In this document: piece by piece, positions 1 to 64,000 of the stretch
Layout of the letters: every line of letters begins with the position of its first letter
Numbering within the stretch: position 1 is the first letter of the stretch
Assembly (NCBI GenBank): GCA_018262985.1
Contig: JADFDI010000004.1
Location: 186,001 to 250,000, forward strand
From: Spirochaetota bacterium
GTDB lineage: Bacteria; Spirochaetota; Spirochaetia; Treponematales; UBA12059
DNA: 64,000 bases
Direction: 5' to 3'
Position numbers and translations under genes: made by a program
The notes under the pieces: model-generated
Database searches by the model: none
Told to the model about the DNA's origin: nothing
The model's input: the letters and a program-made list of their open reading frames with translations, nothing else

Positions 1-624
1 TTGATCCTCATCGTCGATCACGAACTGCAGCAGGACCTCCTGCGGTAGACCCAAGAGTTCAATGGCTCCTTCCACATTCACGAATTTGATCCCGCTTTCG
101 GATTCGCCAGATTCCCATTTCGGATTTTTGAAAGACCTGTCCACCACCTCGCCGACGGTCATGTCGGGATATTGCGACAGATGACCATTCTTTACGAGGT
201 CCACATAGCCGTAGGGATCGGCCCCGCCACTTGCCAATAGCAGAATCCAAAAAACCGCACAAACGATTCCGGAGATCAAGAAGCTTTTTGCCTGAGTACG
301 GCGCACTTTCGACGGGTCCTTCCGAAAGGCCAAGTAGAAAATCGGCCCCGTTATAGCTCCCGTACATGCCAGGCTCAGAAGCCTGTATGTGCCGATCTTG
401 AAGCCACCGTATTTTTCAGGGTTTTTTACCTTATGGATATTCCATATCGAAAGTGGTTTTTTTAATCCATAGTTTTCATCGGCACCATCCGAGCTCCGGT
501 CGGCGGACGGAGAGCCTACACTCGACGCATTCGGGGCAAGAACGGATCCGCAATGCTTGCACTTGACCGCCACGGCGAGGATCTCCTCTCCACACATGGG
601 ACACCGCTTGGTTTCTTCTGCCAT
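1..624 (-). CDS. Zinc-ribbon membrane protein, C-terminus cut off by window edge
   Basis: The first 208 codons of a gene that continues beyond position 1. Residues 8-25 hold two CxxC pairs (CPMC, CKHC), a zinc ribbon. A polar linker follows, then hydrophobic segments at about residues 80-100 and 114-131. The tail has the pattern VGEVVDRSFKNPKWES and then FVNVEG, which I recognise from membrane-anchored zinc-ribbon proteins of unknown role. ATG at 622-624 is preceded by GGAGG at a good distance. Codon use is less GC-rich than the following genes, so it may belong to a separate acquired segment. No function can be assigned. Confidence 0.8.
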   Translation of the reverse strand, partial: MAEETKRCPMCGEEILAVAVKCKHCGSVLAPNASSVGSPSADRSSDGADENYGLKKPLSIWNIHKVKNPEKYGGFKIGTYRLLSLACTGAITGPIFYLAFRKDPSKVRRTQAKSFLISGIVCAVFWILLLASGGADPYGYVDLVKNGHLSQYPDMTVGEVVDRSFKNPKWESGESESGIKFVNVEGAIELLGLPQEVLLQFVIDDEDQ

Positions 625-857
625 GATTCCTCCATGATTTCGATTTCCCGCGTTTATGCGCAGAAGGAACAACGTGAGGTTAATCGGCTTCGAGGAGCCG
701 ATTCGCCGCACGGGCGGATTATAATTCCCCCCTCCTCGTTGTCAACTTTTAGTTACTGGACTGATTCCGCTCTCAGGCGAAACCCGACTCCAGCACGAAC
801 CGCCAAGTTCCTTCCCGAAATGATCACCGCCCAAAACCGAAAGAGCGCCGATTCCGG

Positions 858-892
858 TTGACACATGAGAGCCCCGTAATTACCGTAATCAC
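858..892 (+). promoter_or_regulatory. mazE promoter and possible operator
   Basis: TTGACA at 858-863 and TACCGT at 881-886, 17 bases apart, ending six bases before the mazE ATG, so the transcript should start at or next to the start codon. The same bases contain two tandem near-copies, CCGTAATTA and CCGTAATCA (875-892), the first with the palindrome GTAATTAC. They are a plausible binding site for MazE autoregulation. The operator role is inferred. Confidence 0.5.
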
Positions 893-1150
893 ATGAAGGC
901 ATCGGTCGTGCGCATCGGTAACTCGCGGGGGCTCAGACTCCCGGCGCGGCTGCTCGAACTCTACGGGCTCTCGGAAGGCGACGAGCTCGTGCTCGAGGAG
1001 CGCGCCGAGGGCATCCTGGTCCGGCCCGCACCCCGCGCGGGCGGCAAGCTGGACCGGGCGGATGCGTACCGGCGGATGGCGGAAGAGGTCGCCGAAAAAG
1101 CGGAGTGGTCGGACTGGGACGGGACGGCGGGCGATGGTCTCGAGCGTTGA
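893..1150 (+). CDS. mazE: MazE-like antitoxin (AbrB/SpoVT fold)
   Basis: An 85-residue protein starting with the swapped-hairpin beta-barrel DNA-binding motif (RIGNSRGLRLPA, residues 7-18), then GDELVLEE, and an acidic C-terminal tail of the kind that wraps the toxin (about residues 60-85). It should neutralise MazF and repress its own promoter as a complex with it. The toxin gene overlaps its 3' end by 17 bases. No ribosome-binding site precedes the ATG, which fits the leaderless promoter arrangement. Confidence 0.85.
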   Translation: MKASVVRIGNSRGLRLPARLLELYGLSEGDELVLEERAEGILVRPAPRAGGKLDRADAYRRMAEEVAEKAEWSDWDGTAGDGLER

Positions 1151-1481
1151 GCGCTACGGCGTCTACCGGGTCGAGCTCGATCCGACGCGCGGTTCCGAGA
1201 TCGCCAAGACCCGTCCCGCGCTCGTGGTCAGCGACGAGGACATGAACCGCTTCCTCGCCACGGTGGTGGTGTGCCCGATCACCTCGCGGCTCCACCCGGC
1301 CTGGCCGAGCCGCGTCCAGACGGAAGTGGCCGGCCGGGAGGCCGAGATCGCCGTCGACCAGATCAGGACCATCGACAAGGCGCGGCTCCGCGGCTTCGTC
1401 GGGAACATTCCGCCGGAAGCGGCGGCAGAAGTGCGCCACGTAATCACCGAGCTGTACGGGGTCCTGTCGGTAAAGGCCTGA
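1134..1481 (+). CDS. mazF: MazF-type endoribonuclease toxin
   Basis: A 115-residue protein with MazF/PemK hallmarks: GVYRVELDPTRGSEIAKTRPALVVS near the N-terminus, VVVCPITSRLHP, then DQIRTIDKARL with the conserved Arg-Thr-x-Asp. The family cleaves mRNA at short sequences and stops growth when the antitoxin decays. I chose ATG 1134 over an upstream in-frame ATG at 1062, because the extra residues are low-complexity translation of the mazE 3' end and the family normally starts just before the YGVYRVELDP strand. Confidence 0.88.
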   Translation: MVSSVERYGVYRVELDPTRGSEIAKTRPALVVSDEDMNRFLATVVVCPITSRLHPAWPSRVQTEVAGREAEIAVDQIRTIDKARLRGFVGNIPPEAAAEVRHVITELYGVLSVKA

Positions 1482-1504
1482 AAGGGCCGCTCGAGGCGTC
1501 CGAC

Positions 1505-1598
1505 ATTCCCGTACGGTATTTTGCTGCTGGCGCGCATAGCCGCATTCCCGTTCGGTAATGTATTCGACAACTCCATCTTGTTTTTCCCGATCGGGAAT
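1505..1598 (+). promoter_or_regulatory. Three evenly spaced palindromic operators upstream of hipBA
   Basis: Three copies of the palindrome TTCCCG-N2-CGG begin at 1506, 1545 and 1584, exactly 39 bases apart. The third (1584-1597) is a perfect 14-bp palindrome; the first two have the right arm changed to CGGTAT and CGGTAAT. The last ends 15 bases before the hipB ATG, where it would cover the promoter or transcription start. By analogy with E. coli hipBA, whose operators are also repeated palindromes, these are probably HipB-binding sites. Confidence 0.7.
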
Positions 1599-1612
1599 AC
1601 CAAACTGATCGC

Positions 1613-1837
1613 ATGACCCGCATCCTTGAGCCCGCCACCCTCGCGCTCGCAATCAGGGAGCGCCGAAAGGCTCTGGGCTATACGCAGGCGCGCCTCGCCT
1701 CGCTCTGCGGCACGGGGGTTCGCTTCATCTCGGATCTGGAGAACGCGAAGTCCACGGTCGAACTGGGGAAGGTCCTCGCAGTCGTCGCCACGCTCGGCCT
1801 CGACCTCTACCTCGCCGAGCGAGGGGCCGAGGCGTGA
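1613..1837 (+). CDS. hipB: HipB-like XRE-family antitoxin/repressor
   Basis: A 74-residue helix-turn-helix protein. LALAIRERRKALGYTQARLA and GVRFISDLENAK give the typical Xre HTH (residues 9-45), and the C-terminal TLGLDLYLAERG is the usual HipB ending. It should bind HipA and repress this operon through the three palindromes upstream. The ATG of hipA overlaps its stop codon (ATGA), so the two are translationally coupled. Confidence 0.85.
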   Translation: MTRILEPATLALAIRERRKALGYTQARLASLCGTGVRFISDLENAKSTVELGKVLAVVATLGLDLYLAERGAEA

Positions 1838-3081
1838 GGCTTCGGGTCCTGCTCGACGGACACACTGTCGGGACGCTGGAATCGACACGGGAAGATGGGG
1901 TCGTGTTCTCCTACGACAGGACCTGGCTCTCGGATCCGGCGGCGTACGCGCTCTCGATTTCGCTGCCGCTCCGGGAGAAGGCCTATCCCCAAGGCAGGTC
2001 TCTCCCGTTCTTCGCGGGACTCCTGCCCGACGGGGAGCTCCGCAGGCGCATCGCCGACTACCTGCACGTCTCGGAAACCTCGCCGCTCAGGCTCCTCGCG
2101 GCCCTCGCGGGCGAGTGCGCGGGTACGGTCAGCCTCGTACCGGAAGGCGGCGAAGCGGAGGACTTCCCCGCTTCCGACGCGGATGACGGTTACGAAGAGC
2201 TTCCGCCCGCGCGACTCGCGGAAATCTTCGACCGTTCCGACCGGATCCCGCTTCTCGCCCCGCGAGGCGGCGCCAGGCTTTCGCTCGCGGGCGCCCAGGA
2301 CAAGCTGCCCTTGTTCGCGCGCGACGGTCGATGGTTCAGGCCACGGGGTCCGGGACCGACCACGCACATCCTCAAGCCGGAACCGAAGGCATTCCCGGGC
2401 CTCGCGCACGTGGAATTCCTGTCGCTCCGGATCGCGGCCTCGCTCGGACTCGCCGTGCCCGCGGCCCGCGTAATGGACTTCGGCCGGCCGGTGCTCGTGG
2501 TCGAGCGCTTCGACCGGGTCGCGGAGGCCGACGGCTCGATCACCCGAGTCCATCAGGAGGACGCCTGCCAGGCACTCGGCATCATGCCGGATCGGAAATA
2601 CCAGGCGGATGGCGGCCCCGGTTTCGCCGAATTGGCGGCCCTCGTGCGGCGAAGCTGCGCGAATCCCGCGGGCGACCTGGAGCGGATCGTCGACGCGGCC
2701 CTCTTCAACTTCCTGCTCGGCAACTGCGACGCGCACGGCAAGAACTTCTCCTTCCTGCATCGCGGGCGGCGCATCGCGCTCGCGCCCTTCTACGACCTGG
2801 TCGCGACGACGTTCTGGGAAGCCCTGGACACGAAGCTCTCGATGCGGATCGGCGGCGAGTACCGGATCGAGCGCGTCGACGCGTCGGCTTTCGCGGCTTT
2901 CGCCGCGGAGCTCGGCGTCAAGCCAGCGTTCGTGCGCGAGCGGGGGGAGCGGATGACGTCGCTTTCGGGTCCGGCCTGGACCTCGGTCGCCGAGCTGCCC
3001 GAGTCGAACGCCGCCCCCGCCGTCGTCGCCTCCATGGAGGCCGGCTGGATGCGTCGGGCCCGGCAGCTGGGTCCGGCCTGA
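1834..3081 (+). CDS. hipA: HipA-family serine/threonine kinase toxin
   Basis: A 415-residue protein of normal HipA length. The N-terminal subdomain has FAGLLPDGELRRRIA and ECAGTVSLVP. The kinase core has LSLAGAQDKLPL, ILKPEP (ATP-site Lys), VVERFDR, QEDACQALG, the catalytic-loop NCDAHGKNFS (about residues 296-305) and YDLV (about 320), the metal-binding Asp. HipA kinases phosphorylate targets such as glutamyl-tRNA synthetase and cause growth arrest or persistence; the substrate here is unknown. No disabling change is visible. Confidence 0.88.
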   Translation: MRLRVLLDGHTVGTLESTREDGVVFSYDRTWLSDPAAYALSISLPLREKAYPQGRSLPFFAGLLPDGELRRRIADYLHVSETSPLRLLAALAGECAGTVSLVPEGGEAEDFPASDADDGYEELPPARLAEIFDRSDRIPLLAPRGGARLSLAGAQDKLPLFARDGRWFRPRGPGPTTHILKPEPKAFPGLAHVEFLSLRIAASLGLAVPAARVMDFGRPVLVVERFDRVAEADGSITRVHQEDACQALGIMPDRKYQADGGPGFAELAALVRRSCANPAGDLERIVDAALFNFLLGNCDAHGKNFSFLHRGRRIALAPFYDLVATTFWEALDTKLSMRIGGEYRIERVDASAFAAFAAELGVKPAFVRERGERMTSLSGPAWTSVAELPESNAAPAVVASMEAGWMRRARQLGPA

Positions 3082-3121
3082 GCTCGAGCCGCGCCGCCCC
3101 CTTCCGCGCTACAATGGGCCC

Positions 3122-3547
3122 ATGAACGACAATGCATTCCTTCCCGAGCATCCCGCGCCCGACGAGGCCGCGCTCGCCGCGGCGCTCGGACCGGCCCTGT
3201 CCCGCTACCGCGCCGTCCTCGAGGCCGCCGAGGGCTACGAACGCGAGTGGAAGCACCACGGCCCGAAGTACGGCTGGAAGCTCAAGCTCCACGACGGCGA
3301 CAAGGCCCTCGCGGAAATCACGGTCGCGCCGGGGAGCTTCCAGGTCGCGCTCGCCGCGCGCGCCCTCGAGCTCGAGGAGCTGCGGGAGGACGAGGCCGTC
3401 GCGGCGGCGCTCGACGCGCGGAAACCCGAGGCGGGCGCCAAGGGCGGCTGGGGACTCCGCGTCGCCGTGACTGACGACGCGAGCCTCGCGACGGCCGTAC
3501 TGCTCGTGAAGGCCCTGGCCGCGCTCCGGGAAGGCGAGCGCTTGTAG
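3122..3547 (+). CDS. DUF3788-type protein
   Basis: A 141-residue cytoplasmic protein. The block WKHHGPKYGWKLKLHDGDKA followed by a hydrophobic ITVAPGSFQVAL strand matches the DUF3788 pattern as I remember it; the function of that family is unknown. TACAAT at 3110-3115 ends six bases before the ATG and there is no Shine-Dalgarno sequence, so the mRNA is predicted to be leaderless. It stands alone between hipA and a hairpin. Confidence 0.65.
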   Translation: MNDNAFLPEHPAPDEAALAAALGPALSRYRAVLEAAEGYEREWKHHGPKYGWKLKLHDGDKALAEITVAPGSFQVALAARALELEELREDEAVAAALDARKPEAGAKGGWGLRVAVTDDASLATAVLLVKALAALREGERL

Positions 3548-3549
3548 CG

Positions 3550-3588
3550 CCGCCCGCTTTCGGCGCCCTCGCGGAAGCGGGCGGCGGC
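3550..3588 (+). terminator. GC-rich hairpin after the DUF3788 gene
   Basis: A 12-bp inverted repeat (CGCCGCCCGCTT and its complement) around a loop of about 15 bases, starting two bases after the stop codon. There is no T-run, so it may be a weak terminator or a 3'-end stabilising hairpin. The next gene's -10 box (TATAAT, 3591-3596) begins immediately after it. Confidence 0.5.
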
Positions 3589-3608
3589 TGTATAATTGAA
3601 GGCGAGCC

Positions 3609-4145
3609 ATGCGCGTCGTCTACGAGGTTCCAGGCGTCGGGCCCGTCTCCGGGGTCCACGCCGCACACCCGGTTTCGCCGGTCCGCCGCGGCGAGGGTCG
3701 CGAGGTGCTCGTGGTGCGGATCGGCGGGAGGGACGCTGCCGCGCGCCCCGGACGCGGCGGAGCCATGGGCGAGGCGCCGCGCTTCGTCCTCGACGAGGAC
3801 GCGGCAGCCGCGCGCGACGCGGTCGTCCGCTCGCACGAACCGACCCACCTCTCCGCGCTCGGCCCCTACGCGGCCTCAATGGTCGACTTCTCCACGGCGA
3901 AGGGCGCCGACGGGCGCTCCTACGCGACCGGCGCCTCGATCAAGGTGGATCTGGCTCCGGTGCCCGGCGACCCGGAGGCGAGCCTCCGGAAGGCCCGCGC
4001 CGTGCTGGCCGCCGCCCGGGCGCCGGGAGACCCGTCCGCCGCCGACCAGGCCGTGGCGGCGAAAGCCTGGCGCCTCGCGCGCGAGGCCGAGCGGGAAATC
4101 GCCGCAGCGCGGAACACCGGCGGCGGCTTCGAAGCCTTCGCCTGA
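3609..4145 (+). CDS. Short SprA-related putative metalloprotease
   Basis: A 178-residue protein. Residues 66-150 resemble the SprA-related family: ARDAVVRSHEPTHLSALGPYA carries an HExxH zinc motif (HEPTH, about residues 76-80), then GADGRSYATGASIKVDLAPV, PGDPEASLRKARAVLAAARA and PSAADQAVAAKAW. The family normally has GGEV where this protein has GASI. It is shorter than the usual members. TATAAT at 3591-3596 lies 12 bases before the ATG. Substrate and role are unknown. Confidence 0.65.
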   Translation: MRVVYEVPGVGPVSGVHAAHPVSPVRRGEGREVLVVRIGGRDAAARPGRGGAMGEAPRFVLDEDAAAARDAVVRSHEPTHLSALGPYAASMVDFSTAKGADGRSYATGASIKVDLAPVPGDPEASLRKARAVLAAARAPGDPSAADQAVAAKAWRLAREAEREIAAARNTGGGFEAFA

Positions 4146-4196
4146 AAGCGGCCGAAGCGCGGGAAAGAGGGTAAGCGCCCGAAGGGAAGGATGGGC

Positions 4197-4226
4197 CCGG
4201 GAAGGAAACCGTCGGTTGCCTTCCCG
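4197..4226 (+). terminator. Hairpin between SprA-like gene and glutathione peroxidase
   Basis: CCGGGAAGG pairs with CCTTCCCGG around an inner AACC-GTC-GGTT stem. It lies about 50 bases after the upstream stop codon and is a likely terminator, though only a short pyrimidine-rich stretch (ATTCCTTC) follows. A GGGGACAGAGCTC motif, also seen near 27.8 kb, lies just after it at 4245. Confidence 0.45.
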
Positions 4227-4321
4227 GACGATTCCTTCACGAACGGGGACAGAGCTCGATGGCGGGGCGGCGCTTGCCCTTTTAAGTTGTGCGCAATATA
4301 TTCACCGGCAAGGAGACTACG

Positions 4322-4810
4322 GTGAACAAGAACCCCTTCGACTTCACGCTCGAGCTGACCAAGGGCAGGACCCTCGACCTCTCGACCCGCAAGGGCAGGC
4401 CGATGCTCGTCGTGAACACGGCCACCAAGTGCGGGCTGGCGCCGCAGTTCGAGTCGCTCGAGGACCTGCACGAGGACTACGGCCCGCGCGGCCTCCTCGT
4501 GCTGGGCATGCCGTGCAACCAGTTCGCGAACCAGGAGCCGGTGGGCGACGAGGACATGGTCGAGGCGTGCAAGGTGGGCTACGGCGTCACGTTCCCGCTG
4601 ACGAGGAAGGTCGACGTGAACGGGCCGGGGACGCACCCGCTCATGGCCCTGCTCAAGGAAATGGCGCCGGGCATGTTCGGGAAGCGCGACCTTTCCTGGA
4701 ACTTCACCAAGTTCCTCGTGTGGCCCGACGGCTCGAAGGCGAAGCGCTACGCGCCTGCCACCCTGCCCTCGAGCATCCGCAAGGACATCGAAAAGCTGCT
4801 GACTTCATGA
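4322..4810 (+). CDS. Glutathione-peroxidase-family thiol peroxidase
   Basis: A 162-residue single-domain protein with all family signatures: FDFTLELTKG, NTATKCGLAPQF with the peroxidatic Cys at about 37, CNQFANQEP (catalytic Gln), VTFPLTRKVDVNG and WNFTKFLV (catalytic Trp at about 126). It reduces hydroperoxides; bacterial members of this type usually use thioredoxin rather than glutathione. GTG 4322 was chosen because AAGGAG lies seven bases upstream and the protein then begins at the conserved FDF strand. The OhrR-like regulator follows with an ATGA overlap. Confidence 0.88.
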   Translation: MNKNPFDFTLELTKGRTLDLSTRKGRPMLVVNTATKCGLAPQFESLEDLHEDYGPRGLLVLGMPCNQFANQEPVGDEDMVEACKVGYGVTFPLTRKVDVNGPGTHPLMALLKEMAPGMFGKRDLSWNFTKFLVWPDGSKAKRYAPATLPSSIRKDIEKLLTS

Positions 4811-5238
4811 GCCGGCCGCAGCTCGCGCTCGACGCCCAGGTCTGCTTCCTCGTGTACCGGCTCGGGCACCGCGTCATGGAGCTCTACCGGCCGCTCCTCG
4901 AGCCGCTCGGCCTGACCTATCCGCAGTACCTGGCCCTGCTGGCCCTGTGGGAGCACGGCCCCATGAGCGTGGGACGGCTCGGGGAGCTCCTGCGCCTCGA
5001 TTCCGGCACGGTGTCGCCGCTCCTCAAGCGCATGGAAAAGGCGGGGCTCGTGACGCGGACGCGGACGCCCGAGGACGAGCGCTCGGTGAGGGTCGAACCG
5101 ACTTCGATGGGGACGGAGCTCGAGGAGAAGGCGGCGGGCATCCCGGCGGCCCTCGTCTCCTGCCTCGGCGACGGGGGCGAGGAGGACCTGCGCGCCCTGG
5201 TTCCCGCCTTGCGCGCGGTGCTGGCACGGCTCGAGTGA
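4807..5238 (+). CDS. ohrR: MarR-family regulator, OhrR-like
   Basis: A 143-residue winged-helix protein: LTYPQYLALLALWEH, SVGRLGELLRLDSGTVSPLL (recognition helix), RMEKAGLVTR and the wing TPEDERSVRV. An N-terminal Cys at residue 13 (DAQVCFLVYR) sits where OhrR proteins have their peroxide-sensing cysteine. It overlaps the peroxidase stop codon, so it probably represses this peroxidase operon until oxidised by organic peroxide. The Cys and the neighbourhood support the OhrR reading; the symbol is an inference. Confidence 0.8.
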   Translation: MSRPQLALDAQVCFLVYRLGHRVMELYRPLLEPLGLTYPQYLALLALWEHGPMSVGRLGELLRLDSGTVSPLLKRMEKAGLVTRTRTPEDERSVRVEPTSMGTELEEKAAGIPAALVSCLGDGGEEDLRALVPALRAVLARLE

Positions 5239-5330
5239 CGCGAGGGACGGAGCTGCGACTGAACGACGCCGAAGGACCGAACAGTTCGACGTCGAGGTGT
5301 TCCGTCCCTCGGCGCCGAGGTCTATCCCCG

Positions 5331-5456
5331 GGGTCTGTCCCCTGGGGTCTGTCCCCCGGGGTCTGTCCCTCGGGGTCTGTCCCCTGGGGTCTGTCCCCTG
5401 GGGTCTGTCCCCTGGGGTCTGTCCCTCGGGGTCTGTCCCTCGGGGTCTGTCCCTCG
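5331..5456. repeat. 14-bp tandem repeat, nine copies
   Basis: Nine head-to-tail copies of a 14-base unit, GGGTCTGTCCC plus CTG, CCG or TCG, with a degenerate tenth at 5317-5330. Each unit contains GGGTCTGTCCC, whose complement GGGACAGACCC also occurs at 27811 and as GGGGACAGAGCTC at 4245 and 27832. It fills the gap between the regulator and the convergent VOC gene and could form many alternative hairpins. Confidence 0.9.
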
Positions 5457-5461
5457 GGACT

Positions 5462-6346
5462 TCAGTCGCCGCGCCAGGCGCGCTCGAGCGCTGCGAGGTC
5501 GAATTTCTTCATTTGCAGGAAGGCTTCGACCACGCGAGCGCGGCGCGCCGGGTCCGGATCGACCATCATGGCGTCCATGGCGGTCGGGACGATCTGCCAC
5601 GAGAGTCCGTAGCGGTCCTTGAGCCAGCCGCACTGCTCGGCCTCCGGCACGGCGGAGAGCGCCTCCCAGGAGCGGTCGAGCTCGGCCTGGTCCTCGCAGT
5701 ACAGCATGAACGAGACGGCCTCGTTGAAGCCGAAGCCGTGCGCGTACCCCGAGTCCATGGCGGCGAGGGGGATGCCGCCGAGCTCGAAAGCGGCGTGCAT
5801 GACGGTCCCCGGCTTGTCGTACGGCGCGCCTTCCTCCCAACGGGCTATCGTCCCGACGGAGGAGCCGGGGACGAGCGCGGACCAGAAGCGCAGGGCCTCT
5901 TCCGCCTTCCCGGCGTTCGTCCCGGTGAACATCAGGGTGGGGACGATCTTCCGGCCGGGGGCGGCCGGCCCCGTCGCGGAGAGCTGCCACGAAAGGCCGT
6001 AGCGGTCCTCGATCCAGGCGTAGCGCGGGCTGAAGGGATACTCGCCGAGCTCCATGAGGTCGGCGCCGCCGGGGCGGAGGGCGGCGTGCAGACGGTCGAC
6101 CTCGGCGGCGTCCGCGCAGTTCACCGTGAACGAGGCCGAGGGCGTGAAGCGGAAGTACGGCCCCGCGGAGATCATCCGGATTTCGGTGCCCGCGAGCTCG
6201 ATGGCGATCGTCTCGGCGTCGCCAGAGGGCGTGCCTTCGATGACCGCGCGGTTCAGGATACGCGAGCCCTCGAAGGCCGAGACGTAGAGCTCCGCGGCCT
6301 CGCCCGCTTCCTTGTCGTACCAGAGATGGGGAACGATCTTCCGCAC
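5462..6346 (-). CDS. VOC-superfamily protein with two PhnB-like domains
   Basis: A 294-residue protein made of two tandem PhnB/3-demethylubiquinone-methyltransferase-like VOC modules. The first starts MRKIVPHLWYDKEAGEAAEL and the second KIVPTLMFTGTNAGKAEEAL; each ends with DRYGLSWQ. These proteins form beta-alpha-beta-beta-beta metal-binding cups, but many, including this type, have no known substrate. It is transcribed alone towards the 14-bp repeat. Upstream is a near-perfect palindrome that overlaps its likely promoter. Confidence 0.82.
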   Translation of the reverse strand: MRKIVPHLWYDKEAGEAAELYVSAFEGSRILNRAVIEGTPSGDAETIAIELAGTEIRMISAGPYFRFTPSASFTVNCADAAEVDRLHAALRPGGADLMELGEYPFSPRYAWIEDRYGLSWQLSATGPAAPGRKIVPTLMFTGTNAGKAEEALRFWSALVPGSSVGTIARWEEGAPYDKPGTVMHAAFELGGIPLAAMDSGYAHGFGFNEAVSFMLYCEDQAELDRSWEALSAVPEAEQCGWLKDRYGLSWQIVPTAMDAMMVDPDPARRARVVEAFLQMKKFDLAALERAWRGD

Positions 6347-6377
6347 GGTCCGCCTCCACGCGGCGGGACGCCGCGTG

Positions 6378-6395
6378 GTTATAGTATACCATAAC
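6378..6395 (-). promoter_or_regulatory. 18-bp palindrome over the VOC promoter
   Basis: GTTATAGTATACCATAAC is palindromic except for one base pair and lies 32 bases upstream of the VOC start codon in an otherwise very GC-rich gap. On the minus strand it contains TATACT and TATAAC, possible -10 hexamers, so a regulator bound here would block transcription. The regulator is not identifiable. Confidence 0.5.
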
Positions 6396-6466
6396 AGTAA
6401 TGTATTTTCGAGCCCGGGAGAACGGAAACGGGAACGAAGCTCGGCAGCCGGACCGGTTCCGCGCCT

Positions 6467-7189
6467 TCAGGCGCGGGACGGCCCGCGGAGCAGGGCTTTC
6501 CGCTCCTTCCAGTCGGGCAGGACGCGGTCCAGGATGGCGCGGAAGCGCGGGCCGTGGCCGGGCTCGACGAGGTGCGCGAGCTCGTGGACCACGACGTACT
6601 CGAGGCAGACGGGCGGTTTCGAGGCGAGAGCGAGGGCGAGCCGGATGGCGCCGGTCCGGACGCTGCAGCTGCCCCAGCGCGTCTTCATGCGGCGGGCGCG
6701 GACCGGGCCGGGCTTCACGCCGAGCCGGCGGGACCAGGCTTCGACGAGGGGACCCGCCCGCTCGAGCAGGCGTTCGCCGAGCCAGGCGTCGAGCAGGGCC
6801 GAACGCGCGGCCTCGCCCGAGCCCGGGCGCGCGCGGAGCGTGATGCTTCCATCCAGGACTTCCACGCGCGCGCCCCCCGCGCCTTCCGCGACCGAGAGCG
6901 CGTACTCCTCGCCCCAGAGCTCGATGCGGTCGCGCGCGAGGGGATGGGCGGGAGCGGCGGCCGACCGGGCCCGGACGGCCTCGCGGTGGCGCCGGATCCA
7001 TTCGAGCTTCGAATGGACGAAGCGGCGGATCTCGGCGAGCGGCATTCCTTCGGGGGCCGAGACGCGCAGCTCGCCGTCGGGCGGGACGATGCGGAGGCGC
7101 AGGGTGCGCATGCGCTTGCGCTCGACGAGCGCGACCACGTCACCGACGGCGAGCGGCTCCCGGCTGGCGCCGTTCGCCGCGTTCCTCAC
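6467..7189 (-). CDS. YgjP-type (DUF45) zinc metallopeptidase-like protein
   Basis: A 240-residue protein. LRLRIVPPDGELRVSAPEG and IRRFVHSKLEWIRRHR are the N-terminal DUF45 features, MKTRWGSC is the conserved linker, and EYVVVHELAHLVEPGHGPRF carries the zinc motif HExxH plus the downstream His (about residues 205-220). The fold resembles SprT/WLM peptidases; the substrate is unknown. Its ATG overlaps the stop of the acetyltransferase gene, so it is the last gene of the purine-led transcript. Confidence 0.85.
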   Translation of the reverse strand: MRNAANGASREPLAVGDVVALVERKRMRTLRLRIVPPDGELRVSAPEGMPLAEIRRFVHSKLEWIRRHREAVRARSAAAPAHPLARDRIELWGEEYALSVAEGAGGARVEVLDGSITLRARPGSGEAARSALLDAWLGERLLERAGPLVEAWSRRLGVKPGPVRARRMKTRWGSCSVRTGAIRLALALASKPPVCLEYVVVHELAHLVEPGHGPRFRAILDRVLPDWKERKALLRGPSRA

Positions 7190-8097
7190 GGGAACTCCCT
7201 CCCGCCAGCGAGCCGGAGCTCCATCTCGCGCTGCTCGACGCCGGCGCCGATGCCGAACGAGGACAACAGGCCGAGCGTGGCCCGGTCATCAGACTGGACA
7301 TTGATGTAGCGGACGGTCCCGCCCGTACGCGACGCCAGCGCCGCGACCAAGGCGCGCCCGACGCCGCGCCGACGCCGGTCGGGCCGCACCGCGAGCTGGG
7401 CGACGCTCCCCTTCCGCGTGGCGACGAGATAGCCGACGGGCTCGCCCGGCGTGGCTCCGCGCCCGCCGTTCCCGTCCTCGAACGCCACGAGCGTGGTCAT
7501 AGGCTCGGGGTTCCGCGCCAGCGACTCGTCCGAATTCTGCCACGAAGGTTCCCAGTCCCGCCAGGAGGCGAAAGCCGCGACGTCCCGGGCCGCCCGCTCG
7601 AGGACGCGGACGCCGGCGCGGGCTTCCGCCTCGAGTCCGGGCTGCTCCGGGCCGACGACGGTCCCCTCGGGGCACGCGAAGCGACGAGTCTCGCGGAAGC
7701 CCGCCTTGAGGTAGGCGCGGTGCGCCTTCTCGTTGCCCACGAGCACTTCGAGGAGCCACGACCCGAACCCGAGCTTGCCCAAGGTTTCGATCGAGGCCGA
7801 GGCCATGGCCGCGGTGAGGCCGCGGCCTCGCCAGGCCGGCAGGACGCCGGTGCCGGCGTCGTAGGCGCAGGGAGCGCCGCGCCAGGTCCCCGTCCCGTTG
7901 AAGACGAAGCCCGCCAGCTTGCCGCCTTCGTAGGCCCCGACGCTCGCGGCGTACGAGACGCCGCGCCGCCGGTGCATGGTCCGGAAATCGTCGAAGGTCG
8001 CCGTCACCGGAACCGCGTAGTCGGAAAAGGCTTCCATGAACGCGGCGTAGAGTTCCTCCGGACCTTCGGCGTCCAGTGGACGGAACGAAAATCCCAC
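7186..8097 (-). CDS. Tandem-GNAT acetyltransferase
   Basis: A 303-residue protein with two GNAT domains. The N-terminal one has GTGVLPAWRGRGLTAAM (acetyl-CoA loop) and VLVGNEKAHRAYLKAGF; the C-terminal one has GYLVATRKGSVAQLAVRPD and RRGVGRALVAAL. It transfers an acetyl group from acetyl-CoA to an unknown amine. It lies four bases downstream of the PspB-like gene and overlaps the next gene by ATGA. Confidence 0.82.
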   Translation of the reverse strand: MGFSFRPLDAEGPEELYAAFMEAFSDYAVPVTATFDDFRTMHRRRGVSYAASVGAYEGGKLAGFVFNGTGTWRGAPCAYDAGTGVLPAWRGRGLTAAMASASIETLGKLGFGSWLLEVLVGNEKAHRAYLKAGFRETRRFACPEGTVVGPEQPGLEAEARAGVRVLERAARDVAAFASWRDWEPSWQNSDESLARNPEPMTTLVAFEDGNGGRGATPGEPVGYLVATRKGSVAQLAVRPDRRRRGVGRALVAALASRTGGTVRYINVQSDDRATLGLLSSFGIGAGVEQREMELRLAGGREFP

Positions 8098-8101
8098 GTC
8101 C

Positions 8102-8347
8102 CTACCTGCCCTCCAGCAGCTTGTTCGCGAAGGCGACGTCGCGGCGAAGGGTCTCGATCTGCAGCGTCTTCTCGGCGCTCTCGTGCTCGAGGAGGGAGAG
8201 CCGGCCTTCCAGCTCCTTGACCTTGCGCTCGAGCTCGGGCGCGTTGCCGCGGGGCCGCTTCGAGGTGAGGATCCCCATGATCGGGATCGAGATGCCCGCC
8301 ATCGTGATGGCGAAGATCATCCAGACGATAAGCCTTCCGAGTTCCAT
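8102..8347 (-). CDS. Small PspB-like membrane/coiled-coil protein
   Basis: An 81-residue protein: a hydrophobic helix (about residues 6-27), a basic KRPRG stop-transfer stretch, then a charged heptad-like coiled coil (about 36-80). This is the layout of phage-shock protein B, which sits in the inner membrane and recruits PspA-type regulators, but the sequence is too short and variable for certainty. ATG 8345-8347 is preceded by GGAAA. It lies between purD and the acetyltransferase in one gene string. Confidence 0.6.
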   Translation of the reverse strand: MELGRLIVWMIFAITMAGISIPIMGILTSKRPRGNAPELERKVKELEGRLSLLEHESAEKTLQIETLRRDVAFANKLLEGR

Positions 8348-8370
8348 GTCCGTTTCCTTTTCCGGCCGCC

Positions 8371-9627
8371 TTACGCGCCGATGTCCCGCCTGAAGCGCGC
8401 CCCGTCGAAGTCGACGGCCGCCGCCAGCGCGAGTCCGTTCTCGCGGGCGCGCGCGGAATCCGCGCCGAGCCCGACCGCGGCGAAGCAACGCCCGCCGCCG
8501 GTATGCAAAATACCATCGGCGTCGCGCGTCGTCGAGGCGTGGAAGAGCAGTCCTGGGGAATTTTGCGTTTCCGGCAGCGAGCGGACGGCGAGGTCCTTCG
8601 GGTAAGGACCGGGGTAGCCCGGCGCGGCCACGACGAAACCGCAAGCGTACCGATCGGGTCGCGCTTCGAAGGCGCGGACGAGGGCCGGTTCGAGCCGGCC
8701 CTCCGCCGCGCCCCGGAGCAGTTCGCCGAAGCCGTCCGGCAGGATCGGAAGGAGCGACTGGGTCTCGGGGTCGCCGAAGCGGACGTTGTACTCGAGCAGC
8801 TTCGGGCCCGAAGCCGTCACCATGACGCCGAAGAAGACGACGCCGCGATACGCGAGGCCTTCCTTCGCCATGGCCGAGAACGTGGGCTCGACGAGCTCCG
8901 CGCGGACCCGGGCCATCAGGGCGGCGTCCGCCCGGAACTCCGGCGCCACGGCGCCCATGCCGCCGGTGTTCGGGCCGGAGTCTCCCTCGAAGGCCTTCTT
9001 GTGGTCGCGCGCCGCGGGCAGGATGGCGAAGTCCGAGCCGTCCGAGACGCCGAAGACCGAGAGCTCGAAGCCTTCGAGAAACTCCTCGGCCAGGAGCTCG
9101 TCGGCGGCGAGCACCGAGCGGCCGAAGGCGAGAAGCTCGGCGGGATCGTCCGACTCGAGGACGCCCTTCCCCGCCGCGAGACCGCTCTTCTTGAGGACGA
9201 GGCGCCCCGGGTTCGCGGCCACGAAGCGCTCGAGCTCCGTCCCCGCGCCGGGACCGGAAAAGCGCGCGGTGCGAGCGCAGGGTATGCCGTGCCGCTCCAT
9301 GAAGCCGCGGGCGAACGCCTTGCTGGATTCGAGTCGCGCGGGCGAGGCGCCCGGGCCGAAGCAGGGGACGCCCGCGGCGCGCAGGGCATCCGCCACGCCC
9401 GCTACGAGCGGCGCCTCGGGCCCGACCGCGACGAGCTCCGTCCCCGTCTCGCGCGCGGCCGCGACGACGGCGGCCGGATCGTCGGGATCGAGGGGTAGGT
9501 TCCGCGCGCGCGGAAGGACCGCCGTGCCCGCGTTGCCGGGCGCGCAGAAAACCGCGTGGTCCTCGCGCGCGAGCTTCCAGGCCAAGGCGTGCTCGCGTCC
9601 GCCGGAGCCGAGCACCATGACCCTCAC
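8371..9627 (-). CDS. purD: Phosphoribosylamine--glycine ligase (GAR synthetase)
   Basis: A 418-residue ATP-grasp enzyme making glycinamide ribonucleotide, step 2 of purine synthesis. Seen: MRVMVLGSGGREHALAW at the N-terminus, APGNAGT, VVAVGPEAPL-type loop, SSKAFARGFMERHGIP, KKSGLAAGKGV (ATP lid), DHKKAFEGDSGPNTGGMGA and the metal site EYNVRFGDPETQ. All are canonical. Its ATG overlaps the purN stop (ATGA). Confidence 0.97.
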   Translation of the reverse strand: MRVMVLGSGGREHALAWKLAREDHAVFCAPGNAGTAVLPRARNLPLDPDDPAAVVAAARETGTELVAVGPEAPLVAGVADALRAAGVPCFGPGASPARLESSKAFARGFMERHGIPCARTARFSGPGAGTELERFVAANPGRLVLKKSGLAAGKGVLESDDPAELLAFGRSVLAADELLAEEFLEGFELSVFGVSDGSDFAILPAARDHKKAFEGDSGPNTGGMGAVAPEFRADAALMARVRAELVEPTFSAMAKEGLAYRGVVFFGVMVTASGPKLLEYNVRFGDPETQSLLPILPDGFGELLRGAAEGRLEPALVRAFEARPDRYACGFVVAAPGYPGPYPKDLAVRSLPETQNSPGLLFHASTTRDADGILHTGGGRCFAAVGLGADSARARENGLALAAAVDFDGARFRRDIGA

Positions 9628-10280
9628 CGCGCGCCCCCTTCGGCGCCCGCGCCGCGCCGGGCCGGGCTTCGTGAAGCCTGCCCGACGGGCTCGCCGTTTC
9701 GTGCGCCATCCCGCGCGGCCTCGATCCGGTCGAGCAAGTCGAGGACGACGCGCGGGTAAAGCCCGTGCTCGAGCTCGTGGACGCGCGCCTCGACGGCCTC
9801 GGGCGTCGCGCCGCTCCAGCGCGCGAATTTCCGCTGCGCGATGACCGGCCCCGTGTCCGTCCCTGAGTCCACGTAGTGGACCGTCACGCCGAACTCCTCC
9901 GCGCCCGCTTCGAAGGAGCGGCGGACCGAGTCGACGCCGGGCCAGGCGGGCAACACCGACGGATGCACGTTGACGAGCCGCCCCGCCCGGCGTTCCACGA
10001 ACCCGGGCGATAACAGGCGCATGAATCCCGCGAGCGCGACGAGCTCCGTCCCCGCGGCGTCGAGCGCCGCGTCGATTTCGGCCTCGGCCTCCCCGCGCGC
10101 CCGGCCCGCGTACGGCACGTAGCGCGCCTGAATGCCGAGCCTCGCCGCCCGCTCGCGCGCGTACGCGTCCTTCCGGTCGTGGACGAGGAGGACGAGGCGG
10201 TGCGCGCTCCCCTCGAGCGCTCGCGCTAGCGCCTCGAAGTTCGAGCCATTCCCCGAGGCCAGCACCGCAAGTTTTGCCAT
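9624..10280 (-). CDS. purN: Phosphoribosylglycinamide formyltransferase
   Basis: A 218-residue enzyme that transfers a formyl group from 10-formyl-tetrahydrofolate to GAR, step 3 of purine synthesis. Seen: LAVLASGNGSNFEAL, LAGFMRLLS, VNVHPSVLPAWPG (catalytic Asn and His) and TVHYVDSGTDTGPVIAQ (catalytic Asp). It has an extra Arg/Ala/Gly-rich tail of about 25 residues. ATG 10278-10280 begins the canonical first strand. It lies between purM and purD. Confidence 0.95.
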   Translation of the reverse strand: MAKLAVLASGNGSNFEALARALEGSAHRLVLLVHDRKDAYARERAARLGIQARYVPYAGRARGEAEAEIDAALDAAGTELVALAGFMRLLSPGFVERRAGRLVNVHPSVLPAWPGVDSVRRSFEAGAEEFGVTVHYVDSGTDTGPVIAQRKFARWSGATPEAVEARVHELEHGLYPRVVLDLLDRIEAARDGARNGEPVGQASRSPARRGAGAEGGAR

Positions 10281-10300
10281 GCCCGTGGTTCCCCGTCCGC

Positions 10301-11263
10301 TCAGCGCCGGACCAGGCTGCCCATGCGGAAGCACGCGATGCCGCGCGATCGGGCGAAATCCAGCACCTCGTCGGCGGCCTCGCGCGGCACCACGAAGGCG
10401 ATGCCGACGCCGAGGTTGAAGACGCGGCGCATCTCCTCCTCGCCGACCTTGCCGCCTTCGGCGATCTTCCGGAAGATGCCGGGCCGCGGCCAATCCCAGG
10501 AAAAGTCGCCGCGCAGCGACGCCGGGATGACGCGGTCGAAATTCCCTTCGAGTCCCGAGCCGGTGACGTGGGCCGCGGCGAGCAGCTTCCCCGTCGTCGT
10601 GAGCTCCATGAGTTCGCGGACGTAGATGCGCGTGGGCGTGAGCAGTTCCTCCCAGGTCGCGAGGTCGTCGGGGTCGACGCACTTGCGCGCCAGCGAGTAG
10701 CCGTTGGAGTGAACGCCGGACGAGGGCAGGCCGAGGACGGCGTCGCCTTCGCGGATGCGGTCCAGCTTCGGCAGCAGGTCAGACTTCTCCACGAGCCCGA
10801 GGCAGAAGCCTGCGAGGTCGATGTCGTCGGCTCCGTAGACGTCCGGCATTTCCGCGGTCTCGCCGCCGGTGAGGACGCAATCCGCCTGTTCGCAGCCGGC
10901 CACCACGCCCTTGATGACGTCGCGGAGCACGCCCTCGCGGATCTTCCCCGTCGCGATGTAGTCGAGGAAGGAAAGGGGCTTGCACCCGCACACGGCCAGG
11001 TCGTTGACGTTCATCGCGACGAGGTCGATGCCGATGCTGTCCCAGCGCCCGAGCTTCTTCGCGACGAGCAGCTTGGTGCCCACCCCGTCGGTGGTCGAGA
11101 GCAGGATCGGTTCCTTCCATTTGGATGCGTCGATCGGGAGCCCGCCCGCGAAGCCGCCCAGGCCCTTCGACACGGCCCTCGAGGGCAGGCCCTTGATGAA
11201 GTCGGCGAACTCGTCGCCCTTCCGCATGTCCACGCCGGCCTTCTCGTAGCTGTCGATCGCCAT
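10301..11263 (-). CDS. purM: Phosphoribosylformylglycinamidine cyclo-ligase (AIR synthetase)
   Basis: A 320-residue enzyme forming the imidazole ring of AIR, step 5 of purine synthesis. Seen: STTDGVGTKLLVAKKLGRWD, DLVAMNVNDLAVCGCKPL, the signature GGETAEMPDVY, LGLPSSGVHSNGYSLAR and HVTGSGLEGNF. Length and motifs are normal. It follows purF after 79 bases without a convincing terminator. Confidence 0.96.
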   Translation of the reverse strand: MAIDSYEKAGVDMRKGDEFADFIKGLPSRAVSKGLGGFAGGLPIDASKWKEPILLSTTDGVGTKLLVAKKLGRWDSIGIDLVAMNVNDLAVCGCKPLSFLDYIATGKIREGVLRDVIKGVVAGCEQADCVLTGGETAEMPDVYGADDIDLAGFCLGLVEKSDLLPKLDRIREGDAVLGLPSSGVHSNGYSLARKCVDPDDLATWEELLTPTRIYVRELMELTTTGKLLAAAHVTGSGLEGNFDRVIPASLRGDFSWDWPRPGIFRKIAEGGKVGEEEMRRVFNLGVGIAFVVPREAADEVLDFARSRGIACFRMGSLVRR

Positions 11264-11342
11264 CGTCCCTCCCGCCTGTCCGGCGGGAACGGAACGGGAT
11301 GCCGGGGAGCGCCGCCGCGCCGCTCTCCCGCCCGCGTCGCGC

Positions 11343-12794
11343 CTAGGTCCGGCCGGTCGCCGCCGCGTCGAGGACGCCGCACTTCCCGGTCGCGCCGCCC
11401 CGCACGGGGCAGGGGTGCCGGCCGTCGAAGCAGGCCTTGCACCACCCTTCGGTCCCGAGCGCCTCGCCGAGGCGCTCGATGTCCAGGAAGCGGCAGGAAT
11501 CCGCCCCCACGAAGTCCGCGATGCCCTCGGAGTCGAGCCGGTTGGACACGAGCTCCTCGCGGGTCGGGATGTCGATGCCGTAGTAGCAGGGCCATTTGAG
11601 CTCGGGGCTCGCGAGGCGGAGGTGCACTTCCTTCGCGCCGGCTTCCTTGAGCAGGCGCACGATGGCCTTGCTCGTGGTGCCGCGCACCAGGCTGTCGTCG
11701 ATCATGACGACGCGCTTGCCTTCGAGCACCTCGCGCACGGGGTGCAGCTTCATGCGGACCGCGAGCTCGCGGTCGGCCTTGGTCGGCATGATGAAGGAGC
11801 GGCCCGCGTAGTGGTTTCGCGTCAGCCCGAATTCGAAGGGAAGACCGCGGCGGGCGGCGTAGCCCATCGCGGTCAGGGTTCCCGAGTCGGGAACGGGCAC
11901 CACCACGTCGGCTTCGACGGTATCGTCCTCGGCGAGCGCGGCGCCGAGGAGCCGGCGCGCCTCGTGCACCGAGCGGCCGAACACGCGGCTGTCGGGCCGC
12001 GCGAAGTAGATGAGCTCGAAGACGCAGCGGGAGAGGGCGCTTTCCGGCTCGAACAGCCGCGTCGAGCGCATGCCGTTCCCGTCGATGACGACGCATTCGC
12101 CCGGCTCGACCTCGCGCTCGAACTCGACGCCGAAGGGATGCAGGGCGCAGGTCTCGCTCGCGACGTACCAGACTCCGTCCTTGCGCGCCACGTGGAGGGG
12201 ACGGAAGCCGCGCGGATCGCGGATGGCGAGCAGCTTGTCGTCCCAGAGCAGGGCCAGGCTGTAGGCTCCCTCGAGGGGCCTGAGCGCGTCGCGGAGCACG
12301 TCCTCCATGCCGACCGCCTTCGAGCGGCTGATGCGGTGGAGGATGAGCTCGGAGTCGGCCGCGGTCTGGAAGATGGCGCCTTCCGCGGACAGGGCGGCGC
12401 GGATTTCGGCGGCGTTCGAGATATTGCCGTTGTGCGCCAGCGCGATGCGCCCCTTGGTGCATTCCACCGCCAGGGGCTGGGCGTTGCGGAGCCCCGAGCC
12501 GCCCTCGGTGGAGTAGCGCACGTGCCCGACGCCGGCGGCGGAGGGGGCGCCCGAAAGCCAGCGTTCGCGCGCCTCGGCCACCATGCCCTCGCGCCGGTCG
12601 GCCAGGTGGCGGCCGTCCGGCAATAACGTGGCGATGCCTGCGCTCTCCTGCCCGCGGTGCTGCAGGGCGAAGAGCATGTAGAAGAGGCGCTGGCTGAGAT
12701 CGACGGGGGAGGGCGCGCGCGCGCCGGCGACTCCGCAATAATGGCCGAGGGCGTCTCCGGAGCCGGGACGCTCGGCGGGAACTCGGGCGCGCAC
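11343..12794 (-). CDS. purF: Amidophosphoribosyltransferase
   Basis: The first committed purine enzyme, which uses glutamine and PRPP. The catalytic N-terminal Cys is in HYCGVAG, about 20 residues in, so a short propeptide is removed to expose it. The glutaminase domain has ALQHRGQESAGI and AHNGNISN; the transferase domain has the PRPP loop VVMIDDSLVRGTT. The C-terminus is Cys-rich (CKACFDGRHPCP, KCGV) and may bind an iron-sulfur cluster as in Bacillus PurF. The start is uncertain: GTG 12794 sits five bases after a TAGAAA box paired with TTGACG; GTG 12809 is the in-frame alternative. Confidence 0.93.
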   Translation of the reverse strand: MRARVPAERPGSGDALGHYCGVAGARAPSPVDLSQRLFYMLFALQHRGQESAGIATLLPDGRHLADRREGMVAEARERWLSGAPSAAGVGHVRYSTEGGSGLRNAQPLAVECTKGRIALAHNGNISNAAEIRAALSAEGAIFQTAADSELILHRISRSKAVGMEDVLRDALRPLEGAYSLALLWDDKLLAIRDPRGFRPLHVARKDGVWYVASETCALHPFGVEFEREVEPGECVVIDGNGMRSTRLFEPESALSRCVFELIYFARPDSRVFGRSVHEARRLLGAALAEDDTVEADVVVPVPDSGTLTAMGYAARRGLPFEFGLTRNHYAGRSFIMPTKADRELAVRMKLHPVREVLEGKRVVMIDDSLVRGTTSKAIVRLLKEAGAKEVHLRLASPELKWPCYYGIDIPTREELVSNRLDSEGIADFVGADSCRFLDIERLGEALGTEGWCKACFDGRHPCPVRGGATGKCGVLDAAATGRT

Positions 12795-12859
12795 GGCCGT
12801 TTCTAGCACGGGCCCCGAAAGGGCGTCAAGCTCGGCCCTCCGCGGAACCCGGCGAGGGA

Positions 12860-14476
12860 TTAGGACGTGATGGGGAGATCGACGTCCAGGTCCGGTCCGG
12901 GCTCGGGAACGGAGGCGGGCGCCTTCACGTAGGTGTAGTTCCGCATGATCTTCACCAGGACGTCGATGCTGCGCTTGGCGCCCTGGAGCTGGGCCATCAC
13001 GTCGCGGTTCCGCGGCCCGGCCAGGGTGCGGATGTTGGTCACGAGGTCGGGGCTCGAGCGGCGATAGTCGGCGATGAGCTCGCCGAGCGATTCCCCGAGC
13101 ATCTGGAAGAGGCCCGTCTCGTCCTCGCAAATTTCCCGCGCCTTCTGGTTGATGGCGTCCACGAGCCTCTGCAGGAAGCTAGAGATGTCCTTGCCGCGAC
13201 GGAGCTCCTCGATGTAGCGGCGCAGCGCGGTGATCGATATCCGACCCGTTCCCCGGAGCCCGTCCTCGAACTCGGCGATACGGCCCGCGGAGCGCTCGCA
13301 CTGATAGAGGATGTTGGCCAGGTTGGTCTGGTAGTTCTTGTTGTCGAAGTAACCCTCGACCAGGACGCGCTTGATCGGCTCCATCATCCGCGGCTCGAAG
13401 ATTCCGGACACGAAGGTCTTGAGGATGCGGAGCGGCTTGATGTGGGTGAACGAGTGGGGACTCTCCTTGCGGAGGTAGGCGTCGTTCTCCTCGTCGTAGC
13501 CGTCCACCGGAAAGATCTCGATGCCGCGCAGCAGTTCCTCGATGTCGGTGCCGATCGCGTTCTCGTGCTGCTCGCGCACCAGGCGGTCGCGGTCCTTCTC
13601 GAACTGGGCCGCCAGGCGGCGCCGGTAGTCGCCGATCCAGTCGCGGCGCTCCCGCGCGATCTTGGGTTCGAAGGACGGATCCCGCTTGAGGGCCCGCAGC
13701 AGGAGCAGCAGCGTTTCCGTCGAGAAGCGTCCCGACAGGGCCTTGTTCGCCGCCGCCGCGATCTTGTCGAGCTTCTGGCGGCGGCTGGAGTCGCTGCCCG
13801 GCGCCTGGCGCTCCACGATGCGGAGCATGTCGCGGACGAGGACTTCGGTGAAGGCGAAGCCGTACAGGACGAAGTGCACGTCGAGCAGCTCGGGAAGGAT
13901 GGTCTCGCCTTCGACCGGACCGAAATCGGGTCTCCAGCCGGGCGCGTCCAGGTTGGCTCCCGGGTCGAAAAGCCCGAGCAGCCGTTCCCAGTCGTGCCTG
14001 CAGACTTCGGTGAAGCGGTCCACCTCCGATAGCTCCGCGTCGAGGTTCCTGAGCGAAAGGGCCTCGAGCTGGCGGAGGAAGCCCTGGAATTCCCTGCCGA
14101 GCGCCTCGAATTCCTCCGAGGGGCGAACGGCGTTCTCGATGCGCTCCTTCATGCCGTCATACGAAAAGAAGCGCTTGCGCTCCTGCTCCGATTCCGGCAG
14201 CTCCGCGTCGATGAGGAGCTCGAAAAAGCGTTGCGACACGCGTATGTCGGTGCTCGCTATCGACCTGCGCGCCACGTCCACGAGCGGCTTGATGGAGGAT
14301 GCGAACGCCAGCGCGCCCTGCGCGAGGCCGGGGAGCACGACGTTGCCCTTCGGCCGGTAGACCGGAGGCCGGATCTGCGCGAGCTCGCGGTGTATCCGCC
14401 GGAGCTCCGCCCTCTTGAGCGAGTCGGCTCCGCCGAGCCCGAACAGGTTCCTGAAGAATTCCAACACGTTTTGCAT
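12860..14476 (-). CDS. DUF5312-type protein, probably spirochaete-specific
   Basis: A 538-residue, mostly helical, charged soluble protein with no signal peptide. It opens MQNVLEFFRNLFGLGGADS and ends in an acidic tail. I recognise this layout from DUF5312 proteins of spirochaetes; no function is known. ATG 14476 is preferred to ATG 14485 because the latter directly abuts the TATAGT box (14486-14491) and would lie upstream of the expected transcription start. It is transcribed towards purF but separated from it by 65 bases. Confidence 0.6.
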   Translation of the reverse strand: MQNVLEFFRNLFGLGGADSLKRAELRRIHRELAQIRPPVYRPKGNVVLPGLAQGALAFASSIKPLVDVARRSIASTDIRVSQRFFELLIDAELPESEQERKRFFSYDGMKERIENAVRPSEEFEALGREFQGFLRQLEALSLRNLDAELSEVDRFTEVCRHDWERLLGLFDPGANLDAPGWRPDFGPVEGETILPELLDVHFVLYGFAFTEVLVRDMLRIVERQAPGSDSSRRQKLDKIAAAANKALSGRFSTETLLLLLRALKRDPSFEPKIARERRDWIGDYRRRLAAQFEKDRDRLVREQHENAIGTDIEELLRGIEIFPVDGYDEENDAYLRKESPHSFTHIKPLRILKTFVSGIFEPRMMEPIKRVLVEGYFDNKNYQTNLANILYQCERSAGRIAEFEDGLRGTGRISITALRRYIEELRRGKDISSFLQRLVDAINQKAREICEDETGLFQMLGESLGELIADYRRSSPDLVTNIRTLAGPRNRDVMAQLQGAKRSIDVLVKIMRNYTYVKAPASVPEPGPDLDVDLPITS

Positions 14477-14547
14477 GAAGAGCATACTATAGATTATTAT
14501 CCGATCGATCCGCTACGGGCAAGGCGGGAACCCGCCGCCGGAAAGCC

Positions 14548-15060
14548 TCAGCCCGGCTCCCGTCGGCCGTGCTCCGGCTGCCGCTCGGGGGCCTCGAGCC
14601 ACCAGAGGCCGTCGGCTCTGGCCGGGTCGACCGCGACGGTTCCCTCGCCGGCCTCGACCCGTTCCACCAGGTCGGATGCAGCCGCCCGGAGCGGCGCCTT
14701 GAGGCGCAACGCGAGCGCGATGGCGTCCGAAGGCCGGAGCTCCCGCCGCCATCGTCCGAGTCCCTTCCGGTAGGACAGAGAGGCCTTGAGCGCGCCGCCT
14801 TCGTCCGTCGAAAGCTCGGCGGACTCGACGCGGAAGCCGTGCGAGCGGAGGAAATCCGCGAGCAGGTCGTGGGTCAGGGGCCGGGGAGGCTTGACGCCCT
14901 CGAGCTCGAGGATGATGGCGCCCGCCTCGAAGGGTCCGACCGGGACCGGCAAGGTGAAGCGGCGCTCGCGATCCTCAAGGATCACGACTGGATCCGCGTC
15001 CGCCGGATCGAGCGCGACGCCGCGGACATCGAGTCCGATTTTCCGGTTCTTGCGCGTCAT
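14548..15060 (-). CDS. Bifunctional nuclease-domain (DUF151) protein
   Basis: A 170-residue protein. DVRGVALDPADADPVVILED, TLPVPVGPFEAGAI and PPRPLTHDLLADFLRSHGF match the BFN/DUF151 family, followed by LRPSDAIALALRLKAPL, its most conserved stretch. Plant and archaeal members have DNase/RNase activity; bacterial roles are unclear. TATCTT ends seven bases before the ATG and no Shine-Dalgarno sequence is present, so a leaderless mRNA is likely. Confidence 0.85.
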   Translation of the reverse strand: MTRKNRKIGLDVRGVALDPADADPVVILEDRERRFTLPVPVGPFEAGAIILELEGVKPPRPLTHDLLADFLRSHGFRVESAELSTDEGGALKASLSYRKGLGRWRRELRPSDAIALALRLKAPLRAAASDLVERVEAGEGTVAVDPARADGLWWLEAPERQPEHGRREPG

Positions 15061-15121
15061 GCCGGCTAAGATAGCGCGCGGGCGGACGGAATTCGCGCCC
15101 GCCCGCCTCCGGCCCCGGTAT

Positions 15122-15150
15122 TTGACACCCCTTCGGCCGGGCACTATCCT
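15122..15150 (+). promoter_or_regulatory. Sigma-70-type promoter of cheR-cheB
   Basis: TTGACA (15122-15127), 17 bases, TATCCT (15145-15150). The predicted leader of almost 100 bases before the cheR ATG holds short inverted repeats but no riboswitch I can name. It is divergent from the nuclease-domain gene. Confidence 0.7.
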
Positions 15151-15253
15151 TTTTCCCGCGCCCTCGAGCCCTGATGGTAGCTCGGGCGGGGATGGAATGC
15201 CGTTCCCGACGGACGATCGCGCGGCTTGCATCCGCGGAAGGGAAGGTGCCAGC

Positions 15254-16069
15254 ATGGCTGATATCCTGGCCGACGCCGATTTCGAGCTCTACCGCAAGCT
15301 GATCTACGACGAAAGCGGCATCCACTTCTCCGCGACCAACCGCTCCATCCTCGAGAGCCGCCTTCGCGAACGGCTCAGGGACAAGAAGCTCGACAACCTG
15401 CGCGAGTATTACGAGCTCCTCCTCAAGGACAAGGAGGAGCTCAAGGTCCTCCTGGATTCGGTCACGACCAACCTGACCCGCTTCTTCCGCAACCAGGCCC
15501 ACTTCGACGCCCTCGAGCGCTACGTGATACCGGAGCTGGCGAAGCTCCGCGGCCCGTCGGCCGATCGCAAGCTTCGCTTCTGGAGCGCCGGCTGTTCGAC
15601 GGGGGAGGAGCCCTACACGGTCGCCATGCTGTTCGCGGAAACCCTGCCGGCCGGCTGGACTCCCGAGATCGTCGCCTCCGACATCAGCCTGAAATCGCTG
15701 ATGGTGGCCAAGGAAGGCTTCTACGCGGACTCGCGCATCCAGGGCGTCCCCGACGAGTACCTCGCCAGGCACTTCGAGAAGGTGCCCGGCGGTTACCAGA
15801 TCAAGGACCAGGTCAAGCGCACGGTCCGCTTCGACTACCACAACCTCAAGAACGACTCCGGATTGCGGAACGTGGACGTCGTCATGTGCCGCAACGTCCT
15901 CATCTATTTCGACGAGGCCGCCCAGAAGGCCACCATCGAACGCTTCTGGGACGCCATGGCCCCGAAAAGCTTCCTCTTCATCGGGCATTCGGAGTCGCTG
16001 TTCGGCATGAACACGCGCTTCGAATTCGTGAAGACCGAGTGGGCCTGCTTCTACCGCAAGAACGCCTGA
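15254..16069 (+). CDS. cheR: Chemotaxis protein methyltransferase
   Basis: A 271-residue enzyme that methylates glutamates on chemoreceptors using S-adenosylmethionine. The N-terminal helical domain leads to TTNLTRFFRNQAHFDAL, then the SAM site FWSAGCSTGEEPYTVAMLF, ASDIS, and MCRNVLIYFD; it ends with the usual GHSESL and CFYRK. There is no C-terminal NWETF-tether or TPR. GGAAGG precedes the ATG. cheB follows 13 bases later, so adaptation enzymes are co-transcribed. Confidence 0.95.
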   Translation: MADILADADFELYRKLIYDESGIHFSATNRSILESRLRERLRDKKLDNLREYYELLLKDKEELKVLLDSVTTNLTRFFRNQAHFDALERYVIPELAKLRGPSADRKLRFWSAGCSTGEEPYTVAMLFAETLPAGWTPEIVASDISLKSLMVAKEGFYADSRIQGVPDEYLARHFEKVPGGYQIKDQVKRTVRFDYHNLKNDSGLRNVDVVMCRNVLIYFDEAAQKATIERFWDAMAPKSFLFIGHSESLFGMNTRFEFVKTEWACFYRKNA

Positions 16070-16082
16070 TCCGGAGGATCCC

Positions 16083-17237
16083 GTGAAAGACCCCGCCTCC
16101 GAGCCCGTCTCCGTCCTCGTCGTCGACGACTCCGCCCTGATGCGCAACCTGATAACGCGCATCGTGGAGGGCACCCCGGGGCTCGTCGTCGCCGACCGCG
16201 CCATGAACGGGCTCTTCGCGCTCCAGAAGATCCCCAAGTGCGACCCGGACGTCATCGTGCTGGACATCGAGATGCCGGAGATGAACGGCATCGAGTTCCT
16301 CAAGGAGCGCAAGCGCCTCGGCATCGAGATTCCCGTGGTGATCCTTTCCAGCCTGGCCCGGAAAGGCGCCCAGATAACCATGGACGCGCTCGCGCTCGGC
16401 GCGGCCGACTTCCTCACCAAGCCCTCGGGGTCGGTGTCCGCCGACCTCCACACCGTCGCGCAGGAGCTCTCGCGACTGCTCCTGGTCTACGGCACCCAGT
16501 ACCGCAAGGCCCGCGGCAAGCGCGCCGCGAGCTACCGCTTCGACCTGCCGGAGAAGGCCTTCGCCTTCCCGGAGCTGCGGGGCACCAAGGACCGCCTGCC
16601 CGAGCGGAAGGTGAACGAGCGCCCCGTGCCGCTCCGCGACGGAGGCCCCGTCGACCTGGTGGCCATCGGCATCTCCACGGGCGGCCCGAACGCGTTGCGC
16701 GAGGTGCTGGCCGCCATCGATCCGGCGCTCGCCGCGCCCGTCGTGGTCGTGCAGCACATGCCTCCCGGCTTCACCGAGGAATTCGCCCGCAGCCTCGACC
16801 GCATCTGTCCCCTCGACGTGAAGGAAGCCGCCGACGGCGACCTGCTCAGGCCGGGCCGCGTGCTCATCGCCCCGGGGGACAAGCACATCCTCGTCGAGCG
16901 GAAAGCCCTGGCCGCCGTGGCTCGCCTCTCCGACGACCCAACCGTCAACGGCCACCGGCCGAGCGCGGACGTGCTGTTCGCGAGCGCCGCGAAGGAGTAC
17001 CAGAATCGCGCGCTCGGCGTCATCATGACGGGCATGGGCAGGGACGGCGCCCGCGAGCTCGCTTCGATGTACCGCGAAGGAGCCTGGACCCTCGGACAGG
17101 ACGAGGAGTCGAGCGTGGTGTACGGCATGCCGAAAGTGGCCTACGAACTCGGCGGCGTGCGCGAGCAGGTGGCGCTCAAGGATATGGCGGGGCGCATCTC
17201 GGCCATCGTGGCCGAGAGCCGCTCGTCCGGAGCCTGA
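16083..17237 (+). CDS. cheB: Chemotaxis glutamate methylesterase/deamidase response regulator
   Basis: A 384-residue two-domain protein. The receiver domain (about 1-125) has VVDDSALMR, the phospho-acceptor in VLDIEMPEMNG and LTKPSG. A linker leads to the methylesterase (about 190-380) with the catalytic Ser in GISTGGPNAL, His in VVQHMPPGFT and Asp in MTGMGRDGA. It removes the methyl groups added by CheR when phosphorylated by CheA, which is not in this window. GTG start with GGAGG upstream. Confidence 0.95.
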   Translation: MKDPASEPVSVLVVDDSALMRNLITRIVEGTPGLVVADRAMNGLFALQKIPKCDPDVIVLDIEMPEMNGIEFLKERKRLGIEIPVVILSSLARKGAQITMDALALGAADFLTKPSGSVSADLHTVAQELSRLLLVYGTQYRKARGKRAASYRFDLPEKAFAFPELRGTKDRLPERKVNERPVPLRDGGPVDLVAIGISTGGPNALREVLAAIDPALAAPVVVVQHMPPGFTEEFARSLDRICPLDVKEAADGDLLRPGRVLIAPGDKHILVERKALAAVARLSDDPTVNGHRPSADVLFASAAKEYQNRALGVIMTGMGRDGARELASMYREGAWTLGQDEESSVVYGMPKVAYELGGVREQVALKDMAGRISAIVAESRSSGA

Positions 17238-17438
17238 GGGCCGCGGGCCGGTCCCACGCATTCGAAGGGGTCGCCGAGCCCCGGTCGTTGCCTTCTCCCG
17301 TGCGTCTTACTATTTTAATCAGAATTAACGGCGCCGACGGGACGCGGGAGCGGCCTGTATGGACGGTTGACCGGAGGCCGCGCCTCCGGAAGCGGCCCGA
17401 AGCTCCCCCGGGTTCTCATGCGCCGCAGGAGGCGAACC

Positions 17439-17627
17439 ATGGCCCGACAGGCGTACCGATGCAAGCATTGCGGCGACGAGAAAGTGCTGGAAGCGGGAAC
17501 CCCGATTCCCGATTGTTGCGGCGAGCGGATGTCACCGATACCGCTCGAGGATTGCACCCACCCCTTCAGCGCCGAAGGCGCCCGCGTATCCACCGTCGAC
17601 GAAGCCTGCGACGAGGGCGTCAGGTAG
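17439..17627 (+). CDS. Small desulforedoxin-like zinc/iron-binding protein
   Basis: A 62-residue protein, ATG 17439 behind AGGAGG. YRCKHCGDEKVLEAG followed by CCGERM is the desulforedoxin/desulfoferrodoxin N-terminal metal site (Cys 9, 12, 28 and 29), which binds one Fe or Zn. The rest is unlike known domains. Its last nine codons including the stop (EACDEGVR) are repeated twice downstream in a 97-bp tandem array. Role unknown; perhaps a small redox protein. Confidence 0.7.
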   Translation: MARQAYRCKHCGDEKVLEAGTPIPDCCGERMSPIPLEDCTHPFSAEGARVSTVDEACDEGVR

Positions 17628-17851
17628 CACCGCCCCTTCGAACGGCAGGGATGGTCGCGGAAGCCAAGGCTTCCGCGCCGCGACGCCCGCGTCGCGCGAA
17701 GCCTGCGACGAGGGAGTCAGGTAGCACCGCTCCTTCGAACGGCAGGGATGATCGCGGAAGCCAAGGCTTCCGCGCCGCGACTCCCGCGTCGCGCGAGGCC
17801 TGCGACGAGGGAGTCAGGTAGCACCGCTCCTTTGAATGGCAGGGATGATGG
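17601..17851 (+). repeat. 97-bp tandem repeats carrying copies of the upstream gene's last codons
   Basis: Units begin at 17601, 17698 and 17795, exactly 97 bases apart; the third is partial and runs into a terminator hairpin. Each starts with the reading frame EACDEGVR-stop (27 bases), differing only at synonymous third positions (GGC/GGA, GAA/GAG). The rest of each unit has hairpins at 17658-17677 (GCGGAAGCC arms) and GCGACGC/GCGTCGC. The motif GGGATGGTCGCGG or GGGATGATCGCGG precedes the first hairpin. Confidence 0.9.
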
Positions 17852-17898
17852 CGGAAGCCCCGGATTCGAGGAGTCGGACCTCGAACCCGGGGCTTCGC
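17851..17898. terminator. Long hairpin between convergent zinc-ribbon and nifU genes
   Basis: An inverted repeat of about 20 bp with one or two mismatches, arms 17851-17871 and 17879-17898, loop of seven bases (AGTCGGA). It lies between convergent genes, so it probably terminates both. No clear T-run follows on either strand. Confidence 0.6.
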
Positions 17899-17917
17899 GT
17901 TGGCTGACGGGAGCGGA

Positions 17918-18145
17918 TCAGAGGGCCTGGTTGACCTCGCTGATCTCGGGAATGACTTTCTTGATGTAGTTCTCGACGCCCTGCTTGAGGGTGAAGGTGG
18001 CCATGGGACAGCTGCCGCAGGCGCCGGTCAGGCGCACCGTGACCTTGCCGCCCTCTTCCAGCGAAACGAATTCGATGTCCCCGCCGTCGGCCTGCAGCGA
18101 GGGGCGGACTTCCTCTATGGCTTTCCGGACGCGTTCTTCCAGCAT
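17918..18145 (-). CDS. NifU-like (C-terminal domain) iron-sulfur scaffold protein
   Basis: A 75-residue stand-alone NifU C-terminal domain: RPSLQADGGDIEFVSLEE and the cluster-binding CGSCPMATFTLKQGVE (CxxC). It assembles or carries a 4Fe-4S cluster for delivery to apoproteins. ATG 18145 has AGAGG upstream and gives the usual start; a longer in-frame version to 18187 lacks support. It shares a 148-base divergent promoter region with parA. Confidence 0.9.
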   Translation of the reverse strand: MLEERVRKAIEEVRPSLQADGGDIEFVSLEEGGKVTVRLTGACGSCPMATFTLKQGVENYIKKVIPEISEVNQAL

Positions 18146-18293
18146 TGGATACCTCTCGAGGGGGAATTTAGCGCCCGCCGCCCGCACGGGTCAAGCGAGG
18201 GTCCGACGCCCGGGCGCTTCGCTCCCCGATCGCTAGCCGCCCGCTTGCCGAGCATGCTAGACTGACGAACCTCCCGAACCGGAAGGACGCTCC

Positions 18294-19067
18294 ATGGGCC
18301 GAATAATAGTCTTCGTCAACCAGAAAGGCGGCGTCGGCAAGACCACCTCCGCCATCAACCTCGGCGCCTACCTGGCGCTCGCGGGAAAGCGCACCCTCCT
18401 CGTCGACTTCGACCCGCAAGCCAACCTCACGAGCGGCGTCGGCGGCGCGGGCGCCTCGAAAGGCATCTACGAAGTCATCGCCTCCGGCCTCCCGATCAAG
18501 GACGCCATCGTCGCGACCAAGGTGAAGGACCTCCACCTGGTCCCGTCCTCCATCGACCTCTCGGGCGCCACCGTCGAGCTCGTCGACAAGGAGGACCGCA
18601 ACGACTACCTGAAGCGCGTCCTCGAAAGCATCCGGAGCGAGTACGACTTCATCCTGATTGACTGCCCGCCCTCGCTCGGCATCCTGACCCTGAACGGCCT
18701 CATGGCCGCCGACGAGGTCCTGGTGCCGCTGCAGTGCGAGTACTTCGCGCTCGAGGGCCTTTCCCTCATCCTCCAGACCGTCCAGCTGGTCCAGAAAGGG
18801 ATGAACCCGCGGCTACGCATCGGGGGCATCCTCTTCACCATGTACGACTCCCGCACCCGGCTCGCCCAGGACGTGGTCCAGCAGGTGACCGAATACTTCA
18901 AGGACAAAGTGTTCCGAACCATCGTGCCTCGCAACGTAAGGCTCTCCGAGGCGCCGAGCCACGGCGTGCCCATCTGCCTCTACGACCCCGGCTGCATCGG
19001 CGCCCGCTCCTACGAGAAGCTGGCGACCGAGCTCCTCGCGCGCGACGCCCCGGGCGGGGCAGCCTGA
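18294..19067 (+). CDS. parA: Chromosome-partitioning ATPase ParA/Soj
   Basis: A 257-residue P-loop ATPase with the deviant Walker A NQKGGVGKTTSAINLGA, LLVDFDPQANLTSG (Walker A') and DFILIDCPPSLG (Walker B). The short N-terminus without an HTH is typical of chromosomal Soj. With ParB it segregates the origin region. ATG is preceded by GGAAGG. parB overlaps the stop as TGATG. Confidence 0.95.
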   Translation: MGRIIVFVNQKGGVGKTTSAINLGAYLALAGKRTLLVDFDPQANLTSGVGGAGASKGIYEVIASGLPIKDAIVATKVKDLHLVPSSIDLSGATVELVDKEDRNDYLKRVLESIRSEYDFILIDCPPSLGILTLNGLMAADEVLVPLQCEYFALEGLSLILQTVQLVQKGMNPRLRIGGILFTMYDSRTRLAQDVVQQVTEYFKDKVFRTIVPRNVRLSEAPSHGVPICLYDPGCIGARSYEKLATELLARDAPGGAA

Positions 19068-19996
19068 TGGCCGCCAAGCAGTTCGGCCTCGGCAAGGGCC
19101 TCGGCGCCCTGATTCCCGACAACGTCATGGAACCGCCAAGCGCTCCGCCCGTCCAGGGCGAGTTGACCGGCGCTCCCGGCACGGCCGAGCCGCGCGGCGA
19201 CGGCGTCCGCTCCGTGCCCCTGAAGCGCGTCGCCCCGAACCCCGGCCAGCCCCGCAAGAGCTTCTCGGACGAAGGGCTCGCGGAGCTCGCGGAGTCGATC
19301 AAGCTGCACGGCGTGATCCAGCCCCTCATCGTCGAGGACGACGGGGCGGGCGGCTTCCGCATCGTGGCCGGCGAGCGCCGCTGGCGGGCCTGCGGCATCG
19401 CGGGCCTCAAGGACGTGCCGGTCATCGTCCGCTCCTACTCCGACGAGAAGCGCCTCGAGATAGCCTTGATCGAGAACGTCCAGCGCGAGGACCTGAATCC
19501 GGTGGAGGAAGCCGAGGCCTACAAGGCCCTGATGTCCCTGACCGGCTGCACGCAGGAGGAGGCCGCGGCCAAGGTCGGCAAAAGCCGGCCCGCGGTCGCG
19601 AACGCGCTCCGCATCCTCAAGCTGCCCGCCGAAGCCCTCCAGTCGGTGCGCGACGGCGCGCTCTCCGCGGGGCACGCCAAGGCCCTGCTCATGGCGCTTA
19701 ACCCCGCGGACCAGATACTCCTCGCGCGCCGCTGCGTCGAGGAAAACCTCAACGTCAGGCAAGCCGAGAGTCTCGCGCAGGAGCTCAATAAAGGCCACAA
19801 GGGCCCCTCCCACCCGAAAGCCGCGGAGCACGCGCCCAAACGGCTCGACCCCGACCTGGCCGCCGTCGAGCAGCGACTGATCGGCCTCCTCGGCACCAAG
19901 GTCTCCATCAAGGGCGACGCATCGAAGGGCTCAATCCTGATCGAGTACTTCAGCTCCGAGGACCTCGACCGCATCTACGAGATCATCAACGGCTAG
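19067..19996 (+). CDS. parB: Chromosome-partitioning protein ParB/Spo0J
   Basis: A 309-residue DNA-binding CTPase clamp. The short N-terminal GLGKGLGALIP contacts ParA. The core has the CTP/arginine patch GERRWRA and ENVQREDLNPVEEAEAY, the helix-turn-helix QEEAAAKVGKSRPAVANALR binds parS, and the C-terminus dimerises (residues about 265-309). Residues 245-262 form a His/Lys-rich linker. I found no parS-like palindrome in the window. Confidence 0.95.
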   Translation: MAAKQFGLGKGLGALIPDNVMEPPSAPPVQGELTGAPGTAEPRGDGVRSVPLKRVAPNPGQPRKSFSDEGLAELAESIKLHGVIQPLIVEDDGAGGFRIVAGERRWRACGIAGLKDVPVIVRSYSDEKRLEIALIENVQREDLNPVEEAEAYKALMSLTGCTQEEAAAKVGKSRPAVANALRILKLPAEALQSVRDGALSAGHAKALLMALNPADQILLARRCVEENLNVRQAESLAQELNKGHKGPSHPKAAEHAPKRLDPDLAAVEQRLIGLLGTKVSIKGDASKGSILIEYFSSEDLDRIYEIING

Positions 19997-20030
19997 GCGC
20001 CAAAGCGCTCCGCGCCCTGGCGGCGACATG

Positions 20031-20182
20031 CGCGAAGCGGGGCGCGCGAACAGCGCGCCCTCACAAGAAATCGACGAAGCGCATAGCGCTTCGTCGCCGC
20101 GAGGGGCGCGAAGCAGGGCGCGCGAGCAGCGCGCCCTATCGGATAATCGACGAAGGGCGACGCCCTTCGTCGCCGCGAGGGG
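20031..20182. repeat. Two 76-bp tandem repeats with covarying hairpins, parB-eno gap
   Basis: Copies at 20031-20106 and 20107-20182. Each has a hairpin GGGCGCGC/GCGCGCCC and a second hairpin whose stems differ between copies but stay self-complementary: CGAAGCGC/GCGCTTCG in the first, CGAAGGGC/GCCCTTCG in the second. They end in GCGAGGGGC, which pairs with the GCCCCTCGC just downstream. This fills most of the 290-base gap between parB and the eno promoter. Confidence 0.85.
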
Positions 20183-20201
20183 CGCTTCGCGCCCCTCGCG
20201 C

Positions 20202-21895
<1,694 letters not shown>

Positions 21896-21896
21896 C

Positions 21897-21927
21897 GGCC
21901 GCCCTTTCGGGGGCGGCCCCTTTTTTT
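21897..21927 (+). terminator. Intrinsic terminator of eno
   Basis: GGCCGCCC, loop TTTC, GGGGGCGGCC, followed at once by seven to eight T residues. It is the best Rho-independent terminator in the window. It lies about 310 bases after the eno stop codon, so the duplicated gene ends would be transcribed as part of the eno mRNA. Confidence 0.88.
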
Positions 21928-21960
21928 ACCGGATCCGGGCGTCTCCCTCGCGCGCCAGGG

Positions 21961-22149
21961 ATGAGGCGGTCGCGGTCCGCGACCACTACAATCCTTTCCT
22001 TACCGAAAGCGCGCGAAGCGCGCATGAGGCGGTCGCGATCCGCGACCACTACAATCCTTTCCTTACCGAAAGCGCGCGAAGCGCGCATGAGGCGGTCGCG
22101 GTCCGCGACCACTACAATCCTTTCCCTACCGAAAGCGCGCGAAGCGCGC
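21961..22149. repeat. 63-bp tandem repeat, three copies
   Basis: Copies start at 21961, 22024 and 22087, almost identical. Each contains two short hairpins, GGTCGCG/CGCGACC and GCGCGC-GAA-GCGCGC, joined by a unique stretch with ACTACAATCC. Because 63 is divisible by three, the minus strand stays open across the array, but the reading frame shows no sign of being a gene. Confidence 0.9.
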
Positions 22150-22239
22150 ATGGCGTGCCACGCGATGCCCCGACCGGAGCTCGGGTACGTCATGGATGAC
22201 GACGATGCGATCGTTGACGCGAATTCCTCTGGGCTCCCG

Positions 22240-22480
22240 GCGGAGCGGCCGTCGATTTCCTCGAAATGGCGGTCGAAGGTGAGCAGGCGGGCGCCGTGCT
22301 CCATCCTTTGGAAGAGCGCCGAAAGCCTCAGCCTTCGGCGCCGTCCGACGCGAAGCGTCGGCGAACGATCCGGACGTCGGCGACGGGGACGGAGCGCCCC
22401 TTCTTTCGGAGCGCTCGCTTGATCCGCGCGAACCATTCGGCGGCGGAGTCGCTTACCGGAACGAGCGGCGTCCGCGGCCT
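22240..22480 (-). pseudogene. Remnant of a PIN-domain (VapC-like) toxin split by a hairpin insert
   Basis: On the minus strand, LVPVSDSAAEWFARIKRAL then KKGRSVPVADVRI matches the middle of a PIN domain. In another frame ALFQRMEHGARLLTFDRHFE then EIDG matches its end. They would join into one normal domain if about 47 bases (about 22316-22362) made of two short hairpins were removed. The N-terminal catalytic Asp region is absent. No antitoxin gene is visible beside it, so this is a decayed fragment. Confidence 0.6.
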
Positions 22481-22540
22481 CGAACGGAAGATTCGACCCT
22501 CGGCCGCCGTCCGCGCTACAATGGCCTCCGGAGGCGCTGC

Positions 22541-23737
22541 ATGAAGGGCTCGTTCACGTTCGACCGGAAGGACAGGGAGGCGCTCGTCGCGTTCGCCGCG
22601 GAGCTGGTGGCCGTCGAGAGCCCCTCGGGGCGCGAGGAACGCGCCATCCGCCTCGTCGCGGAGCGGATGCGCGCGCTCGGCTACGACGAGGTCCGGATCG
22701 ACGGCTTCGGCAACGTCCTCGGACGCATCGGTTCCGGCGGCCGGACCGTCCTGTTCGACTCGCACGCGGACACGGTCGGCGTCGACGACGCCGGGCTCTG
22801 GGCCGCGCCGCCCTTCTCCGGAACGGTGCGCGACGGCTTCCTCCGGGGACGCGGCTCGGTCGACATGAAGTCGGGGGCGGCCGCCTCGATATACGCCGCC
22901 GCGCTCGCGGCGCGCGCGGGCTGGACCGATGGGAACACCGTCCTCGTCTCGTGCACCTGCCTCGAGGAGGACTGCGACGGCGAGAACCTGCGCCACCTCT
23001 TCCGCGAGTTCGGCCTCCGGCCGGACGCCTGCGTGGTCTGCGAACCTTCCTCGAACAGGATCATGACCGGTCACAAGGGCAAGGCGCAGGTCGTCGTCCG
23101 CTCGGAAGGCCTGTCCGCGCACGGGGCCGCCCCGGAGAAGGGCGTCAACGCGGTGTACCCGATGGCCAAGGTGATCGAACGCGTCGAGCGGCGGAACCTC
23201 GAGCTTTCGGAGGGCCCGGCGCCCCGCGGGACCCTCGCGCTGACGCGGATCGCGAGCGAGGCCGTCTCGCTCAACGCGGTGCCGTCGGCGTGCGAGCTCT
23301 ACCTGGACCGGCGCCTCGCGCCCGGCGAGAGCGAGGAAGCGGTCAGGGCGGAATTCGACGCGCTCGTCGAGGGCACGGGGGCTCGCTGGGAACCCGGCAC
23401 GCTCCGCCGGAAAACCTGGACTGGCCTCGAGGTCGAGTACGTCCCCTTCCACGCGGCCTGGCGGCTCCCGGACGACGCGCCGCTCGCGCTGGCTTTCACG
23501 GCGGCGCGCGCCGAGGTCCTCGGACCGGACGGGCGCGGCTTCGGATTCTGGGACTTCAGCACGAACGCCGTGTCGACCGTGCGGCTGGGCATCCCCACCA
23601 TAGGCTTCGGCCCCGGCGACTTCGCGCTCGCGCACATGCGCGACGAGCGCTGCCCGGTCGCCGAGATCGAGGCCGCCTGCGAGGTCTACGCGCGCGCGAT
23701 CCGGAACCTGTTCCGGGCGGGAGGGGAGGAGCGATGA
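22541..23737 (+). CDS. M20-family metallohydrolase, YgeY-like
   Basis: A 398-residue zinc amidohydrolase. VESPSGREERAIR starts the fold; FDSHADTVGVDD and GRGSVDMKSG carry zinc ligands, CTCLEEDCDG the catalytic Glu, and AHMRDERCP ends the metal site. A dimerisation domain with SEGLSAHGAAPEKGVNAVYP is inserted (about 185-300). The DFSTNAVSTVRLGIPTIGFG block is typical of the YgeY branch, linked in some bacteria to selenium or carbamoyl-amino-acid metabolism; the substrate here is unknown. TACAAT at 22517-22522 and CCGGAGG precede the ATG. Confidence 0.85.
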   Translation: MKGSFTFDRKDREALVAFAAELVAVESPSGREERAIRLVAERMRALGYDEVRIDGFGNVLGRIGSGGRTVLFDSHADTVGVDDAGLWAAPPFSGTVRDGFLRGRGSVDMKSGAAASIYAAALAARAGWTDGNTVLVSCTCLEEDCDGENLRHLFREFGLRPDACVVCEPSSNRIMTGHKGKAQVVVRSEGLSAHGAAPEKGVNAVYPMAKVIERVERRNLELSEGPAPRGTLALTRIASEAVSLNAVPSACELYLDRRLAPGESEEAVRAEFDALVEGTGARWEPGTLRRKTWTGLEVEYVPFHAAWRLPDDAPLALAFTAARAEVLGPDGRGFGFWDFSTNAVSTVRLGIPTIGFGPGDFALAHMRDERCPVAEIEAACEVYARAIRNLFRAGGEER

Positions 23738-24006
23738 GCGAAGGCGAAAGCGCCGCGGAGCGCGGGAAGAGGCTCGCGGGGGAGGCGGCGCTCAAGGAAA
23801 CGATCCGCCTGATCCGCCTGGCTCGGAAGCACTGGGACGCGCACGAGAACCTGGCCTGCCGCCGCGAGCGCGACCGCGCGCTGGCGCTCTACGCCACGCT
23901 CTCCAAGCCCCTGAAGGACGGGATCCCGCAGGAGCTCCGCGTCTGGCTCCGCTACCGCAGCGAGAAATACTTCGGCGAGGGAAGGACGAAGCCGCGCAAA
24001 GGCTGA
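23734..24006 (+). CDS. Small charged protein of unknown function
   Basis: A 90-residue helical, Arg/Lys/Glu-rich protein whose ATG overlaps the M20 stop codon (ATGA) behind GGGAGGGGAGG, so it is very likely translated. Its middle, HENLACRRERDRALALYATL, looks like one TPR-like helical pair. I do not recognise a family. It is followed by a hairpin. Confidence 0.65.
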   Translation: MSEGESAAERGKRLAGEAALKETIRLIRLARKHWDAHENLACRRERDRALALYATLSKPLKDGIPQELRVWLRYRSEKYFGEGRTKPRKG

Positions 24007-24014
24007 CGGGGGGC

Positions 24015-24056
24015 GGGGCCGGACTCGGAGCGGCGGCACGCCGCGCGTCCGGCCCC
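24015..24056 (+). terminator. Hairpin after the M20 operon
   Basis: GGGGCCGGAC (24015-24024) pairs perfectly with GTCCGGCCCC (24047-24056), with a smaller CGGCG/CGCCG stem inside. It lies nine bases after the stop codon and probably ends the M20 transcript, although no T-run follows. Confidence 0.5.
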
Positions 24057-24100
24057 GACGAGCCCCGGCGGTCCGCCACCCGCGCTTGCCCGCGGACGGG

Positions 24101-24150
24101 ATCGCCGCGAAGCGCTTCGCGCGCTTGCCCGCGAAGCGCTTCGCGGCGAT
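24101..24150. repeat. Perfect 21-bp inverted repeat upstream of the acyltransferase
   Basis: Arms 24101-24121 and 24130-24150 are exact complements around an eight-base loop (CGCTTGCC). Each arm itself contains the palindrome CGCGAAGCGCTTCGCG. It lies 19 bases before the chosen start codon, so it would form a very stable hairpin in the leader or act as a protein-binding site. Confidence 0.85.
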
Positions 24151-24169
24151 ACTGGCCCGCGGAGGCACC

Positions 24170-25354
24170 GTGGAAACCAGCAGCCGCCCCCGGAAAAGCG
24201 CCGCCGACCGCGGCTCGGAAATCGCCCTCTCGATCCTGAGGCCCTTCGTAGAGCTCTGGATGCGCGTCGTGGCGCGGCGCATCGACGTGGTCGACCCGCG
24301 CGTGGACTTCCGGCGGAAGGAACCTTTCATCCTCGTGGCGAACCATACCTTCGCGATGGACGTGGTCCACGTGCCCATGCCCTTCCGGATCACGCCGCAC
24401 ATCGTCGCGAGCCGCGACCTCTTCGTGCACCCCTTCGAGCGCTTCGTCATCACCCGGATCGCGCGCTGCATCATGGCGCCCAAGGGCGGCGGCGACGTGC
24501 GCACCGTCCGCGAGCTCTTCTCGGCCCTCGAGCGGGGCTATCCCGTCCTCGTGTTCCCCGAGGGCGACATCACCTTCTCCGGCGAGACCGGTCCGGTCGA
24601 GCGCGGCATCGCGGTGCTGGCGAAGAAGGCCGGCCTCGACGTGATAGCCTGCCGGGTGGCGGGCGGCCATCTCTCGTCGCCGCGCTGGGCGACGGCGCCG
24701 CGTAAGAACCGGACCATCGAGCTGCGCTACGAAATGGTGATGAGCGCGGAGGAGGTCCGCGCCGCATCGCCGCGCGAGGTCGCGGCGGCCATCGAAAGGG
24801 CCCTGTACCTCAACGACTTCGAGCGGCAGAAAGAACTCATGATTCCGCGGCCGGGCGCGCGCCTCGCCGAGGGCCTCGACGACCTCCTCTACGCCTGCCC
24901 GGAATGCGGCGCGTTCCATTCGCTCGAGGCGAAGGGAAACGGACTGCGGTGCCGGAACTGCGGCGCCTCGGGAGCCCTCGACGAGTACGGCTTCCTCCAC
25001 GGCTTCCGCTTCGAGGACACCGTGGCCTGGGACCGCTGGCAGCGGACGCTCGACGCGGAACTGGCGGCGACCGCGTTCGCTTCGCCCGGCTTCCTCGCGG
25101 CCAACGACTACGAGGTCTTGAAACGCCGCGAGATCGGGCCGGTGGAGGCCGCCTGGCGGAACGGGGCCCTCGAACTGCGCGGCGCGCTCGACGCCCGCCT
25201 GCCCGCGGCGGAGCTCAAGGGCGTGGGATTGACCATGCGCTCGACGCTCAACTTCACGCACGCGGGCGTCGACTACGTGCTCACGCTGGAACGCAAGGCG
25301 CCCGCCTTCCTGCGCGCCTGCCTGGCGGCGGCCGCGGCGGGAGCGGGGGCGTGA
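24170..25354 (+). CDS. PlsC-type acyltransferase with C-terminal zinc ribbon
   Basis: A 394-residue protein. The acyltransferase domain has ILVANHTFAMDVVH (NHxxxxD variant of the catalytic HxxxxD) and VLVFPEGDITFSGE, typical of 1-acylglycerol-3-phosphate acyltransferases. From about residue 242 there is a zinc ribbon (CPECGAFHSL, CRNCGA) and an uncharacterised C-terminal domain. I chose GTG 24170 with GGAGG seven bases upstream; an earlier in-frame ATG at 24086 would force translation through the 21-bp inverted repeat. The next gene overlaps by GTGA. Confidence 0.8.
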   Translation: METSSRPRKSAADRGSEIALSILRPFVELWMRVVARRIDVVDPRVDFRRKEPFILVANHTFAMDVVHVPMPFRITPHIVASRDLFVHPFERFVITRIARCIMAPKGGGDVRTVRELFSALERGYPVLVFPEGDITFSGETGPVERGIAVLAKKAGLDVIACRVAGGHLSSPRWATAPRKNRTIELRYEMVMSAEEVRAASPREVAAAIERALYLNDFERQKELMIPRPGARLAEGLDDLLYACPECGAFHSLEAKGNGLRCRNCGASGALDEYGFLHGFRFEDTVAWDRWQRTLDAELAATAFASPGFLAANDYEVLKRREIGPVEAAWRNGALELRGALDARLPAAELKGVGLTMRSTLNFTHAGVDYVLTLERKAPAFLRACLAAAAAGAGA

Positions 25355-26013
25355 TCTTCTACACGGACGGCAGGACCGCGCCCCGCCTCGACCGCGCGGG
25401 CGTCGCCGCGCTGGCGGACACGCTCGGCCTCGCCTTCATGGAGCACGACAACTGGATCCGCGTGGTGCCGCGGCCCGAGGCCCGGAGCCGGGCGCTCCGC
25501 GCCCTTTTCGGCTTCATGGGCGCCGCCATCAACCGCTACGGCCACGTGGTCGTAGCGGTCACGGACGGAAGGCCGGTCGGCTACGTCACCTTCATGGAGG
25601 ATCGCGATCGAAGCGGCGTCAACTTCGGCCGGGTCGCGCGCTCGGGGGGGCTCGTCGACGCGCTCCGCTTCCTGGCCGCGCTCCGCCCCCGCGAGCTCCT
25701 GGGCATGCGCGCGCTCGAACGGGCCGTGGCGCGCTTCGAGCGGGGACGCGCGCGCGATCCGGCGGCCTTGCACCTCTACAGCGCGGGCGTCCTCCCGGAG
25801 CTCAAGGGACGGGGCCTCATGAAAGCCGCGTTCCTATACGCGGAAGCGCGCTTCCGGGAACTCGGCTTTACGTCGTACCGCCTCGAGACCACCGACCCCG
25901 CCAACCTGCCCGTCTACGCGGCCTTCGGCCTCGAGCGGGTCGGCGAGGAGCCGCTCGGGGCGTCCGGTCGGCTCGCGTACTTCCTGGAACGGCGCTTCAG
26001 TCCTCCAGGTTGA
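25351..26013 (+). CDS. GNAT-family acetyltransferase
   Basis: A 220-residue protein; the GTG start overlaps the acyltransferase stop. GYVTFMEDRD, LYSAGVLPELKGRGLMKAAF (acetyl-CoA loop region) and TDPANLPVYAAFGLERVGEE are GNAT features, with an unusually long insert between strands 3 and 4. Probably co-translated with the acyltransferase, which suggests a shared lipid or membrane substrate, but that is inference. Its last 17 bases overlap a convergent gene. Confidence 0.78.
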   Translation: MIFYTDGRTAPRLDRAGVAALADTLGLAFMEHDNWIRVVPRPEARSRALRALFGFMGAAINRYGHVVVAVTDGRPVGYVTFMEDRDRSGVNFGRVARSGGLVDALRFLAALRPRELLGMRALERAVARFERGRARDPAALHLYSAGVLPELKGRGLMKAAFLYAEARFRELGFTSYRLETTDPANLPVYAAFGLERVGEEPLGASGRLAYFLERRFSPPG

Positions 26014-26410
26014 ACTGCCAGCCGACACCGAAGCGGTCCGTGACGAAGCCGTAGAGCTTCGACCAGAAGGTGGGACCGAGGGGCATGCCGACCTTGCCGC
26101 CGGGCTGGAGGGCGTCCCACCAGCGGCGGATGTCGGCCTCGTTCTTCCACTGGACTATGAGGCTGATATTGTCGCCCATGGTCAGGGGCATGCCGGGCGG
26201 GGTGTCGGAGAAGAGGAGCTTGCCTCCCGCGAACTCGAGCTCGGCGTGCATGACGAGGTCCTTGCTCTCGGGGCCCAGGGGAAAGCCCGGGTCGGGCGGC
26301 ATGTCGCCGAACGCCATGATCTTCGGCTCGGGGGCCCCGAAGGCCTTGGCGTAGAACGCGAGCGCCTCGCGGCAGTTCCCGGCGAAATTGACGTAAGCCT
26401 GGATGGCCAT
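25997..26410 (-). CDS. PhnB-like VOC protein
   Basis: A 137-residue single-domain protein: AYVNFAGNCREALAFYAKAF at the N-terminus, ISLIVQWKNEADIRRWWDAL, and DRFGVGWQFNLED at the end. This is the PhnB/3-demethylubiquinone-methyltransferase-like branch of the VOC superfamily, mostly of unknown substrate. It shares this family with each half of the two-domain protein at 5.5-6.3 kb. A clear GGAGG precedes the ATG. Confidence 0.85.
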   Translation of the reverse strand: MAIQAYVNFAGNCREALAFYAKAFGAPEPKIMAFGDMPPDPGFPLGPESKDLVMHAELEFAGGKLLFSDTPPGMPLTMGDNISLIVQWKNEADIRRWWDALQPGGKVGMPLGPTFWSKLYGFVTDRFGVGWQFNLED

Positions 26411-26659
26411 GGATCACCTCCGGCGGCGCGGACGCGCCGCACCCGGAAAGGTTCGCGCCGGGCGGCGAAATGGTCAAGCGTTTTTGTCAGGATTGCGGGG
26501 CGGGCGATCCGGTCGCCGAATCAGGGCGAGGCGGCGGAACGACGGAAGGATCGAAGGGCTCGCGGCATCCGGCCGCGCACGGGGCGCCGTCGTCGGGGAC
26601 GAGGCTGGTCGCCCGGGGGACGGAGCCCGATACTTCATATCCGGAAGGAGGTGCCTCCG

Positions 26660-27364
26660 ATGGCCGGAACCGAGAAACCACCGCGGCGCGAGCGCCGGAT
26701 CGTCGCCAAAATCGGCAAGGCGCTCGGCATCCTGGTCCTCCTCGCGTACGAGGACCTCGTCATCCTCATCTGGCCGGGAGGGCCGCTCGCCGATACGCGC
26801 GCCTTCGCCGTCATCCTGGCGGCGGACCTCGCCATCGGCTTCGACGTCTTCGTCCGGCCCTCGCTCGCGACCCGTTCGCAAAAGGACGAATACGCCACCT
26901 GGAAAGTCTACACCTTCTTCGTCGCGAGCCCGCTGCTCCTGGGGCTGCCCTGGATCGAGCGCGACCTGCTGGCGCGGCGCTGGCTGCCGGAGGCGGCGCT
27001 TTCCGCGCTGTGGTGGATCGGGCTCGCGGCGACTCTCGGAGGCGGCGTCCTCCTCGCGTGGGCGCGCCTGACCCTCGGCAGGTTCGGCTCGCCCAAGGTG
27101 CTGGTCCAGGAGGACCACAGGCTCGTCACCTCGGGACCGTACCGGGCGCTCCGGAATCCGATGTACGCGGCGGACCTCCTGCTCTACTGCGGAGTCGCGA
27201 TCGCGCTCGGAGCGGTCGGGAGCGCCGCGTTCGCGGTCGCCGCGCTGCTGCCCATGCTGGTCGGTCGGACGCGCCTCGAGGAGCGGCTGCTCGCGGAGCG
27301 CTTCGGCGACGAGTACCGCGCGTGGGCGGCGCGCACCTGGCGCCTCGTGCCCTTCGTGTGGTAG
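26660..27364 (+). CDS. Isoprenylcysteine carboxyl-methyltransferase-family membrane protein
   Basis: A 234-residue integral membrane protein with five or so helices. The C-terminal half has the family's cofactor-binding block: HRLVTSGPYRALRNPMYAAD, then EERLLAERFGDEYRAWAART. Bacterial homologues methylate small or membrane substrates using SAM, or are phospholipid methyltransferases; the substrate is unknown. Strong Shine-Dalgarno GGAAGGAGGT. The 249 bases upstream hold no other gene that I can support. Confidence 0.82.
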   Translation: MAGTEKPPRRERRIVAKIGKALGILVLLAYEDLVILIWPGGPLADTRAFAVILAADLAIGFDVFVRPSLATRSQKDEYATWKVYTFFVASPLLLGLPWIERDLLARRWLPEAALSALWWIGLAATLGGGVLLAWARLTLGRFGSPKVLVQEDHRLVTSGPYRALRNPMYAADLLLYCGVAIALGAVGSAAFAVAALLPMLVGRTRLEERLLAERFGDEYRAWAARTWRLVPFVW

Positions 27365-27423
27365 CGGGGAAGCGGGGAAAAGGGGGTCTGGGGGAGAAGG
27401 GGCGGCAGCCCCTTCTCTCCCGG

Positions 27424-27765
27424 TCAGTCCCCGAAGAGCATCGAGTAGTACCTGTCGATTTTCGCGCCGAGCTCGGCGATGCCGAAGTTGCGGGCTTCGC
27501 GGACGGTCTCGCGGCCTTCGAAGAAGACGAGGACCGCGGGCACGGCGAAGACCGAGAGCTGGCCCGCGGCCTCGGGCACGGCGGCGGCGTCGAGGTAGCG
27601 GACGGCCATGCGCGGGAAGTGCTCGCGCGCGAGGGCGAGGACCTTGGGCTTCATCGAGGCGCAGACGCCGCAGGTCGGGGTCGAGACGTAGACGAGCAGG
27701 GCCTTCTCGGAGCGGACGAGTTCCTGGAGCTCGGCCCAGGAGTCCACGGCTTTCATGCTTTCCAT
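27424..27765 (-). CDS. Thioredoxin-like protein
   Basis: A 113-residue thioredoxin fold: LLVYVSTPTCGVCASMKPKV with the active site CGVC (residues 32-35), a cis-Pro in FAVPAVLVFFEG and the usual C-terminal helix. The CGVC centre differs from CGPC, so its redox potential is probably different. TAAAAT ends seven bases before the ATG with no Shine-Dalgarno sequence, suggesting a leaderless mRNA; a second ATG at 27756 with GGAAA upstream is the alternative start. Confidence 0.8.
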   Translation of the reverse strand: MESMKAVDSWAELQELVRSEKALLVYVSTPTCGVCASMKPKVLALAREHFPRMAVRYLDAAAVPEAAGQLSVFAVPAVLVFFEGRETVREARNFGIAELGAKIDRYYSMLFGD

Positions 27766-27942
27766 ATATTCGATTTTACCGGAAACGGGCCGGGCTGTCG
27801 CGGGGCTCGCGGGGACAGACCCCGCGCCTTTGGGGACAGAGCTCCGTCGCGAGTCTCGCGTTGACCGCCGCGAAAGACCCGGTCTATCATCGCGCGCGGG
27901 GCGGGGACGGACCCGCCGCGCAATCCAGACGCCGGAGCCCCG

Positions 27943-28917
27943 ATGCCCTCTTCGCCGACAGACCGCACCCGGAACCGCGCCGTCGCCGGGCTCGCGGGGC
28001 TCGCCCTCTGCGCCCTCGCGTCGACGCCCGCGCCGCCCGAGTCTGCCGCCCTCGCGGCGCTCGGCCGGTTGCTGCGCGGAAGCGCCGGCATGGGAGCCGC
28101 GTCCGCGGGGCGCTACGCGTTGTCGGCGGTGGAGCTGGTTCTCGTCCTCGTCGGCGTTGTCGGCATCGTCTCGCTGATAGCCTGGCGGGCCGCGCTGAGG
28201 GCGCGCATGAAGGACGGCGCTCCTCCGGCCCGGGAGAAGCCGAAGGAGAAGGGCGGCGCCTTCGCCCTCGCGGCCATCGTCATCTTCCTCGTTGCGTCGT
28301 TCTACGCGCTGTTCCGCGCCGTGCCCGTCCTCGACGAAGGCTTCGAGCGCTCGGGCGCCGGCGGCGGCGCGGGGCGGAACGGGACGCCGGTCTCCCAGGC
28401 GGCGTCGAGCTGGGACGGGATCGAAGGAGAGTACGACGACGATGACGGCGGGAAGCGCGACCCCGCCTCGCTCGTCGCCGTTTTCCTCGCGCTGGCCGCG
28501 GTCGTCGCCCTGCTCTCGCGCGCGCGCAAGGACGCGGAGGCTCCGCCCTCGGCGGAACCCGGCGACGATGCCCCGGTCGAGGCGGGGCGGCTCGCGGAAA
28601 TCGCGGGAACGCTCGCGCGGGGCGGCTCGGCGCGCGAGTCCATCATCGCCTGCTACGGGTCGATGTGCGCGCTCTATGGCGAGGCCGCGCGCGGAGAGCG
28701 CGGCGGCCGGGCGCTGACCGCGCGAGAGTTCGCGGCCCTGCTCGGCCGGAAAGGAGTTTCGCGCCCCGAAGTCGCGGCCTTGACGGCGGTTTTCGAGAAG
28801 GCGCGCTACTCCGGAGAACCCTGCGGCGAAGCCGAGCGAGGCGCGGCCCTCGCGGCGCTCGACGCGATAGAGCGCGGGACGCGCGCCGGAACGCCCGTGG
28901 AGCGACGCGATGCCTGA
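27943..28917 (+). CDS. DUF4129 membrane protein of the MoxR/DUF58 operon
   Basis: A 324-residue protein with a hydrophobic N-terminus and membrane segments at about residues 60-85, 106-126 and 180-198. The C-terminal cytoplasmic domain matches DUF4129: ESIIACYGSMCALYGEA, RALTAREFAALLGRKG and VFEKARYSGEPC. In many bacteria DUF4129 sits with a MoxR ATPase, a DUF58 protein and a transglutaminase. TTGACC and TATCAT (27861-27890) form a likely promoter for the whole operon. Confidence 0.78.
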   Translation: MPSSPTDRTRNRAVAGLAGLALCALASTPAPPESAALAALGRLLRGSAGMGAASAGRYALSAVELVLVLVGVVGIVSLIAWRAALRARMKDGAPPAREKPKEKGGAFALAAIVIFLVASFYALFRAVPVLDEGFERSGAGGGAGRNGTPVSQAASSWDGIEGEYDDDDGGKRDPASLVAVFLALAAVVALLSRARKDAEAPPSAEPGDDAPVEAGRLAEIAGTLARGGSARESIIACYGSMCALYGEAARGERGGRALTAREFAALLGRKGVSRPEVAALTAVFEKARYSGEPCGEAERGAALAALDAIERGTRAGTPVERRDA

Positions 28918-29431
28918 GCACTCCGTCGGCTTACTGGTTCCGGCGCTCGCGCGATGGGGACTGGGCATGGCGATGTTCGCGCTGGCCCTCGGCGCGCTCG
29001 GCTCGGGCCTCGCCGGGAGGCGCGCCCGGCCCCGAGCGAAACCCGGAGCGACGGCGCCCGCGGTCCCTGCCCGCGAGTCCGTCTCCGCCCTGGCCGCGCT
29101 CGTACGGGAAGCCCGCCGGAGCGGCTACTACCGCGACAAGTTGGTCGCGCGCTGCCGCAAGCTCGCGGCCGGGGCCGTCACCCTGGCCACCGGCAGGCGC
29201 CTCGAACCGAACCTCAACGCCCTCGTCGCCGACGGCTCGCTCGACGACGCGGAGCTCATCGCATTCCTGGCCGAGGAGCACCTCGTCTCCGCCCCCCGCG
29301 GCGCTCCGGCGCGACGGACGGACGAAAGCTTCGCGCTCCGCCTCGAGTCCGCGCTCGCCGCGCTCGAAGTCCTTCCGGAAGCACGGATGCGCCTCCCCGA
29401 CGGAGACGCGAAAGGTGGAAAGATTCCATGA
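28910..29431 (+). CDS. Membrane-anchored protein of the MoxR operon, unrecognised
   Basis: A 173-residue protein with one N-terminal transmembrane helix (about residues 9-34), a basic stretch, and a cytoplasmic helical region with LAALVREARRSGYYRDKLVA. It overlaps the gene before by eight bases and the MoxR gene after by ATGA, so it is part of the same translation unit. I recognise no domain; its place suggests a partner for the MoxR/DUF58 complex. Confidence 0.75.
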   Translation: MPEHSVGLLVPALARWGLGMAMFALALGALGSGLAGRRARPRAKPGATAPAVPARESVSALAALVREARRSGYYRDKLVARCRKLAAGAVTLATGRRLEPNLNALVADGSLDDAELIAFLAEEHLVSAPRGAPARRTDESFALRLESALAALEVLPEARMRLPDGDAKGGKIP

Positions 29432-30429
29432 ACAAGGAAGAAACGACGCCCGGCCGCGCCCCGTCGGCGTCCCCGGGCCCCGCGGACGCGGCGAAAACCT
29501 GCGCGCTGCTCCTCGACGAGGTGTCGAGGGCCGTGGTCGGCAAGCAGGACTTCCTCGAGCGGCTGCTCGCAGCCGCCATAGCCGGCGGCCACGTGCTCGT
29601 CGAGGACAACCCGGGACTGGCCAAGACCCTCGCGGCCCGCAGCTTCGCGCGTTCGTTCTCGAGCTCGTTCAAGCGCATCCAGTTCACGCCCGACCTGCTC
29701 CCGGCGGACATCACCGGCGCCTTCGTGCTCGACCGCGCGACGGGCGGCCTCAAGCTGGTGGAAGGACCGATCTTCGCCAACTTCGTGCTGGCCGACGAGA
29801 TCAACCGCGCGCCGCCGAAAACCCAGTCCGCCCTGCTCGAGGCCATGGAGGAACGGCAAGCCACCCTCGAGGGACAGACCTTGGCCCTGCCCGCGCCCTT
29901 CATGGTCATCGCGACGCAGAACCCCATCGAGTACGAGGGCACCTTCCCCCTGCCCGAAGCCCAGCTCGACCGCTTCCTGCTCAAGCTGTCGATCGGCTAC
30001 CCGACGCGCGACGAGGAAATCGAGCTGGTCGCGCGACGGGCGGCGCGGACCACCGAGGACCCCGACATCCGGCCCGTCTGCGACGCATCCGACCTGCTCG
30101 CCCTCCGCGAGGCCGCGGGACGCGTGCACGTCGACCGCGACGTGATGGCCTACGCGGTGGACCTGGCCCGCGCGACGCGGGAGTCGCGGCGCGCCGCCGT
30201 CGGCGCGAGCCCGCGCGCGTCCCTGGCCCTGCTCAAGCTGTCGCGCGCGCGCGCCCTCATGGAAGGCCGCTCCTTCGTCCTGCCGGACGACGTGAAGTGG
30301 TGCGCCTTCGAGGCCCTCGTCCACCGCGTCGTGCTCAAGCCCGAGGTTTGGGCGAACGAGACCCGGGTCGGCGAGGTGGTCGAGGACGCGCTGGCCTCGG
30401 TGCCGGTGCCGAAGGTCGAGTCGCGGTGA
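29428..30429 (+). CDS. MoxR-family AAA+ ATPase
   Basis: A 333-residue AAA+ protein: VVGKQDFLERLLAAAIAGGH, Walker A in VEDNPGLAKT, RIQFTPDLLPADITG, Walker B in FVLADEINRAPPKTQSAL, sensor VIATQNPIEYEGTFPLPEAQ and the arginine finger LDRFLLK. MoxR ATPases act as chaperones that activate or insert cofactors into partner proteins, often von Willebrand or DUF58 proteins such as the next gene product. Its start and end both overlap neighbours. Confidence 0.93.
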   Translation: MNKEETTPGRAPSASPGPADAAKTCALLLDEVSRAVVGKQDFLERLLAAAIAGGHVLVEDNPGLAKTLAARSFARSFSSSFKRIQFTPDLLPADITGAFVLDRATGGLKLVEGPIFANFVLADEINRAPPKTQSALLEAMEERQATLEGQTLALPAPFMVIATQNPIEYEGTFPLPEAQLDRFLLKLSIGYPTRDEEIELVARRAARTTEDPDIRPVCDASDLLALREAAGRVHVDRDVMAYAVDLARATRESRRAAVGASPRASLALLKLSRARALMEGRSFVLPDDVKWCAFEALVHRVVLKPEVWANETRVGEVVEDALASVPVPKVESR

Positions 30430-31679
30430 GCCTTCCGCGCGCCGCGGCGCTTTCGCTCGCGCTCGCGCTGGCGGCTCTCGGCGCCCTGGGCGGCGAAGGC
30501 GCCTGGTTCGCGGCGGCCCTGCCCCTGGCGGCCTGGGCGCTCGCGGGCGAATTCGTCGCGCCGCCCCGGATCTCGCTCGAGGCGGATCGGGCCTTGTCGG
30601 AAACGTTCGTGGAATCGGGTGCGCCGTTCGAGGTCACGGTGACGGTGCGGAACCGGGGAGCGCGCCTCGAGTCGCTCCGCGTCTCAGACGACTTGCCGCC
30701 CGGAGCGACGCTCGTCGCGGGCTCGACGGAATGGCGCGGCAGCCTCGCGTCGGGAGCCGAAGCGGAAATCCGCTACGTCGCGACCCTGCCCCGCGGTTTC
30801 TGGCGCTTCGGGGAAGTCCGGGCCGCGGCGCTCGATCCGTTCTTCGACCTGAGATCCGAAGCCGCCGTACCCTGCCCGCAAGCCCTCGTGGTGCCGCCGA
30901 AACCCCTCGCCCCGCCCAAGGCGGCGTTCGGCGCCGGCGCGGTGCGTCCCTTCGCGGGGCGAACCCGATCGTCCCGGACCGGTTCGGGCATCGATTTTTC
31001 CGCGACGCGCGACTACTCCCCCGGCGACCCGCTCCGCAGCCTCAACCGCAAGGCCGAGATGCGCTGGGGACGGATCATCGTCAACCTCCGCGAAGAAGGC
31101 CGGGCCATCGACGCGGGGGTCATCCTCGATTCCAGGGCGTCCGCCTACGACGACGCGGGACTCTTCGAGTCCTGCGCGGCCGCCGCCCTGAGCCTGGCCG
31201 AGCTCCTGCTCGACCAAGGCTGCCGCGTGGCCTTCATGAGCTCGGGCGCGGGCATCGACTGGGTGCCGCCCGGCATGGGCCGGACCCAGCGCCTCCGCGT
31301 CCGCCGGGCCGCCGCGGGCGCCAGGCTCGGTAACCACGCCACCTTCGAGCGCTTCGAAGCCCTGCCGACCCGCATCTTCCCGCCGCGCTCCCTCGTCGTC
31401 GTCGCCAGCCCCCTGCTCGAACGGGACGTAGCCCCCCTCCGCGGCTTCGCGGCGCTCGGCTATTCGGTCGTCGCGCTCAGGCCCGATCCGCTCGGCGCCG
31501 CGCGCGTGGCGCGGGCCGGCCGAAGCGACGACGAGGCGACTTGCCTCGCGCTGCGCCTCGCGACCGTGGAAAACCGCTTCCTGCTCTCGCGCCTGCTCGG
31601 CTCGGGCGTGTCCGTGCTCGACTGGGATCCCGGCCTCCCCTTCGCGTCCGCCCGCCTGCTCGGGGAGACCGCTTCATGA
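30426..31679 (+). CDS. DUF58 membrane protein
   Basis: A 417-residue protein. Two hydrophobic helices at the N-terminus, a CARDB-like beta domain (about 55-160; VTVTVRNRGARLESLRVSD), then the DUF58 signature DFSATRDYSPGDPLRSLNRK (about 192-211). A VWA-like region follows with VILDSRASAYDD. It is the usual partner of MoxR, perhaps for cell-envelope maintenance. GTG start overlaps the moxR stop. Confidence 0.85.
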   Translation: MSLPRAAALSLALALAALGALGGEGAWFAAALPLAAWALAGEFVAPPRISLEADRALSETFVESGAPFEVTVTVRNRGARLESLRVSDDLPPGATLVAGSTEWRGSLASGAEAEIRYVATLPRGFWRFGEVRAAALDPFFDLRSEAAVPCPQALVVPPKPLAPPKAAFGAGAVRPFAGRTRSSRTGSGIDFSATRDYSPGDPLRSLNRKAEMRWGRIIVNLREEGRAIDAGVILDSRASAYDDAGLFESCAAAALSLAELLLDQGCRVAFMSSGAGIDWVPPGMGRTQRLRVRRAAAGARLGNHATFERFEALPTRIFPPRSLVVVASPLLERDVAPLRGFAALGYSVVALRPDPLGAARVARAGRSDDEATCLALRLATVENRFLLSRLLGSGVSVLDWDPGLPFASARLLGETAS

Positions 31680-31993
31680 GCCTTTCGCCGCCGCTGGTCG
31701 GCCTGCTCTCGGTCCTACCCCTCGCCGCCTTCCTGGGCTTCCGCTTCGCGCGCCTCCGGCCCTCGCTCGACGCTGCGGGAAAGCGCCGTTTCGTCCGGCT
31801 TTCCGCCGGATTCCTCGCGGCGGCCCTGTCCCTCGTCGCGCTGCTGGCCCTGCTCGCGGGATCCCTTCCCCTCGCCCTGCCCTTCCAGTTGCTCCTGGTC
31901 GCCGCGAGCGCCCGCCTCCTGGCGCCGAAAGCATCCTCCGCCGGCCGCGGAGCCGACGAAGGCGGCATGGAGAACGACGCCTCCGCGCGCTAA
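31676..31993 (+). CDS. Small membrane protein closing the MoxR operon
   Basis: A 105-residue protein with two hydrophobic helices (about 5-25 and 43-80) and a polar, Gly/Ala-rich tail. Its ATG overlaps the DUF58 stop codon. No family recognised. In other organisms this position is often held by a VWA or transglutaminase protein, which this is not. Confidence 0.65.
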   Translation: MSLSPPLVGLLSVLPLAAFLGFRFARLRPSLDAAGKRRFVRLSAGFLAAALSLVALLALLAGSLPLALPFQLLLVAASARLLAPKASSAGRGADEGGMENDASAR

Positions 31994-32038
31994 CATGGAA
32001 GGACGCGCCGTCGTCCGGACGGGGCGCGGAGGTTCCCC

Positions 32039-33097
32039 ATGCCCGGCGACGACATCGACGACCTGATCCGCCTTTCCTGGTTCACCGCTATCGCCAAGGA
32101 CATAGTCTCGGAAACGACCGTGCGCGGCGTGCTCGAGCGCATCATGGCGCGGATCGGCGAATGCTTCGCGCCGCTCAATTGGTCGGTCCTGCTGCTCGAC
32201 CGGAAGCGCGACGAGCTCGTGTTCCGCGTGGCCGTGGGCAAGGCGGGCGAGCGGCTCCGGGGCAAGCGGATACCGGCCACCGAGGGCGTGGCCGGCTGGG
32301 TCGTGGCGAACGGCCAGGCGCTCGTCGTCGAGGACGCCAGGACCGATCCGCGCTTCTCGTCCCGGGTCGACGCTTTTTCCGGCTTCGTCACCGAATCGAT
32401 CATCGCGGTGCCGCTCCGCACCGACGAACGGGTGTTCGGCGTCATCGAGCTCATCAACAAGCTCGACGGCACCCGCTTCTCGGCGCTCGAGATGCGAACC
32501 CTTGCCACCATCGCCGACTTCGCGGCCATAGCCATCCAGCGGGCCGTGTTCCTGGACCAGCTCCGCCGCGAGGCCATGACCGATCCGCTCACGGGCCTGC
32601 TCAACCGCCGCGGCCTCGAGCGCACGCTCGAACGCGAGCGCCGCCGCGTGGCGCGCTACGGCGGCGAGCTGGCCTTCATCATCGCGGACGTCGACGGCTT
32701 CAAGCTCATCAACGATTCGCGCGGACACGCCGCCGGCGACGAGGTGCTCAAGCGGGTGGCCGCGACGCTTCGCGCCACGAGCCGCTCCTGCGACGCGGTC
32801 GCGCGCTTCGGCGGGGACGAATTCCTCGTCCTTTTGCCGGGCACCGGCTCCGAGGCGGCGGAGGCCGCCCGCGACCGCATCGCCTCCGCCCTCGAGAAGG
32901 CCGCCGTCACCTGCGCGGGCGGACACTTCACGGTAAGCCTGGGCGTGCACGCCGGAGAGGCGGCCGACGCCGCGGGCATCCTGCACCGCTCGGACATAGA
33001 CCTCTACCGCCGCAAGGAGGATCGCGCCTCTCCGAGCTTCGGCGAGACAGTGCTCGAGGCCATGGACGAGGAGGACGTACAGGAAGCCACCCGCTGA
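32039..33097 (+). CDS. GAF-GGDEF diguanylate cyclase
   Basis: A 352-residue soluble protein. A GAF domain (about 15-175; VLERIMARIGECFAPLNWSV, EGVAGWVVANGQALVVEDA) is followed by a GGDEF domain (about 185-335): TDPLTGLLNRRG, DVDGFKLINDSRGH and the active site RFGGDEFLVLL. The intact GGDEF predicts c-di-GMP synthesis under control of a small ligand bound by the GAF domain. No obvious RxxD inhibitory site was seen. GGAGG precedes the ATG. The target of c-di-GMP is not in the window. Confidence 0.9.
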   Translation: MPGDDIDDLIRLSWFTAIAKDIVSETTVRGVLERIMARIGECFAPLNWSVLLLDRKRDELVFRVAVGKAGERLRGKRIPATEGVAGWVVANGQALVVEDARTDPRFSSRVDAFSGFVTESIIAVPLRTDERVFGVIELINKLDGTRFSALEMRTLATIADFAAIAIQRAVFLDQLRREAMTDPLTGLLNRRGLERTLERERRRVARYGGELAFIIADVDGFKLINDSRGHAAGDEVLKRVAATLRATSRSCDAVARFGGDEFLVLLPGTGSEAAEAARDRIASALEKAAVTCAGGHFTVSLGVHAGEAADAAGILHRSDIDLYRRKEDRASPSFGETVLEAMDEEDVQEATR

Positions 33098-33157
33098 GGG
33101 TTCCGGGGCTCGTTCGTCGGCCTTGACATCTATAGACGTTTGTCGTATTTGTTTGTC

Positions 33158-33922
33158 ATGGAACCAACCAGTGCCACGAAAGTCGCTTTAGAATGCATCG
33201 GCGACCTCTGCCGCGGCTGGTCCCGGGACGCCGGGGCCGGCGTGCTGCGTTGCCTGCATTGCACGGCGTCCTTCAACGAGGGCCTTGTCCACCCGGTTTC
33301 AGGCGGCCTGGGGACCGCGGAACGGGCGGTCGGAGAACATGTCGAGGCCACGCACGGCGGCCCCTTAAAAGCCCTGCTCGACCTGGGGCGCGAACGCACG
33401 GGGCTGACCGAAGTCCAGGAAACCCTGATCCGCGGCCTGGCCGCGGGAAAGGGCGACCGCGCCATCGCGGAGGAGCTCGGCGGCCGCACGGAATCCACCG
33501 TGCGCAACCACCGCTTCCAGCTGCGCAGGCGCGAAGGCGAGGCCCGGGTACTCGTCGCGCTCATGGCCCTCGTGTCGGAGCGCGAGGCTCCCGCCAGGCG
33601 CTTCGTCGAGTACCCCGCGGACCTTCCCACCCCCGACGAACGCGCCCAGGTGACGGAGGAGGAAGCCGCCGCCATCGAGGCCAAGTACTTCCACCCGGAC
33701 GCGCGGCCGCAGATCAGGCAGTGGCCGAAGAAGCAGAAGGAAAAGCTCGTGCTGCTTCGCCGCGTGGCCGAGCGCTTCGAACGCGACCGGCCCTACACCG
33801 AGCCCGAGGTGAACGCCCTGCTCGGCCCCGCCTTCGAGGACCACGTGACCATCAGGCGCTACCTGATCGAGTACCGCTTCCTCGAGCGCGAGCCCGACGG
33901 CAGCGAATACCGCCGGCGTTGA
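33158..33922 (+). CDS. DUF2087 regulator with LuxR-type helix-turn-helix
   Basis: A 254-residue protein in three parts: an N-terminal region with a CxxC (LRCLHCTASF) that resembles a zinc finger, a LuxR/sigma-4-like HTH (VQETLIRGLAAGKGDRAIAE then STVRNHRFQLRR, about 88-125), and a C-terminal DUF2087 domain (QKEKLVLLRRVAERFERDRP, EVNALLGPAFEDHVTIRRYL, about 195-254). Probably a transcription regulator. TTGACA and TATTTG, 17 bases apart, end six bases before ATG 33158, predicting a leaderless mRNA. Confidence 0.8.
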   Translation: MEPTSATKVALECIGDLCRGWSRDAGAGVLRCLHCTASFNEGLVHPVSGGLGTAERAVGEHVEATHGGPLKALLDLGRERTGLTEVQETLIRGLAAGKGDRAIAEELGGRTESTVRNHRFQLRRREGEARVLVALMALVSEREAPARRFVEYPADLPTPDERAQVTEEEAAAIEAKYFHPDARPQIRQWPKKQKEKLVLLRRVAERFERDRPYTEPEVNALLGPAFEDHVTIRRYLIEYRFLEREPDGSEYRRR

Positions 33923-33968
33923 GCGCTTCGCGCTGAACCTGGCCAACCGCGCGCTCCGCGGCGAGAAC

Positions 33969-34205
33969 GTGCACGCCACCGCGGACTGGAAGGCCAGCTG
34001 GAAAGTCCGCGCCGTGGACGAGCTGGCGTGGAAGGAACTGCTCGAGGGCCTGCGCGCCGAGCACGCGGCCCTCAAGGACGCCGTCTCGCGAGGGCTCTGC
34101 TGGAGCGACCCGATGAACCTGACCGGCATCTTCGGCCAGCTGGCCCACGGCGCCTGGCACCTCGGCGCGCTCAGGCAGGCGTTGGGGCTCGTGAAGGTGG
34201 ACTGA
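33969..34205 (+). CDS. Short conserved-looking protein after the DUF2087 gene
   Basis: A 78-residue frame from GTG 33969 with good codon bias, LAWKELLEGLRAEHAALKDA and FGQLAHGAWHLGALRQAL, the latter like a DinB/DUF-type helical bundle. The open frame extends upstream to a TGA at 33864 without any ATG, GTG or TTG before 33969, although the sequence (ERFALNLANRALRGENVHAT) looks coding. The start may be CTG or the gene may be a 3' fragment. It ends at a clear terminator. Confidence 0.5.
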   Translation: MHATADWKASWKVRAVDELAWKELLEGLRAEHAALKDAVSRGLCWSDPMNLTGIFGQLAHGAWHLGALRQALGLVKVD

Positions 34206-34220
34206 AGGCGCGAGAAGGCG

Positions 34221-34246
34221 GAAGGGGCGGCCGGAGCCGCCCCTTC
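34221..34246 (+). terminator. Intrinsic terminator
   Basis: An 11-bp perfect stem GAAGGGGCGGC/GCCGCCCCTTC with loop CGGA, followed by an AT-rich stretch (ATTCATTTAT). It lies between the short DUF2087-linked gene and the convergent lipoprotein gene and may serve both. Confidence 0.8.
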
Positions 34247-34267
34247 GCCATTCATTTATCTCGGTCG

Positions 34268-35428
34268 TCAGGGAGTATTGGCCGCGTAGAACACCATGGC
34301 GGCGTCGTTCGGCCAGTAGTCGCCGGAGCCGGCGCCAAGATTTTCGTCCCAGATACCCCACCAGTCGTCGGCGGCGGCCGCGACGGCGCTCTGGTTCGAA
34401 TCGCCGAGCGCCGAATCGTCGGCGATGGAAGTGAAAACGTTTCCGTTCGCCTCGCTCGCTACCATATCCGAATCGGTCTCTATCCAGATGGCCGCATATT
34501 CGCCCGCGAATTTGACGACGGTATTCGCGCCGAGCTCGAGGATATGGGCATGGCCCTCGTCGCCGACGTAGACCGTGCCGATGTAGACGCAGAACGGCAC
34601 CTCGTCCTCCGCCCAGAGCGCATCACTCGCGGCGATATAGGAATCCGACAGGTCGAGGGCGATCACGTTGTAGGTGTTGCCCGCGGGAGGCGTCTCCGAA
34701 TCGCCATCGTGGTCAACCCAAAACTGGTTGGTGTTATCGAGGCTAAGCTGGGGAGGCATGGCTAGCGGCCAGCGGTTGTTCCAGAAGCGATTGTACTGCA
34801 CCGAGGTCCCGGCGTTCCAATGGCGGATATGAAGAACAGCCTCGTCAATCCCGGAGCCGGGCGTGCCGCCGCCGTTGTCGTGGAAGTCGCAGTACGAAAC
34901 GTCCGCCTCGTCGTCCAGGTAGAGGACCGATTCCGAATTGTCGCCGCCGAATGCGAAGTCGCAATAGGCGAAGCTATTGGCCGACGAACCCGTGTTGATC
35001 CAGATGTAGCGCCAATCTCCGGCGTGGGGAACGCCCGCTCCGTCCAGGAGCGAGTCGCCGCCCGCCGTGTCGTCCTTAATCGAGGTGAAGACGATGCGAT
35101 CCGCCGGAGTGCCGTCAGCGACGATCCGTCCGCCGGACTCGACGATGATGCCCGTGTCTGGCGCGAATTTGACCACGGCACCGGGCTGGATAGTCAAGGT
35201 GGCGCCTGAGGTCACATAGATCATCGACGTCACGTAGGCGACCCTGTCCGCAGGGAAGCTCACGTTTCCGGCCAGGTTGCCGTAGCGGAGGTCGACGTTG
35301 GCGGCGTAGGTGTCGTCCTCGGTCGGATCGACACCGATCAGGCCGAGCAGGTCGCAGGACGAGAACGAAAGGCAGAGGACCAGCGCTGCCGCGGCCAGGG
35401 CGGCCGCGCGGATCGAAACTGTTTTCAT
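34268..35428 (-). CDS. Secreted lipoprotein with beta-helix-like repeats
   Basis: A 386-residue protein with a lipoprotein signal peptide ending LSFSSC (Cys at about 25). The mature part is rich in Asp, Gly and aromatic residues with repeats such as GATLTIQPGAVVKFAP and ELGANTVVKFAGE, SGGRIVADG and VFTSIKDD/VFTSIADD, the pattern of right-handed parallel beta-helix surface proteins. Probably anchored in the outer or inner membrane with an adhesive or structural role. CAAGGAG precedes the ATG. Its codon use is less GC-biased than the flanks. Confidence 0.78.
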   Translation of the reverse strand: MKTVSIRAAALAAAALVLCLSFSSCDLLGLIGVDPTEDDTYAANVDLRYGNLAGNVSFPADRVAYVTSMIYVTSGATLTIQPGAVVKFAPDTGIIVESGGRIVADGTPADRIVFTSIKDDTAGGDSLLDGAGVPHAGDWRYIWINTGSSANSFAYCDFAFGGDNSESVLYLDDEADVSYCDFHDNGGGTPGSGIDEAVLHIRHWNAGTSVQYNRFWNNRWPLAMPPQLSLDNTNQFWVDHDGDSETPPAGNTYNVIALDLSDSYIAASDALWAEDEVPFCVYIGTVYVGDEGHAHILELGANTVVKFAGEYAAIWIETDSDMVASEANGNVFTSIADDSALGDSNQSAVAAAADDWWGIWDENLGAGSGDYWPNDAAMVFYAANTP

Positions 35429-35498
35429 GAAGGCTCCTTGCGCGTTGTTTGGATCAATCCATATCGATAACGCGCAAGCGAGAGCCCGAACAGACCCG

Positions 35499-36038
35499 TT
35501 ATTGTGACGAAGCGCCCCGGGACCTCAGGGTCAGACGCTCGCCTTCGACGTCGAGCGCCACGATGTCGAAGGCGCGGCAGATTCTGAACAGGGTCAGGAT
35601 GGAGGGCACGACGAGGCCGCGCTCGAGGTTCCAGACGGTGTTGTAGTGCACGCCCGCCCGGTCCGCGAAGCTCCGGAGACCGAGTCCCAGGTCGGCGCGC
35701 AGGGCGGCCACCGACTCGCCGGTGCGCCAGGCGATGCGCGCCGGAGGCATCATGCGGATGCGGCACGCCCGTTCCCGGGCGTCCGCGCCGTCCAGGCTCG
35801 GAACGAAGCCCTCGCTCGTGATCTCCACCTTCCCGCAACCGAGCGCGGCGCAGAACATGGTGACCACGAGGGTGGAAGCCTCGAGGCATCCGGATTCCAC
35901 GCGCTTGATCGTGTTCGGGTGCAGGCCCGCGAGCTCGGCGGCTTCCTCGCGGCTTAAGCCCCGGACCTTGCGCAGCCCTTCGAGCACCCGGCCGGTATGC
36001 TCGAGCACGCGTCGGTCCTCGTCGCTCCGGGGCCTCAC
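35499..36038 (-). CDS. XRE regulator with two helix-turn-helix domains
   Basis: A 179-residue protein with a GTG start overlapping the Nudix stop (GTGA). The first HTH is LRKVRGLSREEAAELAGLHP with NTIKRVESG (about 17-45); the second is LRSFADRAGVHYNTVWNLER (about 124-145) followed by PSILTLFRICRAFDI. Two tandem Xre-type HTH domains in one chain could bind an asymmetric or long operator. Coupling to the Nudix gene suggests a shared transcript, not necessarily a shared function. Confidence 0.78.
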   Translation of the reverse strand: MRPRSDEDRRVLEHTGRVLEGLRKVRGLSREEAAELAGLHPNTIKRVESGCLEASTLVVTMFCAALGCGKVEITSEGFVPSLDGADARERACRIRMMPPARIAWRTGESVAALRADLGLGLRSFADRAGVHYNTVWNLERGLVVPSILTLFRICRAFDIVALDVEGERLTLRSRGASSQ

Positions 36039-36676
36039 GAGGCGCCGCCATCCGCATCGGCGGCCAGGAGGCCCGCCAACTCGGCCAGGATCATCGCGGT
36101 GGCGCCCCAGACCCGGCGGCCATCGAACTCGAAGCAGGGGACGGACCACGCGCGGTCCCGCCGCGGCAATTCGAACGACGCGCGCGCGCGCGTATCGAGC
36201 AGCTCGCCGAGCCCGACCTCGAACACGGCGGCGACTTCCGCCGGATTCGGTCGGAACGCGAGCCCGGCGCGCGCCACGCCCACGAAGGGCTGGATCTGGA
36301 AGCGGCTCGGGGGGACGCGGAGCGGGCTCAGGCTCCGGACGACACACATCGAACCGGGATCGACGCCGAGCTCCTCGAAGGTCTCGCGAAGGGCGCAGGC
36401 TTCGGCGGACTCGCCCGGCTCGAGGGCGCCGCCGGGAAGCGAGACCTGGCCCGCGTGCACGCCCTGCCCCGCTGGCCGCACGATGAGGGGGAAGGAAACG
36501 TTTCCGTCATTCGACCCATGGAGGAGCACGAGGACCGCGGCGCGGCGCCAAGGGGAGCGCGCGAGCTCCGGCGGGCTTTCGCGCCGGAAGGGCGGGAGCA
36601 TCGCGGCGCGCGCCGCGTCGCCCGGCAGGGGGCGGGCCGGGTCGCCGAGAATTCCGAGCGCGCGCTCCAGGGTCAT
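36035..36676 (-). CDS. Nudix hydrolase, CoA-pyrophosphatase-like
   Basis: A 213-residue protein. The Nudix box is GGALEPGESAEACALRETFE ending ELGV, with all conserved Gly and Glu residues. HAGQVSLPGG just before it is the extension typical of NudL/CoA diphosphatases, which split CoA into phosphopantetheine and 3',5'-ADP. The C-terminal VWGATAMILAELA is also usual for that branch. It lies two bases downstream of a tRNA gene on the same strand. Confidence 0.82.
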   Translation of the reverse strand: MTLERALGILGDPARPLPGDAARAAMLPPFRRESPPELARSPWRRAAVLVLLHGSNDGNVSFPLIVRPAGQGVHAGQVSLPGGALEPGESAEACALRETFEELGVDPGSMCVVRSLSPLRVPPSRFQIQPFVGVARAGLAFRPNPAEVAAVFEVGLGELLDTRARASFELPRRDRAWSVPCFEFDGRRVWGATAMILAELAGLLAADADGGAS

Positions 36677-36677
36677 T

Positions 36678-36760
36678 TGCCGGCGGAGGGGCTCGAACCC
36701 TCACGTCCTCGCGGACAGCGGATTTTGAGTCCGCCGCGTCTGCCATTCCGCCACGCCGGC
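36678..36760 (-). tRNA. tRNA-Leu (anticodon CAA)
   Basis: An 83-nt class II tRNA. Acceptor stem GCCGGCG (5' end at 36760) pairs with CGCCGGC at the 3' end, discriminator A at 36678. The anticodon stem-loop has CTCAAAA with anticodon CAA, reading UUG. A variable arm of leucine type (TGTCCGCGAGGACGT) and a T-loop GGTTCGAGCCC are clear. CCA is not encoded and must be added after transcription. Confidence 0.95.
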
Positions 36761-36867
36761 CCGGGACATATTCCTACTATGCCATGGGGATGTCGTCAAC
36801 GGGAGGAGCGCTTGCGCGCCCGGTCCCCGATGCCGTAGGCTGGAAACGAACGCAGCAAGGAGTCGCC

Positions 36868-37779
36868 ATGCAGGACCTGCTCGCCTGGGGAGTCGAAGTC
36901 AGCCGCGCCTTCCAGACCGTCTCGAACCCCGTCCTCGACGGGATCGTACGCGCCGTCACCGAGCTCGGTTCGGAATGGTTCTACCTGATCGCGCTGCCCG
37001 TCATCTATTGGTGCGTGGACGAGCGGCGCGGCATCCGCCTCGGCGCCGCCGTCTTCCTTTCCGCCTGGCTGAACGGCCGGCTCAAGGTGCTGTTCGCGCA
37101 ACCGCGCCCCTTCGAGCTCGACCCGACCGTGGGCATGCTCCACGAGGAGAGCTTCGGCCTGCCTTCGGGCCACGCCCAGGGCACCGCCACCTTCTGGGGC
37201 ATGCTGGCGCCCGCGTTCCGCAAACCCTGGGGCCTCGTCCTCGCGTTGTCGATCCCGTTCCTCGTCGGACTGTCGCGGATCTACCTCGGCGTCCACTTCC
37301 CGACCGACGTGCTGGCGGGCTGGGCGCTCGGCGCGGCCATCGTGCTGCCCTGGCTGTCCTGGGGCGCCCCCGTCGAGAAATGGATAGGCGAGCTCGACCT
37401 GCGCTGGAAGATACTCCTGGCGGCGGCGCTCACGCTCGGCATGAACGCCCTGGCCCCCGAGGAGACGAACCTGGGCGGCGCCTTCTTCGGCATGGCGGCG
37501 GGCGCGGCCTGGCAGTCGGAACGGCTCGGCTTCGACGCCGCCTCGGGCCGGCTCGGCGCGAAGCTGCTCCGCCTGCTCCTCGGCGCGGCGGGACTGGCCG
37601 CCATCTACGTCGGCGGCAAGCTGATCCTGCCGGGCGAAGGCTCCTCCAGCTACGCGCTCTGGCGCTTCCTCCGCTACGCGCTGGTCGGCGCCTGGGTCTC
37701 CTACGGCGCGCCGGAGCTTTTCGTGCGGGCGCGGCTCGCGGCGCGGCGTTCCGAGGAAGCCGCTCCCGCGGGAAACTGA
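36868..37779 (+). CDS. PAP2-family membrane phosphatase
   Basis: A 303-residue membrane protein with about seven to eight helices. The phosphatase motifs are KVLFAQPRP (K-x6-RP), PSGHAQG (PSGH) and SRIYLGVHFPTDVLAG (SRx5Hx3D). Such enzymes remove phosphate from undecaprenyl pyrophosphate, phosphatidic acid or phosphatidylglycerol phosphate. ATG 36868 has AAGGAG upstream; an earlier in-frame ATG (36784) is out of reach of a good site. Confidence 0.88.
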   Translation: MQDLLAWGVEVSRAFQTVSNPVLDGIVRAVTELGSEWFYLIALPVIYWCVDERRGIRLGAAVFLSAWLNGRLKVLFAQPRPFELDPTVGMLHEESFGLPSGHAQGTATFWGMLAPAFRKPWGLVLALSIPFLVGLSRIYLGVHFPTDVLAGWALGAAIVLPWLSWGAPVEKWIGELDLRWKILLAAALTLGMNALAPEETNLGGAFFGMAAGAAWQSERLGFDAASGRLGAKLLRLLLGAAGLAAIYVGGKLILPGEGSSSYALWRFLRYALVGAWVSYGAPELFVRARLAARRSEEAAPAGN

Positions 37780-37790
37780 GGGCCCGCGGC

Positions 37791-38342
37791 GTGGATTTCA
37801 GGCCCGGCGTCGAAGCCGACCTTCCCGGCGTGCTCCGCCTGCAGGAACTGACCCTCGTCGCCAACCTGGGCGAGGAGGAGCGGAAGGACGGCTTCGTCAC
37901 GACGCCCTTCACCCCTGACCAGCTCATCGGCCTGATCGCGCGCGACGGTCTCTTCGTGGCGGCGCGCGACGGAAACGTGGTCGGCTACGCCATGGCGGCG
38001 GGCTGGGATTACTGGGCCGGCCGGCCCATGTTCGACCTGATGATCGCCCGCTTCGAAGGCATCGACTTCGCCGGCGTCGGCATCGACCGGCGGAACTCCT
38101 ACCAGTACGGACCTATCTGCGTCGAACGCGCCGAGCGGGGGAAGGGCGTGTTCCTTCCCCTGTTCGAGGCCGCCCGACGCGGCATGGCGGATCGCTACGC
38201 GGTCGGGACGACCTTCATCAACAAGGCGAATCCCCGCTCGTTCCGCGCCCACACCGCGAAGGCCGGCCTCGAGGTGATCGACGAGTTCGAATTCGGGGGA
38301 CAGAGCTTCTGGGGCCTGGCCTTCCCCGCGCGCCGGCCGTAG
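37791..38342 (+). CDS. GNAT-family acetyltransferase
   Basis: A 183-residue protein starting GTG 37791, 12 bases after the PAP2 gene. FRPGVEADLPGVLRLQ opens a GNAT fold; GLFVAARDGNVVGYAMA, YGPICVERAERGKGVFLPLF (acetyl-CoA loop) and NKANPRSFRAHTAKAGLEVI follow. The substrate is unknown. Likely co-transcribed with PAP2. Confidence 0.8.
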   Translation: MDFRPGVEADLPGVLRLQELTLVANLGEEERKDGFVTTPFTPDQLIGLIARDGLFVAARDGNVVGYAMAAGWDYWAGRPMFDLMIARFEGIDFAGVGIDRRNSYQYGPICVERAERGKGVFLPLFEAARRGMADRYAVGTTFINKANPRSFRAHTAKAGLEVIDEFEFGGQSFWGLAFPARRP

Positions 38343-38363
38343 CGCCGGGCGCGAGGGCGGCCG

Positions 38364-39410
38364 CTAGTCGGTGAGCGTGAAGGCCTTGTCCGTCAGCGTG
38401 AAGAGCTTCGAGGCGCCCGAGCTGAGGTAGATCCGCTTCTCCGCGTCGATGAACACCGCCTCGACCCCCGGCAGCGACTCGACGAGGGCGCGGCCCTTCT
38501 CGAGCCCGAGCGCGAAGACGCTGGTCGAGAGCCCGTCCGCGTCGATGGAGCGGTCGGCGATGATCGACACGGCCCACAGCCCGTTCTCGACCGGGTAGCC
38601 GCCGGCGGTCGAGAGGATGTGGTGGTAGCGCCTGCCGCCTTCCTCGAAGAAGCGTTCGTAGACGCCGCTCGTCACCACGGTCTTCGCCTCGCTCGACACG
38701 ATGCCGAGGTACTCCCCGCGGTCGGAGAAAGGGTTCTGGACGCCGACGCGCCACGGGGCGCCGTCCGGCTTGCGGCCCACCGTCATGATGTTCCCGCCCA
38801 GGTCCACGATGCCGGCCCTGACGCCGCGCTCCAGCATGATGCGCGCGGCTTCGTCCGCGGCGTAACCCTTGGCGATGGCGCCGAGGTCGAGGCGCATGCC
38901 CGCCTTCGGGAGGAACACGGTGAGCTTCGCCCGGTCGAGGACGACGGCGTTCCGGTCGACCAGCGCGAGCGCCGCCTTGATCTCGGCCGCGGACGGAATG
39001 CGCTCACCGTCGCCGCCTATGTCCCAGAGCCTGACCAGGGGTCCGATGGTGGGATCGAAGGCTCCGCCCGAAAGCTCGGCGAAGCGCAGGGCCTGCTCGA
39101 TCACCGCGAACGTGTCCGGGGAGACGGCGACCGGCGACTCGCCGGCCGCGTCGGCGATCCGGCTCAGCTCCGAGCCGGGCTCCTGGGCGCTCATGCGCGC
39201 GTGGATCTCGGCGAGCCGGGCGAAGACCGAATCGAAGGCGGCCTCGTCGCCGCCGTCCATGAAGGTGATGGTGCAGACCGTGCCGAGCTGCAGCTCGGTA
39301 CGGCGACGCGGCTCGGCCGGGGGGCGCGAGGCGGCGCAGGCGGAAATGGGAAGGCTCGCGACGAACGCGGCGAGCAGCAGGAGCGTGACGCGCAGCTTGC
39401 GGGAATTCAT
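38364..39410 (-). CDS. apbE: FAD:protein FMN transferase (lipoprotein)
   Basis: A 348-residue ApbE-family protein with a lipoprotein signal (LPISAC, Cys about 25). Seen: RTELQLGTVCTITFM, GGAFDPTIGPLVRLW, RLDLGAIAKGYAAD (FAD site), GGNIMTVG and DGLSTSVFALG with the metal-binding Asp. It attaches FMN to Thr of exported or membrane redox proteins such as RnfG/NqrC; no such target lies in the window. Like many spirochaete ApbE proteins it is predicted to be membrane-anchored. Confidence 0.93.
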   Translation of the reverse strand: MNSRKLRVTLLLLAAFVASLPISACAASRPPAEPRRRTELQLGTVCTITFMDGGDEAAFDSVFARLAEIHARMSAQEPGSELSRIADAAGESPVAVSPDTFAVIEQALRFAELSGGAFDPTIGPLVRLWDIGGDGERIPSAAEIKAALALVDRNAVVLDRAKLTVFLPKAGMRLDLGAIAKGYAADEAARIMLERGVRAGIVDLGGNIMTVGRKPDGAPWRVGVQNPFSDRGEYLGIVSSEAKTVVTSGVYERFFEEGGRRYHHILSTAGGYPVENGLWAVSIIADRSIDADGLSTSVFALGLEKGRALVESLPGVEAVFIDAEKRIYLSSGASKLFTLTDKAFTLTD

Positions 39411-39442
39411 GGGCGGAGTATCGCCCGAAATCGCGCTCCTGT

Positions 39443-40096
39443 TCAATCGAGCGCGCCGAGCTCCGCCCCGATCGAGGTCGCCGGACCGTGCCCCGGATAC
39501 ACGCGCGTGTCGCGGGGCAGCGCGAAGAGGCGCTCCCGTATCGAACGCTCGAGCAGCGCCTGGTCGCCGTCGAAGGTGTCGGTGCGGCCTACGCCTCGGC
39601 GGAACAGGGTGTCGCCCGAGACCAGGACGCCTTCCGCCTCGTCGTGGAAGCAACAGGAACCGGAGCTGTGTCCCGGGGTGTGGATGACGCGGAAGCCGGT
39701 GCCGGGCAGAAGGTCACCGTCCTCGAGCAGGACGTCGGCGGGCGGCAGCTCGACCCTGAAGCGCTCGAAGTAGCCGCGACCGCCGATGTCCGCGAAGATG
39801 CGCCGGTTCGTCTCCTCCCCCTCGGGACCGAGGTAGCGGGCGTCCGCGCGATGGATGGCCACCGGCGGCTCGACGCCGCGTCCGCGGAGGGCGGCCAGCA
39901 GGGCGGGCAGGGCCGCGGTATGGTCGAGATGCCCGTGGGTCAGCGCGACGAGGGCGGGTTCGAGCCCTTCGCGGTCGAGGGCCCCGAGTATCCGCTCGGG
40001 CTCGGCGCCCGGATCGACGACGACGCAGCGGCCGGGGGCGCACTGCCAAAGGTAGACGTCGACCCCGAGGGGGCCTACACTCAGGCTCATGATCAT
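39443..40096 (-). CDS. Glyoxalase-II-like metallo-hydrolase
   Basis: A 217-residue metallo-beta-lactamase-fold protein: VVVDPGAEPERI, THGHLDHTAALP (THxHxDH), HTPGHSSGSCCFHDE, SGDTLFRRGVGRTD and YPGHGPATSIG. These give the full two-metal site of hydroxyacylglutathione hydrolase-like enzymes, but the separate glutathione-binding C-terminal domain is missing, as in YcbL-type proteins. Alternative ATG at 40090. Confidence 0.88.
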   Translation of the reverse strand: MIMSLSVGPLGVDVYLWQCAPGRCVVVDPGAEPERILGALDREGLEPALVALTHGHLDHTAALPALLAALRGRGVEPPVAIHRADARYLGPEGEETNRRIFADIGGRGYFERFRVELPPADVLLEDGDLLPGTGFRVIHTPGHSSGSCCFHDEAEGVLVSGDTLFRRGVGRTDTFDGDQALLERSIRERLFALPRDTRVYPGHGPATSIGAELGALD

Positions 40097-40147
40097 GGTC
40101 CCGTATCGTGCCGGGCGACCGCGGTCGGGTCAAGCGGGGGAAGCTGG

Positions 40148-41098
40148 GTGCTGACTCCCGTACTCGAGGCGATCGGCCTCGCCCTGCTGTTCTACGTCGC
40201 GGTCCCGCTCGCGGGCGCGTTCCGGGTCCGTTCGCTCTGGCGCTCGGTCCGTTCGCGCATCCTCGCCGCCCGGGCCGCGCCGCGGTGGCGCTTCGAGCGC
40301 GGAGCCGGGCTCGAGGGCACGCTGGGCCGCTACCGGGTGGAAGGCGCCATCGAGGCGCTCCAGGGCGATGGACGCATCTGGGTCCGCGCCGCCGATTCGA
40401 CCCTGATAGTGGAACCGGGATCGGAAGGAGTCCTGGTGTTGCCGCAGGGCGATCCGCTGGCGAACCAGGCCGCGGAGTCCCCGGACGCGGACGGCACGGC
40501 CGCGCTCCTCGAGCGCGCCGACGAACGGGTGGACAAGCTTCCCTGGTCGCGGCTCGGCGCGCTGTTCGAGGGTACCCGGATACTGGCGCACGGCACCGTC
40601 ACCATCGAGGCGGGCGTACCCGTGCTTTCGGTGGCGGACGCGCCGGGCGGGCTCGTGCTCATCCACGACGGCGACGACTCGCACGCCCTCGAACGCGCGC
40701 TCTGGTCCGCGCGGGCCCGCAACGAGTACTGGAGCCCCGCGACGCAGATCGGAATGGCCGCGGGACTGGTTTCGATGAGCGTGCTCGCCGGATCGGCATT
40801 GCTCCGGCGCGCCCCGTCCTTCGTCGCGGCGGCCGCCCTGACCATCGCCTTCGCGCCCGCGTTGCCGCTCGCCCCGCCCGGAGTGGCGGCCCTCATGCTC
40901 TACCGCCGGCTCTGGGACGCGGGGCGCGTCCTGCGGGCGCGTCGCGACGTGCTCCGGCTCCGGGACAGGCTTGACGAAGCGGCCGCCCGCGAACGGGCGG
41001 CCGACTTGCTCCAGGGTTCCGCCGCGCTCGTACTGTCAGCGGGCCTGGCCGTCAACGCGGGGCTGGCCTGGGCGCTCATCCGGGAACTGCTTCGCTAG
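40148..41098 (+). CDS. Membrane protein of unknown function
   Basis: A 316-residue protein: one N-terminal helix (about 2-22), a soluble beta-rich domain with RGAGLEGTLGRYRVEGAIEA and GTVTIEAGVPVLSV, then hydrophobic helices at about 197-217, 225-250 and 290-312. GTG 40148 follows GGGGGAAG. I recognise no family. The layout (anchor, cytoplasmic or periplasmic domain, C-terminal helices) suggests an envelope role only. Confidence 0.65.
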   Translation: MLTPVLEAIGLALLFYVAVPLAGAFRVRSLWRSVRSRILAARAAPRWRFERGAGLEGTLGRYRVEGAIEALQGDGRIWVRAADSTLIVEPGSEGVLVLPQGDPLANQAAESPDADGTAALLERADERVDKLPWSRLGALFEGTRILAHGTVTIEAGVPVLSVADAPGGLVLIHDGDDSHALERALWSARARNEYWSPATQIGMAAGLVSMSVLAGSALLRRAPSFVAAAALTIAFAPALPLAPPGVAALMLYRRLWDAGRVLRARRDVLRLRDRLDEAAARERAADLLQGSAALVLSAGLAVNAGLAWALIRELLR

Positions 41099-41126
41099 GC
41101 TCCCTACCGGTTCAAGCGCGTCGCGC

Positions 41127-41960
41127 TCATCGCCCCTCGTCCGGATCCACCTCGGAATCCCCGCCCGGCTCGCTCGCGCCATCGAGGCCGTCCCCGTCCG
41201 GATACTCCCCGGACCCGGAATCCGCGTCGATGAAGGCGACCCGCCGCCCGGCCGCGGCTTCGTCATCCGCCCCGGATCCGGGAGCGCCGCCACGCTCTTC
41301 CTTCTTGCGCGCCAGGCTCACCGTCAGCTTGCGCCCCCGCACGGTCGCGCCGTCGAGCGCGGCGATGACCGTCTCGACCGCCTCCGGCGCGACCTCCACG
41401 AAGGAGTAGTTGTCGCGGCTCCGGACCTCGCCGACCTGGTCCTCCCCGAGCTCCGTCAGATCCGAGAGGAGCCGGTAGAGGCCGCGAGCGTTCATGCGCT
41501 GCCTGCGGCCCATCCCCACGAACAGGGTGACGCCCTCTCCCGAAAGGCGGCCTTCCTTGATGCGCGCCTCGGGAAGCTCCTCGGTCCGGGGAAGATCCGC
41601 CCCGGCGTCGCGCCGCGGCTCGAGCTTGGCCTCCTTCCCTTGCTTGGCCTTGGGGGCATCCTGGCGCGGCTCCCGCCCGCCCGCCGCGTCCTCCCCGCGC
41701 TTCCGGCCTTCCTCGCGGCGCGCTGACCGCCCGGAGCCGCCACGCTGTCCGCGCGGATCGCCGCGATCGAGCGCTTCGAGCAGCATGGCCGCCGCGACGT
41801 AGGCCCTGAGGTGGAGGGGTACGGACGAACGGAAGAGGGAACGCGCCTCGTCGAGCCGCTCCGCGTCGCCCGCCGCGCGTATGCCTTCGAGAATGTCGGA
41901 AAGGCGGGCCCGGGCCGCCGCCGCGTCGATGCTGTCCTTGCCGTTACGAGCTGCCACCAT
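41127..41960 (-). CDS. Stand-alone DbpA-type RNA-binding domain protein
   Basis: A 277-residue protein. The central part (about 135-220) has VTLFVGMGRRQRMNARGLYR, LTELGEDQVGEVRSRDNYSF and VEVAPEAVETVIAALDGATV with VRGRKLTVSLAR, the C-terminal RNA-binding domain of DEAD-box helicases of the DbpA/CsdA type, but no helicase core is present. The flanks are charged and disordered (Arg/Glu/Gly-rich). Spirochaetes are known to have such helicase-less versions. Probably an RNA chaperone. GAGGAG precedes the ATG. Confidence 0.8.
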   Translation of the reverse strand: MVAARNGKDSIDAAAARARLSDILEGIRAAGDAERLDEARSLFRSSVPLHLRAYVAAAMLLEALDRGDPRGQRGGSGRSARREEGRKRGEDAAGGREPRQDAPKAKQGKEAKLEPRRDAGADLPRTEELPEARIKEGRLSGEGVTLFVGMGRRQRMNARGLYRLLSDLTELGEDQVGEVRSRDNYSFVEVAPEAVETVIAALDGATVRGRKLTVSLARKKEERGGAPGSGADDEAAAGRRVAFIDADSGSGEYPDGDGLDGASEPGGDSEVDPDEGR

Positions 41961-42055
41961 GCTTCTCCTCGTTCGCCATTGTCGCAGAAAGGCTGTCGAT
42001 TCTCAACCTCGAGCGGCCTTGCGTCGCGCTCGCCGCCCCGGTTAGAGTAGGAACC

Positions 42056-42607
42056 GTGACACCCCTCGGCCTCCGCTCCGCCATGCTCCTCGCCCTGCTC
42101 GCCCTGGCTCCACGGGCGACGCCCCAGTCCGCGGAAGCGACCGCGCCGCCGGCGACGCTTCCGGCCGCGGCGACCGCCCCGGAGACCCTCATCGGCCTGG
42201 ATCCCGCGGCCGTCTTCGCGCGGCTCGGCACGCCGCATTCCCTGTACGTGGCCCGCGGGGCCGAGCCATGGCAGGACGACGCCGTCTTCTCCTACGACTA
42301 CGGGCTCGACCTGTATTGGTACCGCGATCGGGTGTGGCAGGTCGGCCTGGCGAAGGGATCGCTCGTGGCGTTGTTCGGCCTCAAACCCGGCGACTCCGTC
42401 GACAAGGCCTTCTCCCTGCTCGGCCAGCCCGCCTGGTCGGGCGGGAACCCTTCCGGAGCTTCCGACCCGGCCGGCTCGGTCGGGACGCCCTCCCTCGCGG
42501 CTTGGGAATGGAGCCTGCCGAACGCCCCCTGGCCGCTCCGGCTCAGGGCGGTCGCCCGCGCCGACGGCGTGCTGGAGGAACTCTACGCGTACCGCGCCGA
42601 TTTCTGA
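42056..42607 (+). CDS. Secreted protein of unknown function
   Basis: A 183-residue protein with a short signal peptide (about 1-25, LRSAMLLALLALAPRATPQS), an Ala/Thr/Pro linker, then a domain with FARLGTPHSLYVARGAEPWQ, FSYDYGLDLYWYRDRVWQVG and FGLKPGDSVDKAFSLLGQP. The repeated LG-x-P pattern recalls outer-membrane-complex (SmpA/OmlA-like) folds, but weakly. TAGAGT (42043-42048) ends seven bases before GTG, so it may be leaderless. aroDE follows after 45 bases. Confidence 0.68.
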   Translation: MTPLGLRSAMLLALLALAPRATPQSAEATAPPATLPAAATAPETLIGLDPAAVFARLGTPHSLYVARGAEPWQDDAVFSYDYGLDLYWYRDRVWQVGLAKGSLVALFGLKPGDSVDKAFSLLGQPAWSGGNPSGASDPAGSVGTPSLAAWEWSLPNAPWPLRLRAVARADGVLEELYAYRADF

Positions 42608-42652
42608 GCCCCCGCGTCGCTTCCGCGGCACCGGCTCCGCCGGGACGCCCTG

Positions 42653-44203
42653 ATGTCGCGTCTCTGCCTCAGCCTCACCGCGAGCACCATAGACGGTAAC
42701 CTGGCCGCCCTCGAGCGCTATCGGGGGCTCGCGGACCTCTGCGAGCTGCGCGTCGATTGCCTCGAACCCCAGGAATGGTTCGCCATCCGCCGTTTCCCGC
42801 GCCTCGCGGGCATCCCCGTCATCCTGACCGTGCGGCGGAAGGCCGACGGCGGCCTGTTCGAGGAAGGCGAAGGCGTCCGCCTGGTCATACTGGCGAAGGG
42901 CCTTTCCTTCGCGAGCCAGGATCCGCGCAGGAATTTCGCCTACATCGACATCGAGAGCGACTTCCGCATCCCCGCGCTCGAGGAGGCCGCCCGCACCTTC
43001 GGCACCCGCATCATCCGCTCGATGCACTTCCCCAAGGGCATGCCGGACGACCTGGACGCGACCTGGCGCCAGCTCGAGGCGGACCCGGCGGAGATCCCGA
43101 AGCTCGCCGCCACGCCGCGCGGCGTGGCGGACCTGACCGCGCTCTTCCGATATTTCGCCGACCTGCCCCACTCCGAGCGCGTGGTCGTCGGCATGGGCGA
43201 TTACGGCTTCTGCACGCGCGTGCTTGCCGAAGGGCTCGGCTCCTCGATCACCTACGCCTCCGCCCTCGCCGCCGGCCTCCGCAGCGCGGGGCCCGGCCAT
43301 GTCGACCCGTCGGTGCTGGACGGCACCTACCGCTGGCGACAGATCGGGCGCGACTTCGCCGTCTTCGGAATACTCGGCGGATCCTCCGTGCTCGGCTCGC
43401 TCTCCCCGGCCATCCACAACGCGGGCTTCGCCGCGCGGGACCTCAAGGCCGTCTACCTGCCCTTCCCCGCCGATTCCATCGAGCGCTTCCTCGAGCTGGC
43501 GGACTTCCTCCACCTCAGGGCCTTTTCGGTCACGGTGCCCTTCAAGGAGCGCATCCTGCCCTGGCTGGTGGAGCGCACCACCGAGGTCGACGCCATCGGG
43601 GCCTGCAACACCGTGGTCCGGAGCGCGCAAGGCTGGACCGGCGCCAACACCGACTCCGTCGGCTTCGAGAAGGCCCTGTTCGAATTCCTGGGGACCTCGG
43701 ACCTCGCGGGCCTGCCCTGCGCCATCATCGGCGCGGGCGGCGCGGCGCGCGCGGTGGCCTGGGTCCTCTCGCGGCTGGGCGCGGACGTCTGCGTGGTAAA
43801 CCGCAACATGACGCGCGCGAAGGCCCTGGCGGAGCGCTTCGGCTTCGAGTGGAGCGGCATGACCGAACGCGCGGTCGAGCTCCTTTCCCGCCACAAGTCC
43901 CTCATCGTCCAGTGCACCACGGTCGGCATGGAAGGCGGCCCGCCCGGCGACCCGCTCGACTGGTACGACTTCGACGGCAGCGAAGCCGTCTTCGACACCA
44001 TCTACAATCCCGCCGTCACGCCCTTCCTGGCCCGCGCCCGCGCCGCCGGCTGCCGCACGGCCGGCGGGATCGGCATGCTCCGCCACCAGGCGGAGGCGCA
44101 GTTCGTCCGCTTCACCGGGCTCGAGTATCCCGAGGGAGCGGCGGACGAAGTCCTCGCCGCGGCCATACGCGGCGGCAAGACCAAAGAGGAGAACCCTTCT
44201 TGA
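42653..44203 (+). CDS. aroDE: Bifunctional 3-dehydroquinate dehydratase / shikimate dehydrogenase
   Basis: A 516-residue fusion. The AroD half (about 1-225, type I) has CELRVDCL, the catalytic His in IIRSMHFPKG and the Schiff-base Lys in EIPKLAATP. The AroE half (about 240-505) has GSLSPAIHNAGF, SVTVPFKERI (catalytic Lys), GANTDSVGFEKAL, IIGAGGAARAVAW and DTIYNPAVTPF. It carries out steps 3 and 4 of the shikimate pathway, an arrangement I associate with chlamydiae, plants and some spirochaetes. era follows with a TTGA overlap. Confidence 0.95.
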   Translation: MSRLCLSLTASTIDGNLAALERYRGLADLCELRVDCLEPQEWFAIRRFPRLAGIPVILTVRRKADGGLFEEGEGVRLVILAKGLSFASQDPRRNFAYIDIESDFRIPALEEAARTFGTRIIRSMHFPKGMPDDLDATWRQLEADPAEIPKLAATPRGVADLTALFRYFADLPHSERVVVGMGDYGFCTRVLAEGLGSSITYASALAAGLRSAGPGHVDPSVLDGTYRWRQIGRDFAVFGILGGSSVLGSLSPAIHNAGFAARDLKAVYLPFPADSIERFLELADFLHLRAFSVTVPFKERILPWLVERTTEVDAIGACNTVVRSAQGWTGANTDSVGFEKALFEFLGTSDLAGLPCAIIGAGGAARAVAWVLSRLGADVCVVNRNMTRAKALAERFGFEWSGMTERAVELLSRHKSLIVQCTTVGMEGGPPGDPLDWYDFDGSEAVFDTIYNPAVTPFLARARAAGCRTAGGIGMLRHQAEAQFVRFTGLEYPEGAADEVLAAAIRGGKTKEENPS

Positions 44204-45096
44204 GCGATACCCCGAACCCCGGAACCAAGGCGGCCTTCGTGTCCGTCGTCGGCCGCCCCTCGGCCGGCAAGAGCACCCTGGTCAACGCCCTCTGCGGCGG
44301 CAAGATCTCCATCGTCTCGCCGGTGCCGCAGACCACCAAGAACACGGTCCGCGGCATCAAGAACGACGCGCGGGGCCAGCTCGTGTTCCTCGACACGCCG
44401 GGCATCCACGACTCGGACAAGCGCCTCAACCAGCGCCTCCGCGACCTGGCCGTAGGCTCGCTCGGCGAGGCGGACCTGATCCTCTACCTGGTCGACGCCT
44501 CGCGCGAGGCCGGCGCCGAGGAGGAAGCCATCGCGGCGCTCCTCGCCCCCTTCGCGGCCAAGACCCTGGCCTGCGTCAACAAGACCGACCTGCGCGAAGC
44601 CGACTCGAAGCGCGCCTGCGCCTTCGTCGCCGAGCGCCTGCCCGACGCGCCCGTGCTCGAGCTCTCCGCCCTCAAGGGCGACGGCCTCGACGCGCTCGCG
44701 GACGCCCTCTTCGCGCGCGCCCCGGAAGGCCCCGCCTGGTACCCGGCCGAGTACTACACCGACCAGGAGCCCGTCTTCCGCATCGCGGAGATCGTGCGCG
44801 AGAAGGTTCTGCTCCACGGCCGCGAGGAAGTGCCGCACTCGGTGTTCGTGCGCTTCGTCGACGCGCAGCGGAAGGACGACGGCAGCCTCGTGTACACCGC
44901 GGAGCTCGTGGTGGAGCGCGAATCGCAGAAGGGCATCCTGATCGGCAAGGGCGGCGAGATGATCCGCACCATACGCGAGGAGGCCGAGCGCGACCTCAAG
45001 TCGATCTTCGACTACGAGGTCAGGCTCAGCCTCCGCGTCGCCGTCCAGAAGGACTGGCGCAAGGACGACAAGCTGATCAAGAAACTTTACTACTGA
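44200..45096 (+). CDS. era: GTPase Era
   Basis: A 298-residue GTPase with a C-terminal KH domain. G1 VVGRPSAGKSTLVNAL, G2 region SPVPQTTKNTVRG, G3 FLDTPGIHDSDK, G4 CVNKTDL, and the KH motif GILIGKGGEMIRTIREEAER. It assists 16S rRNA processing and 30S assembly. The start is the rare codon TTG, overlapping the aroDE stop, with AGAGGAG upstream; no ATG or GTG fits. The 3' end overlaps the convergent pth by 20 bases. Confidence 0.95.
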   Translation: MSDTPNPGTKAAFVSVVGRPSAGKSTLVNALCGGKISIVSPVPQTTKNTVRGIKNDARGQLVFLDTPGIHDSDKRLNQRLRDLAVGSLGEADLILYLVDASREAGAEEEAIAALLAPFAAKTLACVNKTDLREADSKRACAFVAERLPDAPVLELSALKGDGLDALADALFARAPEGPAWYPAEYYTDQEPVFRIAEIVREKVLLHGREEVPHSVFVRFVDAQRKDDGSLVYTAELVVERESQKGILIGKGGEMIRTIREEAERDLKSIFDYEVRLSLRVAVQKDWRKDDKLIKKLYY

Positions 45097-45679
45097 GCTC
45101 CTGCTCCAGAAGACAGTTGACCTTCTGGTTCTTGGCGAACGCGGCGTCGAAGCCGTCGCGCTCGATCTCGGCGAGCAGCTCCGCGGCCTTGGGGAACACG
45201 CAGTCCTCGAGGCGGCGCCGCTCCTCGGCCTTGAAGTCCTGGAGCACGTAGCCCGCGACGTCGTCGTGGTCGGGCCGGCCGATGCCGAAGCGGAAGCGGA
45301 GGTAGTCCGGCGTCGACAGGCGGTCGCGGATGGAGCGGAGGCCGTTGTGGCCGCCCAGGCCGCCGCCGCGCTTCAGGCTGACCGTGCCGAACATGAGCTC
45401 GAGCTCGTCGTGGACGGCGAGCAGCTCGTCGGGCAGGATCTTGTAGAAGCGCATGAGCTCGGCGACCGAGTCGCCGGAGAGGTTCATGTAGGTTTCCGGG
45501 CAGAGGTACCAGACCCGCCCGCCGTCGGTCTCGCGCGAGGCCCAGCGCCCGCGGAAGCCCCGTTCCCATTTCAGGGAACCGAAGAAAGGCAGGTTCTCGA
45601 GGAACTGCCACGCCACGTTGTGCCGGTTGCCGCGATGCTCGCGGCCATGATTGCCGAGGAAGGCGTACAGTTTGACCAT
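45077..45679 (-). CDS. pth: Peptidyl-tRNA hydrolase
   Basis: A 200-residue enzyme that frees tRNA from stalled peptidyl-tRNA. Seen: FLGNHGREHRGNRHNVAWQF with catalytic His in RHN, TYMNLSGDSV, HDELELMFGTVSLKRGGGLG with the catalytic Asp, GGHNGLRSI and FGIGRP. Most Pth proteins have GNPG at the start where this has GNHG. No strong Shine-Dalgarno sequence. A CCTCCGG/CCGGAGG hairpin lies upstream at about 45707-45725. Confidence 0.93.
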   Translation of the reverse strand: MVKLYAFLGNHGREHRGNRHNVAWQFLENLPFFGSLKWERGFRGRWASRETDGGRVWYLCPETYMNLSGDSVAELMRFYKILPDELLAVHDELELMFGTVSLKRGGGLGGHNGLRSIRDRLSTPDYLRFRFGIGRPDHDDVAGYVLQDFKAEERRRLEDCVFPKAAELLAEIERDGFDAAFAKNQKVNCLLEQELSSKVS

Positions 45680-45764
45680 GCGTCGTCCCGTTGTTGACAG
45701 GAGCCTCCGGTACGCGCCGGAGGCCCGCTGGAAGATGCGGGCGTACCCGCGGCCGGGGCCTCGT

Positions 45765-45793
45765 TTGACACCCCGACGGGCGGATAGTACCAT
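45765..45793 (+). promoter_or_regulatory. Promoter of the alpha-galactosidase operon
   Basis: TTGACA (45765-45770), 17 bases, TACCAT (45788-45793), with an overlapping ATAGTA. It gives a leader of about 24 bases carrying AAGGAG before the ATG. No sugar-regulator operator is evident. Confidence 0.6.
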
Positions 45794-45823
45794 ACTTCGC
45801 GATTCAGGAAAAGGAGCGCCCCC

Positions 45824-47662
45824 ATGACCGACCCCCGCCTGGAACGCAGCGTCCGACCGCTTCCCGGAGGCGTTCCGGGCTCGCTCCTCGCCTGGAAAGC
45901 CCTCGAGGACTTCGAGCCGCCCGCGGCCTTCGACCTCGAGGACGCGCCCCTTCCGGAACTGGCCGCGCTGGCCGGAACGCCGCCCGGCGACGCCTCCGCC
46001 GACGCCCGTACCGCCTTCTTCTGGGCGAACGGCTGGCAGTCCTGGTCGCCGGGCTGGGAGCTCGCCCCGGGCGAGCGCCACGGCCGCGTCCGCCTGGTCA
46101 CCAAGCTGAACCTCTACAACGAGCGCCACCTCCCGCCCCGCCGCGACGGCCGCGCCGAGGCCTGCTTCTCGGGCTGGCTCCGCGCCGCGGACGGCTCCGG
46201 CGGCATCCTCGCCTTCGCGGCCACCGACCCGGACCTGGCCCCGCTCACGTTCCGCCTCGACCGCAAACGCGGCACGCTCGGCCTCGAGGCCTTCTGCGCC
46301 GGCGCCCGCTACGCGAAAGGCGAGACCGTCGCGGAAGCGGCCTTCTTCCACGCCCCGGACTTCTTCGTAGCCCGCGACCGCCTCAAGGCCGTCCTCGGCA
46401 ATGGCGCCGCCTTCGCGAAGCTCGAGTTCCTCGGGGAGAAGGGAAAGCGCCTCGTGCCCGGCGGCTGGGAGTCCTGGTACAACCACTATTCCGACATCGA
46501 CGGGCGCCTGATCCGCGCCGACCTCGAGGCCATCGCCGCCAACGACAACCTGCTCAACGAGTACTACCTCCGCCGCGGCAAGCCGACCGTCTTCCAGGTC
46601 GACGACGGCTGGCAGCGCACGGTCGGCGACTGGCGCCCGAACGACAGCCGCTTCCCCGGCGGCATGGCGGCCCTGGCGGCCGACATCGAGGCGAAGGGCC
46701 TGATACCCGGCCTCTGGATGGCTCCCTTCGCCGTCCGCTCGAACGCGCCGATCATGACCGAGCATCCCGACTGGATCCTGAAGGACGCGCGCGGCAGGCC
46801 CGCCGTCGTCGGCTGGCAGCCCGCCTGGGACGGCGACTGGCACGGCCTCGACCTCACGGTGCCCGAGGTGCTCGACTATCTCGAAGCGCTCATCGAAACC
46901 GCCGCGAACGACTGGGGCTTCCGCTACCTCAAGCTCGACTTCCTCTTCGCCGGCGCCCACGTCGGAGCCTGGTCGCGCCCCGACGCGGTCCACAGGATCT
47001 ACCGCCGCGCCGTCGGGCGCCTGACCCGCCTCGAACGCACCCATTCCGGAAAGCCCGTCGCCTACCTCGGCTGCGGCGCCCCGCTCGGCCTTTCCCGGGA
47101 CCGCCTGCCCCTCATGCGCATCGGCGCCGATACCCTCGAGCGCTGGGACGACCTCCAGACCCGCCTCGTGAACCACGCGGGAAGGCCCTCCGCGTGGGTC
47201 AACATGAAGGACACGATCGGCCGCGCCCCGCTCGACGGCGCCGCCTTCGTCAACGACCCCGACGTCGTCTTCTGCCGCACCGAGAACATGGGGCTCACCG
47301 AAACCGAGAAGGAGACCGTCGCCCTCGTCTCGTTCCTCTTCGCCTCGCAGGTCATGTTCTCCGACGACCCCGAAGCCTTCGACGAAGCGGAGGAGAAGGC
47401 CTTCACCGCGCGCGTCGTCGCCCTCTATGACCGCCTCGCCCCCGCCGAGTGCGCCGCCCTCCGGATCCCCGACTTCCGCGATGTCTACCGCGTCAGTTCG
47501 CGCGACCGCTCCATGGACGGCGTCGTCAACCTTTCCGACCGCGCGGCCGTCCTGCCGCTCGCATTCGACCCTTCGCGCGCCTTGGTCGACCACGCCCGCC
47601 CGCTCGGCGGCGGCACGACTTTCGAGGCCCGCTCGGTCACCCTCTGGGAGAACCCGGCATGA
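45824..47662 (+). CDS. GH36-like alpha-galactosidase
   Basis: A 612-residue enzyme. An N-terminal beta domain leads to the barrel: ANGWQSWSPGWEL, VPGGWESWYNHYSDI, VFQVDDGWQ, LWMAPFAVRSNAPI, the nucleophile in YLKLDFLFAG and MRIGADTLERWDD containing the likely acid/base Asp. It hydrolyses alpha-1,6-galactosides such as melibiose or raffinose; the barrel fits the melibiase clan, though the exact linkage cannot be read. No transporter or signal peptide is present, so it is cytoplasmic. The next gene overlaps by ATGA. Confidence 0.85.
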   Translation: MTDPRLERSVRPLPGGVPGSLLAWKALEDFEPPAAFDLEDAPLPELAALAGTPPGDASADARTAFFWANGWQSWSPGWELAPGERHGRVRLVTKLNLYNERHLPPRRDGRAEACFSGWLRAADGSGGILAFAATDPDLAPLTFRLDRKRGTLGLEAFCAGARYAKGETVAEAAFFHAPDFFVARDRLKAVLGNGAAFAKLEFLGEKGKRLVPGGWESWYNHYSDIDGRLIRADLEAIAANDNLLNEYYLRRGKPTVFQVDDGWQRTVGDWRPNDSRFPGGMAALAADIEAKGLIPGLWMAPFAVRSNAPIMTEHPDWILKDARGRPAVVGWQPAWDGDWHGLDLTVPEVLDYLEALIETAANDWGFRYLKLDFLFAGAHVGAWSRPDAVHRIYRRAVGRLTRLERTHSGKPVAYLGCGAPLGLSRDRLPLMRIGADTLERWDDLQTRLVNHAGRPSAWVNMKDTIGRAPLDGAAFVNDPDVVFCRTENMGLTETEKETVALVSFLFASQVMFSDDPEAFDEAEEKAFTARVVALYDRLAPAECAALRIPDFRDVYRVSSRDRSMDGVVNLSDRAAVLPLAFDPSRALVDHARPLGGGTTFEARSVTLWENPA

Positions 47663-49314
47663 ACCGCACGACCTACGTCCTCGGCCACCGCAACCCCGAC
47701 ACCGACTCCGTGGTCTCGGCGGCCGCCTACGCGCACCTGAAGCGCGAGCTCGGCCTCGAGCGCTGCGTCGCGGCGCGCGCCGGCAACCTGAACCCGCAGA
47801 CCGAGTACATCCTCGAGCGCTTCGGCGTCGAGGCCCCGCTCTTCCTGCCGGACCTGCTGCCGAAGGTGGAGCACTACCTCGGCGACCCTCCGCTGACCGT
47901 GCACCGCGGCACCCCCCTCTGGGAGGCCCTCTCGATGATGGGCACGAGCGGCCAGAAGGCCCTGCCCATCGTCGACGAGACGGGCCGCTACCGCTCCATG
48001 CTGCACTATTCCGCCTTCGCGCAGAACATCCTCCGCAAGATCAACCCGCGGAAGAAGGCCGTCATCCCCACGAGCGTCGGTCGCCTCGCCTCGACCATCA
48101 AGGCGCAACCCGTCGTCCTCTTCGAGGAGGAGGAGATCTTCCGCGCCCACGTCCTCGTCGCCGCCCTCGAGACCGACAGCTTCAAGCGCCACCTCGACGG
48201 CGAGGCGAAGGAGAACGCCATCGTCATCGTGGGCGACCGCGCCGAGGTCCAGCGCTACGCCATCGAGTCGAAGGTCCGGGCCCTGGTCATCACCAACGGC
48301 AACCTGCTCGACCGCGAGCTCCGCGAGCTGGCCGAGCGCAACCGCGTCTCGGTGCTCGTCTCGCCCTACGACACGAGCTCCACGAGCCTCCTCGTCATCT
48401 ACTCGACGCCGGTGGAGACCATGGGCGACTCGGACATCCGACCCGCCCTGCGCACCGACCCCCTGCGCCGCGCGCGCGAGCTCCTCGCGGAATCGCCGAG
48501 CCGCTCGATTCCCGTGGTGGACGACGAGGGCCGCGTGGTCGGCCTCTTCTCCGAAGGCGACCTGATCCGCGAGCCCAACGTCGAGCTCATCCTCGTGGAC
48601 CACAACGAGCTCGGCCAGGCCATCGAGGGCGCCGAGAATTACCGCATCGTCGAGGTCATCGACCACCACCGCCTCGGCTCGTTCTCCACGAAATACCCCA
48701 TCACCTTCATCAACCGCGTGGTCGGCTCGACCTCGACCATCGTCGCCCTCATGTACCGCGAGTACAAGGTGCCGATCCCCAAGCCCATCGCCGCGATCCT
48801 GCTCGGCGGCATCCTCTCCGACACCCTCGTGCTGCGCTCCGCCACCACCACCGAGACCGACCGCGAAACCGCGGAATACCTGGCCAACCTGGCGGACCTC
48901 GACGTCGAGACCCTCGGCGCCGACATCATGACCGCCTCGAGCGCCGCGGCCCTCAAGCCCGCCGCCGAGGTGGTGCGCATGGACCTGAAGGAGTACGAGC
49001 TCCTCGAGCGCAAGTTCACCGTCAGCCAGGTCGAGGTCGCGTCCACCGTCGAGCTGCTCGGCCGCTCCGACGAGCTCTTCGCCGAGCTCGCCGCCTCTCG
49101 CAAGGCCGGCCGCCACCTCTTCGCCGCCCTGCTCGCCACCGACGTCACCGAGCTCTCGAGCCTGCTCTTCCTCGAGGCCGACAAGGACTTCCACGCCCAG
49201 CTCCGCTACCCGCGCGTCCTCCCCAACGTCTACGAGCTCAAGGACGTCCTCTCGCGCAAGAAGCAGCTCATGCCCGCGCTGTTCGAGGCGGTGGAGAAGT
49301 TGGTCGAGGGATGA
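47659..49314 (+). CDS. ppaC: Family II (Mn-dependent) inorganic pyrophosphatase with CBS and DRTGG domains
   Basis: A 551-residue enzyme of the long, nucleotide-regulated type. DHH domain start VLGHRNPDTDSVVSAAAY, then an inserted regulatory part: CBS (about 70-115), DRTGG (about 135-215; VVLFEEEEIFRAHV, ENAIVIVGDRAEVQR), second CBS (about 255-300), then EVIDHHRLG and a DHHA2 domain (about 400-545). It hydrolyses pyrophosphate; adenine nucleotides binding the CBS pair control activity. Co-transcribed with the galactosidase. Confidence 0.92.
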   Translation: MNRTTYVLGHRNPDTDSVVSAAAYAHLKRELGLERCVAARAGNLNPQTEYILERFGVEAPLFLPDLLPKVEHYLGDPPLTVHRGTPLWEALSMMGTSGQKALPIVDETGRYRSMLHYSAFAQNILRKINPRKKAVIPTSVGRLASTIKAQPVVLFEEEEIFRAHVLVAALETDSFKRHLDGEAKENAIVIVGDRAEVQRYAIESKVRALVITNGNLLDRELRELAERNRVSVLVSPYDTSSTSLLVIYSTPVETMGDSDIRPALRTDPLRRARELLAESPSRSIPVVDDEGRVVGLFSEGDLIREPNVELILVDHNELGQAIEGAENYRIVEVIDHHRLGSFSTKYPITFINRVVGSTSTIVALMYREYKVPIPKPIAAILLGGILSDTLVLRSATTTETDRETAEYLANLADLDVETLGADIMTASSAAALKPAAEVVRMDLKEYELLERKFTVSQVEVASTVELLGRSDELFAELAASRKAGRHLFAALLATDVTELSSLLFLEADKDFHAQLRYPRVLPNVYELKDVLSRKKQLMPALFEAVEKLVEG

Positions 49315-49372
49315 AGGGGGAGCGCTCCCGACCGTGACGGCGGGAAGCGCGCGCGCATATGGGGGAAAGCGC

Positions 49373-49510
49373 GGCGAGGAATTTTATTTGGGCCGGACCG
49401 AGTGGGTCCTGACTCAGGAAAATACACCCCGCTCCGCTCAAGGTCTCGCTTCGGGGGCGTCTTTTCCTGAGTCACCCACCATTCGGCCCGCCTCGATAAA
49501 AACCTTCGCC
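49373..49510. mobile_element. MITE-like 138-bp inverted-repeat element
   Basis: Two imperfect inverted repeats of about 58 bases, 49373-49430 and 49453-49510, flank a 22-base centre. The best-matching block is TGACTCAGGAAAA on the left and its complement on the right, and the outer ends are GGCGAGG and CTTCGCC. No transposase is encoded. Size and structure fit a miniature inverted-repeat transposable element; no clear target duplication is visible. Confidence 0.6.
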
Positions 49511-49715
49511 GGGTTTGCGCCAGCACGCCGCGACCCGACGGGCGGGCGGGCGCGCTTCCCGTTCAGACTTCGGGGCGGGGGTGGTGCCTGCGCGGAGGCG
49601 GCTCCCCCTCGCTACGGCCTCCTCGGCGCTTCGCGCCTGCGGTGGCCTTCGCTACCCCCACTTATTGCAGGCGGACTCCCGGAGGGACGGCGCCCAACTT
49701 ATCGGGTGCAGCGGT
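49511..49715. other. Gene-poor junction between MITE and toxin remnant
   Basis: About 200 very GC-rich bases with several short hairpin-like words (GGCGCTTCGCGCC, GCGGAGGC/GCCTCC) and no credible reading frame. It is the boundary between the GC-rich chromosome and the less GC-rich defence island. It may be degraded DNA left by rearrangement; I see no integrase or attachment site. Confidence 0.5.
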
Positions 49716-49742
49716 TCAATACACTTCGTCGTGGGTGCCGAT
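49716..49742 (-). pseudogene. Last eight codons of a lost RelE/ParE-type toxin
   Basis: Directly after the antitoxin stop codon and in the same frame, the minus strand reads IGTHDEVY and a stop. GTHDxVY is the typical C-terminus of RelE/ParE-family toxins, and such toxins normally lie directly downstream of an antitoxin of this size. A deletion appears to have fused the antitoxin's end to the toxin's last codons. Confidence 0.55.
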
Positions 49743-49949
49743 CTAGACGAGGTTTTCGAACAAGGCCCCGACCGTGCCAGAACTGGCGCGGCCCAGCGCC
49801 CGCTCTTCAAGACTGGCAAGATAGTCCGCGCGGATCTCTTCCCGTTTGGCCTCGATGATCCGCTTGCGCATAATCTCGTCGACCAGCTCCTGGTCCTCGA
49901 GGCTCAGGGTCGAAATCGCGTCGAGGATCGAACCGACGCTCGTTTCCAT
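49743..49949 (-). CDS. Orphan addiction-module antitoxin-like protein
   Basis: A 68-residue acidic helical protein: ILDAISTLSLEDQELVDEIM and KRIIEAKREEIRADYLASLE. It looks like the short RelB/ParD-like partner proteins found before RelE toxins. GGAGAA precedes the ATG. Its toxin seems to be deleted, leaving only the remnant at 49716-49742. It is divergent from the BREX operon, 171 bases away from brxF. Confidence 0.65.
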   Translation of the reverse strand: METSVGSILDAISTLSLEDQELVDEIMRKRIIEAKREEIRADYLASLEERALGRASSGTVGALFENLV

Positions 49950-50004
49950 GGCTATTCTCCTGCCAATGCTTGGCTCATGATTTGACCGACTGGCAACCAG
50001 AACA

Positions 50005-50033
50005 TTGACAGGACCACACTCCGGACTGATAAT
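50005..50033 (+). promoter_or_regulatory. Promoter of the BREX operon
   Basis: TTGACA (50005-50010), exactly 17 bases, GATAAT (50028-50033). The leader of about 80 bases is AT-rich. This is the only strong promoter seen ahead of the run of overlapping BREX genes. No WYL-type regulator gene (BrxR) lies between it and brxF. Confidence 0.7.
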
Positions 50034-50120
50034 TGAAAGGCTATGTTCAACGTGTACGTCGAAGCACGGAGAAACATTGTATATGCTTAAGAAATATAGA
50101 TTTATAAAGAGGATAGCCGA

Positions 50121-50573
50121 ATGATGGGACACATGGATACCCTCAAACGCAACAAGCTCTACTGGATCAAATCCCGAGACCTTGAAGCATTCTCTTGGGG
50201 GATTCACTACCCGCGCTTGGATGTGGGCAGGCTCGTCGCTGACGAGCTCACTAGAAATCCTCCCGGAAAGCACGTGAGCCTCGATATCGATGATTTTCTC
50301 AGGTCGACCCTCCGCCAGTGCTTGGCGGCACAGGAAGCGGAATCTAGAGGTCTTATCCTAAGCAATCTTGGCATCCTTCTCGAGCCCGACCTCGACCTCA
50401 ATCCGGTTAAGCTGTTCCTCGAGCTGTCCCTCGATGCCGTCGTGGTCCTGGTCTGGGACTATGCGATAGTCGATGGGACGCGCTTTGTCTGGGATGAGGC
50501 TGAGCCGGGATATGGCTTCCTGTTCCCCTCGCATACGATCACAAACATGGAGTTGCCCGATGAAGTACCGTGA
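50121..50573 (+). CDS. brxF: BrxF-like first gene of a BREX type 3 operon
   Basis: A 150-residue protein. By position (directly before brxC in a brxC-pglXI-brxHII-pglZ string) and by its C-terminal half, LILSNLGILLEPDLDLNPVK followed by AVVVLVWDYAI, it corresponds to BrxF. BrxF is described as a P-loop ATPase, but no GxxxxGK[ST] is present in the N-terminal half here (KLYWIKSRDLEAFSWGIHYP lies where it would be expected). It may be an ATPase-dead version or a distinct small protein. brxC overlaps its last 14 bases. Confidence 0.6.
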   Translation: MMGHMDTLKRNKLYWIKSRDLEAFSWGIHYPRLDVGRLVADELTRNPPGKHVSLDIDDFLRSTLRQCLAAQEAESRGLILSNLGILLEPDLDLNPVKLFLELSLDAVVVLVWDYAIVDGTRFVWDEAEPGYGFLFPSHTITNMELPDEVP

Positions 50574-53500
50574 ACTGATCAGCTTTGAACCCATCACCTC
50601 CGTCGTCAAGCTCGTCGAGAGCGGCAGCGACAGCACGGCCGAGAATATCGTGAAAACCTATGTCTTCTCACGAAAGATCAAGGAAGATCTCCACGAGGCC
50701 GTCCTCAAGAACCTCAACCCCGATCCAGTCGGCGAGACGAGGGGCGTGCAGATCGTCGGTAGCTACGGTACGGGAAAGTCGCACCTTATGGCACTTGTGG
50801 CGGCCATCGCTGAGGATGCAAAGCGGGTCCATTTCCTTTCCGACCCTGATATGAAGTCGGCCTTTGCCGATATCGCTGGGCACTACAAGGTCCTTCGCTT
50901 CGAGATTGGCACTGACAAGTCGCTGAAGGATATCCTCTTTGCCCAAATCGAGCGCTTCCTCGAGAAGGAGAAGGTAGCCTATCGTTTTGATGAGCACTCG
51001 AATTTTTCCTGGAAAGAGCAGATCGGGGACATGATGGCAGTCTTCGAGGCGGCCTTCCCCGATAAGCATCTTCTCGTCGTCATCGATGAGATGCTCGAGT
51101 ACCTCAAAGGCCGCGATCCCACAGCGCTCAATAATGACCTCATGCTCCTCCGCCAGGTGGGCGAGGCCTGCGACGGCAGTCGCTTCAAGATCATGTTCGG
51201 CGTCCAGGAGCTGCTCTACCGTGCGCCTGAATTCCAGTTCGCCGCCGAGATGCTTAACAAGGTCGAGGACCGATTCGCAGACCTCATCATCACCAAGGAC
51301 GATGTCGCCTACGTCGTCAAGGAAAGGCTGCTCAAGAAGAACGAGCACCAGAAGAAGATGATCCGGGAGCACCTCCTAGCCTTCGCTCCGCTTTTCGATG
51401 GCATCAATACGAGCCTAAACGAGTACGTGGACCTTTTCCCCGTCCATCCGAGCTATGTCGGCCACTTCGAGCGCATCAAGCAGGGGAAGAGCCAGCGCGA
51501 GATCCTCAAAGTCCTCTCGTCGCGTTTCTCCGCTCTCATGGACTCCGAGGTACCCGCCGACAGGCCCGGCCTCATCACCTACGATACCTATTGGGAAGAC
51601 CTTTCCTCGACGCCTTCGATGATCACCATACCCGATATCCGGGCGGTGAAGGACAAGATCGATATCGTCTACGACCGTATCGATGGCCACTTCGTGCAGG
51701 GGAGGGCGCCGCGAAGGAACCTGGCGCGGCAGATCGCGAATGCGCTCGCGATCCGCATTCTTTCGGATGACCTGGACAAGCGCAATGGCGCCAGCGCCGT
51801 CAACCTCAAAGAGGATCTCTGCCAGACCATCTCTGGGGCGGCCGATCCCGAGCTTCTGGTGCAGGCCATTGAGAGCGTCGCCAATCAGCTCAAGACCGCC
51901 ACCGCTGGCCAATACGTCGACCAAGACACAGTATCGGGCCAGTTCTACCTGCGCACCGAGGGCGGCATCAATATCCAGCAGATCATCCGCGACTATGCCG
52001 ACACGGTCCTGAAGCGTAACGAGGAGCAGGCCGACCAGTATTGGTTTGAGTTCCTCCAGTACGTCATCGGCCTTCAGCAGAACACTTATCGCACCGGTTT
52101 CAAGATCTGGCAGCACAGCCTCGAGTGGATCGACAAGAAGAGCTTCAGGCTCGGTTATATCTTCTTTGGCAATCCCAACGAGCGCAGCACAACGGAACCG
52201 ATCCAGCAGTACTACCTCTTCTTCTGCCCCCTCTTTCACGCCATCTCACGCAATGACGAGGCCGATGAGGTCTATTTCGAGATGAAGGGCTTCAGTAAGG
52301 ATTTCAAGGACCGTATCCTGCTCTATGGAGCTTCCAAGGCCCTTGAGGCCAATGCGTCGAGCGACCAGAAAGCCCTCTTCCGCAGCCAGATCGACGAGCA
52401 CCGGAAGAAGGCCATCGAGCTATTCGAGCGAGAGTATGTTGAACGGACTACGGTCATCTACAAGGGTACCGAGACCCTCCTCAAGGCCTACCAACTGCCT
52501 GGTGATGGAGCAGGCAAAGACGCCATATTCTCTGCCGTTTCCGCCAAGGTGCTCAACAAACAGTTCAGCGACAAGTTCGCCGACTATCCCGCCTTCACCG
52601 ACCTCCTGAGCCCGCTCAGCAAGGACAACTTCGATCTGCGGATCAAGAGCGCCCTCAAGAAGATCGTCACCTTCTCCCAAGCAAACCGCGATGGAGAAGC
52701 CATCCTAGCGGGGCTTGGCCTCATCAACGGCGCGACCATCGATACACGCAATTCCCGCTACGCGGACAGCATCCGCAAGCTCCTCCTGGCGAAGGGACAG
52801 GGGAAGGTGCTGAACCGCGATGAGATCCTCTATCCGCACTATATTGCCCAGAACCTCTGGTATTCAAAGGATTTCAAGCTCGACCATCAGCTCGAGTTTG
52901 TCGTGCTGGCTGCCATGGTCTTCAAAGGCGATATCGAGATCGCCTGGTCGGGCTCGAAATCCCTCATCGCGACGAATATCGATCAGGAACTCCTGAAGCT
53001 GGGCGACGAGGACTATTCGAGTTTTCAGAGCATTCGTGAACCGGTGGGCCTGCCGATCAAGGAGATCAAAGCGCTCTTTGGCCATCTTGGCCTACCTGAT
53101 CTTTCTGCCGAGCTTGAGAAAGCCGATACCCTCGCTCGGATCCTCACCGAGGCGAAGAAGAGGGCGGAACGGGTGGCGCGGATCAAGAGCGCTCTCGCCA
53201 AGGGGATCCGATGCAGGAATGTCGATCTCCTCGATCCGGCGGAGGTGACACGCATTTCCGATACCCTGGACAAGCTCGGTTCTGTCCTTGACGGCATCCA
53301 GGCCTATGACACTTTTGGAAAGCTCAAGAGCTTCCGCTATAAGGTGGCTGAACTCGATACCGCCTTCGAGGGTTGGAAGGACTGTGACCGGATAGAGAAG
53401 CTGAGTGAGCGAGGCGGCAGATTCGAAGCTCTCGTCGGCTATCTCTCTACAGCCTTGTCTTACGTCGTTGCAAGCGAATCTCCCCTCTACGAGGATATGG

Positions 53501-54237
53501 AAAAGGCTATCGCCTCTCTGCCGACTGTCCTCCAGGCCGGGAAGGACACCGAATACACAAAGTACGAGTCCCTCCTCAAATCGCTTGTCGATCGCTACGC
53601 CGACTACTATATGGCGCAGTACCTCAAGTGCCGACTGTCCCATACGGACTCCCTCCAGAAGGATGCCTTGCTCGCCTCTAGAACTAAGCAGGTGTGCGAC
53701 GTTATCAAGGACGTGGAGTTCATCTCCCGTACCGAGTATGAAAACTGGGTGAACCGGATCGGCTCGCTCAAAGAAGCCGACCATTCCCTCACAAAGGCTC
53801 GCGTGATCGAGGAGCCCTATCATGGTTTCAATCCCCGCGAGTTCTATGACAAGCCCACCTATGCCATTCGGGATCTGAAGGACCAGCTCGACGCGATCCT
53901 GGAGAAATGGGTTGGTGCGATGCGTGCGATCTTCAAAGACCCAAGCATAAAGGCCAACCTCGAGGTCCTGGACGTGGTTTCCCGCAAGCTTGTAGAAGGC
54001 TTCCGCGATGGCAAGGTGGAGCTCGAGCCTGACAATGCCGGAAAGCTAAGGAAACTTCTGAGTGAGCTTTCCAAGGGCTTCGAGAAGGTTGAGTTGGGCG
54101 TTCAGGATTTGGCGATGATTTTCCACAAGCCCATGACTATCGAGGAAGCCCGCGAAGCCTTTGATCACTTCCTGAATGAAGCCAGTACTGGGAAGGAAAG
54201 GGCCAAGGTCCGCATCGTCTTTGTAGAAGGGAAATAA
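50560..54237 (+). CDS. brxC: BREX ATPase BrxC/PglY
   Basis: A 1225-residue P-loop protein. Walker A VGSYGTGKSHLMALVAAIA (about residues 65-83), Walker B HLLVVIDEMLEYLKGRD (about 168-184) and a long, mostly helical C-terminal region with coiled-coil stretches. BrxC is an essential AAA-like ATPase of BREX, thought to form assemblies with the methyltransferase and PglZ. ATG 50560 has GGAG upstream. The stop overlaps the next start (TAATG). Codon use is clearly less GC-rich than in the chromosome before 49 kb. Confidence 0.88.
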   Translation: MKYRELISFEPITSVVKLVESGSDSTAENIVKTYVFSRKIKEDLHEAVLKNLNPDPVGETRGVQIVGSYGTGKSHLMALVAAIAEDAKRVHFLSDPDMKSAFADIAGHYKVLRFEIGTDKSLKDILFAQIERFLEKEKVAYRFDEHSNFSWKEQIGDMMAVFEAAFPDKHLLVVIDEMLEYLKGRDPTALNNDLMLLRQVGEACDGSRFKIMFGVQELLYRAPEFQFAAEMLNKVEDRFADLIITKDDVAYVVKERLLKKNEHQKKMIREHLLAFAPLFDGINTSLNEYVDLFPVHPSYVGHFERIKQGKSQREILKVLSSRFSALMDSEVPADRPGLITYDTYWEDLSSTPSMITIPDIRAVKDKIDIVYDRIDGHFVQGRAPRRNLARQIANALAIRILSDDLDKRNGASAVNLKEDLCQTISGAADPELLVQAIESVANQLKTATAGQYVDQDTVSGQFYLRTEGGINIQQIIRDYADTVLKRNEEQADQYWFEFLQYVIGLQQNTYRTGFKIWQHSLEWIDKKSFRLGYIFFGNPNERSTTEPIQQYYLFFCPLFHAISRNDEADEVYFEMKGFSKDFKDRILLYGASKALEANASSDQKALFRSQIDEHRKKAIELFEREYVERTTVIYKGTETLLKAYQLPGDGAGKDAIFSAVSAKVLNKQFSDKFADYPAFTDLLSPLSKDNFDLRIKSALKKIVTFSQANRDGEAILAGLGLINGATIDTRNSRYADSIRKLLLAKGQGKVLNRDEILYPHYIAQNLWYSKDFKLDHQLEFVVLAAMVFKGDIEIAWSGSKSLIATNIDQELLKLGDEDYSSFQSIREPVGLPIKEIKALFGHLGLPDLSAELEKADTLARILTEAKKRAERVARIKSALAKGIRCRNVDLLDPAEVTRISDTLDKLGSVLDGIQAYDTFGKLKSFRYKVAELDTAFEGWKDCDRIEKLSERGGRFEALVGYLSTALSYVVASESPLYEDMEKAIASLPTVLQAGKDTEYTKYESLLKSLVDRYADYYMAQYLKCRLSHTDSLQKDALLASRTKQVCDVIKDVEFISRTEYENWVNRIGSLKEADHSLTKARVIEEPYHGFNPREFYDKPTYAIRDLKDQLDAILEKWVGAMRAIFKDPSIKANLEVLDVVSRKLVEGFRDGKVELEPDNAGKLRKLLSELSKGFEKVELGVQDLAMIFHKPMTIEEAREAFDHFLNEASTGKERAKVRIVFVEGK

Positions 54238-54803
54238 TGAGGGAGGAAATACTCGCTTGGTTCTCTACCGCGCTCAGCAGAGTCGAGGAACCCTATTTCA
54301 ACCTTGAGACGATGTACAACCCGGCAGGTATCATCAGGGAACGAGTATTCTGTTATGAGCTGTACCATCAGCTGAGATCCCTTCAAGAAAACCATCTGAC
54401 ATTAAGCGAATTGACGCTAAACGCTGAAATAGATAAAAGGGGTCACCCTTTTTTTATAAGGTTCCCCCAAAATCCCGACTTTGTTTTTCATAAGCCAGGA
54501 CAAATGGAAAGAAATACATCAGTAGTTGAAGTAAAAGGGAAGCTCGAAAGTGCAAAAGTGCGAAAGGATTTTTGTACCCTCCTAACCTTTATTGGTAGGT
54601 TTGAATACCAGTTTGGTATCTTTATCCTATACAACGAGTCACTTGAAAATTTAAAATATATAATTCGGCCCTTTTCCGAAAAGTTGCCTTATAAACGTCA
54701 TTCTCGCTTAGTCGATATCCTAGTTATAGAGCGCCCCCATCAAATTCCTATCCAAACTACGCTCCAGCGCATTGTTGAGGAGAATACCCATGCCAACCAA
54801 TAA
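54237..54803 (+). CDS. PD-(D/E)XK-nuclease-like protein embedded in the BREX operon
   Basis: A 188-residue protein not in the canonical BREX-3 set. FCYELYHQLRSLQENHLTLS, then NPDFVFHKPG and, after a short spacer, SVVEVKGKLESAKV form the PD...ExK layout of restriction-type nucleases (Asp at about 81, Glu-Val-Lys at about 98-100), followed by FGIFILYNES. Start overlaps the brxC stop; end overlaps pglXI by 14 bases. Most of the gene (54370-54770) is AT-rich compared with brxC. A nuclease role is inferred from motif and place. Confidence 0.62.
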   Translation: MREEILAWFSTALSRVEEPYFNLETMYNPAGIIRERVFCYELYHQLRSLQENHLTLSELTLNAEIDKRGHPFFIRFPQNPDFVFHKPGQMERNTSVVEVKGKLESAKVRKDFCTLLTFIGRFEYQFGIFILYNESLENLKYIIRPFSEKLPYKRHSRLVDILVIERPHQIPIQTTLQRIVEENTHANQ

Positions 54804-57549
54804 TCTCTTTGATTCCGATACCCTCTACTCCGCAACGCCGCTAGGGGCAAAAGCTTCACTTCCGGTGCATTGCCTTGGTAAGGACTATAAAAACGATGAA
54901 GAACGTCGGGCTTATTTCCGCGAGGAGCTTCGCAAACAGCTGCCCGAGCTGAGGAAGCTTGAAGGTTTCCCAATCGGTGAGGATGACGACATTATTGCCC
55001 TATCCGATCCTCCCTACTACACTGCCTGCCCCAATCCCTGGCTCAATGACTTTATTGCTGAGTGGGAAGAAGACAAGAAGACCCTCGTAGCCAAGAAGAA
55101 GCGCAAGGAAGAGTATGAGGTTCACGAACCCTACGCTTCCGATGTGAGTGAAGGGAAGAATAACCCTATATATAATGCTCATAGCTATCATACAAAAGTA
55201 CCTCATCCCGCAATAATGCGGTATATCCTTCATTACACCCAGCCTGGAGATATAATTTACGATGGCTTTGCCGGCACGGGGATGACCGGAGTAGCGGCGC
55301 AGCTTTGTGATAACCCGGATCTTGAGTTAAGAACACGGATCGATGCAGAATTTATTGACCAAGGCTTTAAGAAGCCAAATTGGGGTGCACGAAAAGCCAT
55401 ATGTGGCGATTTATCACCTATAGCTAGCTTTATTGCATGCAATTTCAATGCACCGGTCGATACCGGAGCTTTCGAGCGAGAAGCTAGGAGAATACTAGCC
55501 GAAGTTGAATCCGAGTGTGGTTGGATGTATGAAACGCATCATACGAACGGCATGATCGGCCGAATAAACTACACTGTTTGGAGCGATGTCTTTGTCTGCC
55601 CAGCCTGTGGCAATGAAATTATATTTTGGGATGCTGCAATCGATAAAGAAAAAGGTATTGTTCTTGACGACTTCAATTGCCCGCATTGTGACGCTATGGT
55701 TAGCAAAGATCCAGCAAACAAACAGAGTGCGAGCGAGTCACAGCGACTAAGGCCGGTGGCAAAAAAGCTTGGAAGGGCATTTACGACCAGCTATGATCCA
55801 CTGCTATCATCTAGTATTCGCCAAGCCAAAATTGTTCCGGTGCTCATCAACTATACTGTCAACAAGGATCGATTTGAGAAGAAGCCTGATTTGTCGGATA
55901 TCGAGCTTGTGAAAAAAATCGAAGCTTCTGAAATTCCTTACTGGTATCCATATAATGAAATACCAAAAGGCGATAAAACAGGGGAGCCCATTAGGATTGG
56001 GATCACCCATGTTCATCACTTCTATACCAAGAGAAATCTCTGGTTCAAAGCATGTTTCATTAATAAATGCAAGAATAATTCGCTAAACATCAATTTGCTA
56101 GAAGCCGTGTTGGGCGGGATAAGCGTTTCGACGAAAATGTCAAGGTTTAGGGTTCCTTTGTGGATTAATAAAACCAGCGGGCCAATGAAAGGGATGACTG
56201 CTGGAACACTATATATACCCTCCTGTATGGGAGAGCAGAATATCGGGAATGTAATTGACGAAAAAATACAAGCCATTTGTCGAGGCTTGTTTTCAAGGGA
56301 CCATCTAGCGGTAATCCAAGTCGCCTCGGCCTCAACATCCTGCTTGGAAAACGATTCGATTGATTATATTTTCACTGACCCTCCATTCGGTTCGAATATT
56401 ATGTATTCTGAATTAAATTTCATATGGGAATGCTGGCTAAAGGTAATTACGAATAACAAAACAGAAGCAATTGAGAATGGCTCTCAAGGGAAATCGCTTT
56501 TTGATTATCAGCGGCTTATGGAGAGTTGTTTTTCAGAATACTATCGGAGCCTAAAACCAGGACGGTGGATGACAGTTGAGTTTTCGAATACTGCCGCTGC
56601 GGTTTGGAATGGAATTCAAGCGTCTATCCAGCGAGCAGGCTTTATTATTGCGAATGTTGCGGCACTTGATAAACAGCAGGGTAGTTTCAATGCAGTAACG
56701 AACCCGACCTCTGTGAAGCAGGACCTCGTAATATCCTGTTACAAGCCTTCAAGTGAGTTCGATACTAAATTTAGGATATCTTCAAGTGAGGTTTCGGTAT
56801 GGGATTTTATTGCGGAACATCTTAGTCATTTACCGATTTGTATAATCAAGAAGAAAATGACAACGGCAGTAATTGAACGAAGCCCGAAGATTCTTTACGA
56901 TCGCCTCATCAGTTATTACCTCATGCGAGGTTTGCCCATTCCTATTGATGCTGCGGATTTCCAAGTATCACTTAAAACTAAGTTCGTGGATCGTGATGGT
57001 ATGATGTTCCTGCCCGATCAGGCGGCTGAATATGAGGAGCAGAAACGTAAGCTCGGAATGACCAAGCAGATCGACTTTCTGTTTGATGTTATATATTCAG
57101 AATCCGACGCTTTGGCCTGGCTCAAGGATCGGCTTGCTCGAAAGCCGCAGAAGTATCAAGATATCCAACCAGAGTTTCTCAAGGCCAATACTGCTACTCG
57201 AAAAGGCGAAAAAGAGATAGAGCTCAAAACTCTCCTCGAAGAAAATTTCATTGAGCTTGCCGATGGTTGTTATCGTTGTCCTGATCCTTCCGAGGAGAAG
57301 GACAGGGAAGCCCTTCGCACAAAGGCTCTGCTAAAAGAGTTCAACCACTACCTTGAATCGGCGAATGATCCCAAGACCAAGAAACTCAAGGAGCTTCGTG
57401 TTGAAGCCCTGCGGACAGGCTTCAAGGCATGTTGGGAAAAGAAAGACTTCGCAAGTATTGTCGTCCTTGGTGAGAAGATGCCTCAGAACCTCCTCTTGGA
57501 GGATGAACAGCTTCTCATGTTCTACGATATCGCCAAGGACAGGGTGTAG
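54790..57549 (+). CDS. pglXI: BREX type 3 DNA adenine methyltransferase PglXI
   Basis: A 919-residue N6-adenine methyltransferase. Motif IV-like ALSDPPYYTACPNPW lies near the N-terminus (about 71-85), motif I YDGFAGTGMTGVAAQL at about 157-172, a zinc-ribbon insert (CPACGNEIIFWD, CPHCDAMV, about 272-300) and a second catalytic-type motif FTDPPFGSNIMY (about 530-541). In BREX it marks self DNA at one strand of a short site. ATG 54790 has GAGGAG upstream. Bases from about 55140 to 56900 are strikingly AT-rich against both ends of the same gene. Confidence 0.85.
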   Translation: MPTNNLFDSDTLYSATPLGAKASLPVHCLGKDYKNDEERRAYFREELRKQLPELRKLEGFPIGEDDDIIALSDPPYYTACPNPWLNDFIAEWEEDKKTLVAKKKRKEEYEVHEPYASDVSEGKNNPIYNAHSYHTKVPHPAIMRYILHYTQPGDIIYDGFAGTGMTGVAAQLCDNPDLELRTRIDAEFIDQGFKKPNWGARKAICGDLSPIASFIACNFNAPVDTGAFEREARRILAEVESECGWMYETHHTNGMIGRINYTVWSDVFVCPACGNEIIFWDAAIDKEKGIVLDDFNCPHCDAMVSKDPANKQSASESQRLRPVAKKLGRAFTTSYDPLLSSSIRQAKIVPVLINYTVNKDRFEKKPDLSDIELVKKIEASEIPYWYPYNEIPKGDKTGEPIRIGITHVHHFYTKRNLWFKACFINKCKNNSLNINLLEAVLGGISVSTKMSRFRVPLWINKTSGPMKGMTAGTLYIPSCMGEQNIGNVIDEKIQAICRGLFSRDHLAVIQVASASTSCLENDSIDYIFTDPPFGSNIMYSELNFIWECWLKVITNNKTEAIENGSQGKSLFDYQRLMESCFSEYYRSLKPGRWMTVEFSNTAAAVWNGIQASIQRAGFIIANVAALDKQQGSFNAVTNPTSVKQDLVISCYKPSSEFDTKFRISSSEVSVWDFIAEHLSHLPICIIKKKMTTAVIERSPKILYDRLISYYLMRGLPIPIDAADFQVSLKTKFVDRDGMMFLPDQAAEYEEQKRKLGMTKQIDFLFDVIYSESDALAWLKDRLARKPQKYQDIQPEFLKANTATRKGEKEIELKTLLEENFIELADGCYRCPDPSEEKDREALRTKALLKEFNHYLESANDPKTKKLKELRVEALRTGFKACWEKKDFASIVVLGEKMPQNLLLEDEQLLMFYDIAKDRV

Positions 57550-57558
57550 AATCGGCCT

Positions 57559-59214
57559 ATGACGCTTCCTATCGCCATCGAAGACCTATTAGGTGCTCGG
57601 ACCGTCGAATCAGACCGCCTTGAATTCAAGGAGGGCTGGAATCCGGACAAGGTCTATCAAAGCATCTGTGCCTTCGCGAACGACATCGAGAACATTGGTG
57701 GCGGGTATATCCTCATCGGCGTCGCGGAGAAGGATGGACGAGCGGCCAGACCTGTCCTTGGGTTGTCAACCGCTGAGCTTGCGACTATCCAGAAGGAGAT
57801 GATCGGCTTCAATAACCTGATCCGCCCGCAGTATTCGCCGCGATTGGGCATAGAGCGCGTCGACGGGAAAGAGATTCTGGTTATCTGGGTGCCCGGAGGC
57901 GATGACCGCCCCTATGAGGTGCCAGAATCCATCAAGGCAAAGCAAAAGACCTGGAAACACTACATACGGCGCTATGCCAGCACTATCGAAGCCAAAGGCA
58001 ACGATAAGGACGAACTCTTGGCTTTGGTGAACCGCACGCCCTTCGATGACAGGCCCAATGCCCAGGCAAAGCTTGACAACATTGATATCGTGTTCGTTCG
58101 TGATTTCCTGCGAAAGGCGGAGAGCAAGCTCGCCGAGGAAATGAAGGACTTATACTTGGATGTCGTTCTATCACGCATGAACCTGCTGGTAGGACCGCCG
58201 GAACATCAGAAGCTCCGCAATGTGGCCCTCATGCTGTTCAACGAGTCGCCGGAACGGTTCTTCCCCTATTCCTACATCGATATCGTCGACTTTCGGCACG
58301 GTGAGGGCGACCGGACCTTCTCTGAAAAACGCTGCTATGGCCCCATGCAGAACCAGATCAAACAGGCCCTTGATTACTTCCAGTCCTCGGTGATTGAGGA
58401 AAGGGTTATTAAGGTTCCGGATAGAGCCGAAGCCATACGAGTCTGGAACTATCCTTTTAGGGTGCTTGAAGAGGCTCTTGTCAACGCCGTGTACCATCGC
58501 GACTATCAGGAGCACGAGCCTATCAGCATCCGCATTGAGCCGGGCAAGATCCGGATCTATAATCTCGGGGGCCTGGACAGATCCATCCGCCTCGTCGATC
58601 TCATTGCCGGCACGGCCGTTCCCAGGCGCTACAGGAACCGCCGCCTTGGCGATTTCCTCAAGGAGATGAAACTCGCCGAAGGACGGCTTACCGGCATCCA
58701 GCTCATCAAGACAACCCTTGCGCGAAACGGCTCTCCCAACCCGCTCTTTGAGACCGACGACGAGCGGACCTGGTTCAGCGTCATGCTGTACCTGCACTCT
58801 GCCTTTTCTTATGAAGCTCCCCCTGCTAGGGCCTCTGACATCGTCTCAGACTCAAAGATGCTGATGGCTCTTCTCCGCAAGGCTTTGAAGGCTGACAACC
58901 ACGACGAGCATGATGACGAGCACCAAGACGAGCACCAAGACGAGCACCAAGACGAAACTACGCTCCAGGTGATGGTCGCGATGCTAAAGCATTGTCTGGA
59001 AAAGCCCCGATCCAAAGAAGAGCTTTTTGCCATCGTGAGACTGAAGCCCGATACCCGAGCAAGGCGCCGCTATATTGAACCTCTGGAAAGTATAGGGTGG
59101 CTTGAAAAGACACTTCCCGGAAAACCGACTAGCAAGAACCAAAGGTATCGCTTGAGCGATATCGCCCGTGATGCCATGTCCCAGGATAAAACTAGTCATG
59201 ACCTATCAAGGTAA
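57559..59214 (+). CDS. AlbA_2/RecG-like ATP-binding protein inserted in the BREX operon
   Basis: A 551-residue protein. The N-terminal AlbA_2 (Schlafen-type) domain has ESDRLEFKEGWNPDKVYQSI and IGGGYILIGVAEKDGR. The middle has a GHKL-like ATP-binding part, FRVLEEALVNAVYHRDYQEH and GKIRIYNLGG. A winged-helix-like C-terminus (KEELFAIVRL, IGWLEKT) follows a His/Asp/Glu/Gln-rich spacer encoded by 12-bp repeats. Such proteins occur as regulators or defence accessories. It lies between pglXI (nine bases) and brxHII (17-base overlap). Confidence 0.75.
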   Translation: MTLPIAIEDLLGARTVESDRLEFKEGWNPDKVYQSICAFANDIENIGGGYILIGVAEKDGRAARPVLGLSTAELATIQKEMIGFNNLIRPQYSPRLGIERVDGKEILVIWVPGGDDRPYEVPESIKAKQKTWKHYIRRYASTIEAKGNDKDELLALVNRTPFDDRPNAQAKLDNIDIVFVRDFLRKAESKLAEEMKDLYLDVVLSRMNLLVGPPEHQKLRNVALMLFNESPERFFPYSYIDIVDFRHGEGDRTFSEKRCYGPMQNQIKQALDYFQSSVIEERVIKVPDRAEAIRVWNYPFRVLEEALVNAVYHRDYQEHEPISIRIEPGKIRIYNLGGLDRSIRLVDLIAGTAVPRRYRNRRLGDFLKEMKLAEGRLTGIQLIKTTLARNGSPNPLFETDDERTWFSVMLYLHSAFSYEAPPARASDIVSDSKMLMALLRKALKADNHDEHDDEHQDEHQDEHQDETTLQVMVAMLKHCLEKPRSKEELFAIVRLKPDTRARRRYIEPLESIGWLEKTLPGKPTSKNQRYRLSDIARDAMSQDKTSHDLSR

Positions 59215-61990
59215 ACAGGTTGAGTTGCTTTCGACGCGGACCACCTTCGGGAAGAGCGTTTCTCGTATTCGTGTCTTGGTCGATTCCCAAGTGCTCGATA
59301 TCCCTACCGAGGAGCTCAAGGAGGATGACACATCGCTTTCCCTCCATGAGCTCGCCTTCAAGGCCATGGTGGCGCGGATACGGAGCGAGGTGGCCGCTCG
59401 CGGTTCTTTGGCGCCTCTAGAAAGCAACATAATCCCCCTGCCGCATCAGATCCTTGCTCTCGAGAAAGTCATGTCCGGCAGCTACCTTCGCTTCCTCCTG
59501 GCGGACGAAGTTGGCATGGGTAAAACCATCGAGGCCGGTCTCGTTCTAAAGGAGCTCAAGCTCCGCGGCATCGTCAAGCGTACCCTCATCATTGTCCCCG
59601 TCTCGGCCATGCAACAGTGGAGAGCCGAACTTAAGGCACACTTCAACGAGTCCTTTCACATCTACGACTCCGAGTACATTGGCGCCCTCGCCAGGACCTT
59701 CTCCAAGCTTGAGGCCGAGAACGAGATCAATATCTGGAAGACCCATAACCAGCTCATTGTCTCGATGGATGCCCTCAAGCCTCTTGAGTCACGGCAAAAC
59801 TGGAGCAAGGAGCAGGTTGAGGAGTACAATCGCTACCGCATTCGCAGCGTCATAGAGGCCGACTTCGACCTCGTCATCATTGACGAATGCCATAAGGTCG
59901 GCGGCGGTTCTAACCTTGTGGGGCGCTTCCAGATGGCCCAGATACTCTGCAATGCCATCCCTAACGTCCTCCTCCTCTCCGCCACGCCGCACCGTGGCAA
60001 GAGCGACCATTTCAGGCGAATCCTCGGCCTTCTTGATGCGGATGCTTTTGCGGGAGAGGGGATGCCCTCGATCCCCGAACTCGAGCCCTATGTCGTGCGA
60101 ACTGACAAGCGCCAGTCGATAGATTATGAGGGGAAGGCCCTTTTCAATACGCGGGTCACTGAGCGCGTCGTCGTCCAGTATGATCCGCAGCGCCACGCCC
60201 GCCAGGAGGCCCTTTACGAAGACCTGACCGAGTATGTGGTCAACGGATTCAATCTGGCATCGACGACCAAGAATACATCCTATGGCTTTGTTATGATCCT
60301 CTTCCAGCGCATGCTCTCTAGCTCAACCCAGGCCATCCTGGACGCCATGGAGAAGCGCGCTGCACGGCTAGCGAGCGAACGTGAGGAAGCAAGCCGCGAG
60401 TCTGTGGCTGCCGAACTCCTCGAGCTAGGCTACTCCGGACAGTTTGAGCTCGAATTCGAGTCGAAGGTGACCGCAGCCCTCCAGAACACTAAAGCTGCCT
60501 ATGCCACGGAACTCGAACTACTGAATGGATTGATTCGCCAGGCACGGGAAGTTATCGATTGCGAACTTGACGCGAAGCTCGAATACCTCCTCGGCCGCAT
60601 GGCCGAGATCAAAGTCCGCGAAGAAAACCCCGATACCAAGTTCATTATCTTCACCGAGTTCACCGCGACCCAGAGCATGCTCGTTCGTGAATTATCCCAG
60701 CGCGGCGGATACATCTGCGAAGCGATCAATGGTTCTATGGACTTCGAGAAGAGGGTGGAGGCACTGAAGGCTTTCAAATCCATGGCCCAAGTCCTTGTTT
60801 CGACAGACGCGGCTGGTGAGTCCCTCAACATGCAGTTTGCCCATGTGGTATTCAACTATGACATGCCCTGGAATCCCATGGTTATCGAGCAACGCATCGG
60901 ACGAGTCGATCGTATCGGCCAGGACCATGAAGTTCTTGCAGTCAATGTGATGCAGGGCAACTCCGTCGACGAACGGGTCTATGACGTTATAGAGACCAAG
61001 CTTGGCCAGATCATGGCTGAACTCGGCATCGACAAGACCAGCGACGTTCTGGATAGCACCCTCGAACGCGATAGCGTGAACAACCTCTTCCTGGCATCCC
61101 TCCTCGATCCCAAACGCTTCAAGGCCCAGAGCGATGAATGGCTTTCCGACATCAAGAAGAAGCTCAATGCCTACCGGAGCACGGAAGGTTCCCTCCCGAC
61201 AATAGCCTCGGGCCTTATCAAAACCGATAGGTCCAACGAGTACAGGCACAGTCCGCTACCTGTGTGGCTCGAGAACGCTACTGTCTCCTGGCTTGACTGG
61301 AAGGGCTTACGCTGGTCGCGGAGCAGCGACGGAATCGTGGCGCCTTTGCCTGGATCGGCCGAGAAAGCATATACCTTCGATACTCGCAGAGGCCTTGAGA
61401 ATCCTATTCCAGAACCGCTAACGCTCCAGCACGAGGTGATCCAGCGCATGTTTGCCGATGCTGTTCCTTTGGCCAACTCCGCGCGGATACCGATCATGAT
61501 TCCCGAGTTGAAGGATGCTCCTTCTGGTTACTGGACACTCTGGGCTCTTCTAGCCTCGAACCAATTCTCTTCTCGTGAATCGATATACCCCCTATTCATC
61601 TCGGATGAGGGTGACCTGTTTCCGGCTTTCGCCAATGATCTCTTGGTCAAGATCTCCCAGAATTCCTTTCCCGGAAAGATCACAGGATATTCCGATTCCG
61701 AGACTGAGCTTGCATCGCTGAGGGCCAAGGCAGAGGAAACCCTGATGCCGCGTTACCTCGAGCTGGAACGAGAAATAGCGCAGGCTACCGAGCGGATCAA
61801 GATGAATAAAGACAAGGCTCTCGAGTTTCAGTCGAGGCAGATCAGTCGGATCGGTATCGAAGCGATTAGAAATTACCGTCTTCAGAAGCTTACAACAGAG
61901 CGCAAGGAGTGGAGCGCCAATTACGAGTCTGCTTCCCGCGTGGTACCTGATCTACATTGCCTGTTAGCCCTGAGGATTCGTCATGAGTGA
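59198..61990 (+). CDS. brxHII: BREX helicase BrxHII (SNF2/DEAD-like)
   Basis: A 930-residue helicase. LPHQILALEKVMSGSYLRFL leads into Walker A ADEVGMGKTIEAGLVLKEL, then LVIIDECHKVGG (DEAH-type Walker B), LLLSATPHRGK (motif III), and the second RecA lobe with FIIFTEFTATQ, VLVSTDAAGESLNMQ and the motif VI IEQRIGRVDRIGQ. It is the helicase that defines BREX types 3 and 5. ATG 59198 was preferred to GTG 59168 because the latter only adds residues encoded inside the previous gene. pglZ overlaps by eight bases. Confidence 0.87.
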   Translation: MTYQGKQVELLSTRTTFGKSVSRIRVLVDSQVLDIPTEELKEDDTSLSLHELAFKAMVARIRSEVAARGSLAPLESNIIPLPHQILALEKVMSGSYLRFLLADEVGMGKTIEAGLVLKELKLRGIVKRTLIIVPVSAMQQWRAELKAHFNESFHIYDSEYIGALARTFSKLEAENEINIWKTHNQLIVSMDALKPLESRQNWSKEQVEEYNRYRIRSVIEADFDLVIIDECHKVGGGSNLVGRFQMAQILCNAIPNVLLLSATPHRGKSDHFRRILGLLDADAFAGEGMPSIPELEPYVVRTDKRQSIDYEGKALFNTRVTERVVVQYDPQRHARQEALYEDLTEYVVNGFNLASTTKNTSYGFVMILFQRMLSSSTQAILDAMEKRAARLASEREEASRESVAAELLELGYSGQFELEFESKVTAALQNTKAAYATELELLNGLIRQAREVIDCELDAKLEYLLGRMAEIKVREENPDTKFIIFTEFTATQSMLVRELSQRGGYICEAINGSMDFEKRVEALKAFKSMAQVLVSTDAAGESLNMQFAHVVFNYDMPWNPMVIEQRIGRVDRIGQDHEVLAVNVMQGNSVDERVYDVIETKLGQIMAELGIDKTSDVLDSTLERDSVNNLFLASLLDPKRFKAQSDEWLSDIKKKLNAYRSTEGSLPTIASGLIKTDRSNEYRHSPLPVWLENATVSWLDWKGLRWSRSSDGIVAPLPGSAEKAYTFDTRRGLENPIPEPLTLQHEVIQRMFADAVPLANSARIPIMIPELKDAPSGYWTLWALLASNQFSSRESIYPLFISDEGDLFPAFANDLLVKISQNSFPGKITGYSDSETELASLRAKAEETLMPRYLELEREIAQATERIKMNKDKALEFQSRQISRIGIEAIRNYRLQKLTTERKEWSANYESASRVVPDLHCLLALRIRHE

Positions 61991-63815
61991 CTGGGTAAAG
62001 AAGATAACCGAGAAACTCATGCCTGCGAATACCTCTCGTGTGCTCGTCGTCGATCCTGATGGATTGTTCTCCTACGTGATTCTGCAGAAAGCTTTCTCTG
62101 ACGCTGGTTACGCCATTCATTCGTGCAAAACCGCTTTAGACGTCCGTCGCGTCTTCGAGCTAGAGCTACGCGTTACGAAAAACAAGGCCATTCTAGTGGT
62201 CGAATTCCCCTATGTTCCTCATCCAGATATGCGTGGTGAGGTAATGGTTGCTAACATAGGTTATCGCGACCTCTTCCCTTACTTCGACGCCGCTGCCCTC
62301 AAGGGCCTTAGCTACAATGCCCTCTGCACATTGAACGAACTAAAACCCTATGAAACCCTCGGCTATGATGGGACCATTAGGTTCCTTCTTGAGAACCTCT
62401 ATCATGTCGACCTCCAGGCCCTCTATGCATCGCGAACCAAGGAACGCTTCCTCGCGACCTTGGTGGATGTAGTATTCCATGAGGACGGCATGAATGCAGC
62501 CGTTAGGGATTATCTATATTCTGAGGGGAAGATCCGCCTTGCGCCGCTTGGGAAAGACATCATTTCGAGAGAAATTCTACTGTCATATTTGCAGGATGCT
62601 CTCAAGGCACTCGGCACAGGACGTGAAGGCTCATGCAACCTAGCCGAGCCGCTTCTCCTGAAGGCTCTTGGGTACCTTGTGACAAGGAAGTTGCTCGAGC
62701 CGATGAAGGTGAGCAAGGATCGTTTTGATGCTTTGGACCCTCGTCTGTCGTCGTTCTTCTTTATTGACGAGCATGAGGAATCTATCCAGCGCCTCGAGTC
62801 TCTTCTCCTGCAGCTTCAGGCAACAGAACGGACCATACAGGATGTCCCCGGCGAATGGCTCGACCTTGGACCTTCGCTTGGAGAAGCCTATTTTCTCGCG
62901 CTGTCCTCGCAGAATGCTGAAAGTCCTGTGGTTGTTGGCAAGGCTGTTGATTCCTTGAATATCCGGTTCCAGGATTTTGTCGATCGCTGCTACTGGCAGA
63001 TGTTCTCGCTCAGTGGTACACGAAGGCCCTTGGTAGTTACCCGTGTTCTTGAGTATATGAGGGCCCAGCCCGAACGCAGAAAAGCCCTCATCGTCATCGA
63101 TGGGATGAATACTTGGCAATGGCACCAAATCAGTAAGGCGCTCGAGGCAGAAGGCCTCCTCGCAAAGACAGGAGCTGTCTTCTCCTTCCTCCCATCCATC
63201 ACAGCCTGGTCGAGGCAAGCGCTTTTTCGAGGGGCTAAGCCGGACCTTTCTGTCGGTACAGAGGTAGAGAAGAAGGTATTCTTCGAGTATTGGAACAGCC
63301 GCGGCTATACTGGAAATGAGATTGCCTATACCCGTTTCGGTACTTTGACTCCATTGGATATTTCCGATTTCCCGAACGCAGAAGTGTTCGGCGCTGTCTG
63401 TACTGACCTTGACGACCTCATGCATGGCGCCCTTATGGGAAACGCTCAGCTTTTCCAGGATACAGATACCTGGATTAAAGAGTCCGGGATCGTCCGCTTA
63501 ATTCGTGAGCTTCAAGCTAAGGGGTTCCGGTGCTATATCACATCTGATCACGGGAATATTGAAGCGTATGGCATTGGCGCTGTTTCTATGAGCTCCAGAT
63601 GCCTTTCCAATTCAAGAAGCAAACGCCACATTGAGTTTACTTCGGAGGACATGGCCCGCGCCTATCTTGCCTCCCATCCGGAGACCAAGGCTGGCCAGCG
63701 GGACCCTACGATTTTTCTGAGGGACACCTCCGCATTTTGCAGCGATTCGCTGGTAGTGACCCATGGCGGAAGTCATGTACTTGAAATGTTGGTGCCTTTA
63801 GGCATAGTGGGGTAA
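61983..63815 (+). CDS. pglZ: BREX phosphatase-fold protein PglZ
   Basis: A 610-residue PglZ-domain protein. The alkaline-phosphatase-like core begins KALIVIDGMNTWQWHQISKA (first metal ligand Asp, about 377), has SFLPSITAWSRQALFRG and ends with CYITSDHGNIEAYG and VTHGGSHVLEMLVPLG. PglZ is required for BREX methylation and phage exclusion and interacts with the methyltransferase. ATG overlaps the helicase end. The next gene starts inside its stop codon (TAATG). Confidence 0.9.
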   Translation: MSDWVKKITEKLMPANTSRVLVVDPDGLFSYVILQKAFSDAGYAIHSCKTALDVRRVFELELRVTKNKAILVVEFPYVPHPDMRGEVMVANIGYRDLFPYFDAAALKGLSYNALCTLNELKPYETLGYDGTIRFLLENLYHVDLQALYASRTKERFLATLVDVVFHEDGMNAAVRDYLYSEGKIRLAPLGKDIISREILLSYLQDALKALGTGREGSCNLAEPLLLKALGYLVTRKLLEPMKVSKDRFDALDPRLSSFFFIDEHEESIQRLESLLLQLQATERTIQDVPGEWLDLGPSLGEAYFLALSSQNAESPVVVGKAVDSLNIRFQDFVDRCYWQMFSLSGTRRPLVVTRVLEYMRAQPERRKALIVIDGMNTWQWHQISKALEAEGLLAKTGAVFSFLPSITAWSRQALFRGAKPDLSVGTEVEKKVFFEYWNSRGYTGNEIAYTRFGTLTPLDISDFPNAEVFGAVCTDLDDLMHGALMGNAQLFQDTDTWIKESGIVRLIRELQAKGFRCYITSDHGNIEAYGIGAVSMSSRCLSNSRSKRHIEFTSEDMARAYLASHPETKAGQRDPTIFLRDTSAFCSDSLVVTHGGSHVLEMLVPLGIVG

Positions 63816-64000
63816 TGATGGGCGATAAGACGCGATTTGTTGGCATAAACCAGAGAGTTCCGATCGAGCTCATAGAAAAGTATCTCGCAAATTATATTCA
63901 GACCGGATGCATTGACAGAGATGCGCTTAAAGCAGAGATGACTTTGGTGTATGAAGGAAAAAACAGGGCAGGAAAAGGTGCTTTATTTGCCTGGAGGATC
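63815..64000 (+). CDS. brxA: Probable BrxA (DUF1819-like), cut by the window end
   Basis: The first 62 codons only, from ATG 63815 (overlapping the pglZ stop) or ATG 63818. The peptide FVGINQRVPIELIEKYLANY, QTGCIDRDALKAEM, YEGKNRAGKGALFA is compatible with the N-terminus of the small helical BrxA protein that closes BREX type 3 operons. The assignment rests mostly on position. Confidence 0.5.
   Translation, partial: MMGDKTRFVGINQRVPIELIEKYLANYIQTGCIDRDALKAEMTLVYEGKNRAGKGALFAWRI

What the first reader, a model, noticed from the sequence alone, without database searches (positions are those of the whole stretch)
17601..17898. A second gene with duplicated tail: zinc-ribbon protein, 97-bp period
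The last nine codons (EACDEGVR-stop) of the desulforedoxin-like gene recur at 17698 and 17795 with only synonymous changes, each followed by hairpins and a GGGATGGTCGCGG-like linker, ending at a terminator. The organisation is the same as at eno although the coding tails are unrelated. Two independent cases within 4 kb argue for a process, not an accident.
Basis: seen in the sequence. Interest (0 to 1): 0.72.

Follow-up and report, generated by a model that had tools for sequence, protein, structure and literature searches.

The report
Stacked, silently recoded gene tails
In this little-studied spirochaete group at least seven ordinary genes, including this small zinc-binding protein gene, carry one or two extra copies of their own last codons behind the stop codon, separated by DNA hairpins and spelling the same amino acids with different codons, which points to a recurring and apparently undescribed way in which gene ends are added, replaced and kept.

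Summary
The last nine codons of a Desulfoferrod_N zinc-ribbon gene recur twice at exactly 97 nt, each after stacked hairpins, in three different frames. At this locus only two codons differ, both silently, so the locus alone says little about selection. The wider claim holds. Scanning about 35% of the genome plus relatives found tail copies in seven genes (Zn-ribbon, eno, flgN, ABC-F ATPase, lepA, aspS, deoC) in four genomes of three genera. Outside the family 0.83 Mb gave none, and mid-gene and upstream controls gave none. Over 13 gene/copy pairs, 68 codon differences are silent and 10 are replacements; neutrality predicts about 61 replacements. A peptide-blind DNA scan finds the same genes. 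Every copy starts at the 3' foot of a hairpin. Where 3'UTRs can be matched (flgN, Zn-ribbon in another genus), the downstream copy is the old functional gene end and the tail now on the gene is the newcomer. Best reading: [tail + hairpin] units are added between gene body and old tail by hairpin-associated template switching or unequal exchange, so displaced tails are recent ex-functional ends. The source of the silently recoded new tail is not shown. Use of the displaced tails, or a rescue-type mobile element, is not excluded.

The parts
17439..17627 (+). Zinc-ribbon gene (Desulfoferrod_N-like, 62 aa)
   Evidence: Pfam PF06397 E=1.2e-6; orthologues in same genus and family
17601..17627 (+). 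Functional tail of the Zn-ribbon gene, EACDEGVR-stop
17628..17696 (+). Linker 1: three stacked hairpins including GGGATGGTCGCGG; ends at the 3' arm next to copy 2
17698..17724 (+). Displaced tail copy 2 (one silent difference)
17725..17793 (+). Linker 2 (hairpins)
17795..17821 (+). Displaced tail copy 3 (two silent differences)
17855..17897 (+). Final long hairpin (GAAGCCCCGG...CCGGGGCTTC) ending the array, shared by convergent NifU-like gene 17918-18187(-); no T-run
   Evidence: sequence
20287..21585 (+). eno (enolase), second case in the window; last 14 codons 21544-21585 are the functional tail
21586..21677 (+). eno linker 1: hairpins A, B, C, with compensatory changes between units and genera
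21678..21719 (+). eno displaced tail 2 ([13 protein letters not shown])
21720..21812 (+). eno linker 2: hairpins A, B, C
21813..21854 (+). eno displaced tail 3 (EYAGRTAFYNVRK*, most decayed)
21855..21935 (+). Last eno unit UTR with hairpin plus T-run terminator
21961..22152 (-). Three tandem 63-bp copies of a dispersed REP-like element, which also forms the flgN linker (C10) and lies in the aspS array of G001

Best explanation
These are tandem gene-end units, each made of the last 8-30 codons, the stop and a hairpin-rich 3'UTR. A new unit is added between the gene body and the old tail, so the old functional end is pushed downstream as a fossil. Hairpins at the gene end promote addition and loss: polymerase or strand exchange switches at the 3' foot of a terminator or REP-like hairpin back to a point a few codons before the stop. 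Once the array exists, direct repeats flanking hairpins favour unequal exchange, partial conversion and loss of units, also between strains. Displaced tails therefore look like protein-coding sequence because they were the functional end until recently, or become it again when a unit is lost. Shown: units, hairpin junctions, silent bias, displaced copy orthologous to the old gene end in two genes, and unit sorting between genomes. Inferred: the template-switch step, the inter-strain source of the silently different new tail, and recurrent reuse.
For: Every copy starts within 5 nt of the end of a strong hairpin. For flgN, the 3'UTR of the displaced G000 tail is orthologous to the UTR at the gene in G002 and G001 (alignment scores 78 and 44; shuffled maximum 15), while the UTR at the G000 gene is not. 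For Zn-ribbon in genus g9, the displaced copy of G010 has the UTR of the only copy of G015 (64 vs shuffled maximum 10). flgN order is Y-X in G000 and X-Y in G001, with X alone in G002. Downstream copies are the more decayed: eno tail 3, and aspS copy 3, which lacks its end. Tails on the gene have poor codon adaptation relative to the body (about lowest 4-10%), and in aspS the displaced copy has good codons. Among 98 orthologue pairs eno and flgN are the two strongest for excess tail divergence. No ectopic eno tail exists as a source. In bacteria, inverted repeats flanked by direct repeats of about 25 bp excise at high frequency (PMC5576700).
Against: The source of new tails was not found; eno tails match no known relative beyond chance level apart from weak hits. 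flgN and aspS share a duplicated stretch that is nearly identical over about 35-50 nt, followed by 7-12 recoded codons, so the foreign part would have to begin inside the tail. In eno the two copies of each genome agree in peptide (PGM...KK in G001, AG...VHK in G000), which pure import does not predict. eno tails are more divergent than the body even in single-copy relatives, so part of the contrast there reflects codon-bias constraint on the body.
Confidence: 0.5

Rival explanations
1. Displaced tails are in use. Slippage or deletion across the hairpin stack in DNA, or skipping of the hairpins by polymerase or ribosome, joins the gene body to tail 2 often enough that tail 2 must keep the right peptide: a built-in spare end.
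For: Strong silent bias in displaced copies: 10 replacement codons against about 35 expected even if only half of the changes fell on a neutral copy. Copies agree in peptide within each genome for eno. Hairpins are retained with compensatory changes. The anatomy is the known highly unstable direct-repeat/inverted-repeat arrangement.
Against: Frames are not kept, arrays are absent in many relatives, the oldest copies do decay, and two genes show that the displaced copy was recently the gene end, which explains the bias without present use.
Confidence: 0.22
2. Remnants of mobile elements that target gene 3' ends and bring their own silently different tail to rescue the gene, like integrase elements at gene 3' ends: nearly identical core repeat, recoded tail on the element side, old tail on the far side.
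For: flgN and aspS have a nearly identical direct repeat of about 35-50 nt followed by divergent ends that encode the same peptide. LepA and an aminoacyl-tRNA synthetase are the kind of housekeeping genes such elements use (background knowledge). Tails on the gene have poor codon adaptation.
Against: No full-size element or distant tail copy within the 20-kb stretches; nothing in phage, plasmid or viral collections; linkers of 28-93 nt contain only hairpins; seven unrelated genes would each need an element; eno linkers resemble the native eno UTR of another genus.
Confidence: 0.12
3. Ordinary neutral tandem duplication of gene ends at hairpins, with no further significance.
For: lepA and the zinc-ribbon array itself look like recent plain tandem duplications. 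Hairpin and REP-like repeats are abundant here.
Against: Silent:replacement 68:10 with neutral expectation of about 61 replacements. New and old flgN tails differ at 9 of 12 codons while the preceding 50 nt are nearly identical.
Confidence: 0.1
4. Assembly artefact: alternative strain ends joined in tandem in metagenome assemblies.
For: Relatives are mostly MAGs; some G001 contigs end inside such arrays (lepA, deoC, flgN).
Against: The same junctions occur independently in G000 and G001 (eno, ABC-F, flgN), and tail copies occur at eno and Zn-ribbon in other genera. Junction sequences are specific.
Confidence: 0.06

Closest known systems
Palindrome-stimulated slippage between flanking direct repeats (precise excision, DIRex/MIRAGE constructs)
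   Same: Inverted repeats bounded by short direct repeats, expected to be unstable, losing one repeat copy with the hairpin
   Different: Here the direct repeats are coding tails of different native genes, arrays persist and gain units, and copies diverge silently
REP/BIME-type extragenic palindromes and RAYT (Y1_Tnp) genes
   Same: Dispersed hairpin elements next to stop codons; Y1_Tnp genes present in the genome; the REP-like element is the flgN and aspS linker
   Different: Zn-ribbon, eno and ABC-F linkers are gene-specific hairpins, not a dispersed family; tail duplication is not a described REP feature in the source read
Integrative elements at gene 3' ends (e.g. SGI1 at trmE; PMC8409611 abstract)
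   Same: Element supplies a replacement gene end, old end is displaced, direct repeat at the boundary
   Different: No integrase, no cargo, 28-93 nt linkers, many unrelated genes
Diversity-generating retroelements (template/variable repeats at gene 3' ends)
   Same: Repeat of a gene's 3' end downstream
   Different: Changes are silent and not adenine-specific; no DGR components were sought

Membership tests
Simple neutral tandem repeat | Replacement changes accumulate in copies at the neutral rate | tested here: not met
   68 silent vs 10 replacement codons, neutral mean 61
Simple neutral tandem repeat | Head-to-tail units of constant length | tested here: met
   97 nt (Zn); 134/135 nt (eno)
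Integrase element at gene 3' end | Nearly identical core repeat with divergent ends beyond it | tested here: inconclusive
   Present in flgN and aspS; absent in eno and Zn-ribbon
Integrase element at gene 3' end | Recombinase-bearing element between the copies in some genome | tested here: not met
   No distant tail copies within 20-kb stretches
REP/BIME | Same palindromic unit dispersed through the genome | tested here: inconclusive
   True for the flgN/aspS linker. The Zn-ribbon unit finds only itself plus short weak matches; the G013 eno linker occurs only at eno
Diversity-generating retroelement | Adenine-specific replacement changes | tested here: not met
   Changes are silent at all bases
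Diversity-generating retroelement | Reverse transcriptase near the repeats | not tested
   No reverse transcriptase search was run
Stop-codon readthrough or programmed frameshift arrays | Copies in a conserved frame relative to the gene | tested here: not met
   Unit length modulo 3 is 0, 1 or 2 across cases

The most novel reading that the evidence does not exclude
A dedicated process in this spirochaete family repeatedly installs silently recoded gene ends together with new hairpin 3'UTRs, and keeps the displaced ends as working spares. Gene ends would behave as exchangeable cassettes under protein-level selection while lying outside the gene.
Probability: 0.22. Interest if true: 0.9.

Novelty: new variant of a known kind. 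Interest (0 to 1): 0.62.

Why it matters
If right, gene ends in some bacteria are modular and turn over by stacking new tail-plus-hairpin units on old ones, leaving a readable record of former gene ends. That would give a natural system for measuring hairpin-driven slippage at gene ends, would explain sudden silent recoding of C-terminal codons between close species, and would warn that short conserved ORF fragments behind genes may be former or spare ends.

Tried and rejected
Readthrough or frameshift: rejected, frames not kept. DGR: rejected on mutation pattern; no reverse transcriptase search run. Ectopic source of the eno tail in the same genome: none. G013 eno linker as dispersed repeat: only at eno. 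Rfam families: only a tRNA. Viral, phage and plasmid sources: none. Peptide-ascertainment bias: rejected, a DNA-only scan finds the same genes. General hypermutability of gene ends: rejected, the mean silent profile is flat over 98 orthologue pairs. eno tail divergence as proof by itself: weakened, single-copy relatives also show a variable eno tail. Apparent extra cases in L119, L187, L114 and L117 are plain tandem repeats, non-genes or repeats inside other reading frames. Literature searches gave no description of the phenomenon; open-access papers only.

Full report
1. The observation. The window is part of a 3.44-Mb, 22-contig genome (G000:C17:186001-250000). The closest named eno relatives are Spirochaetota, Spirochaetaceae and Treponema MAGs and Rectinema. 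The 97-nt array at 17600-17859 is exact in spacing. The nine-codon tail EACDEGVR* stands at 17601, 17698 and 17795 in three different frames. Between copies lie stacked hairpins. Differences between the gene tail and its copies are one and two silent codons, too few to prove anything here. The gene is a 62-aa Desulfoferrod_N-type zinc ribbon.

2. Is it more than one locus? For coding-like ORFs the last ten codons plus stop were sought in the 700 nt downstream, requiring 8 of 11 identical residues, with mid-gene and upstream controls. In 1.19 Mb of the own genome this gives eno, flgN and an ABC-F ATPase; the zinc ribbon is too short for the codon filter and was found. In 0.32 Mb of same-genus G001 it gives eno, ABC-F, lepA and aspS. 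G010 (other genus) has the zinc ribbon and G013 (third genus) has eno. Both controls are zero in every set, and 0.83 Mb from other bacteria gives none. A DNA-only scan, blind to peptide, finds the same genes plus deoC, whose copy is cut by a contig end. Pfam confirms FlgN, ABC-F, LepA, aspartyl-tRNA synthetase and DeoC.

3. Selection. Over 13 gene/copy pairs 68 codon differences are silent and 10 are replacements. Random mutation of the same number of bases gives about 61 replacements (minimum 49 in 2000 runs); putting only half the changes on a neutral copy gives 35 (minimum 23). Single cases are striking: eno in G001 has 7 silent and 0 replacement; flgN in G000 has 8 silent and 1; eno in G013 has 9 silent and 1.

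4. Anatomy. Units are 67-169 nt and do not keep frame, so readthrough is excluded. Every copy begins within 5 nt of the last paired base of a hairpin. The eno linker folds into three hairpins with compensatory changes across units and a second genus; in G010 the third hairpin is followed by a T-run and looks like the original eno terminator. In flgN the linker is a dispersed REP-like element, CTTTCGG(N)AAGGAA(N)GGATTGTAGTG plus hairpin, which also lies in three tandem copies at 21961-22152 and in the aspS array of G001. Six Y1_Tnp genes occur in the genome; no link to the arrays was tested.

5. Which copy is old? UTR alignments answer this for two genes. For flgN the displaced G000 tail carries the UTR that sits at the gene in G002 and G001 (scores 78 and 44; shuffled maxima 15 and 13); the UTR now at the G000 gene matches neither. 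For the zinc ribbon in genus g9, the displaced G010 copy carries the UTR of the single G015 copy (64 against 10). So the displaced copy is the former functional end and the tail on the gene is newer. In flgN the silent divergence of the G000 gene from G002 is 15 in 146 codons for the body but 9 in 12 for the tail, whereas G001 and G002, both with the old tail, show 4 in 12. Unit order is Y-X in G000 and X-Y in G001. Tails on the gene use poor codons relative to their bodies (eno, flgN, ABC-F and aspS lie at about the 4th-10th percentile of ordinary genes), and in aspS the displaced copy is the well-adapted one. The farthest copies are the most decayed: eno tail 3, and aspS copy 3, which has lost its end.

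6. Mechanism. I favour stacking of gene-end units: hairpin-associated template switching or unequal exchange inserts a new [tail + UTR] between body and old tail, and units are later lost, exchanged or partly converted. The displaced copies then bear the mark of purifying selection because they were recently the gene end or become it again on unit loss. In bacteria inverted repeats flanked by direct repeats of about 25 bp are excised at high frequency (PMC5576700), so such arrays should be labile. The junctions and the old/new polarity are shown; the source of the silently different new tail and the rates are inferred.

7. What does not fit. In eno the copies within each genome agree in peptide (PGM...KK in G001; AG...VHK in the first two tails of G000) although silent codons differ. 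In flgN and aspS the duplicated stretch is nearly identical for about 35-50 nt and recoded only in the last 7-12 codons, which resembles a core repeat of an integrated element, yet no element, integrase or donor was found. In G013 the hairpins of both eno units are nearly identical over 53 nt while the tails differ at 12 of 39 nt. eno tails vary more than the body even in single-copy relatives, so part of the eno contrast comes from codon-bias constraint on the body.

8. Limits. Relatives are mostly MAGs and some arrays end contigs. Only part of each genome could be read. The literature search covers open-access papers only. Novelty is therefore claimed as a new variant built on known hairpin/direct-repeat instability, with a more radical reading kept open.

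Noticed in passing
window 21961-22152 (-): Three tandem 63-bp copies of a dispersed REP-like element with consensus TTTCGG(N)AAGGAA(N)GGATTGTAGTG-hairpin-GACCTCAT; 11 matches in G000 and 18 in G001.
   Followed up: partly
window 20030-20185: 76-bp tandem repeat of hairpins directly behind parB, with an ATCGACGAAGC...GCTTCGTCG hairpin that resembles hairpins behind the Zn-ribbon gene in G015 (L090).
   Followed up: no
window 5315-5458: Ten copies of a 14-bp repeat CCGGGGTCTGTCCC.
   Followed up: no
L108 and L104 (eno of G010 and G015, same genus): Single-copy eno genes with different 3'UTRs and downstream genes, and six silent tail changes against a 96.5% identical body.
   Followed up: partly
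L119 5900-6100: 67-nt tandem repeat that creates repeated ORF ends; plain repeat, not a gene-tail case.
   Followed up: partly
G002, G004, G007, G017 and others: eno was not found in 8 of 23 family genomes, some more than 90% complete, perhaps because assemblies break at this highly conserved gene.
   Followed up: no
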